DNA of 64,000 nt from Lysobacter changpingensis (GTDB lineage: Bacteria; Pseudomonadota; Gammaproteobacteria; Xanthomonadales; Xanthomonadaceae), in NCBI RefSeq assembly GCF_017308985.1, contig NZ_JADWPE010000002.1, positions 1 through 64,000 of the forward strand, given 5' to 3'. How positions within the stretch are numbered: the first letter of the stretch is position 1; each line of letters begins with the position of its first letter. Under the pieces are notes generated by a model, which was given only the letters and a program-made list of their open reading frames with translations, was not told the DNA's origin and ran no database searches. Both the position numbers and the translations under genes were made by a program. This document shows, in pieces, positions 1 through 64,000 of this stretch.

Positions 1-111
1 GACCCGGGTGCGGCCTTCGGCCTTACCCGGGCTACAAAAGCTTCATCGACGCGCGTTCGGGCGCTGCTTCCGCAGCGTTTCGGCAGAGGCCTCCAGCGTC
101 GCGAGTTTCCC
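1..111. repeat. Direct repeat copy 1 (duplicated gene tail plus REP)
   Basis: This block matches 198-308 at an offset of 197 bases with one difference (T at 78 versus C at 275). It holds a REP element followed by a copy of the last ~70 bases of the gene that ends at 240. The copy has no open frame of its own linked to the rest of that gene, so it is a non-functional gene-end fragment. The similarity stops abruptly after position 111. Confidence 0.85.
3..35 (-). repeat. GTAG-type REP element, long-loop variant
   Basis: Read on the minus strand it begins GTAGCCCGGGTAAGGCC and closes with CACCCGGG. The outer stem CCCGGGT/ACCCGGG is as in the other copies of this window, but the inner part is GGCC-GAA-GGCC rather than GCGAAGC. 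GTAG at one end is the hallmark of REPs mobilised by RAYT (TnpA-REP) transposases. Confidence 0.8.
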
Positions 112-143
112 GAGGCCGACGCCGCGATCTGATCGACGCTCTG

Positions 144-172
144 GTAGCCCGGGTAAGCGAAGCGCACCCGGG
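144..172 (+). repeat. GTAG-type REP element
   Basis: A 29-base imperfect palindrome beginning GTAGCCCGGGTAAGCG and ending GCACCCGGG. It sits in opposite orientation between the two long-loop copies at 3-35 and 200-232. Confidence 0.8.
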
Positions 173-197
173 GAACCTCGCCGCGACCGTCACGCAC

Positions 198-308
198 GAC
201 CCGGGTGCGGCCTTCGGCCTTACCCGGGCTACAAAAGCTTCATCGACGCGCGTTCGGGCGCTGCTTCCGCAGCGCTTCGGCAGAGGCCTCCAGCGTCGCG
301 AGTTTCCC
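198..308. repeat. Direct repeat copy 2 (intact gene end plus REP)
   Basis: This is the partner of 1-111. Here bases 240-308 are the real 3' end of the zincin/HhH gene and 198-239 its downstream flank with a REP element. The duplication therefore copied a gene terminus together with a REP, as expected if REP palindromes acted as the recombination or slippage site. Confidence 0.85.
200..232 (-). repeat. GTAG-type REP element, long-loop variant
   Basis: Identical to the copy at 3-35. It lies 8 bases beyond the stop codon of the gene ending at 240, where it may form a hairpin at the end of the transcript. Confidence 0.8.
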
Positions 309-1745
309 CGCGTCCAAGCCGCCGCGACGCGCGAAATCCGCGATGCCCACGAATGCGCCCTGCTCGCGCCGGCTGTGCAGCGCACGTTCGGCGACCTCCG
401 CATCGATCCCCGGCAACGTACGCAATTGTTCGACCTCCGCCGTGTTGAGGTTCACCGCGACCTCCTGCGACGCCATGCCCGGCAGCTTCACCGGCGTGCG
501 GCCGGGCAGCCACAGGTCCGGACCCAGCATCGAACGCAAGCGCTTCGGATCCTTCGCCACCGCCGCCTGCAACTGCGCCATCCGCGCGCGCGCCTGCTTC
601 AAGCCGGCGACGAATCCGCCCATGTCGCCGATGCGTCCGCGCTCGGCCATCGCTTCGGTGTCGCGCGGAAGCGTCGCGTCGGCGGTGGCGCCATAGGTCG
701 TGTCGAGCACGAGGCCGCGCACGCGCGCGCAGTCGGCCGGCACGTCGGTGCAGTGGTGGTCCACCAGGTCGAGGAACACCGGCGTATCCGGCGCCATCGT
801 CCAGCCGCGCGCGCTCGCCGCGGCCATCGTGCGGAACAGCTGCGAATAGCGGGCCACGATGGCATCGCGCGTGCCCTCGCCCGGCACCAGCCAGCGGTGG
901 AACAGCGTCGCGATGACGCCTTCGGACGCGAGCATCTGCTGCCCGTTCTTCAGCCGCGCCATGTCGAAGGCGGTGCTTTCGTTCGCGCGCGACCAGGCTT
1001 CGGCATCGCTGCCGGGCGGCACGAGTTGCCGGTGCACGAACAGGTTGCGACGCACGCCGTCGATGCGGCCGGCGCGATCGAGATTGCTCAGCCACAGCGG
1101 AATGAACGGCCTGGCATCCAGGCCGAGCGTGCGTTCCTCCAGCCGCGGATTGCGCGAATGACGCCGCACCAGGCTCTGGAAATGCGTGGCGAAACCCTCG
1201 TCGAACGCGGTCGGATAATCGGTCACGCTCATGCTGCTGTGCGGCGTGCGCGACCAGCCGGACGGCAGGCCGGGCATGAGCCGGCGCAGGAACACGTGCC
1301 CCATCTCGTGCGTGAAGATCTCCTCGAAGTCGCCGTCGTCGATGCTGTCGGTATCGACGACCAGGTCGACGAACAGTTCGTCCACGAAGCGTCGCTTGCC
1401 GCTCTCCTCCAGCCAGAAGCCGCGTCGCGCGAAGCCGCCGTCCTCGGCCGACCGATAGAGCCACGTCGGCACCGTGGTGCGCGCGCCGGCGATGCGCTGC
1501 GCGCTTTCGTCCAGCGCGAGCACGGTGGCGAGGAAGCCCTCATGCGCCTCGCGCTGGATGCGGTCGAACAATCCGCCCGACGTGACGCGCGTGACGACCG
1601 GCGCGGGCCGCCCCGCCGGATCGGCCTGCGTCTGCGGCTGGCCGTCGGCGAGGACCGGCGCGAGCACGCCGAGCTCGGCCGCCGGCGCTGGCGCCGTCGC
1701 GAGCGCGAGGACGAGCACGCCCGCCCAGCGGAATGATGTCGACAT
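240..1745 (-). CDS. Secreted zincin-like metallopeptidase with C-terminal helix-hairpin-helix
   Basis: The 501-residue product starts with a signal peptide (hydrophobic residues about 8-22, AEL after it). HEMGH at residues 146-150 is a zinc-protease HExxH-type motif, and DEGFATHF at 182-189 could give a gluzincin third ligand (Glu183). Residues about 430-475 (VNLNTAEVEQLRTLPGI) form a ComEA-type helix-hairpin-helix, normally a DNA- or protein-binding module. I chose the ATG at 1745 because it begins the signal peptide; an upstream in-frame start at 1787 would add 14 basic residues. The gene stands alone. The combination of a secreted peptidase with an HhH is unusual, and substrate and role are unknown. 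The 3' end is duplicated at 1-111. Confidence 0.75.
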   Translation of the reverse strand: MSTSFRWAGVLVLALATAPAPAAELGVLAPVLADGQPQTQADPAGRPAPVVTRVTSGGLFDRIQREAHEGFLATVLALDESAQRIAGARTTVPTWLYRSAEDGGFARRGFWLEESGKRRFVDELFVDLVVDTDSIDDGDFEEIFTHEMGHVFLRRLMPGLPSGWSRTPHSSMSVTDYPTAFDEGFATHFQSLVRRHSRNPRLEERTLGLDARPFIPLWLSNLDRAGRIDGVRRNLFVHRQLVPPGSDAEAWSRANESTAFDMARLKNGQQMLASEGVIATLFHRWLVPGEGTRDAIVARYSQLFRTMAAASARGWTMAPDTPVFLDLVDHHCTDVPADCARVRGLVLDTTYGATADATLPRDTEAMAERGRIGDMGGFVAGLKQARARMAQLQAAVAKDPKRLRSMLGPDLWLPGRTPVKLPGMASQEVAVNLNTAEVEQLRTLPGIDAEVAERALHSRREQGAFVGIADFARRGGLDAGKLATLEASAEALRKQRPNARR

Positions 1746-1918
1746 CGTGGCCGCCCTCCTCGGTTTGCGCAGGCCCGTCCGCAGCATCGCGCGAATGCGG
1801 GCACGGCACGCCTGCCATGCGGACCGCCCACTGCGGACACTTGCGAGCGATGCCGCTTCCGGGTTGGAAGTGCCCGCGTCCCGTCACGTTCGAACGGGAA
1901 CGGACGCCGCGGCCGGCC

Positions 1919-3595
1919 TCAGCGCGACGCGATGCAGCGGTCGAAGAGATCCAGGTTCCGCTCGTACTCGGGCGTGCGCACCTGCATCAGGCCGAGCACG
2001 GAGTGGAACAGGTTGTCCTGGCTCGCCGGCGCTTGGCTTTCGCGCTTCATGCAGTCGAGATCGAGGTCGCGATCGGCGGCGAAGCCGGGCGAGAACCACA
2101 TCACCATCGGCACGTGGGTCTGCGTCTCGGGCGCGATCGCGTACGGCACGCCGTGCAGGTACAGGCCGTTCTCGCCGAGCGATTCGCCGTGATCGGAAAC
2201 ATAGATCAGCGCGGTGTCGCGCGAGGACTGCGCGGCGAGGAAGCGGATCGTCCGCGCGAGGAAATCGTCGGTGTACAGCACCGAGTTGTCGTAGGCGTTG
2301 ACGATCTGATCGCGCGTGCAGTCGCCCAGGTCCGCGGTCTCGCAGGTCGGCGTGAAGCGGCGCAGGCGCGCCGGATAGCGTTTCGCATAGCTCGGGCCGT
2401 GGCTGCCAAGCTGGTGCAGCACCACCACCGTGTCGCCCGGGCGCCGCGCGATTTCACCGGCGAGGCCGTGCAGCATCACCTCGTCCAGGCAGCCTTCCGC
2501 CGTGCATGCCTGCCGATCGCGCGCGTGTTCGAAGGATTCGAACGGGAGCCCTTCGCACACGCCCTTGCAACCGGTCTGGTTGTCGCGCCACAGGGTGGCG
2601 ATGCCGGCGTGATCGAGCACGTGCAGCAGCGACTGCGTGTGAGCGATGCGGTCCTCGTCGTAATGCGCGCGGCCGAACGGCGAGAACATGCACGGCACCG
2701 ATACTTCCGTCGCCGAGCCGCAGGACGTCACATCCGTGAAGTTGATCGGACCGATGTCGCGCAGCTGCGGCGTCGTCTGCCGCGCGTAACCGTTCAGGCC
2801 CCAGTTCCGTGCGCGCACGGTTTCGCCCACGACGATCACCAGCAGGCGCGGCTTCGAAGCCGGAGCGCGCCCGACCACGTGCGCGCCGAGTCCGATGGGC
2901 GCCTTCGGCGCATGGCGTGCGCCGTCGTGTTCGAGCACGCGGGCCAGCGACACGAGGTAGTTTCCCGGCGTGATCAGGTGCCGCACTTCCTTGTGATTGC
3001 GCATCAGCGCGGACAGGTCCTGGAACGACGCCATCATCGCCCCGCCCGCCACCAGCAGCGACAGCGCGATGCAGGCCAGCCGCACCAGCAACGCGCGCCC
3101 GATCGGACGCACGCGCAGCCGCACGCGCCACACCAGCACCGTCGGCAGCACGCCGAGCCACAACAAACTGGGCAGCATGCCGAACGAGAGCAGTTCGCCG
3201 GATTCCTTGCCGTCGGTGTGCAGGATGTTGCGCAGCATGTCGGGATCGAGATAGACCGTGTAACGGCTCATGAAATGCGCGGCCATCGCGGTCAACGGCA
3301 GCAGCACGGTGAGCACCGGGCGCACGGTCCAGCGGTTGAGCAGCAGGTTCAGCAGCAGCGTGTTGAGCGCGCCGATCATCAGCACCAGGCTGACGCCGGT
3401 CTTCCAGCCCGATGGGCCGTGGAGCGCTCCGGTCTTCGCGACGGCGTGGAAGAACGCGCCGTTGCAGAACACGGTGAAGAACACCGCGACGCGGAACGCG
3501 AGGCGTTCGACGGTCATCTCCGGGCGGATCGCCGCGAACTCGCGAAGACGGCGCAGCGCGTCCTCGAATGGACGGCGCGACGCGATGGAACTCAT
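1919..3595 (-). CDS. eptA: Lipid A phosphoethanolamine transferase, EptA type
   Basis: The 558-residue inner-membrane enzyme of the EptA/Mcr family transfers phosphoethanolamine from phosphatidylethanolamine to lipid A or core sugars, acting at the periplasmic face. The N-terminal third carries about five membrane segments. The sulfatase-fold domain follows, with VVGETVRARNWGLNGY near residue 259 (Thr259 as the nucleophile that carries the intermediate), CGSATEVSVPCMFS with its usual cysteines, and the metal motif SDHGESLGENGLYLHG. The start at 3595 has a good GGAGACGAAGG ribosome site and overlaps the upstream PAP2 stop as ATGA, so the two are translationally coupled. The long in-frame N-terminal extension up to 4003 is an antisense-type artefact. 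Which sugar is modified cannot be read from sequence. Confidence 0.88.
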   Translation of the reverse strand: MSSIASRRPFEDALRRLREFAAIRPEMTVERLAFRVAVFFTVFCNGAFFHAVAKTGALHGPSGWKTGVSLVLMIGALNTLLLNLLLNRWTVRPVLTVLLPLTAMAAHFMSRYTVYLDPDMLRNILHTDGKESGELLSFGMLPSLLWLGVLPTVLVWRVRLRVRPIGRALLVRLACIALSLLVAGGAMMASFQDLSALMRNHKEVRHLITPGNYLVSLARVLEHDGARHAPKAPIGLGAHVVGRAPASKPRLLVIVVGETVRARNWGLNGYARQTTPQLRDIGPINFTDVTSCGSATEVSVPCMFSPFGRAHYDEDRIAHTQSLLHVLDHAGIATLWRDNQTGCKGVCEGLPFESFEHARDRQACTAEGCLDEVMLHGLAGEIARRPGDTVVVLHQLGSHGPSYAKRYPARLRRFTPTCETADLGDCTRDQIVNAYDNSVLYTDDFLARTIRFLAAQSSRDTALIYVSDHGESLGENGLYLHGVPYAIAPETQTHVPMVMWFSPGFAADRDLDLDCMKRESQAPASQDNLFHSVLGLMQVRTPEYERNLDLFDRCIASR

Positions 3596-4368
3596 GCCTT
3601 CGTCTCCGGCCCGAAACCGGCGGCGAGCCAGCGCGAGCGCACCAGCGCCGGTCGGAACACGCGCCACGTGATCAGCGCGACGGCCCAGCAGATCGCCGCC
3701 GCGCTGAGGTCGTGCGAAGCGAAATGCGCACCGCGCAGTTGCTGCGCGATGCCGAACGCGAGCCCGAGACCGATGCCCGCCGCCAGTCCCGCCCAGCGCC
3801 ACCGGGGCCGCGCCGCGCCGAGGAAGAAATACAGCGCCATCCACGCGTAGCCGCCGCCGGCGTGTCCCGCCGGAAAGCACGCGCCGCGTTCGAGCCCCAG
3901 CGGGCGCACCTGCCACAGGCCGACGAAGGGCCGATCGCCACCGTAGCGCACGAGGTCCCACGGGCAGTCCATGTTCGACCACGACTTCACCCACGCCACG
4001 CACAGCACCGACAGCACGACGGCGACGAGCAGATAGGCCAGCGGCGCGCGCAGCGACGCCATGTCATCGCGATGCCGCGCCACGAACCACGTCGCCAGCG
4101 CCGCGAGCCACAGCGCGATGCCGAAGCCACGGCCCCAGGTGTGCATCACGTGCTGCGTCAGGAAGGCGTCGCGAAGTGCCCAGCGTCCACCCTGCATGGC
4201 GTAGAGGCGATCGGCGATCCACTGGTCGCCATCGAGCCATCGCATCACCAGCAGCAGCGCGGCGAAAGCGAGCAGCGGAGCGACGATGTGCGTCAGCGCG
4301 AAGCGCAGGCCGTCGCCGCGCGGCAGGACGTCCATCGGAATCTTCTGGAGGCGGGAAGGTGCGTGCAT
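3592..4368 (-). CDS. PAP2-family membrane phosphatase
   Basis: About 258 residues with five to six membrane segments. The PAP2 signature is present in three blocks: KSWSNMDCPWDL, FPAGHAGGGYAW and SHDLSAAAICW, giving the histidines and aspartate of the acid-phosphatase site. Such enzymes act on lipid phosphates or undecaprenyl pyrophosphate. It is upstream of and coupled to the EptA gene, an arrangement seen in lipid A modification loci, so a lipid A or lipid-carrier phosphatase is the likely role (inference). The start is uncertain: ATG at 4368 or 4335 (possibly 4404) all precede the first membrane helix, and none has a strong ribosome site. Confidence 0.8.
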   Translation of the reverse strand: MHAPSRLQKIPMDVLPRGDGLRFALTHIVAPLLAFAALLLVMRWLDGDQWIADRLYAMQGGRWALRDAFLTQHVMHTWGRGFGIALWLAALATWFVARHRDDMASLRAPLAYLLVAVVLSVLCVAWVKSWSNMDCPWDLVRYGGDRPFVGLWQVRPLGLERGACFPAGHAGGGYAWMALYFFLGAARPRWRWAGLAAGIGLGLAFGIAQQLRGAHFASHDLSAAAICWAVALITWRVFRPALVRSRWLAAGFGPETKA

Positions 4369-4611
4369 CGGGGCGAACGACCACGGGATGAAGGCACTGC
4401 GCATGGGCGGGACACGGCGGGACGACGGAAGACCGGCGTGGACGATCCGCCCGGGCATGTCGGAATGCGGTCGGATCCGGGGCTTTCGCGCGATCGCGTT
4501 CACCGGGCATTCCACCGAGGCGGCGTCGGGTGGAATTCCGACGCCATTCCCACGCCAGGGGGCGCAGAATGGGCCGTGGCGCCGCCGCGCCGGCATTGGA
4601 GACGAACCGCG
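4369..4611. promoter_or_regulatory. Divergent control region between PAP2/eptA and the two-component pair
   Basis: About 240 bases separate the leftward PAP2/eptA pair from the rightward regulator pair, so both promoters must lie here. I see no convincing direct repeat typical of an OmpR-family site, so the operator position is not assigned. The layout suggests the regulator controls the leftward genes (inference). Confidence 0.35.
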
Positions 4612-5312
<701 letters not shown>

Positions 5313-5316
<4 letters not shown>

Positions 5317-6584
5317 GCGGTGCGCGTACCGGACTTCGCCGGCGCATCCTGCTGGGCCTGCTCGGCTACGTGATCGTGCTGAGCGTGGCGGTGGTGGTGC
5401 ACGGCTTCGTCGTGAACGAGCATGCCGAAAGCCTCGTCTGGCAGACGCTGCTCGATTCGGAGATGGACCATCTGCTGGAGCTGCGCGAGCGCGACCCCGA
5501 CTATCCGTGGACCAACACGCGCAGCCTCGCCTTCTACGACGGGCGCGATCCGGCCGGCATGCCGGCGCCGTTGCGCGGCGTCGCGCCCGGCGTGTACGAC
5601 GAGATCATGATCGACGGCGTCGAACGCGTCGCGCTGGTGCGCGAGGTCGATGGGCGTCCGCTCGCGCTCGCGCTGGACATCACCGACCTGGAGGAACGCG
5701 AGTTCGACATGGGCCTGACCATGCTGGGCTCGACGGTGACGCTGGTCGTGCTGCTGTGCATCGCGATCGGATGGAGCGTGAACCGCCTGCTCAAACCGTT
5801 GCGCGACATGGCGCAGTCGATCGGACGATTGCGTCCGGACCAGGCGGGGCAACGCATCGACACGCCCGATTCGGCCAGCGCCGAGCTGGTGGTGATCGCC
5901 GACGCGCTCAACGACTACCTGCAACGCAACGACCGCTTCGTCGAACGCGAGCGCGTCTTCATCGACAGCGCCAGCCACGAGCTGCGCACGCCGGTGGCGG
6001 TGATCGCCGGCGCGAGCGAGATCGCGTTGCAGCAGCCCGGTCTGCCCGAACCCGCACGCGGCCAGCTGCTGCGCATCCAGCGCACGACGCGCGAGGTGGA
6101 GCAACTGGTCTCGCTGCTGCTGGTGCTGGCGAAGGATCCGGCGCGGCTGGCGCGCTCCAGCGACCACGTCGCGCTGGACCAGCTGATCCCGGAAATCGTG
6201 GAAGACCACCGCCATCTCACCCGCGACAAGGACCTGCACCTGGACATCCAGGCGCTGCCGCCGTGCGAGATCATCGCGCCGCTGCCGATCGTGCAGGTCG
6301 CCATCGGCAACCTGCTGCGCAACGCGATCGAGCACAGCGATCGCGGGCGCATCACGATCCGGCTCGAACGGCCCGCGACGGTGGTGATCGACGATCCCGG
6401 GCACGGCATGACGCCGGAGGAAATCGCGGAGATCTACGCGCGCGTGGCGCGTGGCGGCGGTCGCGATGGCGGCGGCATCGGGCTCGATCTGATCTCGCGA
6501 TTGTGCGAGCACCTCGGCTGGCGGCTGGATTTCGCGTCCGACGAAGGCCGGGGCACGACCACGACGCTGCGCATGGCACCGTGA
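5313..6584 (+). CDS. Sensor histidine kinase, ColS-like
   Basis: The 423-residue kinase starts with GTG at 5313 inside the regulator stop (GTGA). First membrane helix about residues 12-34 (ILLGLLGYVIVLSVAVVV), a periplasmic sensor part of about 100 residues, second helix about 135-157, HAMP-like linker, then the dimerisation helix with the phospho-accepting His222 in DSASHELRTPVAV. The ATPase domain has the N box NLLRNAIEHS, the G1 box DDPGHGMTPEE and GGGIGLDLISRLC. In ColS-type sensors an extracytoplasmic metal-binding ExxE is expected. The loop contains acidic clusters (MDHLLELRERD), which is suggestive only. The ligand is unknown. Confidence 0.88.
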
Positions 6585-6679
6585 GTCGCGCGCCCGATGC
6601 GCACTCGCTTCAGGGCACGCGCGCTTGAGGCGCCCGGTCGTGCTGCGTAGGCTCGGCGTTCGGTTATCGGAGGACACGC

Positions 6680-7099
6680 ATGCATCCGGGCTGGAAGATC
6701 GGCGGGCTTCTCGCGCTCGCCGTGTTCGCGATGGGCTCGCTCGTGGGCGGCGCGCCGTATCTGGAAGGCGAGCTTCCCGGCGGGCTGCCGTTCGGCAATG
6801 CGTTGGCGGCGCTCGGGTTGTGCGCGATCGCGGGCGGTGGCGTGGCGATCTCGCGTCCAGGTGTCGTGCGTCGCGTCGCGCTCGCCGCACTGTTCGCGGC
6901 GGCGGCGTGGTTGCCGGTGTCGATCGCGATGGCGGGGAATCTCGCGCTGGTGTTCTCCGGTGCGCGCGGGGATGCGTGGATCGCGTGGAGCGCGGTGGTC
7001 GCGGCGTTCTCCTTCGGGTCGCTGGCATTGGCGGTGATGCAGCGCCTGGTTTCGGGCGTGTGGCCGTTCCTCACCCGGGCGACGTCGCGGGAGCGCTGA
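6680..7099 (+). CDS. Small hypothetical membrane protein
   Basis: The 139-residue product has four predicted hydrophobic helices (about residues 7-25, 39-58, 65-88, 97-118) and little else. A clear GGAGGA site precedes the ATG at 6680. The composition is Ala/Val/Gly rich and I recognise no family motif. It lies after the sensor kinase on the same strand but about 95 bases away, so it need not be part of that operon. Confidence 0.6.
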   Translation: MHPGWKIGGLLALAVFAMGSLVGGAPYLEGELPGGLPFGNALAALGLCAIAGGGVAISRPGVVRRVALAALFAAAAWLPVSIAMAGNLALVFSGARGDAWIAWSAVVAAFSFGSLALAVMQRLVSGVWPFLTRATSRER

Positions 7100-7115
7100 A
7101 TCGCGTTCGATCGGC

Positions 7116-7142
7116 TGTCACAACTTCGTCTGCGGGTCCGTC
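7116..7142 (+). promoter_or_regulatory. ECF41-type promoter of the CMD/AhpD gene
   Basis: TGTCACA at 7116-7122 and CGTC at 7139-7142 are separated by exactly 16 bases. This is the published recognition pattern of ECF41 sigma factors (TGTCACA-N16-CGTC), and an ECF41 gene lies 0.6 kb downstream in the opposite direction. Transcription would start near 7149, giving a leader of about 40 bases before the ATG at 7188. Confidence 0.85.
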
Positions 7143-7187
7143 CTTGTCGATGAAGCGGCTCTCCTGGCCGCAATGATGAGAGACGAC

Positions 7188-7637
7188 ATGAACGCTGCCC
7201 TCCCCCTCGACTACACCGCCCTCGCCCCGAGCGCCTTCCAGAACCTGCTCCAGCTCAGCACCGGCCTGCACAAGGGCCCGCTGGGGCCGAAGCTGGTGGA
7301 ATGGGTGTCGCTGCGCGTTTCGCAGATCAACGGCTGCGTGTTCTGTCTGGACATGCACGCCGGCCTCCTGCGCAAGTACGGCGAGAGCCAGCGCAAGCTC
7401 GACACCCTGCCCGGCTGGCGCGAAAGCCCGCTGTTCGACGCACGCGAACGCGCCGGGCTGGCGTGGGCGGAGACGCTCAACGCGCTCGGCGCCACGCCGG
7501 TGCCGGACGATGCGCTGGAGCGCGCCCGCGAGCATTTCGACGAACGCGAGATGGCTGAGCTGACGTTCGCGGTCGCGGCGATCCGTGCGTGGAATGTGTT
7601 GAACGTGGGGCTTCGGAAAGAGTTGCCGGAGGTTTGA
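7188..7637 (+). CDS. Carboxymuconolactone decarboxylase/AhpD-family protein, ECF41 target
   Basis: The 149-residue protein has the AhpD-like redox motif CVFCLDMH (Cys50, Cys53, His57) and the surrounding WVSLRVSQINGC helix of the family. AhpD relatives act as alkylhydroperoxidases or thiol-disulfide reductases; the physiological substrate of the members next to ECF41 genes is not established. I chose ATG 7188, which has a GAGAG site five bases upstream; starts at 7173 and 7176 would add four or five residues. Its promoter is an exact ECF41 site, and the sigma gene is its convergent neighbour, the standard COE-ECF41 pairing. Confidence 0.88.
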   Translation: MNAALPLDYTALAPSAFQNLLQLSTGLHKGPLGPKLVEWVSLRVSQINGCVFCLDMHAGLLRKYGESQRKLDTLPGWRESPLFDARERAGLAWAETLNALGATPVPDDALERAREHFDEREMAELTFAVAAIRAWNVLNVGLRKELPEV

Positions 7638-7722
7638 GGCTTTGCGGTTTGTTTGACTCGCTCCCCAGCTTGCAGGGGTGAGGAGGGACGCTTGCGCGCC
7701 ACTGGCACGCGTCGCGACGAAC

Positions 7723-7745
7723 GCCATCGGGCTTTGCCCGATGGC
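7723..7745. repeat. Perfect 10-bp hairpin
   Basis: GCCATCGGGC (7723-7732), loop TTT, GCCCGATGGC (7736-7745). There is no T-run on either side. It lies beyond the end of the CMD gene and could act as a weak terminator or 3' stabiliser. Confidence 0.5.
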
Positions 7746-7950
7746 CGCGGGGTTGGAAGGGAAGTTGCCAAGCCGCATCGGGGCGAGCGCGGTCGGACGA
7801 ATGTCCTGCTGCTCTGCTTGTTCGGGCAGGCAGGATTCATGGCTGCATCGTTCGGCATCGCTGCGTGCGCTGGAAAATCCAGCACGCCTCCGTGCGCATC
7901 ACAAGCGCGAGCTGATCATTGAAGCCGGCCGTCGGACGTCGTGACTCCGT

Positions 7951-7988
7951 TGCCCCTCGCCCCAACCCCTCTCCCGTTGGGAGAGGGA
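7951..7988 (+). repeat. Intergenic palindrome, CCCTCTCCC/GGGAGAGGG family, copy 1
   Basis: The conserved lead-in GCCCCTCGCCCCAA is followed by a 9-bp stem CCCTCTCCC-GTT-GGGAGAGGG (7967-7987). Four further members occur in the window, all in this orientation. Confidence 0.8.
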
Positions 7989-8064
7989 CTTAAGCGCGCG
8001 CACCCACGTCGCCGCTTCGGCGATCTGCTGCGCCGTCGTCGTTGCGTCGTCCGGTTTTGCATTT

Positions 8065-8093
8065 GTAGCCCGGGTAAGCGAAGCGCACCCGGG
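8065..8093 (+). repeat. GTAG-type REP element (left half of an inverted pair)
   Basis: Full 29-base consensus. Together with 8112-8140 it forms a head-to-head pair separated by 18 bases, the usual REP-doublet organisation of RAYT-linked REPs. Confidence 0.85.
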
Positions 8094-8111
8094 ATGCTGG
8101 CACGCCCGATC

Positions 8112-8140
8112 CCCGGGTGCGCTTCGCTTACCCGGGCTAC
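8112..8140 (-). repeat. GTAG-type REP element (right half of an inverted pair)
   Basis: Exact reverse complement of the 8065-8093 copy. Confidence 0.85.
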
Positions 8141-8200
8141 AGAAGCTGCAGACGCAAGCCGATCGTTGAAACCAGCCTGCCAACGCCACTACGTCGCCGA

Positions 8201-8232
8201 CCTCACCCCACCCCTCTCCCGAAGGAGAGGGG
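8201..8232 (+). repeat. Intergenic palindrome, CCCCTCTCC/GGAGAGGGG family, copy 2
   Basis: Lead-in CCTCACCCCA, then CCCCTCTCC (8211-8219), loop CGAA, GGAGAGGGG (8224-8232). It lies 27 bases beyond the end of the sigma gene and may terminate its transcript. Confidence 0.75.
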
Positions 8233-8258
8233 CCCGAGCCGCAGCCGCCGCAGGCCAC

Positions 8259-9131
8259 TCACGCCACCAAGCCCCTCAACTTGTCCGGATTCAACACCGA
8301 CAGCACCTGCGTGATGCGGCCGTTCTCATCCACGCCGATCGTGCTGATCGAATGCAGCCGTCCCTCGTGGAAACGCAGCAGCGCCGGTTCGCCGTTGACG
8401 TGGCCCAGGCGGAGGTCGGCCTCCCCCTCCGTGCGGCGCGCGACGGTCCAGTAGAGATCGGCGATGCGCGCCGCACCTTCCAGCGGGCGGATCACCGCGG
8501 TGACCTTGCCGCCGCCATCGGACACCAGGCGCGCGTCCGCATGCAGCAGCGCCATGATCGATTCGCGATCGCCCCGCTGCATCGCATGCATGAAGCGCTC
8601 GAGCAGGCGGCGATGCGTATCGGGCGCGACGGCGAAACGCGGGCGTCCGGCCTGCACGCGCGTGCGCGCGCGACTGACCATCTGGCGGCAGTTCGCCTCG
8701 GTGTGGCCGAGCAGCCCGGCGATCTGCGCGTAGTCGTAGTCGAAGACTTCCTTCAGCAGGAACGCGGCGCGCTCCTCGGGCCCGAGCTTTTCGAGCAGCG
8801 CGAGGAACGCCAGCGACACCTGCCCCGCGACGTCGGCCTGCTGCTCCGGGCCGGGCGAATCGTCGGCGTTGAGCGGCTCGGGCAGCCACGGGCCGGGATA
8901 GACCTCGCGCTCGGTACGCGCCAGGCGCAGCCGGTCGATGCCCAGCCGCGTCGTCGCCGTCACCAGCCAGCCCTCGGGGTCGCGGATGGCCGAACGGTCG
9001 GCCTGGTGCCAGCGCAGCCACGCGTCCTGCACGATTTCCTCGGCGTCGCCGCGGCTCCCCAGCATGCGGTAGGCCAGCGCCATCAGGCGCGGGCGGTGGG
9101 TTTCGAAAGCGGTGTCGGGCGTCTCGGACAT
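8259..9131 (-). CDS. ECF41-family RNA polymerase sigma factor with fused SnoaL-like domain
   Basis: The 290-residue factor has sigma region 2 (about residues 10-75), the linker motif WLP at 82-84, region 4 (about 110-165) and a C-terminal SnoaL-like extension. Two short motifs diagnostic of ECF41 are intact: DGGGK at 205-209 and NPDKL at 281-285. In this family the extension replaces an anti-sigma factor and both inhibits and supports activity. ATG at 9131 is chosen because the matching promoter at 9164-9190 places transcription start near 9157, downstream of the alternative start at 9203. Self-activation is therefore likely. The signal sensed by the extension is unknown. Confidence 0.93.
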   Translation of the reverse strand: MSETPDTAFETHRPRLMALAYRMLGSRGDAEEIVQDAWLRWHQADRSAIRDPEGWLVTATTRLGIDRLRLARTEREVYPGPWLPEPLNADDSPGPEQQADVAGQVSLAFLALLEKLGPEERAAFLLKEVFDYDYAQIAGLLGHTEANCRQMVSRARTRVQAGRPRFAVAPDTHRRLLERFMHAMQRGDRESIMALLHADARLVSDGGGKVTAVIRPLEGAARIADLYWTVARRTEGEADLRLGHVNGEPALLRFHEGRLHSISTIGVDENGRITQVLSVLNPDKLRGLVA

Positions 9132-9163
9132 GGGGTGGCCGGATGAAGGTGCGATGTCTACAG

Positions 9164-9190
9164 GACGGCCACGAGACCGGGCCTGTGACA
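9164..9190 (-). promoter_or_regulatory. ECF41-type autoregulatory promoter of the sigma gene
   Basis: On the minus strand TGTCACA (9190-9184) and CGTC (9167-9164) are separated by exactly 16 bases, identical in form to the promoter of the CMD gene. It predicts a leader of about 26 bases and settles the translation start at 9131. Confidence 0.85.
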
Positions 9191-9213
9191 TGCCCCACGT
9201 CATTCGTGGGGCA
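9191..9213. terminator. 9-bp hairpin between the DUF5671 operon and the sigma promoter
   Basis: TGCCCCACG (9191-9199), loop of five, CGTGGGGCA (9205-9213). It follows the stop of the gene at 9220-9654, so it can form at the end of that transcript, though there is no T-run. It abuts the -35 element of the sigma promoter directly, so an operator role is an alternative. Confidence 0.4.
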
Positions 9214-9219
9214 TGCCTT

Positions 9220-9654
9220 TCATTCGACCTCGACCTTCGCCTTGTCGGGCAGCTTCAAATCGAAGCAGTACCGTCCGGCCGGATGCGGCCAGTCGGCGCG
9301 ACCGTAGCGACCTTGTTCGACGGCCGCCGTATCGGTCTCGAACACCGCGCAGAGCCGATACGTGCGCCTGCCTTGCGCGAGGTACCCGTAGGGCTTGCCC
9401 GTGAACGGGTCCTGCGCGGACAGGCGCACGCCCGGCCGTGCGAGCGCGCCCATGTCCGCCGGCAGCGAACCGGTACGTTCGGCCCAGCTTTCGATCTCGT
9501 CCTTCAGCCGATCCAGGTCGCGCACGCGACGCTCGTCCTGACGCACCATCCGCTGCTGGCCCGGCGTCCCCATCGACACCACCGCCGCCACCACGCTCGC
9601 GGCAACCACCACGCCGGTGGCGATCAGCAGCCAGCGGCCGGTCGCGCCGCTCAT
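9220..9654 (-). CDS. Membrane-anchored protein, pseudopilin-like periplasmic domain
   Basis: The 144-residue product has one N-terminal membrane helix (about residues 8-28) and a periplasmic part containing LKDEIESWAERTGSLPADM and DPFTGKPYGYL, a layout reminiscent of type II secretion GspG-like domains. There is no prepilin peptidase site, so it is probably a plain signal-anchored protein. It overlaps the upstream DUF5671 gene by four bases (ATGA) and the two are presumably one functional unit. The function is unknown. Confidence 0.65.
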   Translation of the reverse strand: MSGATGRWLLIATGVVVAASVVAAVVSMGTPGQQRMVRQDERRVRDLDRLKDEIESWAERTGSLPADMGALARPGVRLSAQDPFTGKPYGYLAQGRRTYRLCAVFETDTAAVEQGRYGRADWPHPAGRYCFDLKLPDKAKVEVE

Positions 9655-10292
9655 GCGTCCACCTCTTCGCGTCGCAGATCGTGCAGGTACCAGGCGAATG
9701 CGCTGCCGGCGATCAGCGCGACCACGACGACCTTCAACAGAAAGCGCGTGGTCAGCTCGCCGCCCAAGACGTTGAACACCAGCGTCGTCATGTCGCCGAT
9801 CAGGACGGCCGCCGCCACGAACAGCGTCAGGTACGTCAGCCAGCGGCGCACGGGCGAGAGTCGCTTGATCGGGTGGCGCGCCACGTCCTTCGCCACGTAG
9901 TTCGACACGAACGCGAAGACCGGGAAGGCGATGATGAGCGCCGCCGTCGACCAGCGGATCGAGCGGGCAATGCGATACGCCGCGTATTCTTCGGCCGGAT
10001 CGGGCCATGCACGCTCGATCAGGTCGAACAGCAGGCTGCCCAGGTGCCACGCGGCGAAGTACAACGATGCGAACAGCACGAGATAAAGAAAAGCCTCGCG
10101 CGCCGACACGGATGCGCGCGGGCGGGGCACGGGAACCACGAAGGGCGTGTCGGCGTATGCGTCGATGACGCCGCGCGTCTGGTCGTCGCGCCAGCCTGCA
10201 CTGGCGAGCGCGGCGGTGATGGACGCCTTGGACTCTCCGCGTACCAACGCCTCGTATACGAAGCGCTCCAGTTCCTGCGATCCCGACGCCAT
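9651..10292 (-). CDS. DUF5671-type integral membrane protein
   Basis: The 213-residue product has a cytoplasmic N-terminal segment (LERFVYEALVRGESKASI, resembling a short helical domain of about 60 residues) followed by four to five membrane helices from about residue 68 onward. DUF5671 is my recollection of the family. A good AAGGGGAA ribosome site precedes ATG 10292. It is coupled to the downstream single-helix protein. No enzymatic motif is visible. Confidence 0.65.
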   Translation of the reverse strand: MASGSQELERFVYEALVRGESKASITAALASAGWRDDQTRGVIDAYADTPFVVPVPRPRASVSAREAFLYLVLFASLYFAAWHLGSLLFDLIERAWPDPAEEYAAYRIARSIRWSTAALIIAFPVFAFVSNYVAKDVARHPIKRLSPVRRWLTYLTLFVAAAVLIGDMTTLVFNVLGGELTTRFLLKVVVVALIAGSAFAWYLHDLRREEVDA

Positions 10293-10372
10293 GCGGTTCC
10301 CCTTCCGGTTGGATGACGCAAGGGTAGCAAGGCGGTGACGTGCGGGCGCATGCGTTCCCGATCACCGCTCGT

Positions 10373-10400
10373 GTAGCCCGGGTAAGCGAAGCGCACCCGG
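10373..10400 (+). repeat. GTAG-type REP element
   Basis: Consensus copy lacking the final G. It forms an inverted pair with 10417-10445. Confidence 0.75.
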
Positions 10401-10416
10401 AGACTGTCACACCCAT

Positions 10417-10445
10417 GCCGGGTGCGCTTCGCGTATCCCGACTGC
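10417..10445 (-). repeat. Diverged GTAG-type REP element
   Basis: On the minus strand it begins GCAGTCGGGATACGCGAAG, so the terminal GTAG and the first stem arm have drifted while GCGAAGCGCACCCGG is kept. Confidence 0.6.
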
Positions 10446-10494
10446 AAGCGCAAAAGCGGTTCGGGACCGGTCGTCCGAAAGAACGCCGGCAAAG

Positions 10495-10520
10495 AAAAAG
10501 CGGGCCGAAGCCCGCTTTTT
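10495..10520 (-). terminator. Rho-independent terminator of pnp
   Basis: AAAAAGCGGGC-CGAA-GCCCGCTTTTT, a perfect stem with a tetraloop and T-run, 40 bases after the pnp stop. By sequence it can work in both directions. Confidence 0.9.
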
Positions 10521-10560
10521 CGTACGTCCGGCGAAGTCGCCGAAGGATCGAACGCCCGAC

Positions 10561-12669
<2,109 letters not shown>

Positions 12670-12826
12670 GTTGGGTTCCTATCGTTTCTGATGCGTTCCG
12701 GTCGAGGCCCCTGCCCCGCTCCGGGCGACCGCGTTGGCGGCCAGAATTCGGATGATCGAACCGGATGGTTCGAAGTCTTGCGTGGAAGCGCCGTGCGCCT
12801 CCGTGTTGCCGTACCTCAAAAACGAA

Positions 12827-12850
12827 CCGCGGCGCATCGCTGCGCCGCGG
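12827..12850 (-). terminator. rpsO terminator/attenuator before pnp
   Basis: A perfect 10-bp stem CCGCGGCGCA with a four-base loop, followed on the minus strand by TTCGTTTTTG. It lies just beyond the rpsO stop. Partial read-through would supply pnp, and the hairpin may be an RNase III substrate as in E. coli (inference). Confidence 0.85.
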
Positions 12851-12862
12851 CTGGTATTGCGT

Positions 12863-13123
12863 TTAGCGGCGCAGACCGAGTTTCTCGATCAGGGCCTTGT
12901 AGCGCTCGTTGTCCTTGCGCTTCAGGTAGTCGAGCAGGCTGCGGCGACGGTTGACCATCTGCAGCAGGCCACGACGGCTGTGGTGGTCCTGCTTGTGGAT
13001 CTTGAAGTGGCCGGTGAGCTGCTCGATGCGAGCGGTGAGCAGGGCGACCTGGACTTCCGGCGAACCGGTGTCGTTGGCGCCGCGCTTGTTGTCTTCGATG
13101 ATCTTGCTGGTGTCGATGGACAT
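12863..13123 (-). CDS. rpsO: 30S ribosomal protein S15
   Basis: The 86-residue primary 16S rRNA-binding protein organises the central domain of the small subunit. [16 protein letters not shown] and [20 protein letters not shown] are the conserved rRNA-contact segments; the basic C-terminus ends KLGLRR. A moderate AAGG site precedes the ATG. It lies between truB and pnp, the standard order. S15 represses its own translation in several bacteria by binding its leader. The 197-base gap upstream is long enough for such a structure, but I do not see one clearly. Confidence 0.98.
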
Positions 13124-13320
13124 GATGTGCCTTGTAGATGCGAGGCCTGCAGAAAGCGAATCGACCGGAATGACCCGCGCCGACGCACCGCCTGGCCCGC
13201 CGTTTGCTGATGGGATGTTGCGAAAGGGAACTGCTTAGGTGCTTGAAAAGCGGCGAAATTGTAACAGCAGGCCCACGCGAATGCGACCGCCGCGATGCGT
13301 GAAGGCCACGGTCGGCCGAT

Positions 13321-14289
13321 TCACGGAGCCGGGCGCGCGGCCGGATCCGCGGCCTGTTCAGGCGGCCCGCCCTGTGCGGCCCAGCGGAACAGGCGTTGCG
13401 GCGCGAGCCGCGCGCCGGTGCGCTGGCCGATTCCCAGACACCGGCCGTCCGGACCGGAGACGGCGACGAGCCCATCCGTCCCCGGCTCGCAATCCACGCT
13501 CTGGCCCTGCCCGATCCGCCGCGCCGCCGCCGCGTCGAGTTCCACGCAGGGGAACTGCGCCAGCCCCGCCTCGATCGGCAGAAGGCAGGCTTCGAGCGCG
13601 CCCTCGCCCCCGGCTTCGCGCAGGGCGCGCAGGTCGTCGAGGGTGAACAGGCGCGGTTCGCGGAACGGATCGACCCACAGCCGGCGCAGCGTCGCGACGT
13701 GGGCGCCGCAACCGAGCGCCTCGCCGAGATCGCGGACCAGGCTGCGCACGTAGGTGCCCGATCCGCATTCCACGTGCAGCCGCAGGCGCGGGCCGTCGCG
13801 TTCGATCAGTTCGAAGCGGTGGACCACGACGTCGCGCTCCGGCGCTTCGATGGCCTCGCCTCGGCGCGCCTTGGCATAGAGCGGTTCGCCGCCCTGCTTC
13901 AGCGCCGAGTAGATCGGGGCGCGCTGGCGGATCGGGCCGCGCAGCGGGGCCAGGGCGGCCTCGATCGACGCGTCGTCCAGCGTCGGGACCGGTCGTTCGA
14001 GCAGCGGCGCGCCGTCGGCGTCGTCGCTGTCGGTGGTGAGCCCGAGCACCGCCGTGGTTTCGTAGGCCTTCGCCGAGCCCAGCAGCAGCCCGGCGATCTT
14101 GGTCGCCTCGCCGAAGCACAGCGGCAGCAGGCCGGTCGCCAGCGGATCGAGGCTGCCGGTGTGGCCACCCTTCTCCGCGCGAAACAGGTGGCGCGCCTGC
14201 TGCAGGGCCTGGTTGGAGCTGAGGCCCTGCGGCTTGTCCAGCAGCAGGATGCCGTCGAGCGGGCGGAAGCGCGTCTTGGCTTTCGTCAT
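13321..14289 (-). CDS. truB: tRNA pseudouridine(55) synthase
   Basis: The 322-residue enzyme makes the universal pseudouridine 55 in the T-loop of tRNAs. [15 protein letters not shown] opens the fold, and catalytic Asp48 lies in [35 protein letters not shown] is the RNA-binding/structural motif II. The C-terminal PUA-like part ends in a proline/alanine-rich tail. It is separated from rbfA by about 195 bases. Confidence 0.97.
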
Positions 14290-14484
14290 GGATCGTCCGC
14301 AGAGGGTCCGCAGGTCGCAACCGGGGCGCGATCCATGCCTGCCGTGCGGCAGGACACGGGACCGCGCGCTTCCGTGCGAATCCTGCGGGGATCCCCGGGT
14401 CAGGGCAACGGGTGTGTGAATCGGATGGAAGACGGGCTGACGGACGGCAGTGAGTCCCCCGGTGCGCGATGACGCGGACGGCGG

Positions 14485-14865
14485 CTAGTCTTTGGCGGGA
14501 TCCGCGTCGTCCTGCCCGGCGGCCGGGTTGTCGCGCAGCAGGTTGCCGATGCGTTCGCCACGGTCGACCGAATCGTCGTAGTGGAAATGCAGTTCCGGCA
14601 CGTGACGCATCTTCACCGCGCGGCCGAGCTGGAAACGCAGTTCGCGGGAGAGTTCCTTGAGGGCCTTCACGGCCTCCTTCGAACGCTCCGGCTGCAGCGC
14701 GGTGACGAACACCTTGGCGTGCGCGAGATCGCGCGAGACTTCCACGTCGGAGACGCTGACCGACGGCAGGCCGTGCTCGCGCACGGCTTCGTGCACCAGC
14801 GTGCCCAACTCGCGGCGGAGCTGGGCGGAGACGCGGTCGGTGCGGTGGAACGATTTGCTTGGCAC
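14485..14865 (-). CDS. rbfA: Ribosome-binding factor A
   Basis: The 126-residue KH-fold factor assists late 16S rRNA maturation of the 30S subunit and cold adaptation. Conserved segments are FHRTDRVSAQLRRELGTLV and VKMRHVPELHFHYDDSVDRG. The start is GTG at 14865, immediately before PSKSFHRTDR. The C-terminus is short and acidic. It lies between infB and truB as is usual. Confidence 0.96.
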   Translation of the reverse strand: MPSKSFHRTDRVSAQLRRELGTLVHEAVREHGLPSVSVSDVEVSRDLAHAKVFVTALQPERSKEAVKALKELSRELRFQLGRAVKMRHVPELHFHYDDSVDRGERIGNLLRDNPAAGQDDADPAKD

Positions 14866-14887
14866 GTGTTGGTGATTCGCGATTGGT

Positions 14888-14956
14888 GATTCGTGATTCG
14901 AAAGACCGCCAGGCCGTGATCGGGATCCGCTGCTCGCTTTTGACGAATCACGAATC
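14888..14956. repeat. 13-bp inverted repeat between infB and rbfA
   Basis: GATTCGTGATTCG at 14888-14900 is the exact reverse complement of 14944-14956. Additional GATTCGCGATT and CGCATCACGAA half-copies flank both arms (14874-14968). The AT-rich GATTCG units stand out against the local GC level. In the infB-rbfA message they could fold into a long stem. Confidence 0.7.
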
Positions 14957-14976
14957 CCGCATCACGAAACCCGGCT

Positions 14977-17583
14977 TCAGAGCGTCCGCTGCACCTCGAT
15001 GCGCTCGAAGCACTCGATCTGGTCGCCCGGCTTGACGTCGTTGTACGCCTTCACGCCGATGCCGCACTCGGTACCGCTGCGGACTTCGTCCACGTTGTCC
15101 TTGAAGCGGCGCAGCGATTCCAGTTCGCCTTCGAAGATGACCGCGTTGTCGCGCAGCACGCGGATCGGCTTGTTCCGCTTGACCACGCCCTCCACGACCA
15201 TGCAGCCGGCGACGGCACCGAACTTCGAGCTGCGGAAGACGTCGCGGACCTCGGCGGTGCCGATGATCTCTTCGCGGATCTCCACGCCCAGGATGCCCGA
15301 GGCCACCTGCTTCACCTGGTCGATCACGTCATAGATGATCGAGAAGTAGCGCAGGTCCAGGCCGTTGGCTTCGATCACCTTGCGGGCCGAAGCGTCGGCG
15401 CGCACGTTGAAGCCGATGATCGTGGCCTTCGCGGTGAGCGCGGCGTTGGCGTCCGACTCGGTGATGCCGCCCACGCCGGAGCTGATCACGTTGATGCGGA
15501 TCTGCTCGTTGGACAGCGCGGTGAGCGACTGGCGCAGCGCTTCCACCGAACCCTGCACGTCGGCCTTGACGACGAGGTTGAGGCTCAGCTGGCCCTCGCC
15601 CTTGCCCATCTGGGCCATGATGTCTTCCATGCGGTTGCCGGCGGCGGCGACCAGGCGCGATTCGCGGCGCTTCGCATCGCGCTGCTGCGCGACGTCCTTC
15701 GCCAGACGCTCGTCGTCGACGACCACGAAGTCGTCGCCCGCGTCGGGCACGCCCGACAGGCCCAGCACCTGCACCGGGATCGACGGGCCGGCCTTCTCGA
15801 CCTGCTTGCCGTTCTCGTCGAACAGGGCGCGCACGCGGCCGTACTGCACGCCGCACACGAGGTAGTCGCCCTTCTTGAGTTCGCCCTGCTGCACCAGCAC
15901 GGTGGCGACCGGACCGCGGCCCTTGTCGAGCGCGGATTCGATCACCGTACCCGTCGCGCGGCCGGTCGGGACGGCGCGCAGTTCGAGCACTTCGGCCTGC
16001 AGCGAGATCGAGTCGAGCAGGTCGTCGACGCCCAGGCCGGTCTTGGCCGACAGCTCGACCATCTGCGTGTCGCCGCCGAAATCCTCGGCGACCACGTCCT
16101 CGGCCAGCAGGTCGTTCTTCACGCGGCCCGGATCGGCATCGGATTTGTCGATCTTGTTGATCGCCACGATCAGCGGGACGCCGGCAGCCTTCGCGTGCTG
16201 GATGGCCTCGCGCGTCTGCGGCATCACGCCGTCGTCGGCGGCCACGACCAGCACGACGATGTCGGTGAGCTTGGCGCCGCGCGCGCGCATCGAGGTGAAC
16301 GCCGCGTGGCCCGGGGTGTCGAGGAAGCTGATGACGCCCTTGTCGGTTTCCACGTGGTACGCGCCGATGTGCTGGGTGATACCGCCGGCTTCGCCGGAGG
16401 CCACCTTCGTGCGGCGGATGTAGTCCAGCAGCGAGGTCTTGCCGTGGTCGACGTGGCCCATGATGGTGACCACCGGCGGACGCGGGGTCTTCTCGCCCTG
16501 CGTCTCCTCGACGTGGGCCAGCAGTGCGTCTTCGGCGGTCGCGGCATCGGCCTTCACCACCACGTGGCCGAGTTCCTCGGTCACCAGCGCGGCGGTGTCG
16601 TAGTCGATCGACTGGTTGATGGTCGCCATGACGCCCATCTTGAACAGCGCCTTCACCACGTCGCCGCCCTTGAGCGCCATCTTCTGCGCCAGGTCGGCGA
16701 CGGTGATGGTCTCGCCGATCGCCACTTCACGGACGATGGGCGCGGTCGGGCGCATGAAGCCGCTGCCCGAACGGGCCTGCTCGGCGTGACGGCGGGTCGG
16801 CTTGGCCTTGCCGCGCGAGCTGGCGCCGCGACGGGCGCGCTCGGAGGCGCTCAGGTGCATCTGGCCGGCGAAACGGTTGGTGCGGTCGTCGTCCTCGACG
16901 GTCGCGACCATCGCGTGCGAACCGCGCGTCTTGTGCGCCGGGGCGCCGCGGGCGGGTTCCGGCGCGCGCGCCGGAGCGGCAGGCTTGGGATGACCGTGGC
17001 CGTGACCGTGACCATGGCCGCCGGCAGGCTTGCGTGCCGGCTCCTCTTCCTCGACGGCGCTGGCATCGGCCAGGCGCGCGCGCTCTTCTTCCTCGGCCTT
17101 CTGGCGCGCGGCTTCCTCGGCCTCGCGCCGGGCGGCGTCGAGCTCGTCGGCGCGGCGCTTGTCGTCAGCGGCCAGGCGCTGCTGCTCGGCGAGGTTGCGC
17201 TGCTTGGATTCCTCCAGCTTGCGCAGGATCTCGGCGCGCTCGTCGTCCTCCGACATCGGCTGCGACTCGGTCGGCTTCACCAGCGTGACCTTCTTGCGCA
17301 CCACGACATCGACGGTCGTCTTGTTCTTGCCGCCGCCGACGGTGATTTCCTGCTTCCGGCTGCGGTTGAGCGTGATCTTCTTCGCCGCATCGCCCGGCTC
17401 GGCCTTGTCGGCCTTGCCGTGGGCGCGCTTGAGGAAGCCGAGCAGCTTGACTTTCTCGATGCTGGTGACGACCTGGTCGGGGCCGCTGAAGGTCATGCCG
17501 GCCTCGGCCAGCTGCTCCAGCAACTTCTCGACCGGCGTGTTCACCAGTTCGGCCAGCTTGCGGATGGTGGTTTGCTGCGACAT
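14977..17583 (-). CDS. infB: Translation initiation factor IF-2
   Basis: The 868-residue GTPase places fMet-tRNA on the 30S subunit and joins the subunits. It has an N-terminal IF2N domain ([22 protein letters not shown]), a charged linker with a coiled-coil (about 115-175), a run of alternating Gly-His near residue 195, a second IF2N-like domain, then the G domain: GHVDHGKT about 375-382, [17 protein letters not shown]. Domains II, III and the fMet-tRNA-binding C-terminus end in [13 protein letters not shown]. An internal start producing a short isoform, as known in E. coli, cannot be assigned. It is downstream of nusA in the classic operon. Confidence 0.98.
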
Positions 17584-17672
17584 TCGGATTCGGTGTCCTC
17601 GTGGCGCGGGACGGGTCCCGCGCGTGTTGGCGTCATTCTAGCCCGGGGGTGCCGGACGGGCCGACGCGGTAC

Positions 17673-19160
17673 TCATTCGAACCAGTGCTTGCGCGCTTCC
17701 ATGATCAGCGCGGCGGCACGGGCCTCGTCGATGCCTTCGATATCGGTCAGCTCGTCGGTGGCCATGTCGGCCAGGTCGTCGCGCGTGACCACCCCGCGGG
17801 CGGCCAGCGCGTAGGCCGTGGCCTCGTCCATGCCGTCCAGTTCAAGCAGGTCGGCGGCCGGCTGGTGCTCGTCGAGCTGCTCCTCGGCCGCCAGCGCCTC
17901 GTTCAGCAGGGCGTCGCGGGCGCGCGAGCGCAGTTCCTCGACGATGTCCTCGTCGAAGCCCTCGACCGCCAGCAGCTCGCCGACCGGCACGTAGGCGATT
18001 TCCTCGACCGTGCTGAAGCCTTCCGAGACCAGGATGCCGGCGATTTCCTCGTCGACTTCCAGCTTGTCCTGGAACAGCTGGCGGGCGGACGCCTGCTCGG
18101 CCTCCGACTTCGCCGTGACCTGGTCCTGGGTCATCACGTTCAGCTGCCAGCCCGACAGGCGGCTGGCCAGGCGCACGTTCTGGCCGCCCTTGCCGATCGC
18201 CTGGGCCAGGCGGTCTTCCGCCACGGCCAGGTCCATCGAATGCTTCTCTTCATCGACGATGATCGACTGCACTTCGGCCGGCGCCATCGCGTTGATGACG
18301 AACTGCGCCGGGTTGTCCGACCACAGCACGATGTCCACGCGCTCGCCGTTGAGTTCGTTGCTCACGGCCTGCACGCGCGAACCGCGCATGCCGATGCAGG
18401 CGCCGATGGGGTCGGTGCGGTTGTCGTGCGCGACCACGGCGATCTTGGCGCGGTCGCCCGGATCGCGGGCGCAGGCCTTGATCGACACCAGGCCCTGGCC
18501 GACTTCCGGCACCTCGAGCTTGAACAGCTCCATCATGAATTCCGGCGCCGCGCGGCTGATGAACAGCTGCGGGCCGCGGGGCTCGCTGCGCACGTCGAAC
18601 AGGTAGCCGCGCACGCGGTCGCCGGTACGCAGCACGTCGCGCGGGATGCCCTTGTCCTTCGGAATGATCGCCTCGGCGTTGCCGCCCAGGTCGACGTAGA
18701 TGTTGCCGCGCTCCACGCGCTTGACCACGCCGGTGACCAGCTCGCCCACGCGATCCTTCCACGCGTCCACGACCTGCTGGCGCTCGGCCTCGCGCACGCG
18801 CTGGACGATCACCTGCTTGGCGGCCTGGGCGGCGATGCGGCCGAATTCGGGGTTCTCGATCTGCTCTTCGATGTAGTCGCCGACCTCCACGCCCTCGACC
18901 TCGTCGATGGCGTCCATCAGGCGGATCTGGCGATCGGGCGATTCCATGACGACGTCGTCGGCCACGACTTCCATGCGGCGGAAGGTCTCGTAGCTGCCGT
19001 CCTTCTGGTCGATGGTGACGCGAACCAGCACGTCCTGGTCGTGGTAACGCTTCTTCGCGGCCGAGGCCAACGCGGCCTCGATGGCCTCGAAGATGACCTC
19101 GCGCGGCACGCCCTTCTCGTTGGCGACTGCGTCCACGACCAGCAACAATTCCTTGCTCAT
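17673..19160 (-). CDS. nusA: Transcription termination/antitermination factor NusA
   Basis: The 495-residue RNA polymerase-binding factor controls pausing, termination and antitermination. In order: N-terminal polymerase-binding domain (KELLLVVDAVANEKGV), S1 domain (VTGVVKRVERGNIYVDLGG, about 135-200), two KH domains (RDPGDRAKIAVVAHD, IGKGGQNVRLASRLSGW), and two C-terminal acidic AR repeats (about 350-490) ending in GIDEARAAALIMEARKHWF. The AR2 domain contacts the alpha subunit and antiterminator proteins. The length equals that of E. coli NusA. Confidence 0.98.
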   Translation of the reverse strand: MSKELLLVVDAVANEKGVPREVIFEAIEAALASAAKKRYHDQDVLVRVTIDQKDGSYETFRRMEVVADDVVMESPDRQIRLMDAIDEVEGVEVGDYIEEQIENPEFGRIAAQAAKQVIVQRVREAERQQVVDAWKDRVGELVTGVVKRVERGNIYVDLGGNAEAIIPKDKGIPRDVLRTGDRVRGYLFDVRSEPRGPQLFISRAAPEFMMELFKLEVPEVGQGLVSIKACARDPGDRAKIAVVAHDNRTDPIGACIGMRGSRVQAVSNELNGERVDIVLWSDNPAQFVINAMAPAEVQSIIVDEEKHSMDLAVAEDRLAQAIGKGGQNVRLASRLSGWQLNVMTQDQVTAKSEAEQASARQLFQDKLEVDEEIAGILVSEGFSTVEEIAYVPVGELLAVEGFDEDIVEELRSRARDALLNEALAAEEQLDEHQPAADLLELDGMDEATAYALAARGVVTRDDLADMATDELTDIEGIDEARAAALIMEARKHWFE

Positions 19161-19220
19161 CTCTCTGACTCCGCACGGTCGGCGACTGTCGCCGCCGGCA
19201 TTGGGTGGTGAATTCGGTGG

Positions 19221-19796
19221 TTACTTCTTCGCCTTCGAAGCGCCGCCCTTGGGGGCGCCCTTCGACGGCTTGTCCTTGCCCGGCTTGACCGGAGCCAGAC
19301 CCAGCGCGGCCCAGTCCGGGACCAGGCGCGCCTTGTCGATGTTGCCGAACGCGACGACGAACTCGCTGCCGTCCACGTCGAAGGCGACGTCGTCGCCCTG
19401 CACGCGCACGATGCGGCCCTGCAGGCGACGGCGGCCGTCCTGCGGCAGCTTCAGCGCGACCTTGGCGGTCCCGCCCTGGAAGCGCTCGTAATGCGCCAGG
19501 GTGAACAGCGGACGGTCGATGCCCGGGGAGGAGACTTCCAGCGTGTACTGGCCGCTGATCGGGTCCTCGACGTCGAGCTGCGCCGACACCTCGCGGCTCA
19601 CGGCCTCGCAGTCCTCGATGGTCACCGAACGCGGCTGGCCGTCCTCGCCCGCGGCCTCCTCGGCCGGGACGTCGATGTACAGGCGCAGCACGGCGCTGCC
19701 CGGGGCCGGCAGGTACTCCGCGCCCAGCAGCTCCACGCCCAGCGACGCGACGGTCGGGGCGAGCAGGTTCGCGATTTCGACAGCTTTATCGGCCAC
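19221..19796 (-). CDS. rimP: Ribosome maturation factor RimP
   Basis: 191 residues; needed for 30S subunit assembly. Family motifs include [40 protein letters not shown] and [15 protein letters not shown] start at GTG 19796, which has GGGAG nine bases upstream and matches the short N-terminus of relatives ([11 protein letters not shown]). The ATG at 19823 would place that ribosome site inside the gene. The last 25 residues are a Lys/Gly/Ala-rich tail ([19 protein letters not shown]), a likely disordered rRNA-binding extension. It is the first gene of the nusA-infB operon. Confidence 0.95.
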
Positions 19797-19949
19797 GCGT
19801 CTCAACTCCCATGAAACCGGCACCGTGTTGCCGCTCCGGTGCCTCGATGCAATGCAATACCCAGCAAAACGCCACTGCGTACACGTTCTTCCGAAGCACG
19901 CATTCCAAAGCAGTTACTTCCGGATCGCGAGCCCACAAGCGCGAAAACG

Positions 19950-19973
19950 ACAAAGGGCCCTTGCGGGCCCCTT
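19950..19973 (-). terminator. Terminator downstream of tRNA-fMet
   Basis: ACAAGGGGCCC-GCAA-GGGCCCTTTGT on the minus strand, followed by CGTTTTCG. It lies between the tRNA and rimP, so it probably ends the tRNA transcript, with rimP either read through or started separately. Confidence 0.75.
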
Positions 19974-20101
19974 GTCCGTACAGCTGGATGTCGGTGTGGT
20001 CGCGTGAGCAGTGCGCGACCACCAAGCCCGAGCCTTTGGCTGGAAGAGTCCGGTTCCGGACTCTCCACGGCGCCTGTCGTGAAGACTGCGCCTGCCGAAG
20101 C

Positions 20102-20178
20102 TGGTAGCGGGGGCAGGATTTGAACCTGCGACCTTCGGGTTATGAGCCCGACGAGCTGCCAGACTGCTCCACCCCGCA
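20102..20178 (-). tRNA. Initiator tRNA-fMet (CAT)
   Basis: 77 bases including an encoded CCA. The anticodon loop is CTCATAA, closed by three G-C pairs (GGG/CCC), the initiator signature that directs it to the ribosomal P site. The 1-72 position is a T-T mismatch, serving the same purpose as C-A in E. coli (formylation and exclusion from EF-Tu). The D-arm is GAGCAG...CTC. It lies just upstream of rimP, the common location of metY in Gammaproteobacteria. Confidence 0.97.
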
Positions 20179-20212
20179 TCAGGCCGACCATGATAACGGC
20201 CGACTAAAACAT

Positions 20213-20248
20213 GCGCAACCCCGATTCATGAATCAAATCGGGTTGCGC
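20213..20248 (-). terminator. Terminator of the nuo operon
   Basis: A 13-bp stem GCGCAACCCGATT / AATCGGGGTTGCGC (one bulge, nine-base loop containing a nested GATTCATGAATC palindrome), 9 bases after the nuoN stop. On the minus strand it is followed by ATGTTTTAG. It separates nuoN from the tRNA gene. Confidence 0.8.
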
Positions 20249-20256
20249 GAAATAAC

Positions 20257-21711
20257 TCAGCCCGCGAACGCCCTCTGGCACCACGCCATGATCGGATTCC
20301 ACGCGAGGCCCAGCGCGAGCAGCGCCAGTGCATTCACGCCGAACGCGATGCGCAGCGGACGGTTGTCGGTGGCTTCGACCGCCTGCCCTTCCGGCTCGTC
20401 GAAATACATCGCCTTGATCACGCGCAGGTAGTAGAACGCGCCGACCACCGCGAACACGACGCCTACGATCGTCAGCCACAGCATGTCGCCCTGCAGCGCC
20501 GCGCGCAGCACGGCCAGCTTCGACCAGAAGCCCAGGAACGGCGGCACGCCGGCCAGCGAGGCCATCACGCACAGCACCAGGCCGGCCATCCACGGGTTGC
20601 GCGCGTTGAGGCCCTTGTAGTCGTCGATGCGATCGGCTTCGAAACCACGACGCGACAGCACCACGATCGCGCCGAACGCCGCGGCCGACATGATCGCGTA
20701 GCTGATCGCGTAGAACAGCGCCGCGGCGAAGCCTTCGCGCCCGCCACCGGCCAGGCCGACGAACAGGAAGCCGACGTGCGAGATCGTTGAATACGCCAGC
20801 AGTCGCTTGAGGTTGGTCTGCACCATCGCGCTGAGATTGCCGATGGCCAGCGACAGGACCGCGAGGACGGCCAGCATCAGGCGCCACTGCTCTTCGAACG
20901 CGGGCGCACCGATCTCCAGCAGGCGGTACGTCATGCCGAACGCCGCCAGCTTCGGTGCGGAACCGATGAACAGCGTGATCGGCGTCGGCGCACCGTGGTA
21001 CACGTCCGGCAGCCACATGTGGAACGGCGCGGCGCCGAACTTGAACGCGATGCCGGCGACGATGAACACCACGCCGGTGATCAGCATCAGCGTGTTGCCT
21101 TCGGCGATGCGCTGCTGCGTGGCGACCGCGATCTCATCGAGCTGCAGCGAGCCGGTGGCGCCGTAGATCAGCGACAGGCCGTACAGCAGCAGGCCCGAGG
21201 CCAGCGCGCCGAGCACGAAGTACTTGATCGCCGCTTCCGAGGCGAGCGGGCTGTCGCGATCCACCGCGACCAGCGCGTAGGAGCACAGCGCCAGCATTTC
21301 CAGGCCAAGGTAGACCATCACCAGGCTGCCCGACGACACCAGCAGCATCATGCCGGCGGTGGCGAACAGCATCAGCACCGAGACCTCGCCCTTGTACAGT
21401 TCGCGGGCGCGCAGGTACGGCCAGGTGTAGATCATCGCCAGGATGCCGACGACGCCGATCGTCACCTTCATCACGTCGGCCGCGGTGTCGCGAACGAACA
21501 TGCCGCCGAGCACGGTGCCGTGGCCGCCCACGCCGGTGGCGACCAGGAGGGTCGCGACCGCGAGCACGGCGATGCCGAACAGATGGCTGACGACGCGACG
21601 GCGTTCGTCGATGAACAGGTCGAGCATCAGCAGCGCGAACGCGCCGAGGATCACCACCAGCTCCGGCAGGAGCGGCAGCAGGTCGGCGGCGGAGCGGACA
21701 GGCATGTTCAT
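20257..21711 (-). CDS. nuoN: NADH-quinone oxidoreductase subunit N
   Basis: The 484-residue membrane subunit of complex I is one of the three antiporter-like proton channels. About 14 membrane helices. Conserved LGLEMLALCSYALVAVDRD and KFGAAPFHMWLPDVYHGAPTP carry the lysine and charged residues of the proton path. ATG 21711 is used; MPVRS two codons later is an alternative. Last gene of the operon. Confidence 0.97.
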   Translation of the reverse strand: MNMPVRSAADLLPLLPELVVILGAFALLMLDLFIDERRRVVSHLFGIAVLAVATLLVATGVGGHGTVLGGMFVRDTAADVMKVTIGVVGILAMIYTWPYLRARELYKGEVSVLMLFATAGMMLLVSSGSLVMVYLGLEMLALCSYALVAVDRDSPLASEAAIKYFVLGALASGLLLYGLSLIYGATGSLQLDEIAVATQQRIAEGNTLMLITGVVFIVAGIAFKFGAAPFHMWLPDVYHGAPTPITLFIGSAPKLAAFGMTYRLLEIGAPAFEEQWRLMLAVLAVLSLAIGNLSAMVQTNLKRLLAYSTISHVGFLFVGLAGGGREGFAAALFYAISYAIMSAAAFGAIVVLSRRGFEADRIDDYKGLNARNPWMAGLVLCVMASLAGVPPFLGFWSKLAVLRAALQGDMLWLTIVGVVFAVVGAFYYLRVIKAMYFDEPEGQAVEATDNRPLRIAFGVNALALLALGLAWNPIMAWCQRAFAG

Positions 21712-21723
21712 TGCGCTACAACC

Positions 21724-23253
21724 TCAGAGCTTCGACGCGGCGATCTGCGTCGCCAGGTTCGCGATGGAGGGTTCCATCAGGTCCGTCAGGGGCTTGGGCC
21801 ACAGGCCCAGGATCAGCACGCCGGCGGCGAACACGCCCAGCACGATGGCTTCGCGCGGGTTGATGTCCTCCAGCTCGGCGACGTGCGCGTTGCCCACTTC
21901 GCCCCACATGGTGCGCTTCACCAGCCACAGCGTGTACGCCGCGCCGATGATCAGCGTGGTGGCCGCGACGAAGCCGATCAGCGGGTGCTGCTGGAAGCTG
22001 GCCAGGATCACCATGAACTCGCCGACGAAGCCCGACGTGCCCGGCAGGCCCGAGTTGGCCATCGCGAACAGCACGACGAACGCGGCGAACCACGGCATCA
22101 CGTTCGCGACGCCGCCGTAATCCTTGATCATGCGGGTGTGCATGCGGTCGTACAGCACGCCGACGCAGGAGAACATCGCGCCGGACACGAAGCCGTGGCT
22201 GATCATCTGCACCATCGCGCCCTGCAGGCCCAGGCGCGCACCGTCGGTGTTGCCGGCCTCGCGCACCAGCGCGAAGGCGATGAACGTGCCGAGCGTGACG
22301 AAGCCCATGTGCGACACGGACGAGTACGCGATCAGCTTCTTCATGTCGTCCTGCGCGAGCGCGACCAGGCCGACGTAGACCACCGCGATCAGGCTCAGCG
22401 CGATCACCAGCCACGCCCACTCCGCGCCGGCGTCCGGCACGATCGGCAGCACGAAGCGGATGAAGCCGTAGCCACCGATCTTCAGCATGATCGCGGCCAG
22501 GATCACCGAACCGGCGGTCGGCGCTTCCACGTGCGCGTCCGGCAACCAGGTATGCACCGGGAACATCGGCACCTTCACCGCGAAGGCGATGAGGAACCCG
22601 AAGAACAGCCACATCTGCTCGGTCGCCGTCAGCGGCAGCGCGTACATGTCCGCGAGCTGCCAGCTGCCGCCCTTCAGGTACAGGTAGATCAGGCCCAGCA
22701 GCATGAACAGCGAGCCGAGGAACGTGTACAGGAAGAACTTGATCGACGCGTACACGCGACGCGGGCCGCCCCACACGCCGATGATGATGAACATCGGGAT
22801 GAGCATGCCCTCGAAGAACACGTAGAACAGCATCGCGTCCAGCGCGGCGAACACGCCGACCATCAGGCCTTCGAGGATCAGGAACGCGGCGTAGTACTGC
22901 GCCACGCGCTTGTCGATCGAGGTCCACGCGCCAATCATCGCCAGCAGCGTGGTCAGCGTGGTCAGGGCGATCAGCGCGACGGAGATGCCGTCGACGCCCA
23001 GGTGGTAACGGATGTCGTACGCCGGGATCCAGTTGCGGTTCTCGACGAACTGCATTGCCGCGGTCGCCATGTCGAAACCGGTGAGCAGCGGGATGCTCGC
23101 CAGCAGCGTGATGAAGGCGATGCCGGTGGCGAACCAGCGCGCCGCACCGGCGCGCTCGTTGCCGAAGGCCATGGTGGCCAGGCCGCCGAAGATCGGCAGC
23201 CAGATCAGCAGGCTGAGCAGGAAGGAAGTGCTCTGCAAGGGCTCGGGGTTCAC
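21724..23253 (-). CDS. nuoM: NADH-quinone oxidoreductase subunit M
   Basis: The 509-residue antiporter-like proton-pumping subunit has about 14 helices. DAMLFYVFFEGMLIPMFIIIG contains the conserved channel glutamate, and FAVKVPMFPVHTWLPDAHVE is the family signature with its lysine. It starts at GTG 23253 behind AAGGA. Twelve bases separate its stop from nuoN. Confidence 0.97.
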   Translation of the reverse strand: MNPEPLQSTSFLLSLLIWLPIFGGLATMAFGNERAGAARWFATGIAFITLLASIPLLTGFDMATAAMQFVENRNWIPAYDIRYHLGVDGISVALIALTTLTTLLAMIGAWTSIDKRVAQYYAAFLILEGLMVGVFAALDAMLFYVFFEGMLIPMFIIIGVWGGPRRVYASIKFFLYTFLGSLFMLLGLIYLYLKGGSWQLADMYALPLTATEQMWLFFGFLIAFAVKVPMFPVHTWLPDAHVEAPTAGSVILAAIMLKIGGYGFIRFVLPIVPDAGAEWAWLVIALSLIAVVYVGLVALAQDDMKKLIAYSSVSHMGFVTLGTFIAFALVREAGNTDGARLGLQGAMVQMISHGFVSGAMFSCVGVLYDRMHTRMIKDYGGVANVMPWFAAFVVLFAMANSGLPGTSGFVGEFMVILASFQQHPLIGFVAATTLIIGAAYTLWLVKRTMWGEVGNAHVAELEDINPREAIVLGVFAAGVLILGLWPKPLTDLMEPSIANLATQIAASKL

Positions 23254-23271
23254 GTCGGGTCCTTGTCCTAG

Positions 23272-25464
<2,193 letters not shown>

Positions 25465-25477
25465 TGCGTGCTCCACC

Positions 25478-25804
25478 TCAGCCCTTCATGGTGTCGATTT
25501 CGGCCACGTTGATCGTGCGCCGGTTGCGGAACAGGGTGACCAGGATGGCCAGGCCGATGGCCGCTTCGGCCGCGGCCACGGTCAGGATGAAGAACACGAA
25601 CACCTGGCCGGCCGGATCGCCCAGCTGGCGCGAGAACGCGACGAAGTTGATGTTCACCGCCAGCAGCATCAGCTCCAGCGACATCAGCAACATGATCACG
25701 TTCTTGCGGTTGAGGAAGATGCCGGCGACGCTGATGCAGAACAGCACCGCGCCCAGCGCGAGGTAGTGGCCGAGCGCCAGCCCGGCGCCGAAGAATTCGC
25801 TCAC
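25478..25804 (-). CDS. nuoK: NADH-quinone oxidoreductase subunit K
   Basis: The 108-residue three-helix membrane subunit corresponds to mitochondrial ND4[21 protein letters not shown] holds the conserved membrane glutamate; [10 protein letters not shown] holds the second. It starts at GTG 25804, overlapping the nuoJ stop (GTGA). The long in-frame reading upstream is only an antisense shadow of nuoJ-nuoH. Confidence 0.96.
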
Positions 25805-26433
25805 GGCTTGCCCTCCTCTGCCGGGGTTTCCGCCGGCGCGGCCGGCTTGACGGCGTCCATCTTCACGATGCGCACGCGGTCGGCCGCACGCACGCGCGCC
25901 TGGACCGACGGATTCTGGTGACGCGCGCCGACGCGGCGACGCAGGGTCAGCATCACCGCCGCGATGACCGCGACGGTCAGGATGACCGCGGCGACCTCGA
26001 ACGGCAGCAGGAAGTCGGTGAACAGCGCGCGCGCAATCCACTGCGTGTTGCCGGCCGCCGACGGGTCGGCCGGGAACCCGGTGGCGACGTTCGCCTTGAC
26101 GCCGATCAGCGTCAGCATTTCCACCAGCATGATCACGGCGACGACCAGGCCGAGCGGCAGGTAGCGCACGTACCCTTCGCGCAACGGCGCGACGTCGATG
26201 TCGAGCATCATCACCACGAACAGCAGCAGCACCATCACCGCGCCGACGTAGACCAGGATGAGCGCCACGCCAAGGAATTCGGCGCCGGCGATGATCCAGG
26301 TGCAGGCGACGGAGAAGAACGTCAGCACCAGCAGCAGGACCGCATGCACCGGGTTCTTGACGCTGATGACGCCGACCGCGGCCATCGTGGCGACGGCGGC
26401 GAAGACGAAGAAGGCAATCTGGGCGAGATCCAT
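25801..26433 (-). CDS. nuoJ: NADH-quinone oxidoreductase subunit J
   Basis: The 210-residue ND6-type subunit has five membrane helices. [18 protein letters not shown] carries the conserved tyrosine/glycine pi-bulge helix that gates quinone reduction and proton movement. The C-terminal 45 residues are a soluble basic then Pro/Ala-rich tail. Between nuoI and nuoK as standard. Confidence 0.96.
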
Positions 26434-26445
26434 GTTCGTCAGGCC

Positions 26446-26934
26446 TCAGCGGTAAGGTGCGTCGGCCGCGCGGCGCTCGGCGATCTCCGCCTCGAGGCGG
26501 TCGCCGATGGCCAGCAGCTGCGGCTTGGTCACGATGTTCTGGCCACGCCGGTCGAAGTGGTATTCGTGCACGTGCGTCTCCACGATCGAATCGACCGGGC
26601 ACGACTCCTCGCAGAAGCCGCAGAAGATGCACTTGAACAGGTCGATGTCGTAACGCGTGGTGCGGCGGGTGCCGTCCTCGCGCTTGGTCGAATCGATGGT
26701 GATCGCCAGCGCCGGGCACACGGCCTCGCACAGCTTGCATGCGATGCAGCGCTCTTCCCCGTTGGGATAGCGACGCAGCGCGTGCACGCCGCGGAAACGC
26801 GGCGACTGCGGCGTCTTTTCCATCGGGTACATCAGCGTGTACTTCGGCTTGAACAGGTACTTCGCCGTGAGGGCGAGTCCCTGCGAAAGCTCGATGAGCA
26901 GCAGGCTCTTGAAGTAGGAAACGATGCGGTTCAT
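26446..26934 (-). CDS. nuoI: NADH-quinone oxidoreductase subunit I
   Basis: The 162-residue peripheral-arm ferredoxin subunit holds clusters N6a and N6b. Two motifs [12 protein letters not shown] and [12 protein letters not shown] supply eight cysteines. The N-terminal amphipathic helix anchors it to NuoH. The length is normal for the family. Confidence 0.98.
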
Positions 26935-26943
26935 GCCTGCCCC

Positions 26944-27993
26944 TTACACCCCGGGCTCGAAGATTTTGAAGTACGCCATCACGGCCACCACGCAGATCCA
27001 GGCGATGGTCAGCGGGATGAAGACCTTCCAGCCCAGGCGCATGATCTGGTCGTAGCGATAGCGCGGGAACGACGCGCGGAACCAGATGAAGCAGCTGGCG
27101 AAGAAGAACACCTTCGCGAGCAGCCACCACCAGCCGTCGGCCGACAGCAGCGGGATGCCCCAGCCGTGGAACGGGCTCAGCCAGCCGCCGAGGAAGAAGA
27201 TCGAGGTCAGGAAGCTGATCAGGATCATGTTCGCGTATTCGGCGAGGAAGAACAGCGCGAACGCCGAACCCGAATACTCGACCATGTGACCGGCCACGAT
27301 TTCCGACTCGCCTTCCACCACGTCGAACGGCGCGCGGTTGGTTTCGGCGACGCCCGAGATGAAGTACACGACGAACAGCGGCAGCATCGGCACCCAGAAC
27401 CACTCCAGGAAGCCGCCGTTGCCGGACTGCGCCATCACGATTTCCGTGAGGTTGAGGCTGCCGGCGCCGACCATCACGCCGACCATCGCGAAGCCCATGG
27501 CGATTTCGTACGAAACCACCTGCGCCGCGGCACGCATCGCGCCAAGGAACGCGTACTTCGAGTTCGACGCCCAGCCGGCGAGGATGATGCCGTACACGCC
27601 CAGGGAGGTCATCGCGAGCAGGTACAGCAGGCCCGCGTTGGCGTTCGACAGAACGACCTGGTAATCGAACGGCACCACGGCCCACGCGGCGAAGGCTGGC
27701 GCGAGGGCCAGCAGCGGCGCGAGCTTGAACAGGAAGTTCTCCGCCCGCGTGGGCTGGATGACTTCCTTGAACAGCAGTTTGAAGACGTCGGCGAACGCCT
27801 GGAGGATGCCCATGCCGACGTACATCGGCCCGTGGCGGACGTGCATCCAGCCGATGAGCTTGCGCTCCCAGACCACGTAGAACGCCACGGTGATGATCAC
27901 CGGCATGGCGATCAGGAGGATCTTCAGCACGATCCAGAGGATGGCGCCGATGTTGCCGAACGACAGCAACCAGTCGCGGAACGGATCAAACAT
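26944..27993 (-). CDS. nuoH: NADH-quinone oxidoreductase subunit H
   Basis: The 349-residue ND1-type membrane subunit forms the quinone chamber with NuoB and NuoD. Eight helices. Characteristic segments are [18 protein letters not shown] and [20 protein letters not shown], the latter with the acidic residues of the E-channel. Stop ten bases before nuoI. Confidence 0.98.
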
Positions 27994-27996
27994 CGC

Positions 27997-30225
27997 TTAT
28001 GCCCTCCCCGCCTGCACGCGGCCCGACATCGGCGCGGTGGCGCCGTGACCGGATTCCACCCACACGGTACCCGGCGCGACCTTGTCGCTGACCGACACCG
28101 GCAGCGTCGCGGTGCCCGCGGCGGTGTTGAACTTGCCCACAACGCCGTCGGCGAAGCCGAGCGCGGAGGCATCCTTCGGATTCATCACGGCCGCAGGCGC
28201 AACGTTGAGCGGATGCGACTGCAGCGCGGGAGCGCGGCGCACGACCGCATCGCTGCGGTAGATCGCCATGCTCGCAGCCACTTCCAGGCCTTCGCCCGAC
28301 ACGGTCGGTGCCTTGCCGGCGACGACGTTGACTTCGCGCATCTGCATGCCCGCACGCAGGCCGGCCAGATCGACGAAATCGAATCCCTTCGCCTGCAGTT
28401 CGCCGCCGAGCGCGCGCAGCACGCGCCAGCCGGCACGCGCCTGACCCGGCAGCTTGCCGCCGGCGACCGTCGCCTGCTGGCGGCCGTCGAGGTTGGTCAG
28501 CGTCGCGTCGATTTCCGGCAGCAGGCCGATCGGCAGGATCACGTCGGCGACGGCGCGCGTCGAACGGCACGCGAAGGTGCTGAACGCCACGACCTGCGCG
28601 GCGTTGAGCGCCTTCAGCGCGGTCGCGGTGTCGGCGAAGTCCATGCCCGGCTCGATGCCGTACAGCACGTACGCCGAACGCGCATCGGCGAGCATCGACT
28701 GCGCGTCGCGCGAGGTCGGCAGCACGCCGTAGTCGGACAGGCCGACGGCGTTCGCGCCCTGCGGGATGCGGTTGAGCGATGCGCCGGTGGCTGCGGCGAA
28801 ATCGGCGGCGGCCTTGCGGATCTGCGCGGCATGCGGGCCGTTCTCGGCCAGCGCACCGACGATCACGACGGCGCGCGTCGCGTTCTTCGCGATGTCGACC
28901 AGACCGTCGTCGCCCAGCGTCGCGGCGATCTGCGACGGCGCCACGATCGCCTTCTGCGCGACGTCGTAGGTGAAGTCGAAATCGACCGGGTTGACTACGT
29001 ACACCTTCGCGCCGCGGGTCCAGGCCTTGCGCACGCGCTGGTTCACCAGCGGCAGTTCATGGCGCAGGTTGGAGCCCACGATGACGATGACGTCGGCGTG
29101 GTTGATGTCGGCCACCGGCGCGGCGAACATCGTCGCATGCGCGGCGTCGCTCAGGTCGTGCTGGCCGATGCGGTGGTCGAGGTTGCCCGTGCCCAGCGCT
29201 TCGGCGAGTCGGGCCAGCAGCGCGCCCTCCTCGTTCGACGTCGCGGGGCCGGCGAGGATGCCGAGCTGGTCGGCGCCGTTGTCGCGCAGGATCTTCGCGG
29301 CCTTCGCCAGCGCTTCTTCCCACGAGGCTTCACGCCATTCGCCGTTCTCCTTCACCATCGGCACGGTCGCGCGGTCTTCCGCGTACAGGCCCTGGTGCGA
29401 ATAACGGTCGCGATCCGACAGCCAGCATTCGTTGACCGCTTCGTTGTCGCGCGGCACGGTGCGCAGCACTTCGCCGCGACGCACGTGCAGGAACAGGTTG
29501 CTGCCCAGCGCGTCGTGGTAGCCCAGCGATTCGCGCGCGATCAGTTCCCACGGGCGCGCCTTGAACTGGAACACCTTGTTGGTCAGCGCGCCGACCGGGC
29601 ACACGTCGATGACGTTGCCGGAGAGTTCCGTCGTCAACGGCTTGCCGTCGTAGGTGCCGATCTGCAGGTTCTCGCCGCGGTACATGCCGCCGAGCTCGTA
29701 CGTGCCGGCGATCTCCGCGGTGAAGCGCACGCAGCGCGTGCACTGGATGCAGCGGGTCATCTCGGTGGCGACCAGCGGACCGATGTCCTCGTCCGGCACC
29801 ACGCGCTTGCGCTCGGCGAAGCGGCTCACCGAGCGGCCGTAACCCAGCGACAGGTCCTGCAGTTCGCACTCGCCGCCCTGATCGCAGATCGGGCAGTCGA
29901 GCGGATGGTTGATCAGCAGGAACTCCATCACGTTGCGCTGCGACTTGAGCGCCTTGTCGCTACGCGTGGAGACCTTCATTCCATCCATGACCGGCGTGGC
30001 GCAGGCCGGCGCCGGCTTGGGCATCTTTTCCACCTCGACCAGGCACATGCGGCAGTTCGCCGCGACGGCCAGCTTGTCGTGGTAGCAGAAACGCGGGATC
30101 GGAATGCCGGCCTTGTCGGCGGCCTGGATGATCATGGAACCCTTCGGCGCGGCCATCTCGACGCCGTCGATGAAGACGGTGACGTGGTCCGGCGGCAGGT
30201 TCGGATTTACGGGCTGTGCGCTCAT
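27997..30225 (-). CDS. nuoG: NADH-quinone oxidoreductase subunit G
   Basis: The 742-residue largest peripheral subunit. Its N-terminus carries a 2Fe-2S site (CRMCLVEVEK and neighbours), then HPLDCPICDQGGECELQD and TRCIQCTRCVRF for the 4Fe-4S clusters of the chain. The rest is a molybdopterin-oxidoreductase-like fold that no longer binds a cofactor. ATG 30225 overlaps the nuoF stop. The C-terminal third is the least conserved part, as in relatives. Confidence 0.97.
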   Translation of the reverse strand: MSAQPVNPNLPPDHVTVFIDGVEMAAPKGSMIIQAADKAGIPIPRFCYHDKLAVAANCRMCLVEVEKMPKPAPACATPVMDGMKVSTRSDKALKSQRNVMEFLLINHPLDCPICDQGGECELQDLSLGYGRSVSRFAERKRVVPDEDIGPLVATEMTRCIQCTRCVRFTAEIAGTYELGGMYRGENLQIGTYDGKPLTTELSGNVIDVCPVGALTNKVFQFKARPWELIARESLGYHDALGSNLFLHVRRGEVLRTVPRDNEAVNECWLSDRDRYSHQGLYAEDRATVPMVKENGEWREASWEEALAKAAKILRDNGADQLGILAGPATSNEEGALLARLAEALGTGNLDHRIGQHDLSDAAHATMFAAPVADINHADVIVIVGSNLRHELPLVNQRVRKAWTRGAKVYVVNPVDFDFTYDVAQKAIVAPSQIAATLGDDGLVDIAKNATRAVVIVGALAENGPHAAQIRKAAADFAAATGASLNRIPQGANAVGLSDYGVLPTSRDAQSMLADARSAYVLYGIEPGMDFADTATALKALNAAQVVAFSTFACRSTRAVADVILPIGLLPEIDATLTNLDGRQQATVAGGKLPGQARAGWRVLRALGGELQAKGFDFVDLAGLRAGMQMREVNVVAGKAPTVSGEGLEVAASMAIYRSDAVVRRAPALQSHPLNVAPAAVMNPKDASALGFADGVVGKFNTAAGTATLPVSVSDKVAPGTVWVESGHGATAPMSGRVQAGRA

Positions 30226-31589
30226 GCGGCGACCTTCTCCACCACCGTGCCGGCGCGCTGGTCGTCGACCAGGAAACGCTTGTTCACGATCGCGTACTCG
30301 AATTCATCCCAGTAGTGACGCAGGAAGCCCTGCACCGGCCACGCGGCGGCTTCGCCGAACGCGCAGATGGTGTGGCCTTCGATCTGGCCGGCGGCGGCGC
30401 GCAGCATCTGCAGGTCTTCCAGCGTCGCCTGCTTGTCGACGATGCGGGTGAGCATGCGGTACATCCAGCCGGTGCCTTCGCGGCACGGCGTGCACTGGCC
30501 GCAGCTTTCCTTGAAGTAGAAGCGCGCGATGCGCTGGCAGGCGCGCACCATGCAGGTGTCCTCGTCCATCACGATGACCGCGCCCGAACCCAGGCCCGAA
30601 CCGGCCTTCTGGATGGCGTCGTAGTCCATGGTCAGCGACATCATCGTCTCGCCCGGCAGCACCGGCATCGACGAACCACCCGGGATCACGGCCTTGATCT
30701 TCTTGCCGTTGCGCATGCCACCGGCGAGCTGCAGCAGCTCGGAGAACGGCGTTCCGAGACGGATCTCGTAATTGCCCGGCTTCGCCACGTGGCCGGAGAC
30801 CGAGAAGATCTTCGGACCGCCGTTGTTCGGCTTGCCCAGGTTGAGGAACCACTCCGCGCCGTTGCGGATGATCGCCGGCACCGACGCGTAGGTCTCGGTG
30901 TTGTTGATCGTCGTCGGCTTGCCGAACAGGCCGAAGTTCGCCGGGAACGGCGGCTTGTAGCGCGGCTGGCCCTTCTTGCCTTCCAGCGATTCCATCAGCG
31001 CGGTTTCTTCGCCGCAGATGTAGGCGCCGGCGCCGAGCGCGCCGTAGATGTCGATGTCCACGCCGCTGCCGAGCACGTTCTTGCCCAGCCAGCCGTGTTC
31101 GTACGCTTCCTTCAGCGCCTGCTCGAAATGCTCGAACGGCTCGTGGTGGAACTCGCCGCGCAGGTAGTTGTACGCCACGGTCGAACCGGTGGCGTAGCAG
31201 GCGATCGCCATGCCTTCCACCACCGCGTGCGGGTTGTAGCGCAGGATGTCGCGATCCTTCGCCGTGCCCGGCTCGGATTCGTCCGAGTTGCACAGGATGT
31301 ACTTCTGCGTGCCGCTGCCCTTGGGCATGAAGGACCACTTCAGGCCGGTCGGGAAGCCCGCGCCGCCGCGACCGCGCAGGCCCGAGGCCTTCACCAGGTC
31401 GACGATGGCGGCCGGATCCATCTTCTCGGTCAGGATCTTGCGCAGCGCGGCGTAACCGCCGGTCTTGAGGTAGTTCTCGTACGACCACGGCGTGTCGTAG
31501 TGCAGCGTCGTGTAAACGACGCTGTGCTCCTGCGGAGCCGGGCCGACCGGACCGTAGCCCTGGGAATAATCGTGATGATCGTGCGCCAT
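30222..31589 (-). CDS. nuoF: NADH-quinone oxidoreductase subunit F
   Basis: The 455-residue NADH-oxidising subunit binds FMN and cluster N3. GRGGAGFPTGLKW is the NADH/FMN glycine-rich loop; GAYICGEETALMESLEGK completes the flavin site; ESCGQCTPCREG holds three cluster cysteines with a fourth near HTICAFGEA. The N-terminal HDHHDY segment is a minor extra. Confidence 0.98.
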   Translation of the reverse strand: MAHDHHDYSQGYGPVGPAPQEHSVVYTTLHYDTPWSYENYLKTGGYAALRKILTEKMDPAAIVDLVKASGLRGRGGAGFPTGLKWSFMPKGSGTQKYILCNSDESEPGTAKDRDILRYNPHAVVEGMAIACYATGSTVAYNYLRGEFHHEPFEHFEQALKEAYEHGWLGKNVLGSGVDIDIYGALGAGAYICGEETALMESLEGKKGQPRYKPPFPANFGLFGKPTTINNTETYASVPAIIRNGAEWFLNLGKPNNGGPKIFSVSGHVAKPGNYEIRLGTPFSELLQLAGGMRNGKKIKAVIPGGSSMPVLPGETMMSLTMDYDAIQKAGSGLGSGAVIVMDEDTCMVRACQRIARFYFKESCGQCTPCREGTGWMYRMLTRIVDKQATLEDLQMLRAAAGQIEGHTICAFGEAAAWPVQGFLRHYWDEFEYAIVNKRFLVDDQRAGTVVEKVAA

Positions 31590-31601
31590 CTCAGCCGGGC
31601 C

Positions 31602-32129
31602 TCACTTCAGTCCGTCGAGCAGCTCGTCCACCTTCGCGGCGTCGAGCTTCTCGTGGTAATGACCGTTGATGACCACGACCGGCGCGCCGCAGCACGCGGC
31701 CAGGCACTCTTCCTCGCGCTTGAGGTAGACGCGGCCATCGGACGTGGATTCGCCCAGCTTGCAGCCGAGCTTCTTCTCGGCGTGGCGCACGAGGTCCTCG
31801 GCGCCGTTGAGCCAGCAGCTGATGTTGGTGCAGAAGGCGACGTTGTGGCGGCCGACCTGCTCGGTCTCGAACATCGAGTAGAAGCTGGCGACTTCGTAGG
31901 CCCACACCGGCGGCAGGCCGAGATACTTCGCCACCGCCGCGATCAGCTCGTCGCTGAGCCAGCCGCCGTTCTGTTCCTGCGCGGCATGCAGGCCCTGCAG
32001 CACGGCCGAGCGCTTGCGGTCCGGCGGGAACTTGGCCAGCCAGTGGTCGATGTGCGCGCGCGTCTTGTCAGACAACGCGACCATCGGGTCCACGTGCTGA
32101 CAGGCTTCGAAATTTCCGGTCGCCTTCAT
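31602..32129 (-). CDS. nuoE: NADH-quinone oxidoreductase subunit E
   Basis: The 175-residue thioredoxin-fold subunit holds the 2Fe-2S cluster N1a. The four ligands are in CTNISC and ECLAACCGAP. VYEVASFYSMF-like VWAEVASFYSMF spacing is visible as YEVASFYSMFETE. Between nuoD and nuoF. Confidence 0.97.
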   Translation of the reverse strand: MKATGNFEACQHVDPMVALSDKTRAHIDHWLAKFPPDRKRSAVLQGLHAAQEQNGGWLSDELIAAVAKYLGLPPVWAYEVASFYSMFETEQVGRHNVAFCTNISCWLNGAEDLVRHAEKKLGCKLGESTSDGRVYLKREEECLAACCGAPVVVINGHYHEKLDAAKVDELLDGLK

Positions 32130-32159
32130 TAGTCCAGATTCCTCAACGGGCCGCCGCGA

Positions 32160-33467
32160 TCAGCGGTCGACTTCGCCGAACACGAGATCGTAGGTGCCGA
32201 TCATCGCCACGACGTCGGCCAGCATGTGGCCGCGAACGATGGCGTCCATCGACGACAGGTGCGCGAAGCCCGGCGCACGCAGCTTCACGCGGAAGGGCTT
32301 GTTGGCGCCGTCGGAGACCAGGTAGCAGCCGAACTCGCCCTTGGGCGCTTCGACCGCGGCATAGGTCTCGCCGGCCGGCACGCAGTAGCCTTCCGAGAAC
32401 AGCTTGAAGTGGTGGATCAGGGCTTCCATGTCGTCCTTCATGGCCTCGCGCTTGGGCGGCGCGACCTTGAAGTTGTCGACCATGACCGGACCCGGATTGG
32501 CCTTCAGCCACTTCACGCACTGCTTGATGATGCGGTTAGACTGGCGCATCTCCTCGACGCGCACGAGATACCGGTCGTAGCAGTCGCCGTTGACGCCGAC
32601 CGGGATGTCGAAGTCCATCTGCGCGTACTTGGCGTACGGCTGCTTCTTGCGCAGGTCCCAGGCGATGCCGGAACCGCGGATCATCGCGCCGGTCATGCCC
32701 CACGCCAGCGCCTGCTCGGGCGACACGACGCCGATGCCGACGGTGCGCTGCTTCCAGATGCGGTTGTCGGTGAGCAGCGTTTCGTATTCGTCGACGCGCT
32801 TGGGGAAGTCGTCGGTGAACGCTTCCAGGTAATCCAGCAGCGAGCCTTCGCGCCACTCGTTGAAGCGCTTGAGCTTGGCGCCCTTGCGCCACGGCGATTC
32901 CTTGTACTTCGGCATGAAGTCGGGAAGATCGCGGTGCACGCCGCCCGGGCGGTAGTACGTCGCGTGCATGCGCGCGCCGGAGACCGCCTCGTAGCAGTCC
33001 ATCAGCTCTTCGCGCTCGCGGAACGCGTACAGGAATACCGCCATCGCGCCCAGGTCGAGCGCGTTCGATCCAATCCACATCAGGTGGTTCAGGATGCGGG
33101 TGATCTCGTCGAACATCGTGCGGATGTACTGCGCGCGCTCGGGCGCCTCGACGCCAAGCAGCGTCTCGATCGCACGCACGTAGGCGTGCTCGTTGCACAT
33201 CATCGACACGTAGTCCAGTCGATCCATGTAGCCGATCGACTGGTTGAACGGCTTGGACTCGGCGAGCTTCTCCGTCGCACGATGCAGCAGGCCGACGTGC
33301 GGGTCGGCGCGATGCACGACTTCACCGTCCATCTCCAGGATCAGGCGCAGCACGCCGTGCGCGGCCGGATGCTGCGGGCCGAAGTTCAGCGTGTAGTTGC
33401 GGATCTCGGCACCGCTGCCGAGGCCGGAGGTGTTGCTCACGGTTCCGTTGGAAAGCTGGGCGCTCAC
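32160..33467 (-). CDS. nuoD: NADH-quinone oxidoreductase subunit D
   Basis: The 435-residue 49-kDa-type subunit lines the quinone site. [15 protein letters not shown] is the diagnostic loop with the quinone-binding histidine; [15 protein letters not shown] follows. It starts at GTG 33467 overlapping the nuoC stop (GTGA). NuoC and NuoD are separate here, unlike the fused E. coli protein. Confidence 0.97.
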
Positions 33468-34207
33468 TTCTTCACCTCGGCGCGCTGGGCGGCCTCGCCC
33501 TGCGCGGTCTCATAGCGCGCGTCGTCGCGGATCACGCGCGGCACCAGCACGCGCGGCTCGATCGTCACCGGCTCGTACACCACGCGCTTGCGCTCGTTGT
33601 CGTAGCGCACTTCGACGTTGCCGATCAGCGGGAAGTCCTTGCGGAACGGATGGCCGACGAAACCGTAGTCGGTCAGGATGCGGCGCAGGTCCGGATGGCC
33701 TTCGAACACGATGCCGTACAGGTCGAACGCCTCGCGTTCGAACCAGTTCACGCCCGGCCACACGGAGGTGAGCGAATCCACCACCGGCAGGTCATCGTTG
33801 TCGGCGAACGTGCGCAGGCGAACGCGCAGGTTGTGCTGGCACGAAAGCAGGTGCGCGACCGCGGCGAAGCGGCGCTCCGGTGCGGCGGCGGCGCCGTTGG
33901 GCTGCTCGCCCCAGGCGAAACGGCCGGCGCTCTTGCCTTCCACGCCGCGCGAGAAGCCTTCGGAGGACACATCGGTGTCCCACTCGTCGCTGCCGTAGCT
34001 GAGGTAGTCGACGCCGCTGACGTCCACGCACTGCTCGAAACCGAACTCGTCGCGCAGCGCCAGCGCGGTGGCGAGCCACTGCGACGAAGCGACGTCGAGC
34101 GTGACTTCGGCGCGGCCCGGCGCGACGACGACCATCGCGTCCGCGAAACGCGCGGTCAGGCGCCCGGAAAGCGCCTGGGCATCCATGAAATCGTAGGGGG
34201 AGGCCAT
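33464..34207 (-). CDS. nuoC: NADH-quinone oxidoreductase subunit C
   Basis: The 247-residue 30-kDa-type subunit. The signature is [20 protein letters not shown] with [11 protein letters not shown]. An insert of about 25 residues (about 80-110, [20 protein letters not shown]) enlarges it slightly, a feature I associate with Xanthomonadaceae. One base separates it from nuoB. Confidence 0.96.
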
Positions 34208-34208
34208 G

Positions 34209-34781
34209 TCAGCGCACGCCCTGGATGTTTTCGCCGAAGTTCGTGCCGCGGCGGATCTTCTTCTGCAACTGCAGGATGCCGTACACCAGCGCTTCGGCCG
34301 TCGGCGGGCAGCCCGGGACGTAGACGTCCACCGGCACGATGCGGTCGCAGCCGCGCACCACCGAATACGAGTAGTGGTAGTAGCCGCCGCCGTTGGCGCA
34401 GCTGCCCATCGAAATGACCCACTTGGGATCCGGCATCTGGTCGTAGACCTTGCGCAGCGCCGGGGCCATCTTGTTGACCAGCGTGCCGGCCACGATCATC
34501 ACGTCGGACTGGCGCGGCGACGGGCGGAACACCACGCCGTAGCGGTCCAGGTCCAGGCGCGCGGCGCCGGCGTGCATCATCTCGACCGCGCAGCAGGCCA
34601 GGCCGAATGTCATCGGCCACATCGAGCCGGTGCGCGCCCAGTTCCACAGCGCGTCCATGCTCGTGGTGACGAAGCCGTTCTGCAGCAGCGGGTTGTCGCC
34701 CTCGGGGCGCAGGATGTCGTCCAGCTGCCCTTCGGGCAGCGGGTTGTGCATGAGGTCAGAGACGCTCTGGATCACTCCCAT
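34209..34781 (-). CDS. nuoB: NADH-quinone oxidoreductase subunit B
   Basis: The 190-residue subunit carries the terminal cluster N2. Ligands: [22 protein letters not shown] and [14 protein letters not shown] 34781 follows AAGGGAG; its first codons overlap the end of nuoA by ten bases. The in-frame extension toward 35297 is not coding for this gene. Confidence 0.98.
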
Positions 34782-35128
34782 TCGAGTGCTCCCTTCTTCC
34801 AGACGTAGACGAAGCCGAGCAGCAGCATGCCGGCGAAGATGCCCATTTCGATCAGGCCGACCACACCGAGTTCGCGGAACACGGTGGCCCAGGGCACGAT
34901 GAAGATGATTTCCAGATCGAAGATGATGAACTGGATCGCGATGAGGTAGTAGCGCACATCGAACTGCATGCGCGCGTCCTCGAACGCCTCGAAGCCGCAC
35001 TCGTAGGGCGAGAGCTTCTCGATGGACGGACGCTGGGGGCCGAGCACCTTGCCCACCACCAGCAGGGCGACGCCGATACCTCCGGCGACGATCAGGAACA
35101 GCAGGGTCGGCAGGTATTCGGCCAGCAC
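34772..35128 (-). CDS. nuoA: NADH-quinone oxidoreductase subunit A
   Basis: The 118-residue ND3-type subunit has three helices. The motif [20 protein letters not shown] is the conserved loop of the quinone pocket, and [13 protein letters not shown] the second helix with its acidic residues. I use GTG at 35128 ([10 protein letters not shown]), the normal length; the longer frame would run back through the tRNA-Leu. First gene of the operon. Confidence 0.95.
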
Positions 35129-35287
35129 TCGTTGTTCTCTCGCTTCGTTTAGCTCGATCGCGTTGCCGCGACCTGGCTCGGCGGCAGCCGCCTGGGTGAT
35201 CCCCGCGCGAGACTCGGCCCGCCGTGCGTGCCGCACCTGCGTCGGTGGTGCTAACGCTGCAATCGCTTGCAGCAGTGTCGTTCGGTG

Positions 35288-35372
35288 TGGTGCCCAAGGG
35301 GGGACTCGAACCCCCACGACTTGCGTCGCTACCACCTCAAGGTAGTGCGTCTACCAATTCCGCCACCTGGGC
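35288..35372 (-). tRNA. tRNA-Leu (GAG)
   Basis: 85 bases with an encoded CCA. The acceptor GCCCAGG/CCTTGGGC closes with discriminator A. The anticodon loop TTGAGGT in an ACTACC/GGTAG stem reads GAG. The long variable arm and GGTTCGAGTCC T-arm are typical of leucine tRNA. secG lies upstream on the same strand, the same linkage as leuU of E. coli; nuoA follows 160 bases downstream. A 7-bp hairpin (35256-35273) lies just past the tRNA end without a T-run. Confidence 0.97.
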
Positions 35373-35510
35373 AATCAAACCCACGCCATCGCTGGCATGT
35401 TTGTCTTCCTGACGCGATCGGTGCCGTGTGGGCGTTGATCGCTCCGGTCATCGCTGACCGTACCCGGCAATCCGTGCCGGGCCGATGAAATGCAAGTTTA
35501 CCGCGTTAAG

Positions 35511-35990
35511 TCAGCCGCCCGCAGGGGGTTGCGGCTTTGCCGGTTCCGGCGACTGCTGGGCCGGCGCCTGCTGCACGGGCGCCGGAGCAGCCGGGACCGC
35601 TTCCTGCGCGGGCGCCTGCGGCACCGTCGTCGCCGGAGCGGGCGCCGTGGTCGGCGCGGCCGGGACCGCGGCGTTGCCGGTCGCTGGCGCCGGTGCGCTC
35701 GGCACCGCCGGAACGTCGGCCATCACGCCGCTGGGGGCGGCGCCGGTGTCGCCGGTGGCCTTGCGGGTGGCGTTCCAGGCCATGAAGAGGCTGATCGCGA
35801 AGAACGCGATGGCGAGCCACTTCGTCGCCTTCGACAGGAAATTCGCCGAACCGCGCGCGCCGAACACGGTGGCGGAGGCGCCGCCGCCGAAACCGGAACC
35901 GGCCTGGGCGCCCGCGCCGCGCTGCATCAGGATCAGCGCAACCATCGCGATCGCGATCAGCACATAGATGACGTTGAGCAGCAACAGCAT
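35511..35990 (-). CDS. secG: Preprotein translocase subunit SecG, long-tailed
   Basis: The 159-residue small subunit of the SecYEG channel. Two membrane helices (about 2-22 and 53-73) flank the conserved LMQRGAGAQAGSGFGGGASATVFGARG-type cytoplasmic loop (residues about 22-50). The usual protein ends near residue 100; here a Pro/Ala/Gln-rich tail of about 75 residues follows and is probably disordered. tpiA lies upstream, tRNA-Leu downstream. Confidence 0.96.
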   Translation of the reverse strand: MLLLLNVIYVLIAIAMVALILMQRGAGAQAGSGFGGGASATVFGARGSANFLSKATKWLAIAFFAISLFMAWNATRKATGDTGAAPSGVMADVPAVPSAPAPATGNAAVPAAPTTAPAPATTVPQAPAQEAVPAAPAPVQQAPAQQSPEPAKPQPPAGG

Positions 35991-36040
35991 CGTGGGGTTC
36001 TACGAATGGGTTCGAATGGTTCGACGCGCCGGATGGAGCG

Positions 36041-36793
36041 TCAGGGTGCCGCCGCGACCGCGATGGCGTGGAAGTCTTTGGCCACCAGCGAGGCGCCTCC
36101 GACCAGGCCGCCATCGACGTCCGGCTGCGCGAACAGCGCGGCGGCATTGTCGGCCTTCACGCTTCCGCCGTACAGGATCGGTAGCGAGCCAGCGATTCTA
36201 GCATCGCGCGCGGCGATTTCGCTACGGATGAATGCATGGACCTCCTGGGCCTGCTCCGGCGTCGCGGTGCGGCCGGTGCCGATGGCCCAGACGGGCTCGT
36301 AGGCGACGATCGCGCCATCGAACACGTCCTTGCCGCCCAGCTCGAACAGCGGGGCCAGCTGCTTCTCGATGCGCCACTGCGTCTGGTCGTCCTCGCGCTC
36401 GGACAGGCTCTCGCCCACGCACAGGATCGGAGTCAGGCCGGCGGCCTTGCAGGCGAGGAACTTGCGCGCGACCAGCTCGCTGGTCTCGCCGTGGTACTGG
36501 CGACGCTCGGAATGGCCGACCAGGCCGTAGCCAGCGCCGACGTCCCGGAGCATCGTCGCGGAGACCTCGCCGGTGAACGCGCCCTTCTGGTTCGCGCTGA
36601 CGTCCTGGGCACCGAAGGTGAGACCCTTCTCGCCGTAGCGCACGACCAGCCCGGCCAGGTACGGCAGCGGCGGCAGGATCAGGCGCTCCACGCCCTGCGG
36701 CGCGGCTTTCGCGACGATCGCGTCGAGCAGCTCCAGGGCGAACTGGCGATCGCCGTGCAGCTTCCAGTTTCCGGCAACGATTCTGCGGCGCAT
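36041..36793 (-). CDS. tpiA: Triose-phosphate isomerase
   Basis: The 250-residue glycolytic TIM barrel interconverts dihydroxyacetone phosphate and glyceraldehyde 3-phosphate. NWKLHG holds Lys of the active site, GHSERRQYHGE the electrophilic histidine, AYEPVWAIGTG the catalytic glutamate and loop 6, and GGSVKADNAA the phosphate site. ATG 36793 follows AAGGAG by five bases; the GTG at 36799 lies inside that site and is rejected. Confidence 0.98.
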   Translation of the reverse strand: MRRRIVAGNWKLHGDRQFALELLDAIVAKAAPQGVERLILPPLPYLAGLVVRYGEKGLTFGAQDVSANQKGAFTGEVSATMLRDVGAGYGLVGHSERRQYHGETSELVARKFLACKAAGLTPILCVGESLSEREDDQTQWRIEKQLAPLFELGGKDVFDGAIVAYEPVWAIGTGRTATPEQAQEVHAFIRSEIAARDARIAGSLPILYGGSVKADNAAALFAQPDVDGGLVGGASLVAKDFHAIAVAAAP

Positions 36794-36884
36794 GGCCACT
36801 CCTTCTGCGTCCTTCGGGATCGCGACGGCGAGGGCCGGCCGCGAGCGGCGGCAAGTTTACTCCACGTGGGCGAGAATCGATCCC

Positions 36885-37436
36885 ATGGACACGCGACCGC
36901 GCGCGGATGCGCCATTGCTGCAAGGTTTTCCGGCGATCGCCACGCGCCAGGCGCGCGTGCTGGTGCTGGGCAGCATGCCGGGCGTCGCTTCGCTGCAGGC
37001 GGGGCGCTACTACGCGCATCCGCGCAATGCGTTCTGGCCGATCATGGGCGCGCTGGTCGGCGCCCATCCCGCCCTGCCCTACGCGCGCCGCGTCGCGCAG
37101 CTGAAGGCCGCCCGCATCGCGCTGTGGGACGTGTTCGACCGTTGCGAACGCGAGGGCAGCCTGGACTCGGCGATCGTCGACGCGACCGCGCAGGCCAACG
37201 ATTTCGCCACGTTCTTCGGGCGGCACCCGGATCTGTCGACGGTGCTGTTCAATGGCGCGAAGGCGGAGGCCGCATACCGGCGTTCTGCGCCGCCGCTGGA
37301 GGCGTTCGGACTGCGCGGCGTGCGGTTGCCATCGACCAGTCCGGCGAACGCGGCGGTCGCGTTCGCGAAAAAAATGGCCGCCTGGCGCGAAGCGCTGCAG
37401 GCGGCCGGTATTGCGGTATCGGAACCGCAGCGCTGA
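36885..37436 (+). CDS. Deoxyinosine/hypoxanthine-DNA glycosylase of the UDG superfamily
   Basis: The 183-residue protein shows VLVLGSMPGVASLQAGRYY followed by AHPRNAFWPIMGAL, the motif set of the hypoxanthine-DNA glycosylase branch of the uracil-DNA glycosylase superfamily. STSPANA supplies the second motif. The enzyme would excise deaminated adenine from DNA. It is divergent from tpiA and convergent with the oxygenase gene, its stop abutting the latter with no gap. It breaks the glmM-tpiA-secG order seen in relatives. Confidence 0.82.
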   Translation: MDTRPRADAPLLQGFPAIATRQARVLVLGSMPGVASLQAGRYYAHPRNAFWPIMGALVGAHPALPYARRVAQLKAARIALWDVFDRCEREGSLDSAIVDATAQANDFATFFGRHPDLSTVLFNGAKAEAAYRRSAPPLEAFGLRGVRLPSTSPANAAVAFAKKMAAWREALQAAGIAVSEPQR

Positions 37437-38387
37437 TTACTTCAGCTTGATCTCGCGCAGCCGTTCTTCGAGGTAACCGTGCGCGGTGATCGCTTCCGGA
37501 TAGCGGCTCGGATTCTCCGCGCTCACGCACGAAGGCAGCACGTCGATCAGGAAATCCGGGTTCGGATGCAGGAAGAACGGCGTGGAGTAGCGCGGCTGGC
37601 GCGCCTTCTCGCCCTTCGGGTTCACCACGCGGTGCGTCGTGGACGGATATACGTGGTTGGTCAGGCGCTGCAGCATGTCGCCGATATTGACCACGATGGT
37701 GTCGGCGTCGGCGGTGAACGGCACCCACTCGCCCTTGCGCGACAGCACTTCCAGGCCCTCGGCGCTGGCGCCGACCAGCAGCGTGATCAGGTTGATGTCC
37801 TCGTGCGCGCCGGCGCGCACGTTGGGGATGTCGTCGGTGGTGATCGGCGGATAGTGGATCGGGCGCAGGATCGAATTGCCCGAGTTGGTCTTGTCGGCGA
37901 AATACGTCTCCGGCAGGCCGATGTGCAGCGCCAGCGCGCTCAGCACGCGCGAACCGAGCCGGTCCAGCGACTCGTACAGGCCGTAGCCCACCTCGCGGAA
38001 CTCCGGGATTTCCTCCGGCCACAGGTTCGGCGGCATCACGTCCGCGTACTTCGAATCGCGCGGGATCTCGCGGCCGATGTGCCAGAACTCCTTCAGGTCG
38101 AAATGCTTGGAGTCCTTCGCGGTTTCCACGCCGAACGGCGTGTAGCCGCGCGCGCCGCCGCTGCCGGGCACGTTGTACTTGCGCTTGACCTCGTCCGGCA
38201 GCGCGAAGAAGCGCTTGAACACGTCGTAGGCGGTGTCGATCTGCGCGTCGGAAATGCCGTGGCCGCGGATGCCGCAGAAGCCCCACTCACGGTACGCCGC
38301 GCCGAGTTCGGCCACGAAGGCCTCGCGATCGCCCGGGCTGGCGGGTTCGCTGAAGCGGCGGATGTCGAGGGTCGGGATGCGGTTCAC
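37437..38387 (-). CDS. 2-oxoglutarate/Fe(II) oxygenase, isopenicillin N synthase-like
   Basis: The 316-residue enzyme has the double-stranded beta-helix of the isopenicillin N synthase-like family. The iron triad is in HEDINLITLL (His, Asp) and THRVVNPKGE (His); RYSTPFFLHPN gives the co-substrate Arg and Ser. An N-terminal DIOX_N-type segment (YREWGFCGIRGHGIS) is present. GTG 38387 is chosen because it directly precedes NRIPTLDI; AGGA lies eight bases upstream. The substrate is unknown; bacterial members are often of undetermined role. Confidence 0.85.
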   Translation of the reverse strand: MNRIPTLDIRRFSEPASPGDREAFVAELGAAYREWGFCGIRGHGISDAQIDTAYDVFKRFFALPDEVKRKYNVPGSGGARGYTPFGVETAKDSKHFDLKEFWHIGREIPRDSKYADVMPPNLWPEEIPEFREVGYGLYESLDRLGSRVLSALALHIGLPETYFADKTNSGNSILRPIHYPPITTDDIPNVRAGAHEDINLITLLVGASAEGLEVLSRKGEWVPFTADADTIVVNIGDMLQRLTNHVYPSTTHRVVNPKGEKARQPRYSTPFFLHPNPDFLIDVLPSCVSAENPSRYPEAITAHGYLEERLREIKLK

Positions 38388-38565
38388 GTCGGGGGTCCTG
38401 TGCGGCGGGTCGGTTGAGGGCCGCACATGATAGCGCTCGCAGGCGCGGCGCCGGCTTGCGCCGCGCGGGCTTCGCGGCCGTTCAGCCTGGATGGCTTTCC
38501 GCAGGGGCCGACGATCGGGCATTCCCGGATAATGGCGCGCCTTTTTCTAACGCCCCGCTCGACGA

Positions 38566-40416
38566 ATGGAAGCCGTCACCGCTCCACCCCTGCGCCAGCG
38601 CGCGCTCGCCTGGCTGACCGGCCTGGTCCTCGGCAACGCCCTGCTCGCGTGCCTGATCACGCTCAGCAACATTCCGCTCACCGAAGCCGGAAGCCGCTGG
38701 CATTCGGCGCTGTTCCTGCTGCTCGCCCTGCCCGGCCATTTCATCTTCTTCGGCGCCATCGTCGCGCTGCCGGCGTACCTGCTCGGTCGTATCGTCCGCG
38801 ATCCGCGCTGGATGATCGCGCTCGCCGTGCTGATGCAGACGCTATGGCTGTGCCTGCTGCTCGCCGACGCGAAGGTATTCGCGCTCTACCGTTTCCACCT
38901 CAACGCGATGGTGGTGAACATGATCTTCGGCGGGGCGCTGCAGGATCAGGTCACCTTCTCGGCGAAGATGTGGGCGCTGATCGCGCTTGGCGCCGGCGTG
39001 CTGTTCGCGCTGCAGATCGCGGCGGCACGGCTGTGGTGGCAGGCGCTGCGGCGTCGTCCCGGGCTGCTGCGCATCCGCGCGACCTGGTGGGTCGCCATCG
39101 GCCTGTTCCTGGTCAGCCAGGGCATGGTCGCGTACTCGGACGCACGCGGCGATCGCGCGGTGATGTCGCAGCTGACCTACATCCCGTGGGCGCAGCCGAT
39201 CACGCTGAAGAACGCGCTGCACCGCTTCGGCGTGCAGACGGCGCAGGCCACCGCACTGCCGGACGCGGGCGATCGGCTGGGCTATCCGCGACGCGCGCCG
39301 CAATGCGCGGCATCGCCGTCGCTGAACGTGTTGGTGATCCTGGTCGAATCGCTGCGCCACGACATGCTCGATCCCGCCGTGATGCCGAACACCTGGCGTT
39401 ACGCGCAGGATGCGCAGTGGTTCCAGAACCACTACAGCAGCGGCAACGCGACGCGCTTCGGCCTGTTCGGCCTGATGTACGGACTGCCCGGCGGCTACTG
39501 GCAGGCGATGCTGGCGCAACAGCGCGGACCGGTGATGATCGACCGCATGCTCGCCAATCGTTACGCGATGCACATCTACGGCAGCGCGCCGCTGTACAGC
39601 CCGGAGTTCGATCGCACCGTGTTCGCGAAGGTGCGCGAGCGCATCGTCAACGGGCCGTCGAAGATGAAGAGCGCGCAACGCGACCGCTACGTGGTGTCGC
39701 GCATGCAGGCCGACATCCGCAACCATCCGGCGAACCAGCCGTTCTTCGGCTTCGTGTTCTTGGATTCGCCGCATGCCCCCTACCACCTGCCGCCCGGCTA
39801 CGTGTCGCCGTTCCAGCCGATGGCGAAGGACGTGAACTTCCTCAAGCTCGGCCCGGACCACGATCCCACGCCCGAATTCAACCGCTATCGCGCGGCCGTG
39901 CACAGCAGCGACGCGCTCATCGGCGAACTGCTGCGCACGCTCGGGGAAAGCCCGCTGGCGTCGAACACCGTCGTGCTCATCACCGGCGACCATGGCGAGG
40001 AATTCAACGACCTGCACCGGAACTACTGGGGCCACAACGGCAACTTCTCGGATTACCAGTTGCGCACGCCGTTCGTGCTGCACTGGCCCGGTCGTACCGC
40101 GCGACGCATGGACGCGGCGACGTCGCACGAGGACTTCGTGCCGACCGTGATGCGCCATGCACTGGGTTGCACTGGCGACAGCGCGGAGTACTCGACCGGC
40201 CTCGACCTGTTCGGCGAGCTTCCGCGCAAACGGCCGCTGCTGGTGGAAAGCTGGTCGCAGCGCGGCATCCGCGACGGCGCGCTGATCTACCTGTTCGACA
40301 ACTTCGGTTCGGCGACGGTGGTGGATCGCAACTACAGGCCGGTGGAGGACGCGGAGGTCTCGGCCGATGCCGTGCGTGAATCCTGGGAGATGTTGACGCG
40401 GTTCCAGAAGCGGTGA
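38566..40416 (+). CDS. YejM/PbgA-like inner-membrane sulfatase-fold protein
   Basis: 616 residues: five N-terminal membrane helices (to about residue 190) followed by an arylsulfatase-like periplasmic domain beginning near LNVLVILVESLRHDML, with GLFGLMYGLPGGYW, FLDSPHAPYH and GDHGEEFND. The layout is that of YejM (PbgA, LapC), which senses lipopolysaccharide and restrains LapB/FtsH turnover of LpxC. The nucleophile position here is Ser in VESLRHD, and the metal site seems partly kept, so residual hydrolase activity is possible. It is monocistronic, divergent from the oxygenase. Confidence 0.85.
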   Translation: MEAVTAPPLRQRALAWLTGLVLGNALLACLITLSNIPLTEAGSRWHSALFLLLALPGHFIFFGAIVALPAYLLGRIVRDPRWMIALAVLMQTLWLCLLLADAKVFALYRFHLNAMVVNMIFGGALQDQVTFSAKMWALIALGAGVLFALQIAAARLWWQALRRRPGLLRIRATWWVAIGLFLVSQGMVAYSDARGDRAVMSQLTYIPWAQPITLKNALHRFGVQTAQATALPDAGDRLGYPRRAPQCAASPSLNVLVILVESLRHDMLDPAVMPNTWRYAQDAQWFQNHYSSGNATRFGLFGLMYGLPGGYWQAMLAQQRGPVMIDRMLANRYAMHIYGSAPLYSPEFDRTVFAKVRERIVNGPSKMKSAQRDRYVVSRMQADIRNHPANQPFFGFVFLDSPHAPYHLPPGYVSPFQPMAKDVNFLKLGPDHDPTPEFNRYRAAVHSSDALIGELLRTLGESPLASNTVVLITGDHGEEFNDLHRNYWGHNGNFSDYQLRTPFVLHWPGRTARRMDAATSHEDFVPTVMRHALGCTGDSAEYSTGLDLFGELPRKRPLLVESWSQRGIRDGALIYLFDNFGSATVVDRNYRPVEDAEVSADAVRESWEMLTRFQKR

Positions 40417-40559
40417 TGGGGCTTTCGGCGTAGCTTCAGATCCCTTCCCTGCGAGGATTGGGGAGGGAGAGGTGCACAGCGCCGCGCCGCCAACGAAGCA
40501 GCTATGGGGTCCCGACGCAAAGGGCGAGCACCGGCCGCATCGTCACATCGCACACGCCG

Positions 40560-40595
40560 CCCCTCGCCCCAACCCCTCTCCTTCCGGGAGAGGGG
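40560..40595 (+). repeat. Intergenic palindrome, CCCCTCTCC/GGAGAGGGG family, copy 3
   Basis: Lead-in CCCCTCGCCCCAA, stem CCCCTCTCC (40573-40581) and GGAGAGGGG (40587-40595). It lies between the convergent YejM-like and glmM genes, ending 10 bases from the glmM stop, a position suited to termination. Confidence 0.8.
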
Positions 40596-40605
40596 CTCAT
40601 GCGAC

Positions 40606-41946
40606 TCAAGCCGCAGCAGTAACCGCCGCCGCCAGCTTGTCGAGCGTGTCCTGCATCAGCGTCGCGTCGTCCGCTTCCACGGTGACGCGCACGACCGGCT
40701 CGGTGCCCGACGGGCGCAGGAACGCCCGGCCGCGCCCGGCTACGGCCTGCTCGGCCTCGCGCAGCGCGGCCTTCACGGCTTCGGCCTCGGTCGGCGTGGA
40801 GCCCGCCGCGAAACGCACGTTCACCGTCTTCTGCGGCACCTTGCGAAAGCCGTCGAGCGCCTCGCGCAGCGAGATGCCGCGGCGCTTGAGCACTTCCAGC
40901 ACCTGCAACGCGCTCACGATGCCGTCGCCGGTGTTGGCGCGATCCAGGCACAGGATGTGGCCGGAGGCCTCGCCGCCCAGCACGCCGCCATTGGCGACCA
41001 GTTGCTGGTGCACGTAGCGATCGCCGACCTTCGCGCGAATGAAGCCGATGCCGCGTTCGGCGAAGGCGCGCTCCAGCGCGTAGTTGGTCATCAGCGTGCC
41101 GACGACCGGACCGCGCAGGCGACCGGACTGCTGCCAGTCGGTGGCCATCACGTACAGCAGGTCGTCGCCGTCGCAGACCGCGCCGTTGCCGTCGACGAAC
41201 AGCACGCGATCGCCGTCGCCGTCGAAGGCGATGCCGAGGTCGGCACCGGAGGCGCGCACGTGCTGGACCAGCGTGTCGGGATGGGTCGAGCCCACGCCGT
41301 CGTTGATGTTGATGCCGTTGGGATCGATGCCGATGGCGTCAACGCGCGCGCCGAGTTCGCGCAGCACCAGCGGGCCGAGCTGGTAGGTCGCGCCGTTGGC
41401 GCAATCCATCGCGATGCGCAGGCCGCCCAGGTCGAAGCCGGCCGGCACCGAGGCCTTGCAGTGTTCGATGTAGCGGCCCAGCGCATCGCGCGTGCGCACG
41501 GCCTTGCCGAGCTGCTCGGACGGCACGGTGCGGAAGGGATGGTCCAGCGCCGCTTCGATGGCCAGTTCGGTCGCGTCGTCGAGCTTCTCGCCTTCGGCGG
41601 AGAAGAACTTGATGCCGTTGTCGTGATGCGGGTTGTGCGAGGCGGAAATCACGATGCCGCCGTCGGCGCGCATCGAATGCGTCAGGTGCGCGACGGCGGG
41701 CGTCGGCATCGGACCCATCAGCTGCACGTCGACGCCCGCGGCGACCAGGCCGGCTTCCAGCGCGGCCTCGAACATGTAGTTCGAGATGCGCGTGTCCTTG
41801 CCGATGATCACCACCGGGTTGCGCCAGTCGCGGCGCGCCAGCGCGTGGCCGTAGGCGTTGCCCAGGCGCAACACGAAGTCGGCCGAGATCGGCCCTTCGC
41901 CCACGCGTCCTCGAATGCCGTCGGTGCCGAAATACCGGCGGCTCAC
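40606..41946 (-). CDS. glmM: Phosphoglucosamine mutase
   Basis: The 446-residue enzyme converts glucosamine 6-phosphate to glucosamine 1-phosphate for UDP-GlcNAc, peptidoglycan and lipid A synthesis. The phosphoserine Ser103 lies in [14 protein letters not shown]; metal loop [11 protein letters not shown]; sugar-binding GGEASGH; phosphate site [14 protein letters not shown] 41946 overlaps the accD stop (ATGA), so the two are coupled. Confidence 0.98.
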
Positions 41947-42830
41947 GCAGCCACCTCGTCGGCCGGCGGCTGCGGCTGGTTCATCATCAGCGCGAACAGC
42001 GTCGCCAGGCGGTCGCGCAGTTCGCGGCGATCGCAGATCTGGTCGAGCGCGCCGTGTTCGAGCAGGAATTCCGAACGCTGGAAGCCTTCCGGCAGCGTCT
42101 CGCGCACGGTCTGCTCGATCACGCGCGGGCCGGCGAAGCCGATCAGCGCTTCGGGCTCGGCGAGGTTGAGATCGCCCAGCATCGCGAACGACGCCGACAC
42201 GCCGCCGGTGGTCGGATGCGTCATGACCGAAATGAACGGCAGGCCGCGGGCGCGCATGCGACCGAGCGCGGCGGAGGTCTTGGCCATCTGCATCAGCGAG
42301 AACAGGCTTTCCTGCATGCGCGCGCCGCCGGTGGCGGTGAAGCAGACCATCGGGCAGCCCAGCTCCACCGCGCGTTCGGCGGCGCGGGTAAAGCGCTCGC
42401 CAACGACCGAACCCATCGAGCCGCCCATGAAGGCGAAATCGAACGCGGCGGCCACCAGCGGGCGCTGCTTGAGCGTGCCTTCCATCGCGACCAGCGCGTC
42501 GCGCTCGCCGGTGGACTTCTGCGCGGCCTTGATGCGGTCGGCGTAGCGCTTCTGGTCCTTGAACTTGAGCACGTCGGTCGGGCCGAGCTCGCCGGCGATC
42601 TCGCGCGTGCTGCCCTCATCCAGCAGCGCGGCCAGGCGGACGCGGGCGCGGATGGGCATGTGGAAGCTGCACTTCGGACAGACCTCGAGGTTTTCCTCGA
42701 GCTCGGGGCGGTACAGCACCGCGCCGCAGCGGTCGCACTTTTCCCACAGGCCTTCGGGCACGCTGCGACGCTTGGCGGCGCCGGTTTCGGTGCGGATGCC
42801 CGAGGGCATGAGTTTCTTGAGCCAGGACAT
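41943..42830 (-). CDS. accD: Acetyl-CoA carboxylase carboxyltransferase subunit beta
   Basis: The 295-residue subunit works with AccA to make malonyl-CoA for fatty acids. The N-terminal zinc ribbon [20 protein letters not shown] plus KC is complete. The carboxyltransferase core includes [36 protein letters not shown] and [14 protein letters not shown]. It lies downstream of trpA, and upstream of glmM rather than folC. Confidence 0.98.
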
Positions 42831-42929
42831 GCGTTGAGAGTATTCCCGTTCAGGCGTGAAGAATGCCGGAGCGGGCCCCGGCGGAAGCGGGGCAGTGTAG
42901 CGCAGCGGACGGCGGCGCCCGCGCGTCCC

Positions 42930-43745
42930 TCAGGCCGGATCGGCGGGGGCCGGAAGCCCGTCGAGCGCCGCACGCAAGGGAGCCAGGAACGTGCGGGCCT
43001 GTATGGCCGGGTCGCTCGCGTCGGCCAATGCGGCGACCAGTGCGCTGCCGACGACGACGCCTTCGGCCTCGCGAGCCATCGCGGCTGCACTGGCCGCGTC
43101 CTTGATGCCGAAACCGGCCACCACGGGCACGCGGCTTCGCTGCCGGATGGCATGCAGCCGTTCGCCGGCCGCGCCGGTATCCAGGCGGTCCGCACCCGTC
43201 ACGCCGGCGAAGCTCACGTAGTAGAGATAGCCCTGCGCGTCGTCGCACAGGCGCTGCAGGCGTTCGTCGGTGGTGGTAGGCGATGCAAGCAGGATCAATG
43301 CGAGATCGTGCCTGGCGAACGCGCTGCGGAACTCGTCGGATTCCTCGGGCGGCAGATCGACCAGCAGCACGCCGTCGACGCCGGCGTCCGTCGCCTCGCG
43401 GGCGAACGCCTCCGCTCCGCGGATCTCGACCGGGTTGAGATAGCCCATCAACACCACTGGCGTGTCGGCATCGCGCTCACGGAAACGCCGCACGCTGTCG
43501 AATACGAACGACAGACCCGCCCCGCGCGACAGCGCGCGTTCGGAGCTGCGCTGGATCGTGGGGCCGTCGGCCATCGGGTCGGAGAACGGCACGCCCAGTT
43601 CGATCACGTCCGCGCCTGCTGCGACCAGCGCGTGCATCACCGGCACCGTCGCCTCCAGCGAGGGATCGCCCGCGGTGACGAACGGGATCAGCGCCTTGCG
43701 GCGATCGGAGCGCAGCTGTGTGAAGCGTCGGTCGATTCGATTCAT
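42930..43745 (-). CDS. trpA: Tryptophan synthase alpha chain
   Basis: The 271-residue TIM barrel cleaves indole-3-glycerol phosphate to indole. ADVIELGVPFSDPMADGP holds the catalytic Glu and Asp, YLYYVSFAGVTGA loop 6, and GFGIKDAASA the phosphate site. Together with trpB it forms the channelled complex, but the two are separated by 161 bases containing a large hairpin rather than being overlapped. Confidence 0.98.
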   Translation of the reverse strand: MNRIDRRFTQLRSDRRKALIPFVTAGDPSLEATVPVMHALVAAGADVIELGVPFSDPMADGPTIQRSSERALSRGAGLSFVFDSVRRFRERDADTPVVLMGYLNPVEIRGAEAFAREATDAGVDGVLLVDLPPEESDEFRSAFARHDLALILLASPTTTDERLQRLCDDAQGYLYYVSFAGVTGADRLDTGAAGERLHAIRQRSRVPVVAGFGIKDAASAAAMAREAEGVVVGSALVAALADASDPAIQARTFLAPLRAALDGLPAPADPA

Positions 43746-43769
43746 GGCGATGCCGGGGTCGGTGCGCGG

Positions 43770-43848
43770 CCTCTCAAGGGGAAGGCCCGGAAAGCGTGGG
43801 ATGGGAGGGAGGGAGTCCCGCCGCGTTCCTGACCTTCCCCTTGAGAGG
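43770..43848. repeat. 16-bp perfect inverted repeat between trpB and trpA
   Basis: CCTCTCAAGGGGAAGG (43770-43785) and its exact complement CCTTCCCCTTGAGAGG (43833-43848) enclose 47 bases. No T-run follows. In the trpBA message it would form a strong stem between the two cistrons, able to adjust their ratio or to protect upstream RNA. The unit looks like a mobile intergenic repeat. Confidence 0.8.
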
Positions 43849-43906
43849 TCGCATGAAGTGCGTGGATGCCGTTGCCGCGAGTCCGCGCAGGCTCGCGGCG
43901 ACAGCG

Positions 43907-45115
43907 CTACAACGAAATCCCTTCGCGCGCGGCGATGGTGTGGACATCCTTGTCGCCGCGCCCGGAGAGGTTGCACAGCACCATCGCATCCGGCGGCAGC
44001 TCGCGGGCGAGCTTGATCGCCTGCGCGATCGCGTGGCTCGACTCCAGCGCCGGCAGGATGCCTTCCGTGCGCGACAACTGGTGGAAGGCCGACAGCGCCT
44101 CGGCATCGGTCACGCCGACGTAATCGGCACGGCCGGCGTCCTTGAGGAACGCGTGCTCCGGCCCGACTCCGGGATAGTCCAGGCCGGCCGAGACCGAATG
44201 CGTCTCGATGATCTGCCCGTCGTCGTCGCACAATACGTAGGTGCGGTTGCCGTGCAGCACGCCAGGCCGCCCCGCAGCGAGCGATGCGGCGTGACGCCCG
44301 GTGGCGATGCCCTCGCCCGCCGCTTCGGCGCCGACGAGCCGTACGTCGGCATCGTTGAGGAAGGCGTGGAAGATGCCGATGGCGTTGCTGCCGCCGCCGA
44401 CGGAGGCGGTCACCGCATCCGGAAGGCGACCGTATTCGGCGAGCATCTGCACGCGCGCCTCTCGGCCGACGACGGCGTTGAAGTCGCGCACCATGCGCGG
44501 ATAGGGATCGGGCCCCGCCACCGTGCCGATGATGTAGAACGTGTCGCGCACGTGGGTGACCCAGTCGCGCATCGCTTCGTTGAGCGCGTCCTTCAGCGTC
44601 GCCGAACCGCTGGTCACCGGCACGACCGTCGCGCCGAGCAGCTTCATCCGGTAAACGTTGATCTTCTGGCGCTCGATGTCGGTCGCGCCCATGTAGACGA
44701 CGCATTCCAGTCCGAGGCGCGCGGCGACCGTCGCGCTGGCGACGCCGTGCTGGCCGGCGCCGGTCTCCGCAATGATCCGGGTCTTGCCCATGCGGCTGGC
44801 GAGCAGCGCCTGGCCGATGGTGTTGTTGATCTTGTGCGCGCCGGTGTGGTTCAGGTCTTCGCGCTTGAGCAGGATGCGTGCGCCGCCGACCTCGCGGCTG
44901 AGCCGCTCTGCGAAGTAGATCGGACTCGGGCGCCCGACATAGTGCGCCAGGTCCGCGTCGAAGGCCGCATTGAACGACGGATCGACACGCGCGGCGTCGT
45001 AGGCGGCGGCCAGCTCCTCCAGTGGACCGATCAGGGTCTCGGCGACGAAACGTCCGCCGAAGCGGCCGAAGTGGCCGGCGGCATCGGGGAAGGCGTGGAA
45101 GTCGGAGCGGGACAT
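43907..45115 (-). CDS. trpB: Tryptophan synthase beta chain
   Basis: The 402-residue PLP enzyme condenses indole and serine. The PLP lysine is in [14 protein letters not shown], the phosphate loop in [15 protein letters not shown], and [13 protein letters not shown] near the N-terminus is conserved. Length and motifs are normal for the TrpB1 class. It is transcribed away from a LysR gene across an 80-base divergent region, resembling the trpI-trpBA arrangement of pseudomonads. Confidence 0.98.
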
Positions 45116-45167
45116 GGCGTGACTTTAGCGAACGACACGCGTCCGGAACATGCATAAAATCGGATCG

Positions 45168-45178
45168 TTCTGTCAGAA
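45168..45178. promoter_or_regulatory. Palindrome in the trpB/LysR divergent promoter region
   Basis: TTCTG-T-CAGAA is a perfect 11-bp dyad centred in the 79-base gap between trpB and the LysR gene, 17 bases before the LysR start. It is a candidate operator for the LysR protein; it is shorter than the typical T-N11-A box, so the assignment is tentative. Confidence 0.4.
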
Positions 45179-45194
45179 AACCTCACATGTCCGC

Positions 45195-46082
45195 ATGAGC
45201 CGAGACCTACCCCCGCTCAACGCCCTGCGTGCCTTCGAGGCCGTGGCTCGGCTGGAAAGCGTGAGCCGCGCCGCGGACGAGCTGCACGTCACCCACGGCG
45301 CCGTGAGCCGGCACCTGAAATCGCTGGAGGAGGCGCTGGGCACCGCGCTGTTCATCCGCGAAGGCCGGGGGCTGGCGCTCACGCCGGCCGGCCGGCGGCT
45401 GCACGAGGCCGCGGACGGGGCGTTCGCCCTGCTGCGCCAAAGCTGGAGCGATCTGCGGCGGCGCCCGCTACAGGCGCCGCTGGTGCTCGGCTGTCCGGGC
45501 AGCGTGCTGGCGCGGTGGATGATTCCGCGACTCGATCATCTCGCCCGCGAGCGCCCCGACCTCACGCTCCACCTTGCCGCCAGCGATAACCCGCCCGACG
45601 CGCAACTGACCGGGCTCGACGCCGCGCTGCTCATCGCCCCGCCCCCGTGGCCCACCGACTGGCAGGTGCACGAGTTGGCGCCGGAGCGCATCGGGCCGGT
45701 GGTGAGCCCGCGTTTCGCGGGGTTCGCACACCTGCGCGATGCAGCACCGCACGCGCTCGCGCGGGAAGCGCTGCTGCACACGCAGTCGCGTCCGCAGGCG
45801 TGGTCCGACTGGGCGGTCCGCAACGGGCTCGACGCAGGCGCATTGCGCATGGGCACCGGCTTTCCGCATCTGTATTACCTGCTGGAAGCGGCGAACGCGG
45901 GGCTCGGCGTGGCGATCGCGCCGGAACCCCTGGTCGCGGAGGATCTCGCCGCAGGAAGGCTCGTCGCACCGTGGGGTTTCGTCGAAACCGATGCGCGTTG
46001 GGTGCTGGTGACGCGCAGGCGCGCGAGCGACCCGCGTGTGGCGGCGCTGGTGGGATGGCTGCGTGGGGAGCTCGAAGGGTGA
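45195..46082 (+). CDS. LysR-type regulator, probable activator of trpBA
   Basis: The 295-residue regulator has an N-terminal winged helix ([20 protein letters not shown], then [20 protein letters not shown]) and a two-lobed effector domain. The N-terminus resembles the GcvA/TrpI branch. I start at ATG 45195 rather than 45150, since PPLNALRAF is the normal beginning. It is divergent from trpB, with trpF convergent on the other side, so tryptophan control (indoleglycerol phosphate as inducer in the TrpI case) is the natural inference. The symbol is left open because function is not shown by sequence. Confidence 0.88.
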
Positions 46083-46125
46083 GCTGCGTTCGCAAGAATG
46101 ACGCTCGATCTACGACGCGCGCGTT

Positions 46126-46764
46126 CTAAAGCGCCGCATCCGCCCGACGCACTTCCTCGACGAAGCGCCGCATCTTCGCGGCGTCCTTCTCGCCCGGCGC
46201 CGATTCGATGCCGCTGGAAACATCCACGCCCCACGGCCGCACGGTACGCACGGCGTCGAAGACGTTGTCCGGATGCAATCCGCCGGCCAGAAGGAACGCG
46301 CGCCCGGACCCGTGCGGAATCCGCGACCAGTCGAAGCGCTCGCCGGTGCCGCCCGCGGCGCCGGGAGCGTGGCTGTCGAGCAGCAGCGCGCGCGCGGCGG
46401 GATGGCGCGACAGCGCATCCGCCTCGCCTTCGCCACCCATCGCGACCGCCTTCCAGTACGGCAGGCCGAACGCGTCGCAGAACGCTTCATCCTCGCGCCC
46501 GTGGAATTGCAGCAGCGTCGGGCCGACCGCTTCGATCACGCGCGCCACTTCTTCGGCCGTGTTGTCCATGAACAACGCGACCACGTCGAGCGAGGCCGGA
46601 ACATCGGCGCGCAATGCCGCCGCACGCGCGATGTCCAAGCGCCGCGAGCTGCGCTGCGCGAACACCAAGCCGATCGCATCCACGCCGAGGTCGCTCGCGA
46701 TGGCGACGTCCTGCGGGCGCGTCATGCCGCAGAACTTGATGCGCGTGTGCGCCGCGGCGCTCAC
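46126..46764 (-). CDS. trpF: Phosphoribosylanthranilate isomerase
   Basis: The 212-residue TIM barrel performs the Amadori rearrangement in tryptophan synthesis. [11 protein letters not shown] holds the general-base cysteine, [15 protein letters not shown] follows, LLQFHGRED and [12 protein letters not shown] give the phosphate site, and [10 protein letters not shown] the last strand. GTG 46764 overlaps the truA stop (GTGA), coupling it to a tRNA-modification gene. Confidence 0.97.
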
Positions 46765-47609
46765 AACGTGATCTCCGCCGGCAGGTTCCACTGCGCCGGA
46801 TAGCGCGGCCCCAGGAACACCAGCCCGGTCGACGGCGCGGTCGGTCCGGCGACGGTCCGGTCGCGCGTTTCCAGCAGCTCGGCGATCCAGCGCTCGGGTT
46901 TCTCGCCGCTGCCCACCATCAGCAGGCTGCCGACGATGTTGCGCACCATGTGGTGCAGGAACGCGTTCGCCTGCACTTCCACCTCGACGACGTCGCCCGT
47001 GCGCGTCACGCGGATCTCCTGCAGCTCGCGCCACGCGTGCGGCGACTGGCAGTGCACGGTGCGGAAGGAGGAGAAGTCGTTCTCGCCAAGCAGCGCCTGC
47101 GCGGCGCGGTGCATGGCGTCGGCGTCGAGCGGGCGGCGCTCCCAGCTGAGGTATTGCCGGCCGAGTGCGGCGCGCACCGGGCGGTTGAGGATGCGGTAGC
47201 GATAGCGCCGCGCACGCGCGGAAAAACGCGCATGGAAGTCGTGCGCCACCGGCCGGCACCAGCGCACCGCGATCTGCGACGGCAGGCGACTGGTGACGCC
47301 GAGCATCCAGCTGCGTGGATCGCGCGCGGCGTGGCTGTCGAAATGCACGACCTGGCACTCGGCGTGCACGCCAGCGTCGGTGCGGCCGGCGCAGATCGTC
47401 TCCACCGGATGGCCGGCGACGAAGGAGATCGCGAATTCCAGCGCGGCCTGCAGGGTTTCCTCGCCTTCGCGCTCGGGTTCGCCGTGCTTGCTCAGCCGTT
47501 GCCAGCCGCAGAAGCCGCTGCCGTCGTATTCGATGCCGAGGGCGAAGCGTTGCGTCGGGGCGGTCTCGGGGAGCGTGGATTCGTCTGGGCTGTTCACGGG
47601 AAGCGGCAT
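46761..47609 (-). CDS. truA: tRNA pseudouridine(38-40) synthase
   Basis: The 282-residue enzyme modifies the anticodon arm of many tRNAs. Catalytic aspartate in [15 protein letters not shown], with [13 protein letters not shown] near the start and [17 protein letters not shown] near the end. ATG 47609 begins a short acidic leader before the conserved part; the in-frame extension to 47771 passes through a repeat and is not supported. Confidence 0.96.
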
Positions 47610-47740
47610 GCGTTCCGGAGCGATCCGGAACCGGATTATCGATGTGGCATCGTGCTTCGCGACGGTGGGCGAAGCAAATCGCGCCGCCAGGAATGGTGGC
47701 GCTGTGCGGTGGCGGCGATGGGGGGCGCGATCGCCTCGTT

Positions 47741-47797
47741 GCCCCTCACCCCAACCTTCCCAGCTCTGCACTCCCTTCGGTCGCCGTCGGGAGTGGG
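47741..47797 (+). repeat. Intergenic palindrome family, diverged copy 4
   Basis: It keeps the lead-in TTGCCCCTCACCCCAACC, but the stem has been replaced by ACTCCC (47770-47775) and GGGAGT (47789-47794) around a longer loop. It lies between fimV and truA, 25 bases from the fimV stop. Confidence 0.6.
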
Positions 47798-47822
47798 GTT
47801 CAGAACTTCGGATGTTCGGCGA

Positions 47823-49715
47823 TCACTCCAGATCCTGCAGCATCCGCGACGCGACCTGGCGGGCGGCGAGGTCGCCGTTGATGACGACTTCGCTCAGCAG
47901 CTGGCGCGCGCTTTCGCGATCGCCCAGGTCGATGTAGGCGCGGGCGAGTTCCAGGCGTTCCTGCCCCGGTTGCGTGGCGAGCGTTGGCTCGACGTGCGCG
48001 CGGCGGCCGTTGCCGTTCGCGGCGATGTGCCAGGCCGGGGCGATCGGTGCCGCGGGTGCGCTCGGCGCGGCCGGTCGCGCGGGCGCCTGCGGTTCGGGCG
48101 TCAGCTCGAACGCGGGCTCTTCGAACGGGCGCGCGTCCGCGGCACGCTCTTCCGGCGCGGGCGGCTCGACGATGGTTTCGTGCGCCTCGCGCGCGTCGAT
48201 ATCCGGACCGGGCGCGAAGGCATCGGCAATCGACGGCGCCGTGGACGCGGAGTCCGGCGGCGCACGGAACACCGGCTTGCCCGGGCGCCTGCCCCACCAC
48301 CAGCCGCCGAGCAGCGCCAGCAACAGCGCACCGCCGCCGATGATCCACGGCAGCGGCGAGCCGGACTGCGCGGCGGCCTGTTCGTTGGTCTTGGCCACGC
48401 GCTGCTGCGCGGCGGCCAGTTCGCTGTCCTTCATCGCGATGAGCTGTTGCTGCTGTTTCTGCAGCTGTTCGAGCTCGGCGACGCGGCTCTTGAGTTCCTG
48501 GACCTCGGCGTCGCGCGCCGCGATCGTTTCCTGGCTCTGTTGCAGTTCCTGTCGCAGCATCTGGCCCTCGCCGCCGGCCTGGATGCCGGACTGGGTGCCC
48601 GCCTGGGCGGCACGCGCGGCCTCCGGCGGGACGATTTCCAGGCGGGCGTCGGCCGTCGCCGCGCCGCCCGCCGTTGCGTTGTCGCCGCCTGCGGGCGCGC
48701 CCGCCGCGGTCGCGCCGCCTTCCAGCGCCGGCTGTGGCACCGCGCGGCGCGCATCGCGCCACTGCTGGACGTGCTGGGCGACCAGACGTCGGGCCTCGCC
48801 GGCATCGACGCTCGCCAGCTCGTCGCCAGGCGGCAGTTCGAGCACCGCGCCGGCTTTCAGCAGGTTGATGTTGCCGTCGATGAAGGCGTCGGGATTCGCG
48901 CGCAGCAGCGCGATCATCGCCTGGTCGAGGCTCGCCTGCCCTTCCATGCGGCTGGCGATTTCCGACAGCGTGTCGCCGCGGCGCACGGCGTAGTCGCCGG
49001 ACAGCGCGCGCGAGGCCTCGGGCACCGGCGCACGCGGCGGCGTCGCCACCGCGACCTGCGGCTGCGGTTCGGGCTGCGGCGCGGCGGGGACCTCGCTATC
49101 GGCGGCGGCGTTCTCTTCACGGGCCAGCGCCTGCGCGACGGCTTCCTCGGGCGCGGTCGCCGGCGGTGCTTCGGCCGTCGTGGCGGGTGCAGCGGCTTCC
49201 GGCTCGCGCTCGATGAGGTTGGGTTCGGAAACGACCGTCTCCTCGATCGCCGGCTGCATCGGCGCCGACACCGTGCGGGGCGCATCGACCAGCGCCGCGT
49301 ATTCGCGCACCAGCCGGCCCTGGCCCCAGTCGACCGAGACCAGGAAGGTCAGCAGCGGCTCGTTGACCGGCTGTGCGCTGGTGACGCGGATGACCGGACG
49401 GCCGGCCGCATCGAGCGCGGAGGTGAACTGCAGTTCGGCGACCACGCCCATTGGAGGCTTCAGGCCGACGCGGGCGAACACCAGCGGCGAGGCGAGCTCG
49501 GCCTGCAGGTGTTCCAGTTCGGACGGATCGCTGGAAATGATCGGGATCTCGGCCAGGAACGGCTGTCCGAGCCGCGATTTGACCTCGATCTGCCCCAGCC
49601 CCAGCGCCGAGGCGGCGCCGCTGGCGAGGGCCAATGCCAGCCCGAGCGCCGTGCGCACGTAGCGCCGGGCGGAACTTTGTCTGGCAACTGGCTGTTTTGC
49701 TTCGGGTTGTTTCAC
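47823..49715 (-). CDS. fimV: FimV/HubP-type polar pilus-assembly protein
   Basis: The 630-residue protein has a signal peptide (ALGLALALASGAASA), an N-terminal FimV domain (LGLGQIEVKSRLGQPFLAEI), a periplasmic LysM peptidoglycan-binding module (VRRGDTLSEIASRMEG, about 250-310), a coiled coil (about 385-430), one membrane helix near 455 (LPWIIGGGALLLALLGGWW), and a cytoplasmic acidic/proline region ending in a FimV TPR (LELARAYIDLGDRESARQLL). Such proteins organise the cell pole for type IV pili and twitching. The cytoplasmic part is shorter than in Pseudomonas FimV (about 920 residues). It starts with GTG at 49715. Confidence 0.92.
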   Translation of the reverse strand: MKQPEAKQPVARQSSARRYVRTALGLALALASGAASALGLGQIEVKSRLGQPFLAEIPIISSDPSELEHLQAELASPLVFARVGLKPPMGVVAELQFTSALDAAGRPVIRVTSAQPVNEPLLTFLVSVDWGQGRLVREYAALVDAPRTVSAPMQPAIEETVVSEPNLIEREPEAAAPATTAEAPPATAPEEAVAQALAREENAAADSEVPAAPQPEPQPQVAVATPPRAPVPEASRALSGDYAVRRGDTLSEIASRMEGQASLDQAMIALLRANPDAFIDGNINLLKAGAVLELPPGDELASVDAGEARRLVAQHVQQWRDARRAVPQPALEGGATAAGAPAGGDNATAGGAATADARLEIVPPEAARAAQAGTQSGIQAGGEGQMLRQELQQSQETIAARDAEVQELKSRVAELEQLQKQQQQLIAMKDSELAAAQQRVAKTNEQAAAQSGSPLPWIIGGGALLLALLGGWWWGRRPGKPVFRAPPDSASTAPSIADAFAPGPDIDAREAHETIVEPPAPEERAADARPFEEPAFELTPEPQAPARPAAPSAPAAPIAPAWHIAANGNGRRAHVEPTLATQPGQERLELARAYIDLGDRESARQLLSEVVINGDLAARQVASRMLQDLE

Positions 49716-49874
49716 TTCGGATCCCTGCCCTTCCCCGGGCGCGACTCTAAGCCCTCGCCGGGGGAAGGGGCAATGAAAACCGGTGGATTCCGGGACCCTG
49801 TCCCGTGGAAAAGGCCTTCCGGGTGAAGCGGTGCCCGGCTCTTCGCCAGGCGCCGCTCCCTGTGCCGAACGCCG

Positions 49875-50900
<1,026 letters not shown>

Positions 50901-50985
50901 TGGTTCCTTCTTTCGGGTTGGAGGGGTACAGCGTTGAAGCCCGGCCGGAACCATTCCGGCGGGTGTTGCGAAGCGCGGATGCGGC

Positions 50986-51354
50986 TCAGCCCGTGGGCGC
51001 CGCGTCGCCGGGATTGCGGCGGCGCAGGTCGTCGAGCGTCTCGGGAGACGCCCACAGTACCGCATCCTGGTAGTGAAGGATCATCGCGAGCACGCGTTCG
51101 CGCGGGCCTTGGCGCCATTCCGGCGAGCCGTAGAAGGCGTCCTGCCGCGCATTCAGATCGTCGAGGTCGTCGTAGGCACGGATCAGGTAGTACGCGTCGC
51201 CGGCATGCGGCGATGGACCGAACGCCACGATCTCGTGCTGCCAGCGGCGCAGCATCGGCACTGCCTCGTCGACGAAGGCGCGATGGAACGCGTCGCGTGC
51301 GTCGGGCGCTAGCTGGTAGGTGCGGATCTGGATCAGGCGCTGGCTGTGCGGCAT
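50986..51354 (-). CDS. NIPSNAP-family protein
   Basis: The 122-residue protein of the dimeric alpha/beta-barrel NIPSNAP group: QIRTYQLAPDARDAFHRAF at the start and YLIRAYDDLDDLNARQDAF YG in the middle are the conserved segments. Bacterial members have no agreed function. It lies between the dehydrogenase and asd on the same strand. Confidence 0.8.
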   Translation of the reverse strand: MPHSQRLIQIRTYQLAPDARDAFHRAFVDEAVPMLRRWQHEIVAFGPSPHAGDAYYLIRAYDDLDDLNARQDAFYGSPEWRQGPRERVLAMILHYQDAVLWASPETLDDLRRRNPGDAAPTG

Positions 51355-51441
51355 GGCGACGTTTCCGGCGGGCTTGGTCTGTTTCGAAAGGCGCGTCGCG
51401 GATGATCCCGCAACGCGGCGGCGGACGCTGATGCGTTCGCG

Positions 51442-52536
51442 TTATTTCGATATGCCGGGTTTTCGGCTTTGCACCGCGCTCGCGACCGGTCCCGCTTCGG
51501 CTTCGTTGCCCCTCACCCCAACCCCTCTCCCGTTGGGAGAGGGGCTCGATTCGGTCGCATTCACCGGCGTCGGCGGGTCGCCCGCATGTGGGCCGAAACC
51601 CAGCGCGGCGATGAGGTTGTCCACGGCCAGCGACACCATCGCGCGGCGCGTGGCGAGGCTGCCGCTGGCGATGTGCGGAGTCAGCACCACGTTGCGCAGC
51701 GCGAGCAGGCGCGGGTTGATCGCTGGCTCGCCTTCGTAGACGTCGAGCCCCGCCGCGGCCAGCCGGCCGCTTTCCAGCGCGTCGGAGAGCGCGTCCTCGT
51801 CGACGATGCCGCCGCGCGCGATGTTGGTCAACGTCGCGGTCGGCTTCATCTTCGCGATCGCCGCCGCATCGAAGACGTGGTGCACGGCGGGCGAATACGG
51901 CAGCACGAGCACGAGGTGATCGGACTGCGCCAGCAGCGTGTCGAAATCGACGTACGCGGCGCGGCACGTGCCTTCGATGTCGGCACCGAGCCGCGAGCGG
52001 TTGTGGTACAGCACGCGCATGCGGAAGCCCGACGCGCGGCGGGCGATGCCCTGCCCGATTCGCCCCATGCCGAGGATGCCCAGCGTCGTGCCGTGCACGT
52101 CGCCGCCGAGCATCGTCTCGAAGCTCCACTGTTTCCATTGGCCGTCGCGCAACCAGCGCTCGGCCTCGGTGATGCGGCGCGCGGTGGCCATCATCAGTGC
52201 GAAGCCGAAGTCCGCGGTGGTTTCGGTCAGCACGTCCGGCGTGTTGGTCACGACGATGCCGGCCTGCGTGAGTGCGACAACGTCGAGGTTGTTGTAGCCG
52301 ACGCCTACGTTCGCGATCGCGCGAAGACGCGGCGCATTCGCGATTTCCGCCGCGCCGATGCGATCGTTGAGCGTGACCAGCGCGCCATCGCAGGAAGCGA
52401 GCGTCGCGGCAATTTCGTCCTGCGAATGCTTGCCGACTGCGGCGGTCTCGATCACGTCGAAGTGTTCGCGCAGCCGCCCGACGATGTCGCCGAACAGCGG
52501 TTGCGAGACCCAGACGCGGGGACGCACGTCAGCCAT
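51442..52536 (-). CDS. D-2-hydroxyacid dehydrogenase, glyoxylate/hydroxypyruvate reductase type
   Basis: The 364-residue NAD(P)H enzyme shows [19 protein letters not shown] (Rossmann loop), [13 protein letters not shown] (catalytic Arg region), DVYEGEP (Glu) and LTPHIASGS (catalytic His). GhrB-like 2-ketoacid reductases are the closest I can name. The canonical fold ends near residue 320; the last ~40 residues ([20 protein letters not shown] and beyond) are a translated copy of the intergenic palindrome at 51507-51544, so the gene has gained a repeat-derived tail. It overlaps the aroC stop by eight bases. Confidence 0.92.
51507..51544 (+). repeat. Intergenic palindrome, CCCCTCTCCC/GGGAGAGGGG family, copy 5, inside a gene
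   Basis: Lead-in TTGCCCCTCACCCCAA, stem CCCCTCTCCC (51522-51531), loop GTT, GGGAGAGGGG (51535-51544). It is nearly identical to copy 1 but is read in the minus frame as [14 protein letters not shown] within the dehydrogenase. Confidence 0.85.
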
Positions 52537-53632
52537 CGCGTTGCGCGGGAATCCGCGGCGTCACCTCGCCCACGTCGCCGCACTGCGCGCGATGGCGCAG
52601 CGCCTGGTCCATCAGCACCAGCGCGACCATCGCCTCGCAGATCGGCGTCGCGCGGATGCCGACGCAGGGATCGTGGCGGCCGGTGGTGACCACTTCGGCG
52701 ACGTTGCCGTGCGTGTCGAGGCTGTCGATCGGCAGGCGCAGGCTGGAGGTCGGCTTGAACGCCACCGAGCAGCGCAGCCGCTGGCCGGTGCTGATGCCGC
52801 CGAGGATGCCGCCGGCGTGGTTGCTGGCGAAGCCCTGCGGCGTCATCTGGTCGCGGTGCGCGCTGCCCTTCTGCGCCACGACGCCGAAGCCGTCGCCGAT
52901 CTCCACGCCCTTTACCGCGTTGATGCTCATCAGCGCCGCGGCGAGTTCGCCGTCGAGCTTGCCGTAGATCGGCTCGCCCCAGCCGGGCGGCACGTTCGTT
53001 GCGACAACGTCCACGCGCGCGCCGACCGAATCACCGGACTTGCGCAGCGCGTCCATGTAGAGCTCCAGCTCCGTCACCTGGCGCGTGTCGGGCCAGAAGA
53101 ACGGGTTGTTCTCCACGGCCGACAGATCGAAGCCGTGCGGCACGATCTCGCCGATCTGCGACAGCCAGCCGTGCACCTGCACGCCATGGCGGTCGGCGAG
53201 CCATTTCTTGGCGATGACGCCCGCGGCCACGCGCATCGTCGTCTCGCGTGCGGACGAACGCCCGCCGCCGCGCGGATCGCGGATGCCGTATTTCTGCCAG
53301 TAGGTGTAATCCGCGTGCCCCGGGCGGAACTGGTCGGCGATCTTCGCGTAATCCTTGCTGCGCTGATCGGTGTTGCGGATCAGCAGCGCGATCGGCGTGC
53401 CGGTGGTGAGGCCTTCGTACACGCCGCTGAGGATCTCCACCTCGTCGGCCTCATGACGCTGCGACGTGTGGCGCGTGCGGCCGGTGGCGCGGCGTTCGAG
53501 ATCGTGGCGGAAGTCCTCCGGCGCGATGGCGATGCCCGGAGGACAACCGTCGACGACGCAGCCGATGGCAGGGCCATGGCTTTCGCCGAAGGTGGTAACG
53601 GTGAGGAGTTTGCCGAAGCTGTTGCTGGACAC
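52529..53632 (-). CDS. aroC: Chorismate synthase
   Basis: The 367-residue FMN-dependent enzyme makes chorismate from EPSP, the precursor of tryptophan made by the trp genes nearby. [18 protein letters not shown] opens the fold, [18 protein letters not shown] is the flavin/substrate loop, and [15 protein letters not shown] lies near the end. The start is GTG 53632; no strong ribosome site is visible before it. Confidence 0.98.
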
Positions 53633-53720
53633 GTGGAAGCCCGCGGGGTGCAGGTATTCACTTTAGCAACGTGGATTGGTTGCTGCTGGAACCAGCCGGT
53701 TTCGTGGCGGCCTTCATCTC

Positions 53721-53750
53721 CCGTCATTCCAGCGAAAGCTGGAATGACGG
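53721..53750. repeat. 13-bp hairpin with GAAA tetraloop
   Basis: CCGTCATTCCAGC (53721-53733), GAAA, GCTGGAATGACGG (53738-53750). This GTCATTCC palindrome type is widespread between genes in Proteobacteria. It lies between aroC and prmB. Confidence 0.8.
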
Positions 53751-53788
53751 TGAGACGGCGGGTGTCGGCGTGACGGCCCTTCACGCAT

Positions 53789-53817
53789 CCCGGGTGCGCT
53801 TCGCTTACCCGGGCTAC
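53789..53817 (-). repeat. GTAG-type REP element, solitary
   Basis: Full consensus copy, 14 bases downstream of the prmB stop and not paired with an inverted partner. Confidence 0.85.
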
Positions 53818-53830
53818 AAGTACGGGACGG

Positions 53831-54772
53831 TCAGCGCGCGTCCGCCAGCGCCTTGATCTTCGCGTGGTGCTCGACCAGGTCCGCGCGTTCGACCACGAAG
53901 ATGCCCATCTGGCCGACCTTGAACTCCACCCATGCCATCGGCAGTTCCGGCAGCAGTTCGACCAGCGCGCGCTCGGCCTCGCCGATTTCGCAGATCAGCA
54001 GGCCGTTCTCGGTCAGGTGGTCCGGTGCGTCGCGCAGGATCTTCAGCGCGAGGTCCAGGCCGTCGTCACCGGCACGCAGGCCGAGTTCGGGCTCGTGCGA
54101 ATACTCCTTCGGCAGCGCGTCGGTCTCGTCGTTGGTGACGTACGGCGGGTTGGTGACGATCAGGTCGTACACCTGGCCCTGCAGCTGGTTGAACAGGTCC
54201 GACTTGCGCAGCGTGACGTTGTCGGCGTGCAGGCGTTCCTTGTTTTCCTGCGCGAGCGAGAGCGCCTCGTCGTTGATGTCCACGCCGTCCACCTGCCAGT
54301 GCGGGTGGTAGTGCGCGGTGGCGATCGCGATGCAGCCCGAGCCGGTGCACAGGTCGAGCACGCGCTCGATTTCGCGCCCGCCCAGCCACGGCTCGTAGCC
54401 GTGCGGGATCAGTTCGGCGATCGGCGAACGCGGCACCAGCGCGCGGCGGTCGCTCTTGAAGCTGAGCCCCGCGAACCACGCCTCGCCCGTCAGGTACGCC
54501 GCCGGGACGCGCTCGTCGATGCGGCGCTGGAAGAGCGCCAGCACCTTCGCCTGCTCCGCCGCGGTCACGCGCGAGGCGCCGTACACCGGGCTCAGGTCGT
54601 GCGGCAGGTGCAGCGCGTGCAGGACCAGCTGCGTCGCTTCGTCCAGTGCGTTGTCGTAGCTGTGGCCGAAGGTCAGGCCGGCTTCGTTGAAGCGGCTGCC
54701 GCCATAGCGGATCAGGTCGATGATCGAGACCTGCTCGAACGTGACGGGGGTCGGGGTCGCGGAGCCGTTCAT
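53831..54772 (-). CDS. prmB: Ribosomal protein uL3 glutamine methyltransferase
   Basis: The 313-residue AdoMet enzyme methylates Gln150 of ribosomal protein L3. VLDLCTGSGCIAIATA binds AdoMet; DLIVTNPPYVTNDE is the NPPY glutamine-recognition motif; the N-terminal helical domain (GHSYDNALDEATQLVLHALH) is that of PrmB rather than PrmC. Its place upstream of aroC matches E. coli. Confidence 0.95.
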   Translation of the reverse strand: MNGSATPTPVTFEQVSIIDLIRYGGSRFNEAGLTFGHSYDNALDEATQLVLHALHLPHDLSPVYGASRVTAAEQAKVLALFQRRIDERVPAAYLTGEAWFAGLSFKSDRRALVPRSPIAELIPHGYEPWLGGREIERVLDLCTGSGCIAIATAHYHPHWQVDGVDINDEALSLAQENKERLHADNVTLRKSDLFNQLQGQVYDLIVTNPPYVTNDETDALPKEYSHEPELGLRAGDDGLDLALKILRDAPDHLTENGLLICEIGEAERALVELLPELPMAWVEFKVGQMGIFVVERADLVEHHAKIKALADAR

Positions 54773-54863
54773 GACGGGGCCTTTCGAAGGGGGCGACGAT
54801 TATACGGGCCCCGGCCCGGTATCATGCCCGCGCCCCAGCTCCCGGGCGCGATTCGAAGCCGCC

Positions 54864-55532
54864 ATGTTCAACCGCACCACGGTCTACGTCCTCATCGCCG
54901 CCCTCGCCGCCGCCCTCGGCCTGTGGGCCGCGCAGCACTACTTCGCGCCGTCCGCGGGCTCCTCGCTGCCGCAGACCCGCGCCGTGCGCCTGTTCGAACC
55001 GGCCCGCACGCTGCCGGCCTTCACGCTGCGCCAGTCCGACGGCACGCCGCTGGTGCCGGGCGAACTGAAGGGCCACTGGACCTTGGTCTTCCTCGGCTTC
55101 ACGCACTGCCCCGACGTGTGCCCGACCACGCTGGCCGAAATGTCCAAGGCGCAGAAGCAATGGGCCGCGCTGCCGGAAACCACGCGCCCGCGCGTGCTGT
55201 TCGTGTCGGTCGATCCCGAGCGCGACACGCCCGACCGCATCGGCGAGTACGCACACGCCTTCCACCGCGACACGATCGCCGCCACCGCCGACATCCCGGC
55301 GCTGGAGCAGTTCGCCAAGTCGCTGAGCATGGTCTTCGCGAAGGTGCCGGCGCCGGAAGGCGTGCGCGCCGACCAGTACAGCGTCGACCACAGTGCGTCG
55401 ATGGCGGTGCTCGATCCGCAGGGCCGCATGGCCGGCATCGTGCAGCCGCCGTTCGACCCGGCCGCGATCGCCGCCGACATGACGGCACTGACGCAGGCGA
55501 GCTTCGCTGCCGCGTCTCCCAAGCGCGAGTGA
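54864..55532 (+). CDS. SCO1/SenC-type copper chaperone
   Basis: 222 residues; N-terminal membrane anchor (about 7-24) and a periplasmic thioredoxin fold. The copper/redox motif is CPDVCP within FLGFTHCPDVCPTTLAEM, and the third ligand His lies in YSVDHSASMAVLDP. These proteins load the CuA site of cytochrome oxidase or act as thiol oxidoreductases. It starts at ATG 54864; the earlier in-frame ATG at 54720 overlaps prmB. psd follows on the same strand 92 bases later. Confidence 0.93.
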   Translation: MFNRTTVYVLIAALAAALGLWAAQHYFAPSAGSSLPQTRAVRLFEPARTLPAFTLRQSDGTPLVPGELKGHWTLVFLGFTHCPDVCPTTLAEMSKAQKQWAALPETTRPRVLFVSVDPERDTPDRIGEYAHAFHRDTIAATADIPALEQFAKSLSMVFAKVPAPEGVRADQYSVDHSASMAVLDPQGRMAGIVQPPFDPAAIAADMTALTQASFAAASPKRE

Positions 55533-55624
55533 CCGCCGCGACGGGCGGATGAACCGCCCGCTCCGCGCCTTCCGCACGTGCCCTGCACGACCCCATCACG
55601 CCTGCACGCCATCGTAAGCACTCC

Positions 55625-56470
55625 ATGAGCCTCGTCACCGCCCTCACCTACGTCCTTCCGCATCGGCTGCTGTCGTCGATGGCGCGCGCGCTCGCGTATT
55701 CGGACAACCCGCGCCTGAAGCAGTGGCTGATCGACACGGTGACGCGCCGGTTCGGCGTCGACCTCGCCGAGGCCGCGCAGCCGGATCCGACGAAATACCC
55801 CACGTTCAATGCGTTCTTCACGCGTGCGCTGAAGCCCGGCGCGCGCGTGCCCGATGCGGACCCGCGTTCGCTGCTGATGCCCGCCGACGGCCACGTCAGC
55901 CAGTGCGGCCCGATCGAGGACGGCCGCATCTTCCAGGCCAAGGGCCAGTCGTTCACGGCGGCGGAACTGCTCGGCGACGAGGCCGACGCCACGCCCTTCA
56001 ACGACGGTCTGTTCGCGACGGTGTACCTGTCGCCGCGTGACTACCACCGCGTGCACATGCCGTGGACCGGCCGACTGCGCGAAACCGTGCACGTGCCGGG
56101 CCGTCTGTTCAGCGTCGGCACCGCGGCGGTGGCGAACGTGCCGCGCCTGTTCGCGCGGAACGAGCGCCTGGTGTGCCATTTCGACACCGACTTCGGGCCG
56201 ATGGCGATGGTGATGGTGGGCGCGCTGCTGGTGTCGGGCGTCGAGACCGTGTGGAGCGGCGAGGAAATCCCCGCCTACGGCGACCGCATCAACCGGAAGG
56301 ACTGGCGCGCGGAGAACATCACGCTGGACCGTTTCGCCGAGATGGCGCGGTTCAACTACGGCTCGACGGTGATCGTGTTGCTGCCGCGCGGCGTGGCGAC
56401 GCTCGATCCGTCGCTGGGCGCGGAATCGCCGGTGCGTCTGGGGCAGAAGCTCGCGACGCGCACGGCCTGA
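55625..56470 (+). CDS. psd: Phosphatidylserine decarboxylase
   Basis: The 281-residue proenzyme makes phosphatidylethanolamine, the donor lipid for the EptA enzyme at the other end of the window. It self-cleaves before Ser247 in [10 protein letters not shown] to form the pyruvoyl group; the usual motif LGST is YGST here. [20 protein letters not shown] and the membrane-proximal [11 protein letters not shown] are conserved. A REP doublet follows the gene. Confidence 0.96.
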
Positions 56471-56477
56471 TGCTCTT

Positions 56478-56505
56478 GTAGCCCGGGTAAGCGAAGCGCA
56501 CCCGG
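56478..56505 (+). repeat. GTAG-type REP element (left half of a pair)
   Basis: Consensus copy ending CACCCGG, 7 bases after psd. It pairs with 56527-56554 and sits between convergent genes. Confidence 0.8.
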
Positions 56506-56526
56506 ATTTCAGCGACGGTGACGGGT

Positions 56527-56554
56527 CCCGGGTGCGCGTTGCTTACCCGGGTAC
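56527..56554 (-). repeat. GTAG-type REP element (right half, one base lost)
   Basis: On the minus strand it reads GTACCCGGGTAAGCAACG, missing one G of GTAGCCC and with a changed loop. Confidence 0.7.
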
Positions 56555-56561
56555 AAAAGCG

Positions 56562-57236
56562 CTACTCGGTTCTGGGAACAGACCGCCCCAACCCCCACTG
56601 CGCCAGCCAGTAACTCGCGAGCACCGCGAACGACGCGGCGGCGAACGGCGCGACGAAGCGGTCCCACGCCAGCAGCGCATCGGACAGCACGAAGCACGCC
56701 CCGCCCCACGCGCCGCACACCGCCGCGCCGTCGCGTCGGCGCCACCACACCGCCAGCGCCTGCGCCGCCATCGCCGCGAGCACGACGACGTACACGATCA
56801 CCGGCGCGCGCAACGCACCGGGCAATCCGGACCAGAGCTGCGACAGCACGCCGCCGGCGACGACCGCATACAGCACGAACGGCCAGCCCACGACGAACAG
56901 GCGTTCGCGCTGCCGCAGCGCCAGCAGGTAGGCGACGTGCGCCAGCAGGAAACTCGCCAGCCCCGCGACGAACGCATCGACGGGCAGCATCAGGAACACG
57001 TCGCCCGCCGTGGACAGCGCGAGCCCCGCGAGCAGCCACGCGCGATAACGCGGCAGCGACGACGGCATGCGCCACACCATCGCGGCGATCAGCAGCGTCG
57101 TCAGCGGCTTGAAGATCCAGTGCAGCCACGGCATCGCCGGCCAGTACGCACCGGCGATGGCGAGCACCGCGCTGGCGGCCACGACGCCCGCCACGAGCGC
57201 GGGCGCGCGCGTCACAGCGCCAGCCGGCGTTGCCAT
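56562..57236 (-). CDS. Lysoplasmalogenase, YhhN family
   Basis: The 224-residue protein has about eight membrane helices (KPLTTLLIAAMVW, GLALSTAGDVFLML, FLLAHVAYLLAL, VLSDALLAWDRF). The paired aspartates within helices (TAGDVFLML, SDALLAWDRF) are the metal-site residues of the TMEM86/YhhN family, which hydrolyses the vinyl-ether bond of lysoplasmalogens or plays a related lipid role. ATG 57236 overlaps the upstream gene by 25 bases; GTG 57215 would give the four-base overlap common in this genome. Neither has a clear ribosome site. Confidence 0.8.
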   Translation of the reverse strand: MATPAGAVTRAPALVAGVVAASAVLAIAGAYWPAMPWLHWIFKPLTTLLIAAMVWRMPSSLPRYRAWLLAGLALSTAGDVFLMLPVDAFVAGLASFLLAHVAYLLALRQRERLFVVGWPFVLYAVVAGGVLSQLWSGLPGALRAPVIVYVVVLAAMAAQALAVWWRRRDGAAVCGAWGGACFVLSDALLAWDRFVAPFAAASFAVLASYWLAQWGLGRSVPRTE

Positions 57237-57850
57237 TGCAGCGGCACGTGGATGCGTTTGCTCCAGTCGCCGTCCCAGTTCACCGTGAGGCCGGTGGCGC
57301 GCAGGGCCTCGGCGATGCGGCCCGCCACGGCGAGCGCGGGCGCCTCGCCGTCGCCGGTCGCCCCGAAGTTCAGCCAGAGCCCGCCGCCTTCGACGGCGCG
57401 CTCGGTGTCCTGCATGTGGAAGAACGCGTAACCGAGCACGTCGCCGCCGCGTTCGCGCGTGGCGTCGATCTCGTCGCCGATCTCCGCCACGCCGCAGGTG
57501 CCGCAGCACGTGAAGTTCTGCCGGCACACCACGCCTTGCGATTCCAGCGCGGCGAAGGCTTCCTCGAGGCGATCGTGGTCGGTGACGTCCGGCCAGTCGG
57601 CCGAGTCGAGGCGGTACGCCGCGATTTCCTCGTCGAGGATGCGCAGCGCGTTCGCGCGCAGCACGTCTTCGCCGTGCGGCTGGAGTTCCAGCACTTCCAG
57701 CGCGTTGTCGACGATGGAATCGCGATCGACGTAGCCGCCGCGCAGATCGCGGGCGATGTAGTCGCGCAGTTCGTCCAGTTGCGCCTGCAGCGCCGGCCCG
57801 GCCGGCGTCTCATTCTTGCGGAACAGACCGACGAGCTTCTGCCACACCAT
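57212..57850 (-). CDS. Hypothetical protein with CRQNFTCCGTCG cysteine cluster
   Basis: The 212-residue soluble protein has an acidic N-terminal helical half (LDELRDYIARDLRGGYVDRD, LRILDEEIAAYRL) and a C-terminal half with a compact cysteine cluster CRQNFTCCGTCG near residue 110 and GYAFFHMQDTERAVEGGGLW beyond it. I associate this pattern with the unassigned family DUF6891. The four cysteines could bind a metal or form disulfides. Function is unknown. It is upstream of and overlapping the YhhN gene. Confidence 0.75.
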   Translation of the reverse strand: MVWQKLVGLFRKNETPAGPALQAQLDELRDYIARDLRGGYVDRDSIVDNALEVLELQPHGEDVLRANALRILDEEIAAYRLDSADWPDVTDHDRLEEAFAALESQGVVCRQNFTCCGTCGVAEIGDEIDATRERGGDVLGYAFFHMQDTERAVEGGGLWLNFGATGDGEAPALAVAGRIAEALRATGLTVNWDGDWSKRIHVPLQWQRRLAL

Positions 57851-57907
57851 GCCCCACCCCCTGCTTCCCTGTGGTGGGCGCCAGCATGGAGGGTCCGGCG
57901 GCGCGAC

Positions 57908-59461
57908 TCAACCGTCGCAGGCGTCGAGCTTGAGCTTCTGCCCCGGGCGGATCGCGAAACGCGGCGCCTTGAGCTTGTTCGACCTGGCCAGGTCGCCGGT
58001 GTCGCACTCGAACTTCTGCGCGATGCCGGTGAGCGTCTCGCCGCGCTTGACGGTGTAGGTCGTCGGCTTGGAGCGCTTCGCGCGCACCGGAGCGCGGGGC
58101 GCCGCCGCGCCGGCGCTGCCCACGCCCGGACTTTCGGCTTCGTACACCGCGTCTTCCGGCTGCACCGGCGTCACCGGGCCGGTGCGCACGATGGCGCGTG
58201 AGGCATCGCTCATCACCAGCGTGTGCGCGAGTTCGGCGCGCTGGCCCTGCGTGCAGTGGCGGCCGTACAGTCCGACGATCTTCGTCGTCGCCGCGAGCGT
58301 GGTGCCGGCCGGCAGGTACTGGTCGGCCTGGTAACGCGGGTTGAGGTTGCGCAGCGCGCGCATGAAGCCCTCGCGCGTGCCGCCGTTGCCCAGGCAGATG
58401 GTGAGTTCGTAGATCGAGCTCGGCCGGGACAGGCGCAGCGGCGCCGGTCGCGCCTCGACGCGCGGGATCGTCAGGCCGTATTCCTTCGGATGCAGGAACA
58501 GCCACGCCGCGGCGATCACCATCGGCACGTAGTCGCGGGTTTCGGCCGGGAACTGGTTGTAGACCGATTCATCCCAGAAGTTGCGCCCGCCGGTGCTGTT
58601 GTACACGCGCTGGGCGCGGCCCTCGCCGCCGTTGTACGCGGCAAGCGACAGTTCGATGTTGCGGTTGAGCGTCGCCAGGCGTTCGTTGAAATACTCCGCC
58701 GCCGCGACCGCGGAAGCGCGCGCGTCGTAGCGCGTGTCGAAACCGGTGCCGTCGTCGCCCAGGCCGAAACGGCGACCGGTGGCATACATGAACTGCATCG
58801 GCCCGGCCGCGCCGGCGCGCGAGGTCGAATGCACGCGGCCGTTGGATTCCTTCGCCATCACGCCGAACAGCAGCGCTTCGGGCAGGCCGGCGCGCTGGAA
58901 CTGCGGCCACATCGTCTGGCGCAGGTACTGGTAGTTCTCGAAGCTGTCCATCAGCGACGGACGCATGTCGGTGAGCCAGCGGCGGATGCCCGCCTGCACC
59001 GCCGGGTTGTACTGCACCATCTTCACGAACTGCTGGCCGTCGGCGCTGAGCAGCGCGGCGGCGCGCGCCGCTTCGGGCACGTCGGCGGTGATGCTGCCGG
59101 CGGCGTCCTCGTCGTTGTCCTCGGGCACTTCGTCGCCGGAGGCCAGGTCGGCGTTCTGCTTCAGCAGGCGCTTGTAGGCGGCGAGCATGGTCGTGGGCGA
59201 ACAGCCCTTCTGCTTCACGCAGTCGGCCATCACGTCTTCCATGTCCTCCAGCGCGCCGTCGACCTCGGTGCGGCCGGCGGGGTCGGCGTTGCCGATCTTC
59301 ACCAGCCCGGCGCGATAGCGCGCCTCGGCGGCCTGCATGCGCTGGTTGAGCGCGTCCACGGCGGCCTGGTCGCGTTTGGACAGCGCGAGCGCGGCGGGCA
59401 TCACGGCGACGAGGCCCAGCGCGAGCAGCGCTGCGGCGGAAGTACGGGCAATCACATGCAT
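57908..59461 (-). CDS. Membrane-bound lytic transglycosylase with LysM, MltD-like
   Basis: The 517-residue exported enzyme has a signal sequence (SAAALLALGLVAVMPAALA). A helical domain of about 120 residues comes first, then an SLT-type catalytic domain with the glutamate in GVMAKESNGRVHSTSRAGAA (about residue 204), GPMQFMYATGRRFGL and SLAAYNGGEGRAQRVYN. A C-terminal LysM (TYTVKRGETLTGIAQKFEC) anchors it to peptidoglycan. It cleaves glycan strands during wall growth. ATG 59461 is used; the longer frame to 59812 overlaps the divergent ATPase gene. Confidence 0.9.
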   Translation of the reverse strand: MHVIARTSAAALLALGLVAVMPAALALSKRDQAAVDALNQRMQAAEARYRAGLVKIGNADPAGRTEVDGALEDMEDVMADCVKQKGCSPTTMLAAYKRLLKQNADLASGDEVPEDNDEDAAGSITADVPEAARAAALLSADGQQFVKMVQYNPAVQAGIRRWLTDMRPSLMDSFENYQYLRQTMWPQFQRAGLPEALLFGVMAKESNGRVHSTSRAGAAGPMQFMYATGRRFGLGDDGTGFDTRYDARASAVAAAEYFNERLATLNRNIELSLAAYNGGEGRAQRVYNSTGGRNFWDESVYNQFPAETRDYVPMVIAAAWLFLHPKEYGLTIPRVEARPAPLRLSRPSSIYELTICLGNGGTREGFMRALRNLNPRYQADQYLPAGTTLAATTKIVGLYGRHCTQGQRAELAHTLVMSDASRAIVRTGPVTPVQPEDAVYEAESPGVGSAGAAAPRAPVRAKRSKPTTYTVKRGETLTGIAQKFECDTGDLARSNKLKAPRFAIRPGQKLKLDACDG

Positions 59462-59681
59462 GGACAGCGCGGGCGTGGGGCGGGAGGCACCGCAGCGTAG
59501 CCGCCCGCGAGCGAGCACGACAAGGTGGAAACGTCCGAAAAGGTGCTGATCTGCGCCGCAGGTCCGGATGAACGGCCGCTTCCGGCGCGAACCCGCAGGA
59601 TTCGCAAGATGAACACGGGCGACCGCCGGCATGCCTAGAATCGCGGCAACTCCATCGCCGCATTCCCGGAAAGACTCCTCC

Positions 59682-61211
59682 ATGGACCCCATCCTGCTTG
59701 GCAAGGCCGTCACCACGCCGCAATCGCTGCCCGACTCGCAGGGCCACGTGTTCCTGCAGCCGAAGTTCGGCAACCGCCACGGCCTCGTCGCGGGCGCCAC
59801 CGGCACCGGCAAGACGGTGACGCTGATGACCCTGGCGGAAGGGTTCTCGCGGCTGGGCGTGCCGGTGTTCCTCGCCGACGTGAAGGGCGACGTTGCAGGC
59901 CTTGCCGTCGCCGGCGCCGCGAACGAGAAGCTGCAGTCGCGCGTGGCCGAGATCGGCCTGGCGAACTACGCGCACGAAGCCAATCCGGTGGTGTTCTGGG
60001 ACCTGTTCGGCAAGCTCGGCCATCCGGTGCGCACCACCGTGAGCGAGATGGGACCGACCCTGCTTTCGCGCGTGCTCGAACTCAACGACACCCAGTCCGG
60101 CGTGCTCGACATCGTCTTCAAGCTGGCCGACGACCGCGGCCTGCTGCTGCTCGACCTGGACGACCTGCGCGCGCTGCTCGGCGTGGTCGCGGCGGAGCGC
60201 AAGGACATCTCCACCAGCTACGGCCTGGTCAGCGCGCAGTCGATCGGCGCGATCCAGCGCGCCCTGCTGCGACTGGAGCAGGAAGGCGGCGAGCTGTTCT
60301 TCGGCGAGCCCGCGCTGGAACTGGCCGACCTGATGCGCACCACGCCGGACGGCCGCGGCGTCGTGAACGTGCTCGCCTCCGAGCAGTTGGTCCTCAAGCC
60401 GCGCCTGTACTCCAGTTTCCTGCTGTGGCTGCTGTCGGAACTGTTCGAGACGCTGCCTGAAGTCGGCGATCTGGACAAACCCAAGCTCGTGTTCGTGTTC
60501 GACGAGGCGCACCTGCTGTTCGACGACGCGCCGCCGGCCCTGCAGCAGCGCGTGGAGCAGGTCGTGCGGCTGATCCGCTCCAAGGGCGTGGGCGTGTATT
60601 TCTGCTCGCAGTTCCCCGACGACGTCCCCGACGACATCCTCGGCCAGCTCGGCAACCGCGTGCAGCACGCGCTGCGTGCGTTCACGCCGCGCGACCAGAA
60701 GGCGGTGAAGACCGCCGCGGAGACCTTCGTGCCCAATCCGGCGCTGGACGTGGCGAAGACGATCTCGCAGCTCGGCACCGGCGAGGCGCTGGTGTCCACG
60801 CTGCAGGACAAGGGCGTGCCGATGCCGGTGGAAAAGACGCTGGTCGCGCCGCCGCGCTGCCGGATGGGCGCGATCACCGAAACCGAACGCGCGCAGGTGC
60901 GCAATGGCAGTCCGGTCGGGCACAAGTACGACGAGCGCGTGGATCGCGAATCGGCCGCCGAAATGCTCGCCGCGCGCGCCGAAGCCGCCACGCTGCAGAG
61001 CAAGGCGCCGCCGGCGCGTTCGCGCGCGCAGGACGAGGCGGAGGACAGCGGCTTCGGCCAGGCGGTGAAGGACGCGGTGTTCGGCACGAAGCGGCGCCAG
61101 GGCATGGTCGAGACGATGGCCAAGCAGACCGCGCGCACGGTCGGCAGCCGCATCGGGCAGCAGATCGTGCGCGGACTGCTCGGCAGCATCTTCGGCGGTT
61201 CGCGGCGCTGA
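59682..61211 (+). CDS. HerA-like ATPase, DUF853 (YjgR) family
   Basis: 509 residues with Walker A GATGTGKTVTLMTLAEG, an acidic VFLADVKGDVAG segment, Walker B KLVFVFDEAHLLFDDAPPAL and the arginine-finger region DQKAVKTAAETFVPNP. It is the YjgR branch of HerA/FtsK hexameric ATPases. Its cellular function is not established. Residues about 420-460 are Ala/Glu-rich and precede a conserved C-terminal glycine-rich end (GLLGSIFGGSRR). ATG 59682 starts the conserved MDPILLGKA. Confidence 0.9.
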   Translation: MDPILLGKAVTTPQSLPDSQGHVFLQPKFGNRHGLVAGATGTGKTVTLMTLAEGFSRLGVPVFLADVKGDVAGLAVAGAANEKLQSRVAEIGLANYAHEANPVVFWDLFGKLGHPVRTTVSEMGPTLLSRVLELNDTQSGVLDIVFKLADDRGLLLLDLDDLRALLGVVAAERKDISTSYGLVSAQSIGAIQRALLRLEQEGGELFFGEPALELADLMRTTPDGRGVVNVLASEQLVLKPRLYSSFLLWLLSELFETLPEVGDLDKPKLVFVFDEAHLLFDDAPPALQQRVEQVVRLIRSKGVGVYFCSQFPDDVPDDILGQLGNRVQHALRAFTPRDQKAVKTAAETFVPNPALDVAKTISQLGTGEALVSTLQDKGVPMPVEKTLVAPPRCRMGAITETERAQVRNGSPVGHKYDERVDRESAAEMLAARAEAATLQSKAPPARSRAQDEAEDSGFGQAVKDAVFGTKRRQGMVETMAKQTARTVGSRIGQQIVRGLLGSIFGGSRR

Positions 61212-61250
61212 CCGGTTCGATTTCCTTCCCCCAGACGCAAGGAACACACG

Positions 61251-61754
61251 ATGTCGAAGTCCGCAGTGAACGCACGCGCCGCCCTGCTCGCCGCGCTGGT
61301 CGTGGCCGCGTTGTCGGCGTGCAAGCCGCAGGCGCCGGCCGAAACCGCCACGCCGCCCGCGCAGCCCGAAGCGGCAGCCGCACCGGTGTCGCCCGCTGCC
61401 GATGCACGTCCGTCGGCGCAAGGCGCGCCGTTCGACGCGAAGGCCTTCGCCGGCATGTTCACCGGCACCCTGCCCTGCGCGGATTGCCCGGGCATCGACA
61501 CGCGGCTCGTGCTCGCGGCCGACGGCACGTACACGATCACCGAGTCCTACCAGGAGCGCTCGGCGCCGGAGATCAAGGGCGACGGGACGTGGACGGTCGA
61601 GGAGAACAACCAGCGCCTGCGGCTGGATCCGAACAGCAAGTCGGACAACGACCGGTTGTTCGCCATCCTGTCGCAGGACGGGATCCGCCAGTTGGACACG
61701 GAAGGCAAGCCGATCGACAGCGCGCTGCCGTACACCCTCAGGCGTTCCCGATAA
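61251..61754 (+). CDS. NlpE-like copper-resistance lipoprotein
   Basis: The 167-residue product has a lipobox VAALSAC with lipidated Cys24, a Pro/Ala-rich linker, then the NlpE N-terminal domain: FTGTLPCADCPGIDTRLVL with the characteristic CxxC, DGTYTITESYQER and GTWTVEENNQRLRL. In E. coli NlpE signals to the Cpx envelope-stress system on surface contact or copper; here only the N-terminal domain is present, as in many non-enteric bacteria. It is 40 bases after the ATPase. Confidence 0.88.
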   Translation: MSKSAVNARAALLAALVVAALSACKPQAPAETATPPAQPEAAAAPVSPAADARPSAQGAPFDAKAFAGMFTGTLPCADCPGIDTRLVLAADGTYTITESYQERSAPEIKGDGTWTVEENNQRLRLDPNSKSDNDRLFAILSQDGIRQLDTEGKPIDSALPYTLRRSR

Positions 61755-61763
61755 GGCGCGGTT

Positions 61764-61794
61764 GTAGCCCGGGTAGCAGCGAAGCGCACCCGGG
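61764..61794 (+). repeat. GTAG-type REP element with a 2-base insertion
   Basis: GTAGCCCGGGTAGCAGCGAAG instead of GTAGCCCGGGTAAGCGAAG; paired with 61814-61842. Confidence 0.75.
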
Positions 61795-61813
61795 GGCCGC
61801 ACGGTCGCTGCAA

Positions 61814-61842
61814 CCCGGGTGCGCTTCGCTTACCCGGGCTTC
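61814..61842 (-). repeat. GTAG-type REP element (terminus GAAG)
   Basis: Consensus except that the terminal tetranucleotide is GAAG. It lies 24 bases before greB, so the pair is inside a same-strand intergenic space and could affect the greB leader. Confidence 0.75.
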
Positions 61843-61865
61843 AAGAGCATCAGGAAACACCACGC

Positions 61866-62378
61866 ATGGGCCGCTGGCGTCCACCTCCCGAAAAAAGCAC
61901 CGCGCTCATCACCCGCGAGGGACACGACCGCCTCAAGGCCGAGCTCGACGAGCTCTGGCGCGTGAAGCGTCCCGAAGTGGTGAAGGCGCTCGCCGCCGCC
62001 GCGGCCGAAGGCGATCGCTCGGAGAACGCCGAGTACACCTACCGCAAGAAGCAACTCGCTGAGATCGACCGTCGCGTGCGCTACCTGTCCAAGCGCGTGC
62101 CGGCGCTGCGCGTGGTCGATACCGTGCCGAGCGATCCGGATGCGGTGTTCTTCGGCGCGCGCGTGGAGATCGAGAACGTCGCCAGCGGCGAAACGCAGCG
62201 CTACCGCATCGTCGGCCCCGACGAGACCGACGCGAAGGCCGGCTGGATCAGCATCGACTCGCCGCTCGCGCGCGCCATGCTGAAGAAGCGGCTGGACGAC
62301 GAGTTCGAGGCGATGCTGCCCGGCGGCGCGGCACGTTTCGTGATCGTCGAGGTGGCCTACGACGATGCCGCCGGCTGA
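61866..62378 (+). CDS. greB: Transcript cleavage factor GreB
   Basis: The 170-residue factor reaches through the RNA polymerase secondary channel to trigger cleavage of backtracked RNA. The coiled coil (residues about 15-80) contains [20 protein letters not shown], whose acidic tip and TYRKK pattern mark GreB rather than GreA; the FKBP-like C-terminal domain follows ([12 protein letters not shown]-like [14 protein letters not shown]). The N-terminal extension [11 protein letters not shown] is GreB-like. It overlaps the acetyltransferase gene by 14 bases. Confidence 0.95.
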
Positions 62379-62847
62379 CGCGATCGTCCTGCGCGACGCG
62401 ACCGCCGACGATGCCGCGGCGATCAGCGCGCTCGTGATCGCATCGACGCGACGCTGGATCGCGCCCGACTGCACGGACGACGGCATCGCGATGCTGGTCG
62501 ACTCGATGGTCCCGGCACGCATCGAGGAGCGCCTGCGCGAAGGGCATCGCCACGTGGTCGCGGAGCAGGTCGCCCCGCACCACGGCACCCGCATCGTCGG
62601 CGTCGCGGTGCTGCGGCTTCCCTCGCACCTGTACCACCTGTTCGTGGCCGACGACATGCAACGGCGCGGTATCGCGCGGCGCCTGTGGCAGGCCGTGCGA
62701 TACCACGCGGCGCCCGATGCGCCGGTGACGGTGAACGCCTCGTTGCACGCGGTCGAGGCCTACCGGCGGCTCGGCTTCGAAGCCGCGGGACCGGCGCGGT
62801 TCGAGCGCGGGCTGCGCTTCGTGCCGATGACCCGCGCACCGCGCTGA
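62365..62847 (+). CDS. GNAT-family N-acetyltransferase
   Basis: 160 residues; [20 protein letters not shown] at the start, and the acetyl-CoA loop [19 protein letters not shown] near residue 100, are typical of GNAT enzymes. [19 protein letters not shown] is the C-terminal motif B. The substrate is not indicated. It begins inside the end of greB, so expression is coupled. Confidence 0.85.
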
Positions 62848-62881
62848 CGCGCTTCGCACGCGCCTGCGGTAGCGTGTGCGC

Positions 62882-64000
62882 ATGGACTCCGACGACCTCC
62901 AGGGCCTGCTCACGGCCATCGCCATCGGGCTGCTCATCGGCGTGGTGCGCGAACGCCAGCATCACGACGGCGGCCCGGTCGCGGCCGGCATCCGCACGCA
63001 TGCGATGGTCGCGACGGCCGCGGCGGTCGCGGCGGGGCTCGGGCCGGCGGTGCTGGTCGCGGTGGTGATCGCGGTCGGCGTCCTCGCGGTCGCCGCCTAC
63101 CTGCGAACGCGCACGGACGACCCGGGCCTCACCGGCGAGATGGCGTTGCTGGTCACCGCGACGCTGGCGGCGCTCGCGCGCACGAACGCCGCGGTGGCCG
63201 CCGCGCTCGGCGTGATCTGCGCGGCGCTGCTGTTCGCCAAGCACCCGCTGCGACGGTTCGCGCGCGACGTCGTCAGCGCGCGCGAGGTGCAGGATGCGCT
63301 GCTGCTCGCCACCTCGGCGCTGGTGATCCTGCCGCTGCTGCCGGATTCGGCGATCGATCCCTGGGGCGTGCTGGTGCCGTCGAAACTGTGGCGCCTGGTG
63401 GTGCTGGTGATGGCCGTGGGCATGCTCGGCCATGTCGCGCTGCGCGCGGTCGGCGCGCGCTGGGGGCTGCCGGTCGCGGGGTTCTTTTCCGGATTCGCAT
63501 CGTCCACCGCCGCCGTGGCGGGCTTCGGCCAGCGCACGCGCGATGCAAGCGAACTCACGGCCGGCGCGGCGTCCGCGGCACTGCTGGCGAATCTCGCCTC
63601 GTTGTTGCTGATGATCGGCATCATCGCGACCGCGGCGCCCGCGCTGTTGCGCGCGTGCGCGTGGCCGCTCGCGTCCGCGGCGGGCGTGCTGGCGTTGATG
63701 GCGGCGATCGGCCTGCGTCGCCAGGGCCAGGCGCCCACCCTGCCCGACGAACCGGAAGCGCGCGCGTTCAAGCTGAGCCACGCCTTGCTGCTGGCGCTGG
63801 TGATCGCGCTCGTGCTGGTCGTTTCGGCGTGGCTGCGCAGCGTGTTCGGCGACCTGGGCGCGCTGGCGACGGCGGTGCTGGTCGCGGTGGTGGAACTGCA
63901 TGCGGCGGCGGCGAGCATCGCGCAGCTTTCCGCGGCGGGCGGGATGACGATGGCGCACGCGCAATGGGGCGTGGCGGCGCTGCTCGCATCGAGCGCCATC
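62882..64000 (+). CDS. MgtC/SapB-DUF4010 membrane protein (cut by the window end)
   Basis: At least 373 residues visible with no stop before the window end. The N-terminal MgtC/SapB-like part has TAIAIGLLIGVVRERQ and GIRTHAMVATAAAVAAG; the DUF4010 part begins after about residue 160 with GFFSGFASSTAAVAGFG. About ten to eleven membrane helices are visible. Members of this DUF4010 group are uncharacterised; MgtC itself concerns magnesium and ATP synthase regulation. It starts at ATG 62882, 35 bases after the acetyltransferase. Confidence 0.85.
   Translation, partial: MDSDDLQGLLTAIAIGLLIGVVRERQHHDGGPVAAGIRTHAMVATAAAVAAGLGPAVLVAVVIAVGVLAVAAYLRTRTDDPGLTGEMALLVTATLAALARTNAAVAAALGVICAALLFAKHPLRRFARDVVSAREVQDALLLATSALVILPLLPDSAIDPWGVLVPSKLWRLVVLVMAVGMLGHVALRAVGARWGLPVAGFFSGFASSTAAVAGFGQRTRDASELTAGAASAALLANLASLLLMIGIIATAAPALLRACAWPLASAAGVLALMAAIGLRRQGQAPTLPDEPEARAFKLSHALLLALVIALVLVVSAWLRSVFGDLGALATAVLVAVVELHAAAASIAQLSAAGGMTMAHAQWGVAALLASSAI

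Follow-up and report, generated by a model that had tools for sequence, protein, structure and literature searches.

ECF41 sigma factors are a described group, as the initial annotation of this locus had stated: Wecke et al. 2012 (PMC3426412) cover the family, its promoter, its COE/CMD partner and its regulatory tail. As reported there, the promoter TGTCACA-n16-CGTC is backed by 5'RACE and reporters, the ECF41 promoters of B. licheniformis and R. sphaeroides answered their sigma factors in reporter assays, and truncations indicated that the tail is both required for activity and restrains it. Table 4 of that paper gives the convergent layout as rare (9 of 373 loci), and among those nine loci three ECF promoters and four COE promoters were found. 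A second described system is RpoE9/SMb20029 of S. meliloti, which by the account in PMC6180224 comprises an ECF41 sigma factor and a single CMD target. The window, the 64,000-nucleotide stretch of Lysobacter changpingensis analyzed here, resembles the Ecf41Bli and Ecf41Rsp systems of PMC3426412 in the order sigma2-WLPEP-sigma4 plus tail, in a CxxC-containing CMD protein, in the promoter sequence TGTCACA-n16-CGTC and in an apparently very small regulon. It differs from them in having the rare convergent layout with both promoters intact, and in a predicted CMD leader of about 36 nt that carries a hairpin, where leaders of 22/23 nt were mapped in that work. It shares the ECF41 sigma factor and single CMD target with the S. 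meliloti system, in which, however, the CMD gene precedes the sigma gene and probably shares a transcript with it (PMC6180224). The circuit is of a known kind, to which the family comparison described below adds an inversion, a predicted difference between message starts and a predicted hairpin.

The sigma gene occupies 8259-9131 on the minus strand and encodes 290 aa in the order sigma2-WLPEP-sigma4-SnoaL-like tail. Its translation contains WLPEP at residues 82-86, DGGGK at 205-209 and NPDKL at 281-285, the last two of which we take to be the signature letters of the ECF41 tail. WLPEP, located in the sigma2-sigma4 linker, is invariant in all 15 aligned rows including the window, as are the tail residues D205, G207, G208, N281, P282, K284 and L285. 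Among Pfam profiles, PF04542 and PF08281 both scored over their cut-offs, and SnoaL_2 scored 25.8 bits in the tail, marginally below its cut-off of 27. The protein also exceeded the cut-offs of TIGR02957 (SigX4, NCBIfam; 334.2 bits vs. 323.25), a profile family that presumably corresponds to ECF41, and of NF007214 (SigJ subfamily; 313 bits vs. 271). The nearest solved structure by sequence is M. tuberculosis SigJ, 5xe7 (7.3e-49), which was also the best fold match, over its length, of an AlphaFold model built from the 15 rows with a mean pLDDT of 80.4 (Foldseek TM 0.75, E 2.8e-16; 34% identity in the Foldseek alignment). Lower-ranked fold matches were NTF2-like ketosteroid isomerases, and the tail is NTF2-like in the model. 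No anti-sigma domain was detected by Pfam in three neighboring proteins, for which the results were none, one sub-cut-off match and DUF5671. The predicted product of 8259-9131 is an ECF41 (SigJ-type) sigma factor.

The partner gene, at 7188-7637 on the plus strand, encodes a CMD/AhpD-like protein of 149 aa counted from the conserved start. This protein matches PF02627 with 65.8 bits and contains the CxxC as CVFC, within CVFCLDMH; the structures nearest to it (CxxCxxxH) are 7xw1, 2ijc and PA0269/2o4d. Because it failed the strict AhpD profile TIGR00777 (21.2 bits vs. a cut-off of 191.95) and matched only the core-domain profile TIGR00778 (52.6 bits, cut-off 27.8), we file it as AhpD-like rather than as AhpD, and the name CMD denotes membership in the Pfam domain and does not show decarboxylase activity. 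The start was placed at 7188 (MNAALP...) rather than at the ATGs at 7173 or 7176 by comparison with relatives, since the position of the 7173 ATG holds no ATG in loci L095 or L097, which suggests 7188 as the favored start. What the initial annotation had read from the letters of these two genes holds: the coordinates and both tail motifs of the sigma gene are correct in translation, the WLP motif claimed for it is present and is in fact a complete WLPEP, its membership in ECF41 is borne out by the SigX4 and SigJ profiles and by the match to the published promoter, and the CMD/AhpD gene with its redox motif CVFCLDMH is indeed present and convergent to it.

Both genes are preceded by TGTCACA-N16-CGTC with identical spacing, at 7116-7142 on the plus strand for the CMD gene and at 9164-9190 on the minus strand for the sigma gene. 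With spacers of 14-18 allowed, the window contains two motif matches compared with 0.17 expected in shuffles, and one of 100 shuffled windows had two. In the whole genome of 4,059,994 bases, exact TGTCACA-N16-CGTC occurs in two copies, both at the sigma-CMD locus, and the reversed-motif control gave 0. Spacers of 15-17 gave three matches genome-wide and two in the reversed control, the third match being C3:871847 (TGTCACA, spacer 17), inside open frames. The regulon was sought by pattern searches of the organism's own genome, in which a looser search returned 32 matches, two of them at the sigma-CMD locus, and five others were inspected. C3:871847 was rejected as a target, being within a long open frame, and so were C1:32094, C2:247525 and C6:107280 (each TGTCACG, spacer 16); a 481-aa GTG frame begins 56 nt downstream of the C2:247525 site. 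The C3:1035722 site stands in front of the CMD gene of a third ECF41 paralog. The twin promoters described in the initial annotation are therefore in place, and the genome-wide search that it had proposed finds exact copies at this locus only; its prediction of positive autoregulation with the CMD gene as target is supported at the level of sequence, both promoters being conserved in orthologs of the family, and we infer that the sigma factor regulates its own gene.

Two more ECF41 genes are present in this genome, at C3:106045-106890 (L010) and C3:1034677-1035513 (L011), with 47% identity. The second ECF41 gene, L010, lies within a CMD-cupin-sigma-SDR cluster; no TGTCA-type motif was found in the 11-kb stretch around it, and at several related loci GTCACAAT and a CGACC-like element stand before the sigma gene, which suggests that the L010 class has a different promoter specificity. 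The third, L011, is divergent from a CMD gene that follows TGTCACG-N16-CGTC; the 5' hairpin of that CMD gene is strong (z -4.3) and of other sequence. With three ECF41 genes in one genome, and with so close a motif before the CMD gene of the third, both paralogs might also read the sigma and CMD promoters studied here, which would make the locus a node of a three-sigma network. We consider this unlikely, given the low identity of the paralogs, their separate loci with CMD genes of their own and the missing TGTCA-type motif around the second.

A search of the host's family with the sigma protein as query matched 100 of 247 genomes at E <= 1e-40. The 114 matched loci outside the own genome, the window and the two paralogs together form a set of 117 loci. 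A phmmer score above 340 defines a group of close orthologs with 62 loci, 61 of which have a recognizable CMD gene; L164 and L186, whose matches are cut by a contig end, fall outside this group, and L164 is part of alignment A1 (see below). Among the 61 close orthologs with a CMD gene, 58 are co-directional (sigma then CMD) and three are convergent (the window, L095 and L096). Of the 62 close orthologs, 61 have the sigma promoter ([TC]GTCAC-N17-CGTC), and the CMD promoter precedes 60 of the 61 CMD genes, the remaining one having TGTC at -10. At co-directional loci the CMD promoter is intergenic or, at loci with little space between the genes such as L110, overlaps the end of the sigma gene, so that each gene retains its own promoter. 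Read-through to CMD looks possible at these loci, yet the separate promoters are kept. Across the 117 loci (681,045 bases), TGTCAC[AG]-N16-CGTC occurs 153 times before the two genes and ten times elsewhere, and four of these ten are sigma promoters that were missed through a misplaced frame start (L110, L113, L145 and L154). Twin predicted promoters are the rule among close orthologs in the host's family.

Three further observations concern individual loci of the survey. In group D (L188-L208), all 17 CMD promoters found have GATCGTC as their ending, which most promoters in the window's group lack; it is a -10 extension specific to the group D subgroup. L104 contains two tandem CMD-like genes (at about 3437 and 3976) behind a single ECF41 gene. 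L021 (JAHREJ010000018.1), labelled Bacillus subtilis, has an ECF41 gene that scores like the Stenotrophomonas records and is 65% identical to that of the window; its contig is probably contamination.

Gene neighborhoods were compared between the co-directional loci L097 and L098 and the convergent loci, namely the window, L095 and L096. The sigma-side neighbors, at 9651-10292 and at 9220-9654 (minus strand; a synteny marker in which no anti-sigma domain was found), are common to all five loci. The CMD-side region 5300-6628, a sensor-kinase-like gene by reading, is also common to all five, as determined with a query that was an out-of-frame translation and with similarly starting open frames in four of four relatives. 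The other synteny marker, a gene at 6680-7099 on the plus strand (139 aa, no Pfam match), is common to the compared loci except L098. The comparison indicates that only the CMD cassette, that is, promoter, hairpin and gene, was flipped in place between common neighbors. The convergent layout corresponds to one orientation change on the tree, where the three convergent rows form a clade with a support of 74 at an unsettled fork. The convergent gaps of L095 and L096 are about 50 and 63 bp and contain one strong hairpin, in place of which the junction of the window, at 7638-8258 (about 620 bp), has REP-like repeats along with GGGAGAGGG inverted repeats. A REP-like inverted pair with a GTAGCCCGGGTAAG core lies at 8066-8142, and the window holds four copies per strand. 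Because the cassette is flipped, transcripts of the sigma gene would not read through into CMD, which would therefore require its own promoter.

Published start sites give a register for the messages. Wecke et al. 2012 mapped starts by 5'RACE at G in two other bacteria (PMC3426412); the distance from the mapped ECF41 target start to the ATG is given there as 22/23 nt, and Table 5 of the same paper gives 31/32 nt. If the distances in Table 5 are measured from the -10 element, as we read them, the difference places the start 8-10 nt past the -10, so that the CMD message would begin at GAA and the sigma message of most relatives at AUG. We infer the transcription start sites of both genes in this register. 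After the CMD promoter, G is found at +9 in 48 of 60 orthologs and A at +11 in 57 of 60; the register of the window is one base longer, and its CMD start is predicted at 7152 (plus strand), the G of GAA and the tenth base after CGTC. The first in-frame ATG of the sigma gene lies 8-9 nt past CGTC in 54 of the 62 close orthologs and 27-33 nt past it in seven (32 nt in the window), and the motif is absent in one. A leaderless sigma message is predicted for most relatives. For the window it was rejected, since the ATG is 32 nt past the -10 element, and the predicted sigma start at 9155 (minus strand) leaves a leader of about 24 nt; the clade of the window would have a short sigma leader instead of the leaderless start of most relatives. 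Outside the host's family the sigma motif was found at six of 54 loci, four with the 8-9 nt spacing (L213, L214, L216 and L219) and two without an ATG found.

A hairpin at 7155-7171 (plus strand) is predicted to form at the 5' end of the CMD mRNA, with 6 bp, a 5-nt loop and -10.4 kcal/mol in the window. The stem consensus directly after GAA is GGCGGCCATnGTGGCCGCC, its core GGCC...GGCC is nearly invariant, and pairing begins 12 or 13 nt past CGTC in 49 of 60 leaders. Three duplicate leaders (L099, L132 and L135) were dropped before counting, and L149, in which the -10 reads TGTC, is outside the 60 CMD leaders. Their mean folding z is -1.93, with p <= 0.05 in 34 of 60 and the other 26 not individually significant; the hairpin of the window is among the weaker ones (z -0.6 and -1.37 in two folds). 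Control folds gave a mean z of 0.01 upstream of the CMD promoter (4/60 significant) and of 0.13 after the 61 sigma promoters (1/61 significant). A mixed group of ten other loci has a mean z of -2.09 (6/10 significant), and the more distant group D one of -0.63 (3/17 significant), the hairpin being weak or absent in most of its members. At the gathering threshold, Rfam reported two tRNAs in the window and no match at the sigma-CMD locus. A leader-extended pattern (promoter + CTNG + GAA) scanned in 149 genomes of the host's family gave 33 matches, 32 of which are at ECF41 loci when positions are compared by hand; six of these 32 are sigma starts as judged from the matched letters, and the control columns were 0 among the rows listed. 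The single match away from ECF41 loci falls within an open frame of 676 aa, and the best sigma match of its genome is weak (6.5e-13).

Alignment A1 retained 64 of 67 rows after L011, L173 and L187 were dropped as belonging to another CMD class. Its distinct rows number 63, and 85.3% of their cells are paired. Two-sided changes number 21 compared with 8.0 expected, a total not reached in any of 500 shuffles, and the count of further pair types is ordinary (101/500 shuffles). In covariation, the slide-by-minus-3 control scored 0.132 compared with 0.156 for the stem, and it had seven two-sided cells compared with 21. On a quick tree in which many forks are open, whole pairs were swapped at least six times at 15-32, four times at 16-31 and twice at 14-34. 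Broken pairs occur at 14-34 in 23 rows, at 15-32 in 16 and at 21-26 in 27, and RNAalifold alone returns just three inner pairs. Over all eight pairs, A.C mismatches (42) exceed G.U pairs (14), which argues against reading the stem purely as RNA. Seven G.U and no A.C occur in the core of five pairs (columns 16-20), and the corresponding G.U and A.C tallies of the other three pairs are 3 vs. 6 at 15-32, 1 vs. 14 at 14-34 and 3 vs. 22 at 21-26; therefore, pairing often fails at the ends of the stem. We predict that the CMD message starts with GAA plus a hairpin in which compensatory changes have occurred.

The same letters could be read as DNA, with the inverted repeat past the CMD promoter serving as an operator through which a second regulator shuts that promoter off. 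Its nearly invariant core is as in a palindromic operator, its position just downstream of the predicted start is that of a classic repressor site, and the excess of A.C mismatches is not favored by RNA pairing alone. However, the outer arms swap whole pairs repeatedly at three positions, the core has G.U and no A.C, and other CMD classes have differently sequenced hairpins near the promoter (L011, L187, L189 and L192), so that an operator seems to us a rather doubtful explanation. A role of the hairpin in translational control, or in sensing something such as temperature or a ligand, instead of passive 5' protection is quite improbable: the hairpin does lie between predicted start and start codon and is found in CMD leaders and not after sigma promoters, but in the six CMD leaders for which folding began at the predicted start the centroid keeps the same stem, with the start codon unpaired in those folds that include it.

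The hairpin on the CMD message has a limited taxonomic range. A search of the phylum matched 53 of 397 genomes at E <= 1e-50, including six genomes of the family, that of the window among them. Outside the family, 27 CMD leader folds from 26 loci reached z <= -2 in three cases (L217, L226 and L251). L217, from the same order, has the same GGCC stem in the same place after GAG, and the stems of L226 and L251, from the same phylum and another class, differ in sequence and spacing; z is -1.1 in L237 (same order) and -1.7 in L030. A hairpin common to ECF41 loci at large was rejected on these 3 of 27 folds and the 3 of 17 in group D. Since among these folds from outside the family the GGCC stem is clear only in L217, the hairpin is best seen, from its distribution in sequences, as a lineage add-on and not as a part of ECF41 as such.

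The locus is most likely an ECF41 switch that drives itself and the CMD gene, with a very small regulon and a CMD mRNA that is protected at its 5' end. The SnoaL-like C-terminal tail would receive the signal, and the sigma factor would then steer RNA polymerase to the two exact TGTCACA-N16-CGTC promoters. Transcription from the sigma promoter would produce positive feedback, and the output would come from the promoter of the AhpD-like CMD gene. Within the clade of the window, the flipped CMD gene would depend on its own promoter; its message would open with GAA and the hairpin, likely protecting the 5' end from decay, and in most relatives the sigma message would be leaderless. One sigma factor acting on near-identical promoters could thus, through differing 5' ends, make the enzyme high-output and the regulator low-output. 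The predicted circuit itself is strongly supported by the comparison and the published promoter, and we hold the whole explanation, a self-amplifying ECF41 switch with a flipped CMD cassette and two kinds of mRNA 5' end, to be highly probable. Its least certain step, for which we see an even chance, is that the hairpin shields the 5' end of the CMD mRNA from decay. Stem-loops in the 5' UTR of bacterial mRNAs are described in PMC7509114 as giving stability to recA (Acinetobacter) and vacA (Helicobacter), and the CMD leader is like these in having a 5' UTR stem-loop, here a predicted one. We propose more tentatively, and at somewhat less than an even chance, that the twin promoters are built for opposite messages, a leaderless one for sigma and one with GAA and a selected hairpin for CMD, that these set the ratio of output to regulator, and that this arrangement is typical of the host's family and its order and survived the inversion of the cassette.

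A search of open-licence papers did not find a 5' stem-loop reported for an ECF41 target. If the proposal of opposite messages is true, it would add a post-transcriptional layer of ECF41 control that we did not find described in that literature. ECF41 factors are widespread and apparently control very few genes, and the natural inversion seen here splits read-through from direct activation of CMD. With just two exact sites genome-wide and three ECF41 genes, this bacterium offers a minimal testable system, and the conserved 5' hairpin together with the predicted leaderless sigma message opens specific and inexpensive ways to test how one sigma factor could yield unequal output from matching promoters.
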